Positions 1 through 33,034 of a stretch of 33,034 nt of DNA are shown here, piece by piece (the stretch's first letter is position 1; every line of letters begins with the position of its first letter). A model generated the notes under the pieces. It was not told where the DNA came from. It saw nothing but the letters and a program-made list of their open reading frames with translations, and ran no database searches. Source of the stretch: Acidobacteriota bacterium (GTDB lineage Bacteria; Acidobacteriota; Terriglobia; Bryobacterales; Bryobacteraceae); NCBI GenBank assembly GCA_016871015.1, contig VFZX01000039.1:1-33034 (forward strand), written 5' to 3'. The position numbers and the translations under genes were made by a program.

Positions 1-115
1 CATGCGGCTCACCTCTCGCCAGGGCATCCCCCAGCTTAACCGCTGTCCCCCGGTTACCCTTCGTTTGTGTCAACCGCCCACCGGCACACTTGTCAAGGAT
101 GTCTCCGGTTCGCAC
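1..115 (-). mobile_element. Putative 5' end of a group II intron (partial, runs off the window)
   Basis: Read on the minus strand, the membrane-protein coding sequence stops resembling its family at position 116. The next bases are GTGCG, which matches the GUGYG 5' consensus of bacterial group II introns. The stretch ends at the window edge with GAGAGGTGAGCCGCATG, which resembles the GAGCCGNATG segment common before the domain IV ORF of such introns. The available 115 bases are rich in G-runs and have no sensible coding. The distance between the two signatures is shorter than an intact domain I-III, so this may be a deleted or degenerate copy, or a chance match. Domains V-VI, a maturase gene and the second exon would all lie outside the window. 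Confidence 0.4.
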
Positions 116-1248
116 AAGGCCTCCGCGCGCCCATAAGTGAGCACCGAGAGAACCAGCATCGCCACGCCTCCGCCCGCCAACAGGACTTCCTTCGATACCG
201 CCGAACGGGCCAGGTATCCGGCGGCGGCCAGCAGCAGTCCGGCCAGCGGAAGGTAGACGCGGCGCTCGGCCACGACGTCGCGGATCGGCATGAATGACGA
301 GGTCGGCACCAGCCACAACAGAAACAGCAGCAGGCCGAGTCCCACCAGCGGATGCTTCGGCCGGATCCGCCAGGCTCCAGCGATGAGCGCCAGAATCGCA
401 ACGAGTCCGATGATCGAGCCTTGGTCAAACAGCGACCGTGAGATCGCGAAGTCGGTGTCAATATTCAAGCCAAGGGGCAGCACCACGAGCTTGAGGTAGT
501 GCCATACCACGCGGCACTGCGTGAAAAAGTAGTCCATTGGACCCAGGCCCGCGAGACCCAGCCCGGCTGTGTCGGCCAATGACAGCCGCCATGCGACAAA
601 CGCACCACCCGCCGCGCCCAGAACCACGAACAGGCCGTGCAGCCGTGCGTTCACACGGACCGCCGCGATGCCGCCCAGCCAGAAGTCCGTCAGCAGCAAG
701 GCCCCAGGCAGTACGGCGGCCTGCTCCTTGCAGAGCACGGCGCACACGAACAGGACTGCCACCGGCGCGATTCCCGCCCACGTGGCGCCCGCCTCGCGGA
801 TCCGCAGAAACATCAGGTAGGCGGCCAGCGAAAACAGCGCGCTCAACACGTCCGACCGGCCCGCGACATACGCCACCGCCTCGGTCTGGATCGGGTGCAC
901 CAGGAAAATTCCCGCCGCCAGGGCGGAGATCAATTCGTTCCGGGTGAGCCGGCGGAGAATCGCAAACACGAACCCGGCATTGACCACGTGCAGCAGGACA
1001 TTGGTCCAGTGGTAAGCGGACGGATTGACCCCCGACATGCCGTAGTTGATCCAGTAGCTCAACATCAGCACGGGGCGCTGTCCCGCCAGCCATGCGCCCA
1101 CGGGCATGGTGCTTGCGTTCGCGTGGGCGAACGGCAGATACAGGTCGTCCAGTACGAACACTCCGGCCATTGCCGGTCCGTAAATCTCGCCCGCCAGGAT
1201 CAGGGCAGCGAGCACGGATACGGCCAGTTTCCAACCGCTCAACTTCAT
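70..1248 (-). CDS. TMTC/DUF1736-like multi-pass membrane protein, C-terminally interrupted
   Basis: The 392-residue product has an N-terminal membrane anchor, an acidic DDLY motif near residue 35, and about nine to ten hydrophobic segments. The stretches HWTNVLLHVVNAGFVF, FLVHPIQTEAVAYVAGRSD and VLCKEQAAVLPGALLL are typical of the TMTC/DUF1736 family, glycosyltransferase-like membrane proteins that normally carry C-terminal TPR repeats. Here the family pattern ends at LTYGRAEAL (base 116), followed by about 14 unrelated residues and a stop at 70; no TPR is present. The most likely cause is the intron-like sequence starting at 115. The start at 1248 lies 3 bases after the DUF1501 stop, with only a weak ribosome site, so translational coupling to that gene is likely. 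The substrate is unknown. Confidence 0.7.
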   Translation of the reverse strand: MKLSGWKLAVSVLAALILAGEIYGPAMAGVFVLDDLYLPFAHANASTMPVGAWLAGQRPVLMLSYWINYGMSGVNPSAYHWTNVLLHVVNAGFVFAILRRLTRNELISALAAGIFLVHPIQTEAVAYVAGRSDVLSALFSLAAYLMFLRIREAGATWAGIAPVAVLFVCAVLCKEQAAVLPGALLLTDFWLGGIAAVRVNARLHGLFVVLGAAGGAFVAWRLSLADTAGLGLAGLGPMDYFFTQCRVVWHYLKLVVLPLGLNIDTDFAISRSLFDQGSIIGLVAILALIAGAWRIRPKHPLVGLGLLLFLLWLVPTSSFMPIRDVVAERRVYLPLAGLLLAAAGYLARSAVSKEVLLAGGGVAMLVLSVLTYGRAEALCEPETSLTSVPVGG

Positions 1249-1251
1249 CCG

Positions 1252-2634
1252 CTAGGCCAGCATCCCTTTCACCAGATTCCCGTGGACATCAGTCAGGCGG
1301 TAGTCCCGCCCCTGGAACCGATAGGTCAACCGCGTGTGCTCGAACCCGAGCAGGTGCAGCAGCGTCGCGTGCAGGTCATGCACGTGGACCTTGTCCTTCA
1401 CAGCGTTGAATCCGAGATCGTCCGTCTCTCCCATGACCAGCCCGGGCTTCACGCCCCCGCCCGCAAACCACATGGTGAACGCGTTCGGATGATGGTCGCG
1501 TCCGTCGCTCCCGCCCTGCACCATCGGCGTGCGCCCAAACTCGCCGCCCCAGACCACCATCGTCTGATCCAGCAGTCCGCGCTGCTTGAGATCCTTGACC
1601 AGCGCGGCGGACGCGCGGTCCGTGTCCTGGCAGTTCTTCGCCAGATCCTTCACGAGATTCCCATGTTGGTCCCACGCCTCGTGGTAGAGCTGCACGAACC
1701 GGACTCCGCGTTCCACCAGCCGCCGCGCCAGCAGGCAGTTGGCCGCGTACGACGGCTTGCCCGGCTCCGCGCCGTACATCTCAAGCGTCGCCTTGGACTC
1801 CTTCGACAGGTCCATCAACTCGGGCGCGCTCGACTGCATCCGGAACGCCATCTCGAACGAGTTGATCCGCGTGGCGATCTCCGGGTCGCCGGTCACATCC
1901 AGGCGCCGCTGATTCATCGCGCGGATCGCATCGAGCGATTCCTTCTGCACCTGCTCATCCACTCCCTTGGGGTTGGACAGGTACAGCACCGGATCCCCGG
2001 ATCCGCGGAACTGCACGCCCTGATACACGGTGGGCAGGAATCCCGATCCCCAGCAGGAGTTGCCTCCCGACGGGCCCTTCTTCCCCGAGCTGAACACGAC
2101 GAAGGCGGGCAGATCCTCGGTTTCCGCGCCGAGTCCATACGTGACCCAGGCCCCGAAGCTCGGCCGCCCGAACTGCTGCGTCCCGGTGTTCATCAGCAAC
2201 TGCCCCGGCGCGTGGTTGAACGCGTCGGTCACCAGCGACTTCACGATCGCGATGTCATCAACGATCCCGGCGGTGTGCGGCAACAGCTCCGAAATCTCCG
2301 CGCCCGACGCGCCATGGCGCGCGAACTTGAACTTCGGCCCGAGCAGCTTCGAGTTCGGATTGATGAAAGCCGCGCGATATCCCTTGAGCAGATCCGGTGG
2401 CGGCAGCGTTCCGTCGAACTTGGCGAGCTGTGGCTTGTAGTCGAACAGCTCCAGGTGGCTCGGCGCGCCGGCCATGAACAGGAAGATCACGGACTTCGCC
2501 TTGGCGTCGTGATGCGGCTTCTTCGGCGCCAACGGATTCGTCCCCGCCGCCATCAGCGAATGAAACGCGGCGGCGCCAAGTCCGACCCCGCATTCCTGGA
2601 AGAACCAGCGGCGGGTGATCTGTTTGGGATCCAT
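1252..2634 (-). CDS. DUF1501 family protein, Tat-exported (module 1)
   Basis: The 460-residue protein starts with a twin-arginine-like signal ([19 protein letters not shown], residues 7-25). DUF1501 follows, with the hallmarks [18 protein letters not shown] near residue 52, the [27 protein letters not shown] region in the middle, and GGEFGRTP followed by GRDHHP near the C terminus. DUF1501 proteins resemble the alkaline phosphatase/sulfatase fold, and the conserved Glu, Asp and His residues could bind metal, but no substrate is established. The start at 2634 is fixed by AAAGGAG 7 bases upstream, which overlaps the TAA stop of the upstream PSD1 gene. The two genes are 4 bases apart and surely co-transcribed. 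The protein is probably periplasmic or cell-surface and works with its PSD1 partner. Confidence 0.9.
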
Positions 2635-2638
2635 GCGC

Positions 2639-5600
2639 TTACTCCTTTGTGATGGTCTCGTCCAGATTCAACAGCACGCGCGACACGACGGTCCAGGCCG
2701 CGAGCTGATCCTGTGGCAGCCCGGCGGCATCCCCAGCGAGCTCCTTCGCCTGGTCCGCCGAGGCGGTGAACCGCTGCTGCTGCCGGGCGAGCAGCGTGAG
2801 CATCTGATCCTTCTCTTGCGTCTCAGGCATCCGTGACACGCAACGGCGGAAGGCGTAGGCCAGCCGCTCGGAATCCGTCTTGCCGCCCTCACGCAACGTC
2901 TTCGCCGCCAGCGCGCGGGCGGCATCCAGGAACAGCGGCTCGTTGAGCGTCGTCAGCGCCTGCAGCGGCGTGTTCGACCTCGGCCGCCGCACACAGGAAA
3001 AATCCCCGTTCGGCGCGTCGAAGGTTTGCAGCATCGGATACGGAACCGACCGGAACCGGAACGTGTACAGCGCGCGGCGGTAGCGTCCGTCGCCCTTTTC
3101 TTCCTTCCAAACCTTAGGTCCGTAGCTGGCCGGCGGCAGGAACAGAAACTCGGGCGCGGGCGGATAGACCGGCGGACCACCGATCGCCGGATTCAGCAGT
3201 CCACTCGCGGCGAGCGCGATGTCGCGCACGATTTCCGCTTCCACACGAAGCCGCGGACCACGCGCCAGCAGCCGGTTGTAGGGATCCTTCGCCAGCAGAT
3301 CCGGTGTCACCGCGCTCGACTGCCGGTAGGTGGCCGAGTTGACGATGGTCCGGTGCAGATTCTTGAGGCTCCAACCCTTCTCCATGAACTCGACTGCCAG
3401 CCAGTCGAGCAGCTCCGGATGCGAAGGGGCATCGCTTTGCTTCCCAAGATCCTCACTGCTCGCCACGAGTCCGGCGCCGAAATAGGTCTGCCACACGCGA
3501 TTCACCAGCGCGCGCGCGACGGTCGGCGAGTTGCGGTCCGTCAGCCAGCGGGCGAAGGTTAAGCGGTTCGGCTCGGCATTCGCCAACGCCGCGGGCATCG
3601 CGTGCAGGAACGCCGGAGTGCCGGGCTGTACCGGACGCAGCGGCTTCAGGAAGTCGCCCCGCATGAGGACGCTGGTCGACCGCGTCTCGCCGCGCTCATT
3701 CAACACCAGTTGCGCCGATCCCTCAGGATGCTCCTTCCACAGCGCCTCGATCCGCGCATTGGCCTCGTTCCACTCCGGAACCGTGGTCCGGAAATAGCTG
3801 AACACCGCCTGAACCTGTTCTGGCGTGCGCCGCTCGTCCGCGACATTCGTGATGATCTCGCGAACCGCGGCGGGCAGCGGGTCGGCCACTGGATCCGGCG
3901 AATCCGTCACCGACAGCCGCATCCGGCCGAGATTGTTGTTTTGGTTGTCGTCGCTGTTCCAGCCGCCATGCTTCTGGCTCAGGTAGAACACGATGGTCCC
4001 GTTCTCGACGGGCGTCACGGGCTCGGCCGCGACGAACACCGCTTTACGCGGCTGATTCCGGCGGTACGGACCAATGTCCCAGCTCCAGGCCGTCTCGTCC
4101 TTGCCGTCGATAGCGAACCCGATCGCTCCGGTGACGCGCTTCTTGTCGGTCTTGTCGTAGTAGATGGTATCGAGTGGCGTTTCCGGCGGATTCACGTCGG
4201 CGCTCGCCCGCGCGATCTTCACCTTCACCGGCTTGTCGCCTTCCTTGCGCGATCCCAGCTCGACTTCGAACTCGGTCAGCGCACCGGTGCCGCGAATGGA
4301 CCGGCCCGGTCCGCCCAGCGGCAGATTCGGGTCATTCAGCAGCTCGAGCCGGAATCCGGTCACCCGTGATAGTTCCGTCTGGGTGGTGAACTGGGCGCGG
4401 TGCTTGGTGGGCGCGTATCCGGCGGCAAGGAACGATCCGTCGGCTTGGGGCAAGTACTTTTGTCCGCCGGTCGAGATGTCGTCCACATCCGGACGGACCA
4501 CGTGCCACACCGGCTGGCCCGCCTTGGCCTGCTTCTCCCACGCGGCCATCCGATCGCGCCAGTCCGGACTCTTGTGCTGCAGGTCCGCCTCGATCTCGCG
4601 GATCTGTTGGAACAGGCTGGCCCGCTTCTGCTGCTCCGCGGGCGTGTACACCGCGGTGTTCGCCTCGTGCGAGTTGTTTAGATAGGCGAACAGCTTGTAG
4701 TACTCTTCCTGCGTGATCGGGTCGTACTTGTGGTTGTGGCACTGCGCGCATTGGATCGTGACGCCGAGCATCGCTTTGCCGACCGCGTCCATGCGGTCAA
4801 ACATCGCCTCCATGCGGAACTGCTCGGGATCGATGCCGCCCTCCTCATTGATCATCGAGTTGCGCAGGAATCCGGTGGCGACGCGCTGATCCTGAGTCGC
4901 GCCGGGCAACAGGTCGCCCGCGAGCTGCTCAATGAGGAACTGGTTGTAGGGGAGGTCGCGGTTGTGGGCCGCCACCACCCAGTCACGATAGAACCAGACC
5001 GAGCGCGGCTTGTCCTTTTCGAATCCGTCGGAGTCGGCGTAGCGCGCGGCGTCGAGCCAGTGGCGTGCCCACCGCTCGCCGTAATGTTGCGAGGAAAGCA
5101 GCCGCTCGACCTGTTTCTGATACGCTTTGCCGCTCTTGTCGCGCAGAAATGCGTCGACTTCGGCGGGCGTGGGCGGAAGTCCGGTGAGATCGAGGCTCAG
5201 CCTCCGCAGCAGCGTGACCTTGCCGGCCTCGGGCGACGGGTTGACTCCCTCCGCGGCGAGCTTCGTGAGAACGAAGCGATCCACCGGATTGGCCGCCCAC
5301 TTGGACTTGGCTGGAGGAACCGGCGGCTTCACCGGTGTGACAAACGCCCAATGCTTCCTCGCCTCTCCCGCTGCCACGCCAGACGCTGATTCGGGCCACA
5401 CGGCGCCCGAGTCGATCCATTCGCGGATGAGCGCGATCTCCCCGGCTGCCAGCGGCTTGGCCCCCATCGGCATGCGGGCCTGTTCGCTGGTACCGGCGAT
5501 CCGCTGGTAGAGCAGGCTGTCCGCCGCTTTCCCAGGCCGCACCGGCGATCCCGACACGCCGCCCTTGAACGCGGCTGCGCGGCCGTCCAGCCGCAGTCCG

Positions 5601-5734
5601 CCCATCTGGGCCTTGACGCCGTGGCATTGGTGGCAGGAACGCTCGAGGACCGGCAGGATCTGCCGCACGAAATCGGGCTCGGCGCGCAGCACGGCCACGC
5701 TCAGGCAAACGAATAGCGGCTTCGGAATCGACAT
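2639..5734 (-). CDS. PSD1/DUF1549-DUF1553 protein with two c-type heme motifs (module 1)
   Basis: The 1031-residue product begins with a signal peptide-like segment and a planctomycete-type cytochrome c domain (CHQCH, residues 34-38, then GGLRLDGR and the DWI-type [11 protein letters not shown]). DUF1549 follows (residues about 150-360), including [28 protein letters not shown] (225-238) and a second heme motif [12 protein letters not shown] at 329-340. A variable central region (about 400-640) resembles a carbohydrate-binding or jelly-roll insert. DUF1553 occupies the C terminus ([51 protein letters not shown]). Such proteins are abundant in Planctomycetes and Acidobacteria and are usually next to DUF1501, but their reaction is unknown. 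GGTGGA 8 bases upstream supports the ATG at 5734. It is the first gene of the PSD1-DUF1501-TMTC operon. Confidence 0.9.
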
Positions 5735-5884
5735 TCGGTTTCCACCAGATAGCTTACCTCACCCCACTGAAACCGCGGTTCCAGGACCCCCGATGGGGGC
5801 ACCGTCCTTTGGTCCTAGACAGAAAATGGTCCTGCCGGTTCTTTAGCCAACCATCCCTAGCCCGTACTCTTTGGGTGGACCACC
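5735..5884. promoter_or_regulatory. Divergent intergenic region with short palindromes
   Basis: These 150 bases separate two divergent starts and so should hold both promoters. They contain a perfect 10-bp palindrome AACCGCGGTT (5771-5780) and a hairpin CCCCC-GAT-GGGGG (5787-5799). The hairpin is flanked by AGGAC and GTCCT, which can extend the stem imperfectly. TGGTCCT occurs twice (near 5811 and 5828). No convincing -35/-10 pair was identified, so a regulatory role is inference. Confidence 0.35.
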
Positions 5885-7357
5885 ATGCGCATCGCTCTGC
5901 TCCATCTGTCTTCCCTCGGATTCTGCCTGGGCGGGTTGATCAATCCCATTTTCGCGCTCCTCGGCTACATGTGGTACTCACTCATGCGGCCGGACGTCTT
6001 GGCATGGTCCGAGGGGCAACAACCTTACTCGCTTCTGCTTGCCCTGGTGACGCTGTTCGGCGCCTGGCGGTTCCTGCCCAATGCTGGCGGCTGGCTGAAG
6101 AATCCCTTCGCCTGGTCACTCGCCCTGCTGCAGATACCGATGCTCCTGTCCGTCTACGTGGCTCCCCGTGCGGACATCGCCTGGGCCGAGTACCTCAAGT
6201 TCGCCAGGATCCTGATCATCTGCCTGCTGATTCCGCTGTTCATCCAGACGGAGAAGCACTTCCGCTGGCTGCTGTTCACGATGGTGATCTCGCTCGGAGT
6301 ACTGGGATTCAAGTTCGGGCTCTTCGGGCTGCGCAGCGGCGGTGTCCATATCGTAACCGGCCTGGGCGGATTCATGGGCGACAACAACACGCTCGCGATG
6401 GCGCTGGTGATGGCGCTCCCGATGCTGTGGTTCGCGCGCGCCCTGGTGGACAAGCAATGGCAGAAGCACGCCCTGGCGGTGGCCGCGTTCACCACCGTGG
6501 TCGCCATCGTCATGAGCCACTCACGGGCGGCCGCGCTGACCCTGGGAGTGGTGTTCATCTTCATGTCATGGGGATCCAAGCACAAGTTCGCGATGGCGGT
6601 GGTGGCTCTGGTCATGAGCCTGCCCGCGGTCTACCTGGTCCGCGACAGCTTCACCAAGCGGATGAAAACTCTCGAGAATCCCGAGGCGGAGGGCTCCGCC
6701 AACCTGCGCATCGGTTACGCACGGGCGGCAGTCAAGATGTGGAAGGACTACCCGGCCCTCGGCGTCGGATTCGGGACCACGAATTGGGCGATCCTCAGCG
6801 ACAAGTATTTGGGACGGCACAACCAGCAGGGCCACGTGGTCCACAACAACTATCTGCAAATGGCGGTGGACTCGGGCACGGGCGCGTTCCTGATCCTGTG
6901 CGGACAACTGTTCGGCGCAATCTGGTGGCTGGGCAGGTCGGCCCGGCGTATGCGCAAAGTGGCTCCGGAGAAGGAGCCCTATCCGAGATGCCTGCAGGGG
7001 GCGTTGATCGCATTCGCGGTGTGCAGTCTGTTCGCCTCGCGCACGGACTACGATTTCTACTACTACCTGATCATGTCCACGGCGGCGTGGATGATCGTCG
7101 AGCGGCAGGAGTTGATGCCCGCGCTGGCCGTCGCCAAGGCGCCTGCTCAGGCACCTGCAGCCACCGTTCCGGATGAGCGGCAGCCCATGATCGGTCCGGC
7201 GTCCTACATTACCCGGGCTGCGCAGAGCTTGAGCATGCGCAATCCGATATGGGCGGTGCGGATGGGGACCGCTGATGCGGGGCTCGCAGCGGAGCGGGTC
7301 ACGGAGTTGAACAGGCGGAAGCCGAGGCGGCTGGGCGAGGTCCGGAAGGCGGCGTAA
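5885..7357 (+). CDS. O-antigen ligase/polymerase-like protein, exosortase-associated type
   Basis: The 490-residue membrane protein has about ten to twelve hydrophobic helices over the first 420 residues. It opens with a segment typical of the exosortase-A-associated O-glycosylation ligase subgroup (GGLINPIFALLGYMWYSLMRP). It contains GGFMGDNNTLAMALVMALPML near residue 160, an MSHSRAAALTL motif near 205 (the conserved S-R-A/G-A of Wzy/WaaL ligases) and a VHNNYLQMAVDSG segment near 320, matching the catalytic-region H-N-x-x-L pattern. Such proteins join or polymerise lipid-linked glycans on the periplasmic face of the inner membrane. The last 70 residues are polar and probably cytoplasmic. GGGTGGA upstream of the ATG supports the start. 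No exosortase gene is visible here, and the gene stands alone on its strand. Confidence 0.85.
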   Translation: MRIALLHLSSLGFCLGGLINPIFALLGYMWYSLMRPDVLAWSEGQQPYSLLLALVTLFGAWRFLPNAGGWLKNPFAWSLALLQIPMLLSVYVAPRADIAWAEYLKFARILIICLLIPLFIQTEKHFRWLLFTMVISLGVLGFKFGLFGLRSGGVHIVTGLGGFMGDNNTLAMALVMALPMLWFARALVDKQWQKHALAVAAFTTVVAIVMSHSRAAALTLGVVFIFMSWGSKHKFAMAVVALVMSLPAVYLVRDSFTKRMKTLENPEAEGSANLRIGYARAAVKMWKDYPALGVGFGTTNWAILSDKYLGRHNQQGHVVHNNYLQMAVDSGTGAFLILCGQLFGAIWWLGRSARRMRKVAPEKEPYPRCLQGALIAFAVCSLFASRTDYDFYYYLIMSTAAWMIVERQELMPALAVAKAPAQAPAATVPDERQPMIGPASYITRAAQSLSMRNPIWAVRMGTADAGLAAERVTELNRRKPRRLGEVRKAA

Positions 7358-7486
7358 AGGCAATCTCGAACCAAGTGGTGCCGGCGGACGGTTTGGTCGA
7401 TTGCATTCACCGCCGCCGGGTTAATGTGGGCTTCGCCGCGGATCCGGCTATCGGACGGACCACTGTGGAGGCGGCGACGGCGGCAC

Positions 7487-8037
7487 TCATCTCCGGAGCG
7501 GAGAGATCACACGCGCGAATTCGGGCACTGCCGTTCGAAGGATCTCAGCGAGTTGGACTAACGAACGGTGCCGGTCCTCCGCTTGCTGTTGTATTTTCTC
7601 GCGGACAAGCTCTGGCTCCTGCGCATGCAAAGAGACCAGGAATCGGTCCGGGTGCACAGCAGTGATCCCCCACGGAAGCAGATGCTCCTCTCTGAGTGGC
7701 GCAGGTTAAACGTGACAATCACTGGCGTGCTCGAATGCACCGCGGCTGCAAGGACATGCCGGTCCTTCGGCTCGTTGCCGACCGAGGCGATCAGGTGGCC
7801 GTAGCCCTCGACCCAGGCGTCCACGAAATGTGTGCGCAACTCGGATTCGAAGTGGGCCACGAGATTGCGCGGCCAATTCAGCTTGGCTTCGAGGGCGCGA
7901 GTGGTTTCGGCGATGATCTGCTGGCTCCACCTGGGCTCGTATAGCCGTGGTGGCTCCGCCAGGCGCAGCAATGTGTCACAGAGCGAGAAGTTGACCAGGA
8001 CGCATGCGTCGAGGAGTACCGGCGGCGGACCCGTCAT
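7487..8037 (-). pseudogene. PIN-domain (VapC-like) toxin with a frameshift near 7695
   Basis: The first 114 codons encode a PIN-domain RNase: LLDACVLVNF with Asp10, Glu44 in IIAETTRAL, and KDRHVLAAAV with Asp92, then PVIVTFNLRH. The frame then runs into an unlikely Ser/Arg-rich tail that stops at 7558. Shifting frame by one base near 7695 restores the family pattern, reading HF, REEHLLPWGITAVHPDRFLVS and a helical C terminus that stops at TGA 7487-7489. A one-base deletion, or a sequencing error, is therefore the best explanation. All acidic active-site residues are upstream of the break, but the C terminus is scrambled. The ATG overlaps the antitoxin stop as ATGA, the usual arrangement of an antitoxin-first toxin-antitoxin operon. 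Confidence 0.75.
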
Positions 8038-8252
8038 TGGTGGTCAGGCAGAACGACGCGCTCGTACAGCCCGGCGTCATCCACGGCTTGACCAATACGG
8101 CGTAGCGCTTCCAGCCCTTCCGTGCCACGTTGCTGCTCTGTCAAGAAGCGGCGGAGAGCTTGCTCGATCAGCGTGCTGGCGCTGGGATAGCGGCCCGCCG
8201 CAACTTCGGTCTGTAGTTGCTGCGTCAAGTCGGCTGGCAAGTTGACTTCCAT
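8034..8252 (-). CDS. VapB/ParD-like ribbon-helix-helix antitoxin
   Basis: This small 72-residue protein begins MEVNLPADLTQQLQTEV, a beta strand plus helix of the ribbon-helix-helix (CopG/ParD) DNA-binding type. It continues with GRYPSASTLIEQALRRFL, the second helix. The C-terminal part is the likely toxin-binding tail. The reading frame is open upstream to 8390, but the ATG at 8252 has AGGAG five bases before it and begins the recognisable domain, so I chose it. The gene precedes and overlaps the PIN toxin by 4 bases (ATGA). Antitoxins of this kind bind their own promoter, so autoregulation is expected; the operator would lie in 8253-8380. It is intact although its toxin partner is frameshifted. 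Confidence 0.8.
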   Translation of the reverse strand: MEVNLPADLTQQLQTEVAAGRYPSASTLIEQALRRFLTEQQRGTEGLEALRRIGQAVDDAGLYERVVLPDHQ

Positions 8253-8380
8253 GTGCGCTCCTGTCCCCATTGTAGCTGCGGTTGTGCGGCCCAAGCGAGA
8301 GAGGCTTGAATACCACTCAAAGCACTGGCCCTGCCGCATCCTCATCCGATCGCTCCGATTGAAACAGAAAGGAAAACGCC

Positions 8381-8923
8381 ATGACTCCAATCGCGATCGA
8401 TCTACGCCATCAATCCACGCAACGTATGAAGTGGATGGCGAACGACGCCGACTACCGGCACGCGCGCTTCTACATTCGGCCCATCGCTGGCAAGTTCCCA
8501 GACAGGACCAGTTGGAAGACGGCCAGCTCGCTGACGCAATCCGAGCTCCGCTGGGATGAACCGCGCAAGCCTGCTGAGATCACTCGATGCGGCAGCGGCC
8601 GGGATCGTGCACGCGACAATCTTGCGATCTCCGTCGAGGAACCGCGGAAGTACATCTCCCATCCGACACGCGGGATCACGGGACATGCGCCAATGACACA
8701 AGACGACGAGACTCGTTTGCCGAAGGCGATGCTCCGGCGGCTGGACTCGGCGGGGATCTACTGCCAAACATGGGTGACCGCCGGGGCGGCAGGCGCAATC
8801 GGACCGTTGGTTCGTTCCCGACGCCTATCAATCGGTCCGCCGAGCCGTCACCCTGCGGCAAGTACTGAGTGGCGCAACCACCGGGGCTGCGTGGTCTCCA
8901 CGCCACTCAGCGTTGAGCGCTAA
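8381..8923 (+). CDS. Hypothetical protein, doubtful
   Basis: A 180-codon frame starts with ATG 15 bases after GAAAGGAAAA, a plausible ribosome site. The first 60 residues (for example RHARFYIRPIAGKFPDRTSW) look protein-like, and LRRLDSAGIYCQTWVT near residue 117 is also plausible. The stretches between and the last 40 residues are Arg-rich and low in hydrophobic residues, as expected of a decayed or chance frame. I do not recognise a family. It is transcribed away from the toxin-antitoxin pair and could be a broken accessory gene. If it is not a gene, the stretch 8253-9004 is non-coding apart from the receptor promoter region. Confidence 0.3.
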   Translation: MTPIAIDLRHQSTQRMKWMANDADYRHARFYIRPIAGKFPDRTSWKTASSLTQSELRWDEPRKPAEITRCGSGRDRARDNLAISVEEPRKYISHPTRGITGHAPMTQDDETRLPKAMLRRLDSAGIYCQTWVTAGAAGAIGPLVRSRRLSIGPPSRHPAASTEWRNHRGCVVSTPLSVER

Positions 8924-8951
8924 GGGCCTCCCTGCAGGCGCGGGGACTCGA

Positions 8952-8957
8952 TATAAT
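8952..8957 (+). promoter_or_regulatory. Candidate -10 box for the receptor gene
   Basis: A perfect TATAAT lies 47 bases before the receptor start codon. No good -35 hexamer is visible at the usual spacing, so this is only a candidate; activator dependence is possible. The ribosome site AAGGAG sits 7 bases before the ATG at 9005. Confidence 0.4.
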
Positions 8958-9004
8958 CGGGCCGTAGTCACAAACAGCCACGTGCGCTTGCAAGGAGTTG
9001 TCAC

Positions 9005-12000
9005 ATGACCGGCTTCAGGGCCTCATCTATTCTTTTCTTCGGCGCGCTGCTCGGACCGGCATTGCTCGCGCAGAATCGCGGAACTGTCAGCGGCTTCGTG
9101 CGTGATCCATCCGGCGCGATGGTCGCCAATGCGAAACTCACGCTCACCGACCAGCGGACCGGCGCGGTCCGCGATACGGTCAGCGACGCGACGGGCGCGT
9201 ACCAGATCCTCGGACTCGTCTCCGGCGTCTACACCCTCAGCGCGGAATCTCCCGGCTTCAAGCGGGTCCGCAATACCGGACTCGTGCTCGAAGTGGACCA
9301 GAATCTTCGCAGCGACGTGACGCTGGAGGTCGGCACGGTTGCGGAATCGGTGGAGGTGACCGGAGCCGCGGCGCTCGTTGACACGCGCTCTTCGGAGACG
9401 TCCGCGGTGATCGACGGCAAGCGGCTGATGGATCTGCCGGTCAACGGCCGCAACGTCTTCCGCCTGGCGGCCACGCTTCCGGGCGTCCTGGGCGTCGTGG
9501 CGCCTGACAACACCGATCTCGGCGACACGCGCTCGGGTCCGCGGATGAACGTCAACGGCGCGCGCGGCAATCAGAATTACAACCGCTTCAACGGCACCTA
9601 CTTTAACAACCCGTCGCGCAACACCGGACTCAATGCTCCGCCGCCGGACGCCGTGCAGGAGTTCAAGATCCAGACGAGCAACTTCTCCGCCGAGAGCGGC
9701 CGGAACCCGGGCGCGAACATCACGATCGTCAGCCGGCAGGGCACCAATCAGCTTCACGGCGCCGCGTGGGAGTTCCACCGCAACGACAATCTCAACGCGC
9801 GCAGCTTCTTCCAGACCTTCCGTCCGCAATTGATCCAGAATCAGTTCGGCGCCGCGGCCGGCGGACCCATCAAACGTAACAAGCTGTTCGTGTTTGGAAC
9901 ATTCGAGTTGCTTCGTGACCGCAGGCAGGCCGCGACCACCAACGCGTTTCCCACCACCCGCGCCGAATCGGCAGGCGATTTCTCGGGGCTGCTCCCGGGC
10001 AAGCAACTCGTCGACCCGGCCAACAACACGCCTTTCGCGGGCAACCGGATTCCCACGTCGCGCATCGATCCCACGGCGCGGCGGCTGCTCGAATTCGTGC
10101 CTCTCGTCGATGGCGGATTCGTGCAGGCCGTGGGTCCGAACCCCCGCAACTCCGAACTGTTCATGATCCGTTCGGACTACATCATCAACTCGCGCCAGAC
10201 GCTGTTCGCGCACTACTACCTGAACCAGAACTCGGTGTCGAATCCGGTGCTCGGCTACGGATCGACCCTTGCCGGCTGGACCGGACAGACGCAGCGTCCG
10301 CGCTTCCAGAATGCGGGGCTCAACCACACCTGGACGCTCGGCGCCAATCTGCTCAACCAGGTGACGCTTGGCTACACACGGTCCTATTCGCTGACCACAC
10401 CGAGCGTCTCGCGCCTGCCCGGAGACCTCGGGATCAGTGCCATGCCGCAGTACACCGACGGCGGCTCGCCTCAATTCCAGATCACGGGCCGCTTCAACCT
10501 CAACTCGGGTGGGCCGGTGAAGTTCGTTTCGAACGTTTACCAATTCCAGGAAAACCTGAGCTGGATCCGCCACCGGCACACATTCAAGTTCGGCTTCGAA
10601 CACATGGATCTCGGATTCTTCCAGAGCTTCCTCGGGCCTCCGGTGTTTGCCTTCAACGGACAACGCACCGGCGCTGGCACCGCGACCCGGGGCGATTCGA
10701 TGGCCGACTTCCTTCTCGGAGCCTACGCGACGCTCGGCGTGACCAACGGGGTCCGCGTGAACGATGGCGGCAACACGTTCACCGCGGCCTACGCGCAAGA
10801 CGATTGGAAGGTGAATCCGCGGCTCACGCTCAACCTCGGCCTGCGATACGAGCTGCCGACGCCATGGGTCGACAAGCTCGATCGCATCAACACGGTGGTT
10901 CCCGACGTGAGCGTACGCTCGAAGAAGATCCCGAACGCCCCGCCGGGAATGCTGTTCGCCGGCGACCTGCCGCGCGGCCTGATGAATACCGACATGAACA
11001 ACTTCGCGCCGCGGTTCGGATTCGCCTGGGACGTGTTCGGAAACGGCAAGACGTCGGTACGAGGCGCCTATGGGCTGTTCTACGACACGTTCAATACCGA
11101 CACGATCGCGCAGGAGAATCCGCCGTTCGTAGGCGGCCGCCAGACGTTCATTGGCGGCCAGCTCTCGAACCCGTTCGCAAGCATCGGCCGTACGGCGCCG
11201 CCTGCGTTCATCGATCCGGCTGCGTTCCAGTTCGTCTTCCCGATCAACGGACTGTGGAGCGCGATCGGTCCGAACGGGCTCCGCACTACCTACGCGCAGG
11301 AGTGGAACTTCTCCGTCTCGCGCCAGCTCGGCCGCGAGTACGCCCTCAACGTCGCCTATATCGCGAAGACGGGAACCAAGCTGCTCGCTTACCGTCCGTT
11401 CAACGCGGCTCCGTTCATTCTGGGCAATGACGCGCAGGGCAGGCCGCTGTCGACCGAGGCGAACGCGCCATCGCGGGTCCCGTTCGTGCCGGGCACCTAT
11501 GGACCAGAAGGCTTCAACCTCGACAACGCCTTCACGAGCGCGTTCCACTCCTTTCAGGCCGAAGTGAACAAGCGCTTTTCGAAGGGCTTCCAATTCAACT
11601 CGTCGTACGTTTTGTCGAAAGCGCTCGACACCAGTTCCACTGTGACGCTCGGCGGCTGCGTCGCCAATCCGTTCGACACGCGCGCTTCGCGGGGCCGCGC
11701 CGATTGGGACCGCCGCCACAACTTCGTTTTCTCCGGTGTTTGGGCTCCGCCCGTCCCCGGCGGCCAGAAGAGCCTGATCGGACGTCTGTTCGGCGGCTGG
11801 AATCTCTCCGGCATTTCGACCATTCAAAGCGGCGCACCTGTGACGCCGACCAACGGCCAGAATCGCGCCCTCGACGGCACAGGATGCTCGGGCTCGCATC
11901 ATCCGGACATCGTGTCCGGCGACGTCACGCGCCAGCACATATCGCGCGCCGACAGGATCACCCGCTTCTTCAACACGGGCGCCTTCCAGCTTCCGGCGCT

Positions 12001-12250
12001 TGGACGCTACGGGACTTCGGCGCGCGGACTGTTCTCGGGTCCGGCGAACGTGACCACGGACTTCGCGATCCTCAAGGATTTCGCGGTCCGCGAGGAGATG
12101 TCGTTCCAACTGCGGGCTGAGATGTTCAACATCTTCAACCAGGTGAACTTCTCGAATCCGATCGCGCAGCTTGCCAATCCCCGGTTCGGACAGATCACGG
12201 GAGCAGGAGCGGGACGGACGATGCAGATGGGGTTGAAGTTCCGGTTCTGA
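9005..12250 (+). CDS. Oar-like TonB-dependent receptor with carboxypeptidase-regulatory domain
   Basis: The 1081-residue outer-membrane protein has a signal peptide (cleavage after LLA near residue 22). A CarboxypepD_reg-like beta-sandwich follows at about 25-110 (GTVSGFVRDPSGAMVANAKLT, SDATGAYQILGL, GVYTLSAESPGFK). A plug domain comes next (VDTRSSETSAVIDGKRLMDL and PVNGRNVFRLAATLPGV, about 125-165; GRNPGANITIVSRQGTNQLHG near 240), then a long beta-barrel ending in MQMGLKFRF with the terminal aromatic residue usual for outer-membrane proteins. Oar-type receptors are greatly expanded in Acidobacteriota and take up large ligands using TonB energy; the ligand here is unknown. AAGGAG before the ATG fixes the start. 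The gene is alone on its strand and probably monocistronic. A separate receptor C-terminal remnant lies at 23085-23352. Confidence 0.92.
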   Translation: MTGFRASSILFFGALLGPALLAQNRGTVSGFVRDPSGAMVANAKLTLTDQRTGAVRDTVSDATGAYQILGLVSGVYTLSAESPGFKRVRNTGLVLEVDQNLRSDVTLEVGTVAESVEVTGAAALVDTRSSETSAVIDGKRLMDLPVNGRNVFRLAATLPGVLGVVAPDNTDLGDTRSGPRMNVNGARGNQNYNRFNGTYFNNPSRNTGLNAPPPDAVQEFKIQTSNFSAESGRNPGANITIVSRQGTNQLHGAAWEFHRNDNLNARSFFQTFRPQLIQNQFGAAAGGPIKRNKLFVFGTFELLRDRRQAATTNAFPTTRAESAGDFSGLLPGKQLVDPANNTPFAGNRIPTSRIDPTARRLLEFVPLVDGGFVQAVGPNPRNSELFMIRSDYIINSRQTLFAHYYLNQNSVSNPVLGYGSTLAGWTGQTQRPRFQNAGLNHTWTLGANLLNQVTLGYTRSYSLTTPSVSRLPGDLGISAMPQYTDGGSPQFQITGRFNLNSGGPVKFVSNVYQFQENLSWIRHRHTFKFGFEHMDLGFFQSFLGPPVFAFNGQRTGAGTATRGDSMADFLLGAYATLGVTNGVRVNDGGNTFTAAYAQDDWKVNPRLTLNLGLRYELPTPWVDKLDRINTVVPDVSVRSKKIPNAPPGMLFAGDLPRGLMNTDMNNFAPRFGFAWDVFGNGKTSVRGAYGLFYDTFNTDTIAQENPPFVGGRQTFIGGQLSNPFASIGRTAPPAFIDPAAFQFVFPINGLWSAIGPNGLRTTYAQEWNFSVSRQLGREYALNVAYIAKTGTKLLAYRPFNAAPFILGNDAQGRPLSTEANAPSRVPFVPGTYGPEGFNLDNAFTSAFHSFQAEVNKRFSKGFQFNSSYVLSKALDTSSTVTLGGCVANPFDTRASRGRADWDRRHNFVFSGVWAPPVPGGQKSLIGRLFGGWNLSGISTIQSGAPVTPTNGQNRALDGTGCSGSHHPDIVSGDVTRQHISRADRITRFFNTGAFQLPALGRYGTSARGLFSGPANVTTDFAILKDFAVREEMSFQLRAEMFNIFNQVNFSNPIAQLANPRFGQITGAGAGRTMQMGLKFRF

Positions 12251-12273
12251 GCCGTCGCTGGAACTGATTGGCC

Positions 12274-12315
12274 GAGCCCGTGGTTCGGCGGATCGTGCCG
12301 AACCGGCAGCGGCTC
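12274..12315. terminator. Strong hairpin between convergent genes
   Basis: A perfect 8-bp inverted repeat GGTTCGGC / GCCGAACC (12282-12289 and 12297-12304) with a 7-base loop is enclosed by an outer GAGCC / GGCTC pair (12274-12278 and 12311-12315). It lies between the receptor stop and the end of the convergent Uma2 gene, where a two-way terminator is expected. No T-tract follows on either strand, so it may act as an mRNA 3' barrier rather than a classic intrinsic terminator. Confidence 0.5.
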
Positions 12316-12850
12316 AAAAGGCGATCTCGATTCGTAGAGTGGTATCCGCGGACAGGCTGGCTTCAATCGTTTCGCCCGCGGCATACACACGCTCGACCGT
12401 GTACCTTCCGTTCACTGGGTTCGAAAAGGCCTCAACACACCGCCCCCGGATGTTCGCGATCCAGTAGTTGGGGATACCCGCGGAGGCGTAGGTGTCGCGC
12501 TTGGTTCCGCGATCCTGATCGAGGCTGGCGTCAGCGGCCTCGACTACCAACGGGACATCGGCCGCCTGGAGCAGGTCCTGCCCTGCCAGGTCTTCCATCC
12601 GGCCACGGACGACGGCCAGATCCGGCTCAGGGACGTTGTCAGCGGTTTCGAGCGGAGCCTCGGTTACGGCGAACCAGCCCGTCGGCAAGGCTTGCTCGAT
12701 CCGGCGGCGGAAGATTTGCAGTTCCAGGCGATCGGCCTCGCTGATGATCCCCGCGTCGAGCATCGCCTTGTATCGCGCCACCGAGAGGCGGAACAGCCCG
12801 CCAGGTGGCAGGCTCACCATTGGCTGAACCGCCGTAGCCGCCATGACCAC
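12314..12850 (-). CDS. Uma2-family (DUF820) endonuclease-like protein with apparent internal deletion
   Basis: The 178-residue product matches the Uma2/DUF820 PD-(D/E)XK-like family. It opens with FRLSVARYKAMLDAGIISEADRLEL, then PEPDLAVVRG near residue 75, PLVVEAADASLDQDRGTKRDTYASAG near 100 and IPNYWIANIRGRCVEAF near 127. The candidate catalytic residues (Asp in PEPD, Glu in VVEAAD, Lys in GTK) are kept. After RLEL, however, the usual LLEGxLVxKMxxNPPH segment is missing and the sequence passes directly to a helix, FRRRIEQALPTGWF. This suggests an in-frame loss of roughly 15-20 residues, and activity is doubtful. The first codon may be the GTG at 12850 or the ATG at 12844, which has GGTGA upstream. 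These genes are commonly multicopy, and their role is unclear. Confidence 0.8.
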   Translation of the reverse strand: MVMAATAVQPMVSLPPGGLFRLSVARYKAMLDAGIISEADRLELQIFRRRIEQALPTGWFAVTEAPLETADNVPEPDLAVVRGRMEDLAGQDLLQAADVPLVVEAADASLDQDRGTKRDTYASAGIPNYWIANIRGRCVEAFSNPVNGRYTVERVYAAGETIEASLSADTTLRIEIAF

Positions 12851-12896
12851 ATTATTTCACCGGATTGGAACGTCGCGGTGCGGCGGATTTTGACAA

Positions 12897-12902
12897 TATA
12901 AT
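12897..12902 (+). promoter_or_regulatory. -10 box placing the transcript start at the GTG start codon
   Basis: TATAAT ends 6 bases before the GTG of the second PSD1 gene. A transcript starting the usual seven or so bases after this box would begin at or next to that GTG, with no room for a ribosome site. No Shine-Dalgarno sequence is visible. The site therefore predicts a leaderless mRNA, though no clear -35 hexamer is present. Confidence 0.4.
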
Positions 12903-12908
12903 GCCAGA

Positions 12909-15218
12909 GTGAGGGTCCCGGCGTGTCTATTGATAACGGCATTCGCCGCATCGCTGACCGCGGCTCCGAAGGTGGACTTCGCGCGCGATGTCCAACCGGT
13001 CCTCCACGCGCACTGCGCCGGATGCCATTCGGGTGAGAAGCCACAAGCAGGGCTCTCCGTGCTGACGCGCTCCGGTCTCTTGAAAGGCGGCGTCAACGGT
13101 CCGGCGGTGAAGCCGGGCTCCGGCTCGGAAAGCCTGCTCGTCCGGCGGATTTCCGTACAGGCTCCGCGAATGCCACTCGGTGCCGCGCCACTGACAGACA
13201 CGGAGGTCGCGACGCTCCGGGACTGGATCGACGCTGGGGCCGTCTGGGAAACCGCTGGGCCGCCTCCGGTGTTGGACACGCGGATCAAGCTCCGCCGTCC
13301 GGCTGTACCGGAGGGCACGCACGCGAACCCGGTCGATGCCTTCGTCGAGCGCTACTGGCGGAAGCACCGGATTCCGGCGCCGCCGGCCGTGACCGATGCT
13401 GTCTTTGCGCGGCGCGTCTCTTTCGACGTCACAGGGTTGCCCCTCGATCCGGACGAGCTTGACCGCTTCCTCGCGGACAAGAATCCGGAGAAGCGGCGGA
13501 ACCTCATCGAGGTTCTGCTGGGCCGGCGCCAGGCCTATGCCGAGCATTGGATGAGCTTCTGGAACGACCTGCTTCGCAACGAGGATGGCGTCGCGTTCCC
13601 GGGCGAAAAGCGTACCTGGATCACTGGGTGGCTGATCGAGGCGTTGAAGAGCAACATGGCCTACGACGGGATGGTCCAGTCGCTGCTGGATCCAAAGGGC
13701 GAAAACGCTCCGGTTGGATTTCTCGCCGGCGTGAACTGGGGCGGTGACGTGAGCAGCAGCCAGACGCCCCCGTTGCAGGCGGCACAGAACAGCGCGCAGG
13801 TGTTTCTCGGCGCGAATCTCAAGTGCGCTTCCTGTCACGACAGCTTCGTGAGCCGGTGGAAGCTCTCGGAGACGTTCGGACTCGCCGCATTCTTTTCGGC
13901 TGATCCGGTCGAGGTCGTACGCTGCGAAGTGAAGACCGGCGTGAAAGCAGCACCAGTGTTCCCGTTCCCGGAACTGCACGAAGCGCCCGCGTCCACGCTG
14001 CCGGAGCGGCGGGCGCAAGTGGCCCGAATGTTCACGTCCCGGGAAAACGGACGGTTTCCGCGCACGATCGTGAATCGCTACTGGAGGCTGCTGTTCGGGA
14101 GGGGAATCGTCGAGCCAGCCGACGATCTGGAAGCCCCCGCTTGGGACGCCGGTCTGCTCGACTGGCTTGCGTCCGACTTTGTGGAGCACGGGTACGATCT
14201 CCAACATCTGCTGCGCCGGATCCTTACCTCGCGAACCTATCAACGCGAAGCTGTCCGCCAGGCAGCAGCCGCGAGCGCGGACAGCGAGTATGTTTTCCGC
14301 GGACCTGCTTACCGGCGGCTCACCGCGGAGCAGTTCACCGACGCCCTTTCCGCTATCACGGGCGAGTGGAAGATGTTCGACGACCGTACAGGCAAGCCCG
14401 CACCCTACTCGCGAAGCTGGCGGTTCCGGTCCGACGCGCTGACCCGTGCGCTGGGCCGGCCGGACCGGTCTCAGGTGGTGACCGGGCGCGGCACCAGCGC
14501 CACCATGCTGCAGGCTTTGGAATTGGTGAACGGCGGGGAACTGAGGTCTCACTTGCGGCGCGGTGCAAAGAGGCTGGCGGGAACTTACCGTCCGCCTTCC
14601 AGGAACGCCGCTGACAGCGGCCAGATCCGCGAAATGGCCGGCATTGAGGCCGATATCACCGGAGCGGAGAAGGTGTGGCTGGTGGTCTCGGATTTCGGAT
14701 CGTACGACCCCCCGCGGGTTCGGGCCGGGTGGATGGACGCGGAGTTCGCCGGGCCGCACGGTCCGGCAAAGCTACAGGATCTTCCGCTCCCGGCAGGCGC
14801 GGCCGTCGAGCCCATACGGGTGAAGGACAGGCCCTCGCGGGATGCGCTGGTCGCGCCCCTGCCCGCGCAGCTTGTCTACCACGTCGGCGGCAAGGGCTAC
14901 ACAACGTTTCGCGCTTCGGTGGGGTTGGATGAGTCCGGACTACGGCCCGAGATCACCGCAAAGGTGCGGTTCTTCGTTTTTACTCAGGAGCCTGACCTTG
15001 ATAATTTGGTCCGGGGAACGGGAGAGCCGCCGGCGGCGAGGCCGTCTCCCGGCACCAGCCATGCGTTGACGAAGCGGTTGTTCCGCCATGCGGTGGCGCG
15101 AACTCCGGATCCGGCGGAGCTGGCTGAGGCGGGGAAGCTATTGCGCGACGGAGCCTCTGGCATCGAGGACCTGCTGTGGATCCTCGCGCTGTCGCCGGAG
15201 TTCCAGTTCTTGCGGTGA
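12909..15218 (+). CDS. Divergent PSD1/DUF1549-DUF1553 protein with two heme motifs (module 2)
   Basis: This 769-residue protein starts at a GTG; an in-frame TGA lies 18 bases upstream, so no longer form exists. Its signal peptide is RVPACLLITAFAASLTAAP. It has CAGCH at 36-40 followed by the LRDWIDAGAVWE ending of the cytochrome domain, DUF1549 features (PVDAFVERYW, FDVTGLPLDPDELDRFL) and a second heme motif CASCH at 306-310. DUF1553 features follow (FPRTIVNRYWRLLFGRGIV, LLDWLASDFVEHGYDLQHLLRRILTSRTYQRE). It is shorter than the other two copies. It also replaces the usual RHWLD-ARYAD motif with AEHWMSFWNDLLRNED, and the CHNHKYDP context with CHDSFVSRW. The DUF1501 partner follows 17 bases downstream. 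It is a distinct subfamily with unknown function. Confidence 0.88.
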   Translation: MRVPACLLITAFAASLTAAPKVDFARDVQPVLHAHCAGCHSGEKPQAGLSVLTRSGLLKGGVNGPAVKPGSGSESLLVRRISVQAPRMPLGAAPLTDTEVATLRDWIDAGAVWETAGPPPVLDTRIKLRRPAVPEGTHANPVDAFVERYWRKHRIPAPPAVTDAVFARRVSFDVTGLPLDPDELDRFLADKNPEKRRNLIEVLLGRRQAYAEHWMSFWNDLLRNEDGVAFPGEKRTWITGWLIEALKSNMAYDGMVQSLLDPKGENAPVGFLAGVNWGGDVSSSQTPPLQAAQNSAQVFLGANLKCASCHDSFVSRWKLSETFGLAAFFSADPVEVVRCEVKTGVKAAPVFPFPELHEAPASTLPERRAQVARMFTSRENGRFPRTIVNRYWRLLFGRGIVEPADDLEAPAWDAGLLDWLASDFVEHGYDLQHLLRRILTSRTYQREAVRQAAAASADSEYVFRGPAYRRLTAEQFTDALSAITGEWKMFDDRTGKPAPYSRSWRFRSDALTRALGRPDRSQVVTGRGTSATMLQALELVNGGELRSHLRRGAKRLAGTYRPPSRNAADSGQIREMAGIEADITGAEKVWLVVSDFGSYDPPRVRAGWMDAEFAGPHGPAKLQDLPLPAGAAVEPIRVKDRPSRDALVAPLPAQLVYHVGGKGYTTFRASVGLDESGLRPEITAKVRFFVFTQEPDLDNLVRGTGEPPAARPSPGTSHALTKRLFRHAVARTPDPAELAEAGKLLRDGASGIEDLLWILALSPEFQFLR

Positions 15219-15235
15219 GAGAGGGAGAGGTGAGC

Positions 15236-16687
15236 ATGCGGGTGGCAATGAAGGAACGGATTGAACAGGCCACGAGCCGCCGCGGCTTTCTCCGGCGGTC
15301 AGCGGACCTGACGCTGGCGACGCTTGCGGGCGGCATCCCGCGGCAGCTTTGGAGCGCGGATCCGGCAAGGCCGGCGGCCACCGCCGACGCGGTGATCTTG
15401 CTTTGGATGGCAGGCGGCATGGCGCAGACCGACACCTTCGATCCCAAGCGCTATACGGCCTACCAGACGGGATTGAAAACCTCCAGCGTGCTAAGCACCT
15501 TTCCAATGATCGATACGGCGGTCGATCAGGTGAAGCTTTCGCAGGGCCTGGAACGGGTGGCCGGTGTCATGGACAAAGGCATGGCGCTACGCAGCGTGGT
15601 TCCTCCCGATCTGGGACGGCTGCTGCATAGCCGGCATCAGTTCCACTGGCACACGGGCTATGAACCGCCGCAGAGCGTCGCCGTGCCGCACATCGGAGCC
15701 ATCATCGCGCGCACGCTGGGATCGAGGAACCCCAGCGTACCCGCGTTTGTCGACATCGGGCAGCCCATCGAAGGGAATCCGGACAGCGAGACTCTCAAGA
15801 CCTTTCATTCCGCCGGTTTCCTCGGCGCGGAGTGGGGACCCTTCATGATTTCCGATCCGCTTGCCGCGGCCGAGTCGATGCGGCCTGGGGCCTCGATGGG
15901 TGCGGCCCGGTTCAAGCGGCGCTATGAATCCTACCGGTCCATGCTGAAGCACAATCCGGTGCTGCAGGCCGGAAGCGACTACCATCAGCAGTCGCTGTTG
16001 CGGTCCGTGGAGAGCGCGCACCGCCTGCTGGAGTCACCCGCGGCGAAAGCATTCGATCTTTCGCTGGAGCCTCGATCGGTCCGGGATGTGTATGACACGG
16101 GCCGGTTCGGCATGGGGTGCCTGCTGGCTCGGCGCCTGGTCGAGGCCGGCGTGCGGTTCGTCGAGGTCACAACGGAGTACATGCCGTTTCAGCGGTGGGA
16201 TACGCACGTCAACGGTCACGCCCGGATGGTAGAGATGAAAAAGGAAATCGACGCCCCGATCGCGCAACTGATCCGGGACCTCGACAGCCGGGGCCTGTTG
16301 AAGCGAACGCTTGTGATCGTCGGAAGCGAGTTCGGGCGCGACATGATGACCGAAGGCAAGCCGGAGCGCTTTATCGCGAACGACAACAGCAGCATCCAGC
16401 CTGAGATCATGACCGAGCCGGCCCACTACGGGATGCACCGGCATTTCACGGGTTCGCAGACCGTCATGATGTATGGCGGCGGCATGAAGGCGGGTCTCGC
16501 CTATGGACGGACGGCGGACGAGCGGCCCCTGAGCGTCGTAGAGAAGCCAGTCAATCTGGTGGATCTGCAGGCTACGATTTTGCACGCCTGCGGGATCCCC
16601 GCCAGCCTGTCGTATGAGGTGGACAAGCGGCCGGTGTATGTGACCAAGGACGGGAAAGCCAAGCCGGTCTTGGATCTATTCGCATAG
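15236..16687 (+). CDS. Divergent DUF1501 protein, Tat-exported (module 2)
   Basis: Counting from the ATG at 15236, which has GGAGAGG upstream, the product is 483 residues; an open frame extends back to 15176 but only through the previous gene. A clear Tat signal, SRRGFLRRSADLTLATLAGG, lies near residues 14-33. DUF1501 landmarks are [36 protein letters not shown] with WDTHVNGH, and VIVGSEFGRD. The C-terminal GRDHHP motif of the other two copies is absent; a stretch around EPAHYGMHRHFTG takes its place, followed by MMYGGGMKAGLAYGRT. The protein is paired with the divergent PSD1 gene 17 bases upstream and the two likely act together in the periplasm. The substrate is unknown, but the altered metal-site region suggests it differs from modules 1 and 3. 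Confidence 0.87.
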   Translation: MRVAMKERIEQATSRRGFLRRSADLTLATLAGGIPRQLWSADPARPAATADAVILLWMAGGMAQTDTFDPKRYTAYQTGLKTSSVLSTFPMIDTAVDQVKLSQGLERVAGVMDKGMALRSVVPPDLGRLLHSRHQFHWHTGYEPPQSVAVPHIGAIIARTLGSRNPSVPAFVDIGQPIEGNPDSETLKTFHSAGFLGAEWGPFMISDPLAAAESMRPGASMGAARFKRRYESYRSMLKHNPVLQAGSDYHQQSLLRSVESAHRLLESPAAKAFDLSLEPRSVRDVYDTGRFGMGCLLARRLVEAGVRFVEVTTEYMPFQRWDTHVNGHARMVEMKKEIDAPIAQLIRDLDSRGLLKRTLVIVGSEFGRDMMTEGKPERFIANDNSSIQPEIMTEPAHYGMHRHFTGSQTVMMYGGGMKAGLAYGRTADERPLSVVEKPVNLVDLQATILHACGIPASLSYEVDKRPVYVTKDGKAKPVLDLFA

Positions 16688-16723
16688 AGTAGACAAAGAC
16701 GAGACGGTGCCGGTGCAGCGGAC

Positions 16724-19048
16724 TCACGAAGCCAACAATTCCGCCAGGATCCGCACCGCCGCCTCCTTGCCCCGCTCACCGGTCTCCCCCAACGGACCCA
16801 CACATGACGGGCATCCGCTCCCGCATGTACAACTACGGATCAACTCCGCCGACATCTCCAGCAGCCTCCGCGTCATCGCATGGAGCGGAGCGCTCAATCC
16901 CACTCCACCGGCGAAGTTGTCGTAGAGGAACAAGTCCGGCTCCCAAACCGCCAGACTCCCCGTGATGTCCTCCGTGATCGCGACACCCAGGTCCCGCGGG
17001 TCCGACATCAACAGCAGCGCCGCCACCGCGCGGAATGCGTTGCCCAGCCCCACCAGTCCTGCCTGCTTGTCGGCCGGTGCAAGATCCGGGAACCGCGCCA
17101 GGAACGCAACCGGAAAGTGGAGCCAGAACGCCGTGGTGTGCATCTCCTGCTCCGGCAGGCTCAGGTTCCCCGCACCCACATTCTCGTTCGTGTAAAACTT
17201 CACCTTCTTGAATCCGACAATCTGCCGGTTCACGCGAACCTCGCCGTGGCACGCCATGACTCCCTCGTGCACGCACTGCTCGTCGAACCGGTCAAGCTCC
17301 TTCACCTGTGTGTAGTCGATCGCGTCGGTGAAGTAGTCACATTCAACCCGGCGCACGTACGCCTTCCGATTCTCGAAGTCCAGCCGCTCCACCTGGAACT
17401 GGCGCGCCTCGTGCAAATAGATCGCCTTCTCGTGGAGCTCCGACGGCGCCGCCGTGTAGGCGACCTCGGCGATGACCTTCGGCTCGCCCGTCTCATCGAT
17501 CACCACGAAGTTGTCGCTGGTCACCGACCGCAGACTGATCGCATCCGCTGGATAGGTGTCCGAAGTCCAATGCCAGGCGCCAGCGGAGTGATGCAGCAGC
17601 CGGCTCTCCACCAGGAAATCGCACAACGGCTGGATGTCGCGCGGACCGAACTTCTCCCCCTCGCGCAACGGCAGCTCAAAGGCCGCGCACTTCAAGTGGT
17701 TGATCAGCACCTCCAGGTTGTCGGGATTGATCTGTGCATGCTCAGGCGCGCGAGTGAAGAAATAGTCCGGGTGTTCGATGATGAACTGGTCGAGCGGATT
17801 CGATGACGCCACCATCACGGCCACCGATGTCGACTGGCGGCGGCCCGCCCGCCCAGCGCGCTGCCACGTGGACGCCACCGTCCCCGGATATCCCGCCATC
17901 ACGACGCCATCGAGCGATCCGATATCGACGCCCAGCTCCAGCGCATTGGTCGCCACCACTGCGCGGATCGCACCGTCGCGCAGCTTGCGCTCGATCTCGC
18001 GCCGCTCGCGGGGCAGATATCCGCCACGATATCCGCGTACACTGTCGGCGCCAGCCGGCATGCGCGCGCAGGCGTCCTTGAGGTAGGTCACCAGGATCTC
18101 AGTAGCCAGCCGGTTGTTGGCGAATACCAGTGTCTGTTGGCCGTGCTCGATGAAGTCCACCGCGATCCGCCGGGCTTCGTGCAGGTATGACCGCCGGATT
18201 CCCAGGTTGCGGTTCACCACCGGCGGATTGTAGAAGATGAAGTACTTTTCGCCCGACGGTGCGCCGTTCCGGTCAACCAGCGTGAATTCGGTCTCCGTCA
18301 GCCGCTCGGCCAGCTCACGCGGATTGGCGATCGTCGCCGACGAACAAATGAACCGCGGCTTGGACCCATAGAATTCGCAGATCCGCTTCAACCGCCGCAG
18401 GATGTTGGCCAGGTGCGAGCCATAAACCCCGCGATAGTAGTGCAGCTCGTCCAGAACGATGTAGCGCAGATTCTCAAACGCCTTGGCCCACTTGGTGTGA
18501 TGCGGCAGGATCCCGGCGTGCAGCATGTCCGGATTCGTGAGCACCACGTTGGCGCGCTCGCGGATTGCCTTGCGGGCATCCTGCGGCGTGTCACCGTCAT
18601 AGGTGAAGGCGCGGATTGAGGATCCCATGGCTTCGACCGCGGAGTTGAACCCCGCCAGTTGATCCTCGCTCAGCGCTTTGGTCGGAAACAGGTAGAAGGC
18701 GCGTGCATTGGGGTCGCGCAGCAGGCAGTCCCAAACCGGCAGGTTGTAGCACAGCGTCTTCCCGCTCGCCGTCGGAGTGACGACGACAACATTCTCGCCC
18801 CGGCTCGCGGATTCAAACGCCGCCGCCTGATGCGTGTAGAGCTGGCCGATGCCCCGCGCGGCGAGTGCCTGGCTGAGTTGTGGATGCACGTTGTCCGGCA
18901 CCGGGACCAGCTCCGCTGGACGCGCGGGTTGATGCAGCAGATGCCGGATCGGCGATTCAGGCCGCTGCATCAGCTCCCGGAAGCGCTCGACAGCGGTCTC
19001 AACGTCGCGCCGCGGCGCAACCTCGGAGTCGAACAGCGAGAGGTTCAT
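16724..19048 (-). CDS. DEAD/DEAH-box helicase with DUF1998, MrfA/YprA-like
   Basis: The 774-residue superfamily 2 helicase has LYTHQ at 70-74, Walker A TPTASGKT at 91-98, the Walker B motif DELH at 200-203, SSAT at 236-239 and the arginine-finger motif QRAGRAGRR in the second RecA domain. The C-terminal domain ends with four cysteines, C740, C742, C746 and C749 (CTCGSGCPSC). These match the zinc site of DUF1998 in Bacillus subtilis MrfA (YprA), a 3'-5' helicase involved in repair of mitomycin-type DNA damage. The length agrees with that family. The start at 19048 has only a weak ribosome site (GGTGA). It lies 33 bases after the ThyX stop on the same strand, so the two are probably co-transcribed, a pairing compatible with DNA maintenance. 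Confidence 0.9.
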   Translation of the reverse strand: MNLSLFDSEVAPRRDVETAVERFRELMQRPESPIRHLLHQPARPAELVPVPDNVHPQLSQALAARGIGQLYTHQAAAFESASRGENVVVVTPTASGKTLCYNLPVWDCLLRDPNARAFYLFPTKALSEDQLAGFNSAVEAMGSSIRAFTYDGDTPQDARKAIRERANVVLTNPDMLHAGILPHHTKWAKAFENLRYIVLDELHYYRGVYGSHLANILRRLKRICEFYGSKPRFICSSATIANPRELAERLTETEFTLVDRNGAPSGEKYFIFYNPPVVNRNLGIRRSYLHEARRIAVDFIEHGQQTLVFANNRLATEILVTYLKDACARMPAGADSVRGYRGGYLPRERREIERKLRDGAIRAVVATNALELGVDIGSLDGVVMAGYPGTVASTWQRAGRAGRRQSTSVAVMVASSNPLDQFIIEHPDYFFTRAPEHAQINPDNLEVLINHLKCAAFELPLREGEKFGPRDIQPLCDFLVESRLLHHSAGAWHWTSDTYPADAISLRSVTSDNFVVIDETGEPKVIAEVAYTAAPSELHEKAIYLHEARQFQVERLDFENRKAYVRRVECDYFTDAIDYTQVKELDRFDEQCVHEGVMACHGEVRVNRQIVGFKKVKFYTNENVGAGNLSLPEQEMHTTAFWLHFPVAFLARFPDLAPADKQAGLVGLGNAFRAVAALLLMSDPRDLGVAITEDITGSLAVWEPDLFLYDNFAGGVGLSAPLHAMTRRLLEMSAELIRSCTCGSGCPSCVGPLGETGERGKEAAVRILAELLAS

Positions 19049-19081
19049 TTCGTCACCGGTCCCATTCCAATGCTCACCTCC

Positions 19082-20515
19082 CTATCTGGTGAGCGGATCC
19101 TCCACCCAGGGAGGAGTCGCTTCCAGAATTCCGGCCAATTCGGGCTCCAGCTTCTCCATCGCGCACTTCATCCACCAGGCCACCTCGCGGTAGCTGAAAT
19201 GGCCCTTCACACCGCTGCGGAGCCTGGCGATGTACTCGGCCTCGGCGAAGTCCATCTTGAACAGGAACCGGGAACGCGCGGCGAACGGCAGCAGGTAGTG
19301 CGATCCGGGAACAGGAAGCGCCTGAATTGTTTCAAACGTATCCGCCATTAGTTTGTCATATTCGGAGGCCAGTCCGCAGTCCCGTACCGCCTGCGGCGTA
19401 GCGTACCCGAGTCCGCCGTACGCCTGCCGGAACTGCTGGCACCGGCGGTGCCGGTGGAGATCGCGGTAGGCGCCGATGTCCATGATGATGTCGAACGCAT
19501 AGAGCCCGGCACGGAACTCGCGCAGCAGCTCGTCGCGCCGGGTTCTCGACCGGAGGGCCGTCGAGATCACTTCCTCGCGCCGGCTGGCGGGCCAGGAGCA
19601 GGCGAGATAATAGAGTTCGCGGAACGGGCGGTTCGTCACCGGATACAACAGTGTCGCCGCGATATCGGCGGCGGCGTCGGCAGGCTTCAGCAGGTCGACC
19701 GGCTCTGGCTCGAAGCCGCTTGATGGCGGGAGGTTCTGCTCCGCCCACACGGCCAGGTCACGCCGCGAATCCCGGCGGTGGTCATCGGTGTCGACGTACT
19801 TGGCCAGTGTCGGAGCCAGCGGCTGGTGGGCGATCGACTCGTCCCAGGCGCAGTCCGGCGCCGCCGCGCATGCCGCTGCCATCTCCGCCGCCAGGTCACG
19901 GACCTCGGCGTACTCGGACGCCTTCATCCGCCGGATCTGGCGCTCCAGCGTCCGGATGCTCGTCACCTGGCCCACTCCGGTTGGAATCCCGAACAACAGC
20001 AGATACCGTGCGACATCGAACGCCCGCGCCGCCAGGTTCCGCTCGTACGCATCCGGCTTCATCGATTCCGGGCGGGGCAGATTCTCCTTCAAGTGCTCCA
20101 GCACCCGGACGTGGAAGAAGCGGTATCCCTCGAGCAGATTCCGCGCCCCGCTCTGGTACCGCGCGGCATCCTCCGGGCCGAACTCCGGGGGCGTGACGAA
20201 TCCCGAAACACCGAAGTCCTGGTAACGCGATGAGCGTGCCTGGCCGTCCCACAACTGCTCATCCTCGGCCTCCGTGGCGGCAAGCTCGGAAGTTCCCTCC
20301 AGGCACAGGACCACGTGGCCGAGGTCGGCAATCGAGGCGTGTCCATACTGGAAGTAGAAACTCTCGAGGAATTTCGACGAATCATGCGACCGCACCCAGT
20401 CGAGCGATTTCCGGATAGAATCGGGCGACCGGCTGTATCGCGCCAGGGCGTAGGCGCAACTCTCCGGCGGGACCCCCGCCACGGTCAGGACTCGTTTCGC
20501 GTTGGGAAGGGACAA
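19082..20515 (-). CDS. thyX: Double-length FAD-dependent thymidylate synthase (ThyX family)
   Basis: The 477-residue product is about twice the usual ThyX length and seems to contain two ThyX-like halves. The N-terminal half has FYFQYGHASIADLGHVVLCL and EGTSELAAT, but the RHR motif position reads LWDGQARSSRYQDF, which keeps only the final S-R-Y part. The C-terminal half has IIMDIGAYRDLHRHRRCQQFRQAYGGLGY, which keeps RHR but has Ala where the RHRx7S consensus has Ser. A complete site may be assembled from both halves. ThyX makes dTMP from dUMP using methylene-tetrahydrofolate, NADPH and FAD. The likely start is TTG at 20515, because a stop codon precedes it directly; no ribosome site is visible, so the start is uncertain. 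Confidence 0.8.
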   Translation of the reverse strand: MSLPNAKRVLTVAGVPPESCAYALARYSRSPDSIRKSLDWVRSHDSSKFLESFYFQYGHASIADLGHVVLCLEGTSELAATEAEDEQLWDGQARSSRYQDFGVSGFVTPPEFGPEDAARYQSGARNLLEGYRFFHVRVLEHLKENLPRPESMKPDAYERNLAARAFDVARYLLLFGIPTGVGQVTSIRTLERQIRRMKASEYAEVRDLAAEMAAACAAAPDCAWDESIAHQPLAPTLAKYVDTDDHRRDSRRDLAVWAEQNLPPSSGFEPEPVDLLKPADAAADIAATLLYPVTNRPFRELYYLACSWPASRREEVISTALRSRTRRDELLREFRAGLYAFDIIMDIGAYRDLHRHRRCQQFRQAYGGLGYATPQAVRDCGLASEYDKLMADTFETIQALPVPGSHYLLPFAARSRFLFKMDFAEAEYIARLRSGVKGHFSYREVAWWMKCAMEKLEPELAGILEATPPWVEDPLTR

Positions 20516-20568
20516 CTAGCTATGATAGCCGCCGGAACTTTCGCGCTGCCGCGGGAGTCCAAACTCCG

Positions 20569-21400
20569 ATGAGCACGCTGCGGAGGCTGGCCCGGGGACT
20601 GCCGTACGTCTTTCTCCCCGCGGCGTTCTTCTCGCAGCCATCACCGCTGGGCGCGGTGGCCGCAGCGCTGCTGATCGCAAGCCTGTTGCGGACGAAGTTT
20701 CAATTCAAGCACCCGCGGATGAGGAAAATACTGTTGATGAGCCCGCGATGTTCCGTCTGCTGCCGGACGCATCCGTCAACGCGATTGCAAGGTCCAGCGC
20801 GATCGCAGTCGTGATCTTCGCCGGAGTCGTGCTTGCCCTGTCCGGCTCCCCATTGCCAGGCACTGCCGCCATGGCCGCGGGACTCTCCTGGATCGCTTGG
20901 CGCTGGTCTCCCCCGTCTCCGGACAATCAGCGGCGGCAAACCCTGTTCCGCGCCGCCTGCGCCGCGGTGATTCTGCTCTTCTCGGTGGAGCTGCCATCCA
21001 GCCCGTTTGGCGGAGACTCCACCGAAGCCAGCGCCGGACCACGTAGCGGCCGCACAACGGACGGACCCCAAGTCACAACGGATGAGACCGCGGTCGACGC
21101 AGTGATCTTGTGGCCTGAGCCGGAGAAGATGGTCACACTCGTCGCGCCGCTCCCCACCGCGCTCCGGGCACTATCGCGCAGCAGGATTCCCGCGTCTCCG
21201 GATGGAGGCGCATCAGAACCTTGGCAGGCCAGTTCCGCTGTCCTGCTGCTCAGCGATTCAGGTGGCGGTCTCCAACAGGGACCGCTACCCGTCCACCGTG
21301 TTCCTCGAGTTGATCCTGAGTGACTCGGCGGGCGGCGGGAATGTAGCCATCGGGATCACCCAGGACATCGCCCACGAGGCTCAAGTCAGCCTCTTCGCGC
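20569..21400 (+). pseudogene. Decayed gene of unknown family, at least two frame breaks
   Basis: Coding-like sequence continues through three segments in different frames. The first, from ATG 20569, has a hydrophobic segment (PYVFLPAAFF, GAVAAALLIASLL). Near 20670-20700 the sensible frame shifts: ADRKPVADEVSIQAPADEEN, then a second hydrophobic segment and VILWPEPEKMVTLVAPLP. Near 21200 it shifts again to MEAHQNLGRPVPLSCCSAIQ and RDRYPSTVFLELILSDS. The last two stretches resemble parts of a conserved acidobacterial membrane-anchored protein I recall without a named function. In those proteins about 50 residues separate them, so a deletion is likely too. The end is approximate; the last frame stays open to 21540 and overlaps the convergent gene. 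It diverges from thyX by 53 bases. Confidence 0.55.
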
Positions 21401-21410
21401 TGCGGAGAGC

Positions 21411-22733
21411 CTATTTCTCAAAGCCCCGTATGTATGGGACGTCCGGTGGCCGCGACTTGGTGCTGAATTGCGGTCCCCGTGTCGAGCGGTACCTGATGTT
21501 CATGACTGGCGTCTCAATGCGGCGTCCAACAGCGGAGTAACGGCCATTCTCCCAGTTCGACTCCATGTAGTGGTTTGTGATCCCAGTCGACAGGAGCAGC
21601 CGCTCAGCATTGAAGGGTTCCTTTCGGCTCACCATCGTTTCGACAATCCAGTGCGGTTGCGCGTTCGAGGCGTGATATTGTGCATAGGGACCGGGCCAGC
21701 CGAGCATCGAGATGATCGTCGGCTCCTTTTGCCCCTCAATTTCCCCGGCGTAAGTCCAGCCCACATCGCGGGCCGCGATTACCGCCGCTTTCGTCCCATC
21801 GTTGTAATCGACGATGCACACGTTCGCCTGGGCGTTCTCGTGAAAGATTCCCTTCCTGAAGTTGAAATTTGCCGCTACTGAATCAAGCAGCTTGCCGGCC
21901 CAGGGATTGCGCTCGACCCACTTCCATGTTTCAGGTCCCCTGATGGACTGCACGGCCTTGACGCCCGTCTCCCCGCCCTTGCGGCGTTCGACGAAGGCCT
22001 GAAGCACGTCGATGCAATGAAAGATGCCGCCCTCATCGGAGGCACCCCCAAGCACGATCGAGTTTCTGATTGGTGTATCGATAGGGAGCTCGATCTCGGG
22101 CTTGCGGAAGTAGACCGGTATCGACGAACCGCCGGTGAGGGGAAAGTTCAGCTCACGGGATTTGTCAAACATCCACTTGGCGTCGTCCCAATTGTAGGAG
22201 AGGTGCTTGTCGTTAAAGACCGGCACCGAGCGCTTGCTCTGCTCGAAAACCCGGATCACCTGCTGATACATCCACCAGCGCGGCAAGAGCCAATGACCCT
22301 TGAGATCGGTTGGATAATCTCCGTGTTCTCCGACGATGACAACACCATCCACCGCAAGTTCCTTCCCGCCAAGCGTAACGGCCTCTCCCACAGTCTTGTA
22401 GATAGGAATGTTTTTCGCTCTGCACACTTTCTGACCCAGCACGCTGGTGTCAAGCTGATGAATGTAGACGGAGACAATATCCACCCTTGAAGGAGTATGG
22501 GCGCCCTGCCACCAATAGCCGTCCATCAGCTTGCAGAGGATCCAGTCCGCATGTGATCCGGGAGCGCCCCAGAAGGTGATGCAGCAGGCGAGCCGGGGAC
22601 GTTTTGGCGCGGCCTGTGAACTTGCACCCGCGGCGATGCTGGCCAAACCCGTCAAAGCGGCCATACCGGTGCTTCCCACCATTTCACGCCGGGCGATGAG
22701 GGCGTTCGACTTCAGAGGGTGATTGTTCGGCAC
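21411..22733 (-). CDS. Tat-exported conserved protein of unknown function
   Basis: The 440-residue product starts at GTG 22733 with AAGGAG 7 bases upstream. Its N terminus has a Tat-like signal, IARREMVGSTGMAALTGLASIAAG. The mature part has an N-terminal Rossmann-like region (RPRLACCITFWGAPGSHADWIL, HTPSRVDIVSVYI, LAVDGVVIVGEHGDYPTDLKG) and ends with long soluble segments including PVFNDKHLSYNWDDAKWM and FPLTGGSSIPV. I recall similar proteins in Planctomycetes and Acidobacteria with no assigned activity; some features recall Gfo/Idh-type oxidoreductases, but no clear GxGxxG nucleotide motif is seen. It stands alone and converges on the decayed gene. The first truncated tRNA half ends 20 bases upstream of its start, so its native promoter may have been altered. 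Confidence 0.75.
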   Translation of the reverse strand: MPNNHPLKSNALIARREMVGSTGMAALTGLASIAAGASSQAAPKRPRLACCITFWGAPGSHADWILCKLMDGYWWQGAHTPSRVDIVSVYIHQLDTSVLGQKVCRAKNIPIYKTVGEAVTLGGKELAVDGVVIVGEHGDYPTDLKGHWLLPRWWMYQQVIRVFEQSKRSVPVFNDKHLSYNWDDAKWMFDKSRELNFPLTGGSSIPVYFRKPEIELPIDTPIRNSIVLGGASDEGGIFHCIDVLQAFVERRKGGETGVKAVQSIRGPETWKWVERNPWAGKLLDSVAANFNFRKGIFHENAQANVCIVDYNDGTKAAVIAARDVGWTYAGEIEGQKEPTIISMLGWPGPYAQYHASNAQPHWIVETMVSRKEPFNAERLLLSTGITNHYMESNWENGRYSAVGRRIETPVMNIRYRSTRGPQFSTKSRPPDVPYIRGFEK

Positions 22734-22752
22734 GCGAAAACTCCTTGGGTGA

Positions 22753-22797
22753 TGGTCGGGGCGGCGAGATTCGAACTCGCGACCTCTCCGATTCTCT
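22753..22797 (-). repeat. tRNA-Pro-like 3' half, copy D
   Basis: On the minus strand the sequence contains a T-arm (GCGAG-TTCGAAT-CTCGC), the acceptor strand CGCCCCG, discriminator A and CCA, plus the variable loop AGGTC. The matching 5' acceptor strand CGGGGCG and a D-arm are absent in the expected window, so this is not an intact tRNA. The anticodon-side boundary is less clear than in copies B and C. Confidence 0.65.
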
Positions 22798-22833
22798 CAG
22801 AGAAGTGACCCCGGCGCGCGACCGTCAACAATT

Positions 22834-22842
22834 TTATCCACA
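22834..22842 (+). other. Isolated DnaA-box 9-mer
   Basis: TTATCCACA, the perfect DnaA-box consensus, occurs once between the two closely spaced tRNA halves. With no clustered copies it cannot be called an origin, and a chance match is possible. Confidence 0.25.
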
Positions 22843-22889
22843 GGGGGAATTGGAGCAGCACCAGAGGTGACCGGATCTGCTTGATTCAT

Positions 22890-23034
22890 TGGTCCTGGTG
22901 GCCCGATTTGAACGGGCGCCCCCTGCGCCCAAGTTGAGCGGCGATCTTCTCCGCGACTCGCTGGACTACGCTATCGTGCTCAGAACATGGGGACTTTTGG
23001 CCTGAACTGGGCATTCTGGCGCACGCGGGAGTAG
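22890..23034 (-). repeat. Dispersed repeat copy A, beginning with a tRNA-Pro-like 3' half
   Basis: The minus-strand tRNA half (22890-22933) has an anticodon loop CTTGGGC, stem GCAGG, T-arm GCCCG-TTCAAAT-CGGGC, acceptor strand CACCAGG, then ACCA; one base is missing from the variable loop. About 100 bp beyond it (22934-23034) are closely similar to 32584-32685, including a run of identical sequence around ACTACGCTATCGTGCTCAGA. No 5' tRNA half is present. The stretch 22734-23084 holds no gene apart from these repeats. Confidence 0.75.
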
Positions 23035-23084
23035 GGCGGCGCCCAGCAAAAAACGCTCGGAATTTCATTGACTCTTACACAGTG

Positions 23085-23352
23085 ATGATGGCACAATCGC
23101 CCTTTACAATCGGCAATGCCGGCCGCAACATCTTGCGCGGCCGGGGCCTGAACAACTGGGACCTCGCCATCTTCAAGAACGTCGATTCACCGAACGCATC
23201 TACCTGCAGTTCCGCGCTGAGGCATTCAACGCGTTCAACAACACGAAGTTCAACAACCCCAACAACAATATCGAAATCCCCACGCAGGGCGGCCGGATCT
23301 TCTCAGCCAAGGATCCGCACATGGTCAGTTGGGCATGAAGGTATACTTCTAA
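23085..23352 (+). pseudogene. C-terminal remnant of an Oar-like TonB-dependent receptor
   Basis: About 85 codons encode the end of a receptor barrel. The first frame gives FTIGNAGRNILRGRGLNNWD and LAIFKNV. After a frame shift near 23190 the sequence reads ERIYLQFRAEAFNAFNNTKF, then NNPNNNIEIPTQGGRIFSAK. After another shift near 23325 it ends QLGMKVYF with TAA at 23350. The intact receptor at 9005 has the matching end (LRAEMFNIFNQVNFSNP ... MQMGLKFRF). The rest of the gene is missing, and the remnant starts about 50 bases past repeat copy A. A rearrangement at the repeat probably removed the 5' part. It ends 15 bases before the third PSD1 gene, as receptors often precede such genes. Confidence 0.8.
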
Positions 23353-23367
23353 TGGTTGGTTAGAATA

Positions 23368-25920
23368 ATGCCCCGGACACTCTCCTTATGCGCACCTGCC
23401 ACGCTGCTGGCGGCAAGCTGTTGGGCACAGAGTGCGGCCCCGGCTCCGAGCCTGTACCGAGACCGGATCAAGCCACTCCTCGAGCGCAACTGCATCGCCT
23501 GTCATAACGAGAAGACCAAGCAGGGCGGCCTCGATCTGTCGTCCCGTGAGGGTTTGCTCAAAGGCAGCGAGCACGGCAAAGTGGTGGTTCCCGGCAATCC
23601 GAACGACTCGCAGCTCTACAAACTCGTCACACACGTCACCGAGCCTCACATGCCGTTCAAGGGCAGGAAGCTCCCACAGGACGCGATCGATCAGTTTGCC
23701 GAATGGATCCGCGCCGGCGCGCCCTACGGCGAAACTGGTGAAGAAGCCGACGCCGCCTTTGCGCGGCAAGCAGCCCAACACTGGGCCTTCCGCAAGCCAG
23801 TGAAACCCGCCGTCCCAAAAACGGCCCCGGGCGCCAATGCCGTGGATGCTTTTCTCGCCGCGCGTTACGCCGAGAAGGGTTTGACGCCGCTGCCGGAGGC
23901 CGGCAAATCAACGCTAATCCGCCGCGCTTATCTCGATCTCACAGGATTGCCCCCATCGCCCGAAGCCGTGGCAGCCTTTGTCGCCGACAAGAACGCCGGA
24001 GCCTGGGCCGCGCTGATCGACCGGCTGCTGACCTCGCCACAATACGGCGAGCAATGGGGCCGCCACTGGCTCGACATCTGGCGTTACTCGGATTGGTACG
24101 GCTATCGCAAGAGCGGCCAGGTGCGTTATTCGCAGCGTCACATCTGGCGCTGGCGCGATTGGACAGTCGAATCTGTGAACGCCAACAAGCCGTACGCGCA
24201 GATGATCGTCGAGATGCTGGCGGGCGACGAGATTGCACCCGCGGATCCCGGCGTCGTGCGCGCCACCGGCTTCCTGGCGCGCAACTGGTACATGTTCAAT
24301 CGCAACGTTTGGCTCCAGGACACTGTCGAGTACACGTCCACGGCTTTCCTCGGAGTTACGATGAAGTGCGCTCGCTGCCACAACCACAAGTACGATCCGA
24401 TTCCGCAGACGGACTACTACCGGTTCCGCGCCTTCTTCGAACCCCACGATGTGCGCACCGACCGCGTGCCAGGCGAGGCCGACACGATGAAAGACGGCCT
24501 GCCACGCGTGTACGACGCCGATGCGTCCAAACCCACCTACCGGTTTGTTCGCGGCAACGAATCCAATCCCGATACTTCCGTGATTCTCCAGCCTGGCGTG
24601 CCTTCGCTCTTCGGCAAGGCGGATCTCAACCCGCAGCCTGTCTCCCTGCCCGTGGACGCCTACTTCCCCGATGGCCGCCCGTTTGTCCCGAAGGATCTGC
24701 TCACGCAGGCGCGGGCGGCGATTGAGAAAGCCGAAACCGACGTACGCACGGCGAAGGAGAAGTCCGAAGCACCCGCGGTGATTGCCGCCGCAGAAAAGCG
24801 CTTGGAAGCAGCCAAAGCCTCGCTGCCCGCGCTCGAAGCGCGCATCGCCGCGGACCTCGCCGCAATCTCCACGCCCGCGCCCCCCAACACGGAGGAGTTG
24901 GCGGCGAAAGCGCGCGAACTGGAACTCGCGGCCAACAAGCTGAGGGCCGAAGCGGAGATCATTCTCGGGCAGCACGAGTTCGAACTCGCCAAGAAAGAAC
25001 CAAAGAAGCTGGGCGCCGCCACCTCTAGACTCGAAGCGGCAGTGAAGGCACTGAAGGAACCGGCCGAAGGCTACACGCCCGTTGGGCCCAAATACCCGGT
25101 CACCTCGAGTGGCCGGCGTCTGGCGCTCACACGGTGGATCGCCTCCAAGGACAATCCGCTCACCGCGCGCGTTGCTGTTAACCATATCTGGCGGCGCCAT
25201 TTCGGTAAAGCGCTGGTGCCCACAGTCTCCAATTTCGGTAAAAGCGGCAAGCCGCCCTCGCACCCTGAGTTGTTCGACTATCTCGCCACGACGTTCATGG
25301 ACAGCGGCTGGGACCTCAAGGCCATGCACCGCATGATCATGACGTCGAAGGCCTACCGCATGCAGTCCGGCTGGCTGGCGGACGCTCCGCAGGCCAAAAT
25401 GGATCCCGATAACACGCACCTGTGGCGCATGAATGTCCGCCGCATGAGCGCCGAGAATGTGCGCGACAGTTTGCTGTCGCTGTCGGAACTCCTCGACCCA
25501 CAGATGGGCGGGGCGGAAATCGACGAAACGAAGGGCCAGGATGTCTACCGCCGCTCGCTCTACTTCCGCCACACGCCAGATCTGCAGATGGAGATGCTGA
25601 AGGTATTCGACGCCGCCAGCCCGATCGAGTGCTTCGAGCGCAGCGAGAGCATTGTGCCGCAGCAGGCACTGGCGCTGGCCAATAGCAGGCTCAGTCAGAA
25701 GGCCGCGGCAGAGATCGCCGCCAAGCTCCCGTCCGAACCCGCCGCGCTGGTGACTGCCGCGTTCGAGCGCGTCTTGGGCCGTCAACCGAACGAGGCCGAA
25801 CGTACCACGACTGCACAGTTCCTGGCCAGCCAGGAAGCTTACTACCAGAACACGGCACGCGCGCGCACCAGTCTCGTGCATGTGCTGCTCAACCACAACG
25901 ACTTCGTGACCATTCGATAA
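23368..25920 (+). CDS. PSD1/DUF1549-DUF1553 protein with two heme motifs and coiled-coil insert (module 3)
   Basis: From the ATG at 23368 the product is 850 residues. It has a signal peptide (LLAASCWAQSA) and cytochrome motif CIACH at 42-46 with the GGLDLSSREGLLKGS continuation. DUF1549 follows, with LTGLPPSPEAVAAFV and RHWLDIWRYSDWYGY, then the second heme motif [18 protein letters not shown] near residue 340. In place of the lectin-like middle of module 1 there is an Ala/Glu/Lys-rich stretch of about 120 residues (roughly 445-570), predicted to be a long coiled coil. DUF1553 closes the protein (NHIWRRHFGKALV, SHPELFDYLATTFMDSGWDLKAM, ERSESIVPQQALALANS). The DUF1501 gene starts 15 bases downstream. 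The reaction is unknown; a periplasmic redox role is suggested only by the heme motifs. Confidence 0.9.
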   Translation: MPRTLSLCAPATLLAASCWAQSAAPAPSLYRDRIKPLLERNCIACHNEKTKQGGLDLSSREGLLKGSEHGKVVVPGNPNDSQLYKLVTHVTEPHMPFKGRKLPQDAIDQFAEWIRAGAPYGETGEEADAAFARQAAQHWAFRKPVKPAVPKTAPGANAVDAFLAARYAEKGLTPLPEAGKSTLIRRAYLDLTGLPPSPEAVAAFVADKNAGAWAALIDRLLTSPQYGEQWGRHWLDIWRYSDWYGYRKSGQVRYSQRHIWRWRDWTVESVNANKPYAQMIVEMLAGDEIAPADPGVVRATGFLARNWYMFNRNVWLQDTVEYTSTAFLGVTMKCARCHNHKYDPIPQTDYYRFRAFFEPHDVRTDRVPGEADTMKDGLPRVYDADASKPTYRFVRGNESNPDTSVILQPGVPSLFGKADLNPQPVSLPVDAYFPDGRPFVPKDLLTQARAAIEKAETDVRTAKEKSEAPAVIAAAEKRLEAAKASLPALEARIAADLAAISTPAPPNTEELAAKARELELAANKLRAEAEIILGQHEFELAKKEPKKLGAATSRLEAAVKALKEPAEGYTPVGPKYPVTSSGRRLALTRWIASKDNPLTARVAVNHIWRRHFGKALVPTVSNFGKSGKPPSHPELFDYLATTFMDSGWDLKAMHRMIMTSKAYRMQSGWLADAPQAKMDPDNTHLWRMNVRRMSAENVRDSLLSLSELLDPQMGGAEIDETKGQDVYRRSLYFRHTPDLQMEMLKVFDAASPIECFERSESIVPQQALALANSRLSQKAAAEIAAKLPSEPAALVTAAFERVLGRQPNEAERTTTAQFLASQEAYYQNTARARTSLVHVLLNHNDFVTIR

Positions 25921-25935
25921 GAGGAAGGCGCCACT

Positions 25936-27399
25936 ATGAAACCGCAGCTCTGTTCGGAACGCCGTTCACGCCGCGTATTCCTGGCCGACACCAGCATGGG
26001 TCTCACCGGTCTTGCGCTCGGCACGATGTTGCCGCGCCGCGCGGGAGCCGCCCCGGATGGATGGCTGCCGCCCACTGGCCAACCTCACTTTCAGCCCAAA
26101 GCCAAGCGCGTCATCTGGCTGTTCATGCTGGGCGGCGTGAGCCACGTTGAGTCGTTCGACCCCAAGCCCGTCCTCAACCAATTCGCCGGCAAGCAGCTTT
26201 CGGCAACACCTTACAAGGACGTTCTCAGCAACCCCCTCACCAAGGAGAATCTGAAGCCGTTCGTTGCGGGGCAACACGACATCAGACTCACGCTGTACCC
26301 GCTGCAGTCCGGCTTCCGCGAGCGCGGCAAGAACGGCGTGCAGGTAAGTGACTGGTTCCCGCACATGGGCGGCCTCATGCACGAGGTGTCGCTCATTCGC
26401 TCCACCTGGACCACGGACAACGACCACGGCGCGATCCTGCAGTTCCACACCGGCCGTCACATCTTTGACGGCTACCTGCCGACGCTTGGCTCGTGGGTCC
26501 ACTATGGGCTCGGATCCATGAACGAAAATCTCCCGTCGTTCGTCGTGCTCGGAGAGCCGCCCGGCGATTGCTGCGGCGGACTGGGCACGCACGGGCCGGG
26601 TTACCTTGGTCCGGAGCATGCCGGCGTAGTACTGGGGACGAATCCCGAGAATCCGCTGCCGTTTGTGTCGCCGGGGCCGGGCGTGACTGCGGAAGAGCAA
26701 CGCCGCGAGTTTGAGTTCCTCAGCAGGTTGAACCGACTCTCGACGGTCGAGTATCCGGCTGACCCGGCGCTGCGAGCGCGGATCAAATCCTACGAACTCG
26801 CCTTCCGGATGCAGATGGCCGTCCCGGAAGCCATCACGTTCAAGGACGAGCTGGATGAAACCAAGAAGCTCTACGGCCTCGATAACGAGATCACCAGGCC
26901 GTTCGGCGAAGTGTGTCTTGCCGCGCGCCGTCTCTCTGAGCGCGGCGTGCGTTTCGTGCAGGTCTACCACGGCGGGGCGGGCAATGCCTGGGATGCGCAC
27001 AAAGATTTGAAGAAAAACCACGGCGACCTGGCGGCCAAGGTGGACCAACCGATCGCGGGACTGCTGCGCGACCTCAAGCAACGCGGCCTGCTCGATGAGA
27101 CCATCGTCGTGTGGGCCACCGAATTCGGCCGCACACCGGGGGCGCAAAACTCGAACGGCCGCGATCATCATCCCTTCGGCTTCTCCGTGTGGATGGCCGG
27201 CGGCGGCCTCAAGCAGGGCGTCGTACATGGCGCGACGGACGAGATCGGTTTCCACGCCGTCGAGAATCGTCACTACGTGACCGACATCCACGCGACCGTG
27301 CTGCACCAACTCGGCATCGATCCCCGCAAGCTCGATATTCCCGGCCGCCAACGGATCGACATCGACTACGGAAGAGCGATCGGTGACATCATTGCTTAG
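25936..27399 (+). CDS. DUF1501 family protein, Tat-exported (module 3)
   Basis: The 487-residue protein has a Tat signal (SRRVFLADTSMGLTGLALG, residues 11-29) and full DUF1501 landmarks. These are VIWLFMLGGVSHVESFDPKP, a long middle region including [40 protein letters not shown] with WDAHKDLKKNH, and WATEFGRTP followed by GRDHHPFGFSVWMAGGGLKQG. The GRDHH site agrees with module 1 and differs from module 2. GAGGAAGG before the ATG is a strong ribosome site. It is the middle gene of a PSD1-DUF1501-S9 peptidase operon; the peptidase start overlaps its last 17 bases. DUF1501 is thought to share the alkaline phosphatase/sulfatase fold, but the true activity of this copy is unknown. Confidence 0.9.
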   Translation: MKPQLCSERRSRRVFLADTSMGLTGLALGTMLPRRAGAAPDGWLPPTGQPHFQPKAKRVIWLFMLGGVSHVESFDPKPVLNQFAGKQLSATPYKDVLSNPLTKENLKPFVAGQHDIRLTLYPLQSGFRERGKNGVQVSDWFPHMGGLMHEVSLIRSTWTTDNDHGAILQFHTGRHIFDGYLPTLGSWVHYGLGSMNENLPSFVVLGEPPGDCCGGLGTHGPGYLGPEHAGVVLGTNPENPLPFVSPGPGVTAEEQRREFEFLSRLNRLSTVEYPADPALRARIKSYELAFRMQMAVPEAITFKDELDETKKLYGLDNEITRPFGEVCLAARRLSERGVRFVQVYHGGAGNAWDAHKDLKKNHGDLAAKVDQPIAGLLRDLKQRGLLDETIVVWATEFGRTPGAQNSNGRDHHPFGFSVWMAGGGLKQGVVHGATDEIGFHAVENRHYVTDIHATVLHQLGIDPRKLDIPGRQRIDIDYGRAIGDIIA

Positions 27400-29203
27400 C
27401 TCGGCTGTTGCGCTGGCTTCCGTCTGGACGCTCGACGCGATCATGCAACTGGCTAACCCGGCCGATCCGCAACTGCGGCCCGACGGAGCGAGGTACGCCT
27501 ATGTGTACAAGGGCGCCATCTATACGGCTCCGCTCGCCGGCGGCAGCGCGGTGAGAGCCGCGCAGGGATCGCGCCCACGCTGGATCGCCGGCAATCGCCT
27601 GGCGCATCTGGCCGGAGGTCAGGTGTACGTTGAGGGGCGTGCCGTCACCAGGTCTCCAACGCCGATTTCCGGTTACGCCTTCAACCAGCCGGGCGACACG
27701 GTGTTCTATCTCGCGCAGCAACCTGGCCCGGCCGCGGATCCATTGGTTTCGAGCGAACTGCCCCGCCCGGTGCGCCTGTACCGCCAGGCCGTTCCGGGCA
27801 ATACGGGTGCGGCCGCTGTGAGCCCCGAGGCTTGGAACGTCGTGAGCTTCGCGCTGTCGCCCGATGGCGCGCGCGCCGTTTGCGCCGTGCAGAAAACGCC
27901 GCTCGCCCGCGATGTCTTCCATATTGATCTTCAGGAGATCACCCTCGCCACGGGTGCCGCGCAGCCGCTAGTGGTGCAGACCGGCCGCGACGCGGACCCG
28001 TCTTACTCGCCGGACGGACGCACCGTGGCTTTTCACTCGCAAGGTGGCACGTGGAATTATTTCGCGGCGCGCCACGTCGCCATCGTGCCGTCGGGCGGAG
28101 GGACGGTTCGATACCTCACCGAAGGTATACCGTACGACGTCTTTCGTGGCGGCAATGTCTTCACCTGGTCAGCGGATTCGCGTTCGCTGACTTACACCGC
28201 GGGCCACGGGACCAAAGACGTGCTGCTGCGCCAGGAGATCGAATCCGGCAAGGTGAAGGTGCTGGCCGAGCGCGTCTCCGGAGCGGCGAGCTTCACGCCG
28301 GATTTGCGCACGGCGATCTATCTCAAAACGAGCCCGGCGCGTCCGCTCGAAATCGTCGCCTCGCGGGCAGGCGAAGAGAAGCCGCTCACCCGATTGCAGG
28401 ATAGCGTCGCGTCGTTGCCGGCATTCGGTTCGCGCGTGGTGCGCTGGCGAGCCTCTGATGGCTTGCCCGCCGAAGGGATGCTGTGGCTGCCGGTCGGCTA
28501 TCGCGAAGGACAACGCGTGCCGATGCTGGTGGAACTGCACGGCGGGCCCACCGGCGTCACGCTCGAATCGTTCCCCGTACCCCGCACCTACCCCACGCAG
28601 TTGTTTCTCCAAAGCGGCATCGCGGTTTTTTCGCCGAACTTCCGCGGCTCGTCGAACTACGGCGCGGATTTCCGCCTCAAGAACGCGCTCTCCCAGGGCG
28701 TCGGCGACTACGACGATGTGATGACGGGAATCGACATGCTGGTGAAGGAGGGCATTGCCGACCCGGGCCGCCTCGGCATCATGGGCTGGAGCTACGGCGG
28801 CTATTTGAGCGGCAACGTGATCACCAAGAGCAATCGCTTCAAAGCCGCCTCGGTGGGTGCGCCCGCCGTGGACTGGATCACCTACTACGGCGAATTTGAA
28901 GGATCGAAAGAAGTGTTGTGGACCTACTTCGGCGGCACCCCCTGGGACGTTCCCGAGAACTACATCCGCCACTCCACGCGGGCGGGCCTCAAGAATGTTC
29001 GTACGCCCACCCTGCTACAAGTGGGTTCAGAGGACATCAACCACAACCACGAGATCTACCAGGCGCTCACCGATCGGGGCGTTCCGGTGGAGTATGTTGT
29101 TTACCCTCGCGAAGGCCACGGCATTGCAGAACCCGCGCACCAGCGGGATCTGATGGAGCGTAATCTTCGCTGGTTCAAGCGCTGGCTGCAAGTGCAGCCG
29201 TAA
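27383..29203 (+). CDS. S9 family peptidase (dipeptidyl peptidase IV/acylaminoacyl type), exported
   Basis: The 606-residue product begins at GTG 27383, overlapping the DUF1501 gene by 17 bases, with GGAAGAG upstream. A short signal peptide (SLLSSAVALASVWTL) is followed by a beta-propeller (about 20-350) with PD40-like repeats such as YSPDGRTVAFHSQGG. The alpha/beta-hydrolase domain then has MLVELHGGPTG, the nucleophile elbow GWSYGG with Ser470, Asp551 in GSEDINHN and His579 in REGHG, giving a complete Ser-Asp-His triad. Such enzymes cut short peptides outside the cytoplasm. Overlap with DUF1501 implies translational coupling, so it is part of the third module. The C terminus (WFKRWLQVQP) looks natural and complete, although a transposase remnant begins directly after the stop. 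Confidence 0.9.
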   Translation: MTSLLSSAVALASVWTLDAIMQLANPADPQLRPDGARYAYVYKGAIYTAPLAGGSAVRAAQGSRPRWIAGNRLAHLAGGQVYVEGRAVTRSPTPISGYAFNQPGDTVFYLAQQPGPAADPLVSSELPRPVRLYRQAVPGNTGAAAVSPEAWNVVSFALSPDGARAVCAVQKTPLARDVFHIDLQEITLATGAAQPLVVQTGRDADPSYSPDGRTVAFHSQGGTWNYFAARHVAIVPSGGGTVRYLTEGIPYDVFRGGNVFTWSADSRSLTYTAGHGTKDVLLRQEIESGKVKVLAERVSGAASFTPDLRTAIYLKTSPARPLEIVASRAGEEKPLTRLQDSVASLPAFGSRVVRWRASDGLPAEGMLWLPVGYREGQRVPMLVELHGGPTGVTLESFPVPRTYPTQLFLQSGIAVFSPNFRGSSNYGADFRLKNALSQGVGDYDDVMTGIDMLVKEGIADPGRLGIMGWSYGGYLSGNVITKSNRFKAASVGAPAVDWITYYGEFEGSKEVLWTYFGGTPWDVPENYIRHSTRAGLKNVRTPTLLQVGSEDINHNHEIYQALTDRGVPVEYVVYPREGHGIAEPAHQRDLMERNLRWFKRWLQVQP

Positions 29204-29204
29204 T

Positions 29205-29330
29205 TTGTTCCACGTGAACGGGCGGTTGTGCTACCTGTATCGAGCGATCGATTCGCGCGGAGCGAAGATCGAATTCTTCCTGCCAGCCTTTCGGGACAAG
29301 AGGAGAGTGAACGCCAAGCAAGGATTCTGC
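29205..29330 (+). pseudogene. IS6-family transposase fragment
   Basis: Directly after the peptidase stop, about 35-40 codons read HVNGRLCYLYRAIDSRGAKI followed by EFFLPAFRDKR. This matches the central DDE-domain stretch of IS6/IS240-type transposases, in which KVxGxWxYLYRAVDSxGxTxDFxLSxxRD is characteristic. The upstream Asp-containing part and everything downstream of RDKR are missing or frameshifted, and no terminal repeats were seen. It is therefore a dead fragment of an insertion sequence. The open frame continues to 29639 but the later part crosses the tRNA half and is not transposase-like. Confidence 0.65.
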
Positions 29331-29412
29331 GCATTTGGGGAAGCACGGAGGGGCAGTTCACATGATGCGGATGTCCGTGGACAGATGAAATTCGTTGACA
29401 GGCTGTTCGCCC

Positions 29413-29436
29413 GTTACGTCACAAACCACTTCACAA
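29413..29436 (+). repeat. 24-bp repeat, copy 1 (GTTACGTCACAAA type)
   Basis: This sequence begins GTTACGTCACAAA and ends TCACAA. It recurs with two mismatches at 32713-32736. Each copy contains two TCACAA units 12 bases apart. It lies 48 bases from tRNA half copy C. It could be a recombinase arm site or a relic of a shared lost gene. Confidence 0.5.
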
Positions 29437-29483
29437 GGCCGATGGAGTGCCCCTCCGAATCGGCCCGAAGCCAGCGAATTCAT

Positions 29484-29528
29484 TGGTCGGGGCGGCCCGA
29501 TTTGAACGGGCGACCCCATGCACCCAAG
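29484..29528 (-). repeat. tRNA-Pro-like 3' half, copy C
   Basis: On the minus strand this is a canonical 3' half: anticodon loop CTTGGGT (anticodon UGG, proline), stem GCATG, variable loop GGGTC, T-arm GCCCG-TTCAAAT-CGGGC, acceptor strand CGCCCCG, then ACCA. The sequence to its right cannot form the 5' half (no CGGGGCG acceptor strand, no D-arm). The remaining stretch 29331-29669 holds no gene I recognise. Confidence 0.75.
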
Positions 29529-29669
29529 ACACTCTCCTCTCATCCGCCGGAACTCGGCACAGATCGTGCAGGATCGCACGGATTTCCCGGAATGGCCTGC
29601 CCGGCAAGAGTCCACGACGGGCGATGGGAAGATGAGTGATAATTGAGGGTCGCAGCAAGGACCAATGCC

Positions 29670-30551
29670 ATGAGACTTGGATTCGTTTCCGCCCTCGTTG
29701 CCCTGTTTCCCTTCGTCAGTGGCACCAGGGCCCAGAAGCTGGCGTCTGACATCCCCTACGTGGAGAACGGCCACAAACGGCACGTCCTCGACGTCTACAC
29801 GCCGGAAAGACCAGACGGGAAGAGCCTGCCCGTTATGTTCTGGATCCACGGGGGTGGGTGGCAAGCCGGGGATAAGAGCGACGTTGCGCTGAAGCCGAAG
29901 GTACTGACTGAGCGTGGATTCGTTTTCGTTTCGACGAACTACCGGCTTCTGCCGGAAGTGAGCATGGCCGAGCTGATGGGCGACGCCGCGAGGTCGCTCG
30001 GCTGGGTGCACAGCAACATCGCCCGGCATGGCGGCGATCCCGCGCGGATCTTCGTCGGTGGGCATTCCGCAGGCGCGCAGATGGCGGCGCTGATCGCCTC
30101 CGACGAGCGTTATCTGCAGAAGGAAGGCGTTCCCTTCCATGTGCTCAAGGGCTGCGTAGCGGTGGACGGCGACACCTACGACATTCCCAGGATCATCCTG
30201 ACGGCGGAGCACCGGCAGGCGCTCTACGGTGGGAAGATGTTCTCCTTCGGCCATCGCCAGAAATTCGGAAACGACCCGGAAAAGCACGTCGACTTCTCAG
30301 CCGTGACGCACGTGACGAAAGGCAAGCCGCTACCGCCATTCCTGCTCCTGTATTTCTCGGGCAACCCGGACACGCGAGCTCAGGCGGAGCGTCTTGGCAG
30401 CGTACTGAAGGCAGCAGAGATCCCGGTCAGGGTGCACGGCAAGGGTGATAGCAACCATAGCCGTCTGAACGACGACCTCGGCCAGCCTGGCGATCCGGCC
30501 ACGCAGGAGCTCTACCGGTTTCTGGATCCGCTCACCGGCCGGAAACAGTGA
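29670..30551 (+). CDS. Secreted alpha/beta hydrolase (BD-FAE-like esterase)
   Basis: Starting at ATG 29670 (AAGGAC upstream) the product is 293 residues with a signal peptide ([21 protein letters not shown]). The fold signatures are [16 protein letters not shown] with the HGGG oxyanion motif at 60-63, [10 protein letters not shown], and the nucleophile elbow GGHSAG with Ser133. The likely acid Asp234 (GNPDTRA) and His263 (GDSNHSRLN) complete a triad. This subgroup, with [10 protein letters not shown] near the N terminus, includes feruloyl/acetyl esterases acting on plant polysaccharide side chains, but the substrate cannot be read from sequence. It is the first gene of the block between tRNA halves C and B and converges with the dehydrogenase gene, 18 bases apart. 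The open frame upstream to 29643 is not needed. Confidence 0.87.
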
Positions 30552-30569
30552 CGCGAGGCGGTTGCGCGG

Positions 30570-31604
30570 TTAATACCCCTTGGCCTTGTTCACGACGTTG
30601 ATCAGCGGCTCCCCCTTGGCGAAGCGCCGGATGTTCTCGCTGATGACGCCGATGCGCCGCTGGTTGGAACCTTCCGCCGCCGACGCGATGTGCGGCGTGA
30701 TCACCACGTTGTCAAAATTCCAAAGCGAATCGCCAGGCGGCAGCGGCTCGGGGTCTGTGACGTCGAGGCCCGCGCCGGCGATTTTCTTCGAATCGAGAGC
30801 CTTGACGAGCGCCCCTTTGTCGTAAAGCCGCCCGCGCGAGACCGCGACAAAGTAGGCGCCCTTCTTCATCGCGTCGAACTGGGGACCGGCTATCATGTGC
30901 TCGCTCTTCGGAGTCAACGGCGCCGAGACGAACACGACATCGGCCTGCGGCAGAATCTCGTTTAACCGGTCCGGGGGCACGATCTGGGAAAAGTAGTTCG
31001 ACACAGGGACGGGCTCGGGATCCACACCGATGACCTTCATGCCAAACCCGTGCGCCCTTTGGGCGATCTGCGTGCCAATGCCGCCTGCACCGATGATCAC
31101 CGCCGTCATGCCCGGCAGTTCGGTCATCCCCGTAGGCCCTTCGCCGCGGCCGCCCCACTCCTTCTTCGCCCGGTTGGGAATATAGAAATTCAGCCCGCGC
31201 GTCAGCGCCAGCAGCATGGCAAACGCGTGGTCGGCAATCGTGGGCCCCTGGACCACCTTGCAATTGGTCAGCGTCACGCCGCTGTTCACGAATTCGGGCC
31301 AGAACGAGTACTGCTCCACACCCGCGCTGATCGTCTGCACCCACTTCAGCTTCCTGGCCTGCGGATACAAATCCTTGCTGACGCCACCGATGATGCCGTC
31401 GGCGTTGGGTACTTCGCGCGCGAACTCCTCGGCCGTGCGTGCGACCACGATGTCGGCATCCGATCCGGCGGCGGCGCGATATCTGGCCAGCGCGGCGTCA
31501 CTGGAGACCCAACTCTGGCGGCCGGAGTGCTGGATCAAGATCTTCCTGTCGGCCGCGATGACGGGGACAGCGATCAAAACAAGAGCAAGGGCGGTACGTT
31601 TCAT
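30570..31604 (-). CDS. D-2-hydroxyacid dehydrogenase with an N-terminal signal peptide
   Basis: The 344-residue protein has a clear Sec-type signal (KRTALALVLIAVPVIAA). The NAD-dependent D-isomer 2-hydroxyacid dehydrogenase fold follows: substrate-domain VQTISAGVEQY near 90, the NAD motif G172-A-G-G-I-G177 with Asp195 at the end of the second strand, and catalytic Arg257 (VSRG), Glu286 (DPEPLP) and His305 (TPHIAS). All catalytic residues are kept. Family members are normally cytoplasmic because they need NAD(H); export would be unusual, although signal-bearing relatives occur in Acidobacteria. AAGGAAG before the ATG at 31604 supports this start, so the signal is not an artefact of start choice. 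It lies 69 bases downstream of the solute-binding protein gene on the same strand and is probably co-transcribed. Confidence 0.88.
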   Translation of the reverse strand: MKRTALALVLIAVPVIAADRKILIQHSGRQSWVSSDAALARYRAAAGSDADIVVARTAEEFAREVPNADGIIGGVSKDLYPQARKLKWVQTISAGVEQYSFWPEFVNSGVTLTNCKVVQGPTIADHAFAMLLALTRGLNFYIPNRAKKEWGGRGEGPTGMTELPGMTAVIIGAGGIGTQIAQRAHGFGMKVIGVDPEPVPVSNYFSQIVPPDRLNEILPQADVVFVSAPLTPKSEHMIAGPQFDAMKKGAYFVAVSRGRLYDKGALVKALDSKKIAGAGLDVTDPEPLPPGDSLWNFDNVVITPHIASAAEGSNQRRIGVISENIRRFAKGEPLINVVNKAKGY

Positions 31605-31673
31605 GCCGGTTCTTCCTTCGCGGAACTCTTGGAGAATGATACCTCAGGGGCGACGTCGGTGTAAGGGAGCACA

Positions 31674-32483
31674 CTACTTCCCCATTGCCACAGGAACAAT
31701 CGCATCGTCCGCGGTGAGTCCGTGCCGCTTCAGTGCCGCCTGGACAAAGCCGGACGCCTTGACGCCGTCGATAAACTCGCGCAGGAAGCGGGCGGCTTGC
31801 GGCCTCCCCTTCGGAATCCCGGCTGCCTGGGGAATCGCCATGAACCGGTCCCTCATCACGCGCGATCCGGGGATGGTGCGTGAAGCGGTCACCAATGAAG
31901 TTCTGATTCCCGCCACCGCCTCGAGCTTGTGTGCAGCCAGCAACTGGAGTGATTCGGCGGTCGTACCCGGGCGCACGATCTGCGCATGCTTGAGACTTCG
32001 GCTCAGGAAAAGGTCATAGGCGCTCTTGGGGCTGACTGCGATCCGTACTCCCGTCTGATCCGCATCTTCCACCTTCCGCAGCTTCGATCCGGCCGGCACC
32101 AGATAGGTGCCCTCCAATTCCACGTAGGGCGCCGAGTAGTCAATATCCTGCGCGCGCTCCGGATCGATGGCCAAGTAGGCCACGTCCCAGACTCCAGTCT
32201 TTGCCGCCGCGCTCACCTTCCCGGCTGCGTCGAACGGAACCAGTTCCACGGGCAGGCCAAGCCGGCGGCCCAATTCGCGCGACAAATCGACCGTCACGCC
32301 GCGCAACTCGCTCGTCTTTGCATCGCGGACCGCCAGAACCGGGTTCCCGTGGTTGATTGCCGCGCGAAGTTTTCCGGTAGGCGCGAATTCGGCGCGTAAA
32401 GCAGCCATGTCCGGCTGTTGCGCAAGAATCGAGGAGACTACCAGGACGCTGAAACAAATTCTGCTTACCATGAGCGTGTGCAT
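31674..32483 (-). CDS. Family-3 extracellular solute-binding protein
   Basis: From the ATG at 32483, which has GAGAGG upstream, the product is 269 residues. An upstream extension of the frame runs through a tRNA fragment and is not real. A hydrophobic signal (ICFSVLVVSSILAQQ) is followed by the typical family-3 start, PTGKLRAAINHGNPVLAVRD, then GVTVDLSRELGRRLGLPVELVPFDAAGKV, WDVAYLAIDPERAQDIDYSAPYVELEGTYLV, and the hinge/second-lobe segment VRIAVSPKSAYDLFLSR. Such periplasmic proteins bind amino acids or similar small molecules for an ABC importer. No permease or ATPase gene is present in the window, so it is an orphan here. It precedes the dehydrogenase and may scavenge its substrate, which is inference. 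Confidence 0.88.
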   Translation of the reverse strand: MHTLMVSRICFSVLVVSSILAQQPDMAALRAEFAPTGKLRAAINHGNPVLAVRDAKTSELRGVTVDLSRELGRRLGLPVELVPFDAAGKVSAAAKTGVWDVAYLAIDPERAQDIDYSAPYVELEGTYLVPAGSKLRKVEDADQTGVRIAVSPKSAYDLFLSRSLKHAQIVRPGTTAESLQLLAAHKLEAVAGIRTSLVTASRTIPGSRVMRDRFMAIPQAAGIPKGRPQAARFLREFIDGVKASGFVQAALKRHGLTADDAIVPVAMGK

Positions 32484-32538
32484 ACCGCGACCTCTCACTC
32501 CGGAGCCCCTGGAAATGCCCGCATCCGTTTGATTCTGT

Positions 32539-32685
32539 TGGTCGGGGCGGCGAGATTCGAACTCACGACCCCCTGCGCCCAAGTTGAGCGGGCGATCTTC
32601 TCCGCGTTTCGCTCGACTACGCTATCGTGCTCAGAACATAGGGACTTTTGGCCTGAAGTGAGCATTGTGGCGTTCGCAGGAGTAG
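32539..32685 (-). repeat. Dispersed repeat copy B, beginning with a tRNA-Pro-like 3' half
   Basis: The tRNA half (32539-32583, minus strand) has anticodon loop CTTGGGC (UGG), stem GCAGG, variable loop GGGTC, T-arm GTGAG-TTCGAAT-CTCGC, acceptor strand CGCCCCG, then ACCA. The next 100 bp match copy A (22934-23034) with a few substitutions and one indel. There is no 5' half. The CCA end is 56 bases upstream of the solute-binding protein start. Confidence 0.75.
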
Positions 32686-32712
32686 TGGAGCGCAAGGGGG
32701 ATGATTCGGGGG

Positions 32713-32736
32713 GTTACGTCACAAATCACGTCACAA
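32713..32736 (+). repeat. 24-bp repeat, copy 2 (GTTACGTCACAAA type)
   Basis: This is the second copy of the repeat at 29413-29436, with two mismatches. It lies 28 bases beyond the end of repeat copy B. Confidence 0.5.
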
Positions 32737-33034
32737 CTTTTCCCCGCCGCGCGGCCAAGCGAGCGGTGGCCGGTTCAATCCCACGTCGCCATGCCCGTGC
32801 CTGCCGCCGGTAGTATAACGCGCCCGCGCACTCGGTGCGTCTCGTAGCCGGCACCGGAGCCGGGCCGCGGCACACGGGTCCCAGTCAGTGGCAGTTCGAT
32901 TGCACGGTAAAACTGGTGAAAACGCTAGCATCGAACTCCACAAAACGCGCGTGCAGACGCTTCGCGTGACACTCCCCCCCAAACCCCCCCCCAGTATAGC
33001 TTGTGGCCGGTGCCAGGCGCGTCGTATGGAGGGA
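32737..33034. other. Non-coding right end with C-tracts
   Basis: No convincing gene was found on either strand. Two C-runs of 7 and 9 bases (32974-32980 and 32984-32992) are separated by AAA. The edge may hold the upstream region of a gene outside the window. Confidence 0.5.

Follow-up and report, generated by a model that had tools for sequence, protein, structure and literature searches.

A TMTC-like gene of an Acidobacteriota bacterium is very probably split by a high-copy IS481-type insertion sequence

Insertion sequences of the IS3 and IS481 types move by DDE-transposase DNA transposition. Group II introns make no target duplication and carry domain V near their 3' end, and IStrons are known chimaeras that combine an insertion sequence with an intron. 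Target duplications in the IS481 family are given as 2-15 bp, mostly 6 bp, in the available part of one account (PMC10045372). The available part of another describes an IS481-family element of Pseudomonas fluorescens SBW25 with four copies at REP sequences, and mentions a 4-bp duplication (PMC11708052).

The window analyzed here is the whole of contig C39, 33,034 nucleotides of a genome of 8,658,050 bases in 720 contigs. Positions are window coordinates, and both the interrupted gene and the element lie on the minus strand. The window starts inside a high-copy repeat, at which a TMTC-like gene breaks off. We estimate at roughly 95% the probability that this gene is split by a copy of an IS481-type insertion sequence, with ∼95 near-identical copies in the genome, and not by a self-splicing intron, as had been proposed. 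This reading is based on both ends of the element and how many of them there are, an 83-residue transposase N-terminus, the halves of the gene and an in-frame empty site.

The element resembles the IS481 family (LZ_Tnp_IS481; NF033577) in its transposase N-terminus, the start of the ORF near the left end, its many copies, its imperfect TG...CA inverted repeats and its short target duplication. The duplication, at 3 bp, departs from the 6 bp that predominates in the family and lies inside the range of 2-15 bp, as far as the available text goes (PMC10045372). The element shares with that of SBW25 its family, inverted repeats and identical dispersed copies; however, the SBW25 element has four copies, located at REP sequences (PMC11708052, available part), and the present one has 93 left and 96 right ends, with only weak base preferences in the flanks.

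The interrupted gene and its second half

The left edge of the window carries the following gene features:
117..1248, minus strand: 5' part of the TMTC-like gene, from homologue matches; the rest of the gene lies on contig C244 (match at 12020-12511, minus strand)
70..116, minus strand: foreign residues at the end of the truncated ORF, which runs on into the insertion sequence to a stop; the 392-aa ORF ends at 70
117..119, minus strand: left copy of the target-site duplication CCT; the right flank on C244 begins CCTGGGGC, in the 3-bp register

The 392-aa ORF (70-1248, minus strand) encodes the start of a membrane protein. The name TMTC-like is carried over from the original prediction, while the names DUF1501, glycosyltransferase and formylglycine-generating enzyme are presumptive, given by the appearance of the sequences. 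Matches to the gene were found in 18 of 24 other genomes (19 of 25 counting its own), and the 11 best matches from other genomes are 41-55% identical to the ORF. Its match to the Pfam PMT family is weak (E 0.016; 15.2 bits against a cut-off of 22.7). A Pfam profile search of the ORF gave no TPR match, in agreement with the earlier remark that this domain is missing. The ORF tracks its homologues up to ...LTYGRAEA and contains foreign residues thereafter. The original prediction had a mobile element interrupting the gene at this place, and the foreign DNA after LTYGRAEA, which belongs to a high-copy repeat, bears this out. The boundary itself had been set at GTGCG; that sequence is present, but the foreign DNA begins one base earlier, at position 116, with TGTGCG....

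A 568-aa homologue in genome G002 continues with ...RAGVWGDGLKLWQETV... past the break point. A search of the own genome with the C-terminal part of this homologue, and not with the flank sequence, gave its best match close to one end of contig C244 (54% identity, E 7.9e-58; the runner-up reached E 2.0e-11). There, the right end of the element is followed by CCTGGGGCGACGACATCAAACTG: TWGDDIKLWEETV, and then by TPR repeats. The second part expected by the original prediction, starting with Trp and running into TPR repeats, was therefore located on C244; the sequence matching this half scores as TPR in a profile search, and a glycosyltransferase-like ORF comes next. At locus L033 (genome G001), a relative of the ORF at 1252-2634 is followed by a TMTC-like ORF and a glycosyltransferase-like ORF (names given by sequence appearance). 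The own genome splits this order, with the first ORF on C39 and the glycosyltransferase-like ORF on C244.

The two flanks were joined with 0 to 6 bases dropped, and the reading frame was kept at drops of 0, 3 and 6. A drop of 3, corresponding to one CCT, produced ...LTYGRAEAWGDDIKLWEETV..., which is gap-free at the junction compared to the G002 homologue, while a drop of 0 (removal of the element alone) left one codon too many.

Ends, copies and transposase of the element

Three features of the element lie within the window:
1..116, minus strand: left 116 bases of the IS481-type insertion sequence, within which the contig ends (93 left ends in the genome; longer copies reach the transposase ORF)
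1..27, minus strand: first nine transposase codons, MPWREVSRM, which include GAGCCGCATG (from translation, with an in-frame TGA upstream)
91..116, minus strand: left terminal inverted repeat TGTGCGAACCGGAGACATCCTTGACA, an imperfect match, by eye, to the inward-read right end TGCGCGACCGGACACATCCTTGACA

The own genome was scanned with a pattern covering bases 1-28 of the foreign DNA, allowing up to two mismatches. The pattern matched at 93 left ends, 91 of them exactly, one with a single mismatch and one with two, and the pattern scan for right ends gave 96, every one exact. Reversed patterns, used as controls in the same genome, matched 0 places for either end. Since 93 places match compared to none for the reversed pattern, the interruption is more than a chance resemblance. 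With 187 of the 189 ends exact, these counts suggest that the element expanded recently in this genome. A sequence search with the first bases of the window returned at least 40 places, with scoring limited to 40 of 291 candidates.

In 30 copies at left ends and 31 at right ends, the sequence breaks off after 93-340 and 26-338 bases of the element, respectively, which fits an assembler unable to pass a collapsed repeat. Among the 25 distinct left copies with 340 bases, 23 are identical, one differs at a single base and one is partial (C519). The latter (L167, match at 600) comprises, by eye, only the first ∼116 bases and ends just past GAGCCGCATG; a second partial copy, located inside contig C207 (L180, match at 7363-7388), comprises only the last ∼65 bases. 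Tandem ends were also noted: two right ends 103 bases apart in L207 (C403), likewise in L239 (C590), and two left ends 91 bases apart in L172 (C567). These look like nested insertions, and the position within the element is the same for both pairs of right ends.

In the longer copies, an ORF begins at base 90 of the element with MPWREVSRMDSKVEFIEDWQANDLSFSELCRKHGISRQTGY..., preceded by an in-frame stop. Its 83-residue N-terminus matches HTH_28 (44.5 bits; Pfam cut-off 25) and LZ_Tnp_IS481 (37.1 bits; cut-off 22.2). The best NCBIfam match is transpos_IS481 (NF033577; E 1.3e-14, 54.4 bits), a family whose cut-off of 224 bits applies to whole proteins, while only these 83 residues were available here. 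Related ORFs begin with MPW at 11 of 13 loci and with MPWKExxxM at 8 of 13. Both complete relatives that were scanned score close to the family cut-off, L118 at 228.8 bits (above 224) and L108 at 217.8 (just under), and L108 carries rve and rve_3 in a profile search. In the own genome, rve_3 (PF13683) was found at one place, on C283, without a tie to the element. At the right end, the three forward frames reach stops after 18, 10 and 84 codons. A pattern search for the middle of the element found none, a weak negative given that the pattern demanded G or C at one fixed site beyond the end of the copies. The unseen middle would hold a standard DDE core; the catalytic core, the total length and the end of the transposase gene are parts of the element that we infer. 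Judging by related transposases of about 390-420 codons, the whole element would measure 1.3-1.7 kb.

At the DNA level, a search of 40 relatives revealed one related piece, in G002 (80% over 124 query bases). The nearest peptide relatives in genome_contigs (75 residues) are 43% and 48% identical, at two loci, and relatives below 60% occur in 33 plasmid records; both collections may leave out records of the own or very near genomes. In the phylum sample, the peptide was matched at E<=1e-8 in 24 of 395 other genomes, with at most 46% identity. Relative to the collections searched, the element is a new IS481 member of ordinary mechanism and effect, and it may be listed in ISfinder.

Genome G281 contains a multicopy IS481-type relative (L242-L254), 39% identical over the peptide. 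The motif ACATCCTTKACA near the ends is common to the element and this relative, which carries ACATCCTTTACA near both of its ends. Several of the 13 G281 copies adjoin a REP-like palindrome, GCGGCTAAAGCCGC, similarly to the SBW25 element as described in the available part of its report (PMC11708052).

Target duplication and paired insertions

The two ends of the element are imperfect inverted repeats of the form TG...CA. The length of the target duplication was examined in 93 left and 95 right flanks (the right end at C615:2949-2974 was left out of the 96). Base composition at left positions -3 to -1 agrees with that at right positions +1 to +3 (chi2 sum 7.7, 9 df), and all other overlaps from 1 to 9 bp fit worse, e.g. 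22.9 on 3, 17.6 on 6 and 26.4 on 12 df. Identical 3-mers shared by left and right flanks numbered 64, compared to 57.5 (sd 3.8) in shuffles, 250 of 5000 of which reach 64, and to a mean of 47.6 in 100 position-shifted comparisons, the maximum of which is also 64. The shared 3-mers are thus only modestly above these controls. At duplication lengths of 5 to 8 bp, words common to left and right flanks were not in excess. Not every end has a visible partner, which would fit missing partner contigs or recombined copies.

A coding-like boundary ORF is present in 89 of 188 flanks (39 of 93 left and 50 of 95 right). Flanks were paired by eye, and candidates sharing both a 3-mer and a frame were examined first; only the pair of the window was found without this filter. 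Two further paired insertions, both preselected by a shared 3-mer, agree with 3 bp. One interrupts a protein kinase gene at TCC (L151 and L075); this pair is based on reading the residues, and L075 by itself gives no kinase match. The other interrupts a gene for a beta-lactamase-type domain at GTT (L062 and L154), where the profile stretches of the two halves nearly adjoin (1-113 and 125-212 of 214).

A course of events consistent with these data is that an IS481-type DDE insertion sequence, presumably moving by DDE-transposase DNA transposition, came to occupy some 95 places or more in the 8.66-Mb genome. One copy would have inserted into the TMTC-like gene, duplicating the 3 bp CCT, and C39 and C244 would be joined through one copy of the element. 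The gene would now yield a truncated product consisting of the native residues to ...RAEA and a short foreign tail, without the TPR part.

Alternative explanations and wider meaning

One extended version of the insertion-sequence reading is improbable: that the unseen core of this recently expanded IS481-type element encodes more than a standard transposase, and that its right end switches on the downstream halves of the genes that it hits. The right end does contain TTGACA, 17 bases and TAAGGT facing outward, with TAAGGT ending 80 bases from the right end. A scan of the right end for sigma-70 promoters and terminators returned nothing, the TTGACA/TAAGGT site being unscored.

Intron families were sought with Rfam. 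No match was found in the window at gathering scores, and none of the intron families, including the group II covariance models proposed as a check, appeared when 340 bases of the left end and 338 of the right end of the element were searched at E<=1. The only Rfam listings in the ends were mir-4776 and leuA-Halobacteria, in L167, far under their cut-offs. As a positive control, contigs C616 and C228 match group-II-D1D4-4 (102.4 and 79.3 bits, respectively), and C228 also matches the domain V model RF00029 (43.6 bits), while the ends of the element match neither model. RF00029 was detected in at least one place in the own genome, on C228 (150 of 470 first-look candidates scored).

These loci, L009 (C616, with a reverse transcriptase) and L011 (C228), are group II introns of the own genome, and so are mobile DNA in the same genome as the element; the resemblance at GTGCG is probably coincidental. 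RVT_1 was found at two places in the own genome, C616 and C5, and neither contig carries any of the listed element ends. The C5 locus (L010; G000:C5:50835-54473) contains a reverse-transcriptase ORF (RVT_1, 89.4 bits) near two similar repeats (C5 53758 and 54000), which, when aligned, differ by 14 substitutions, every one at an A of the same copy, and by 4 gap positions. This locus looks like a diversity-generating retroelement, and the gene beside the repeats is presumably of the formylglycine-generating-enzyme type.

An assembly error, in which the repeat was wrongly joined to an intact gene, might be suspected from the position of the contig end within a high-copy repeat. It is very unlikely and was rejected: C244 bears the other gene half together with the opposite element end and the CCT that matches, and joining the halves yields a protein without a gap where they meet. 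Just as slight is the chance of an IStron-like chimaera, i.e. transposase-carrying DNA that also splices from RNA. Coincidental signatures and the unseen middle of the element are all that speak for it; neither end gave an Rfam intron match, and removing the element alone, with one CCT kept, leaves an extra codon. This explanation, too, was rejected.

The least probable reading, also rejected, is that the gene is interrupted by a group II intron, possibly a short or degenerate one, that is removed by splicing: GTGCG near the boundary, GAGCCGCATG ∼110 bases on, gene halves joinable in frame and group II introns elsewhere in the genome speak for it, but the visible ORF is of the transposase type, inverted repeats and a 3-bp register are both present, and the ends contain no intron detectable by the Rfam search that recovers C616 and C228. 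The 5' GTGCG is present, yet it lies one base inside the repeat end TGTGCG. GAGCCGCATG (10-1) had been read as an intron signature; GGTGAGCCGCATG consists of codons of the N-terminus of the IS481-type transposase, and the supposed half of domain V is the codons of EVSRM. The original prediction also expected splicing to restore a full-length protein. This would not be expected, because the parts of the element that can be seen, with inverted repeats and a 3-bp direct repeat, are those of an insertion sequence and not of an intron.

For the insertion sequence that we take to split the TMTC-like gene, two general points follow. What looks like short intron signatures near the edge of a contig can be codons of a transposase. 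Where an assembly is fragmented, a gene ending at such an edge may be interrupted by the very repeat that broke the assembly.
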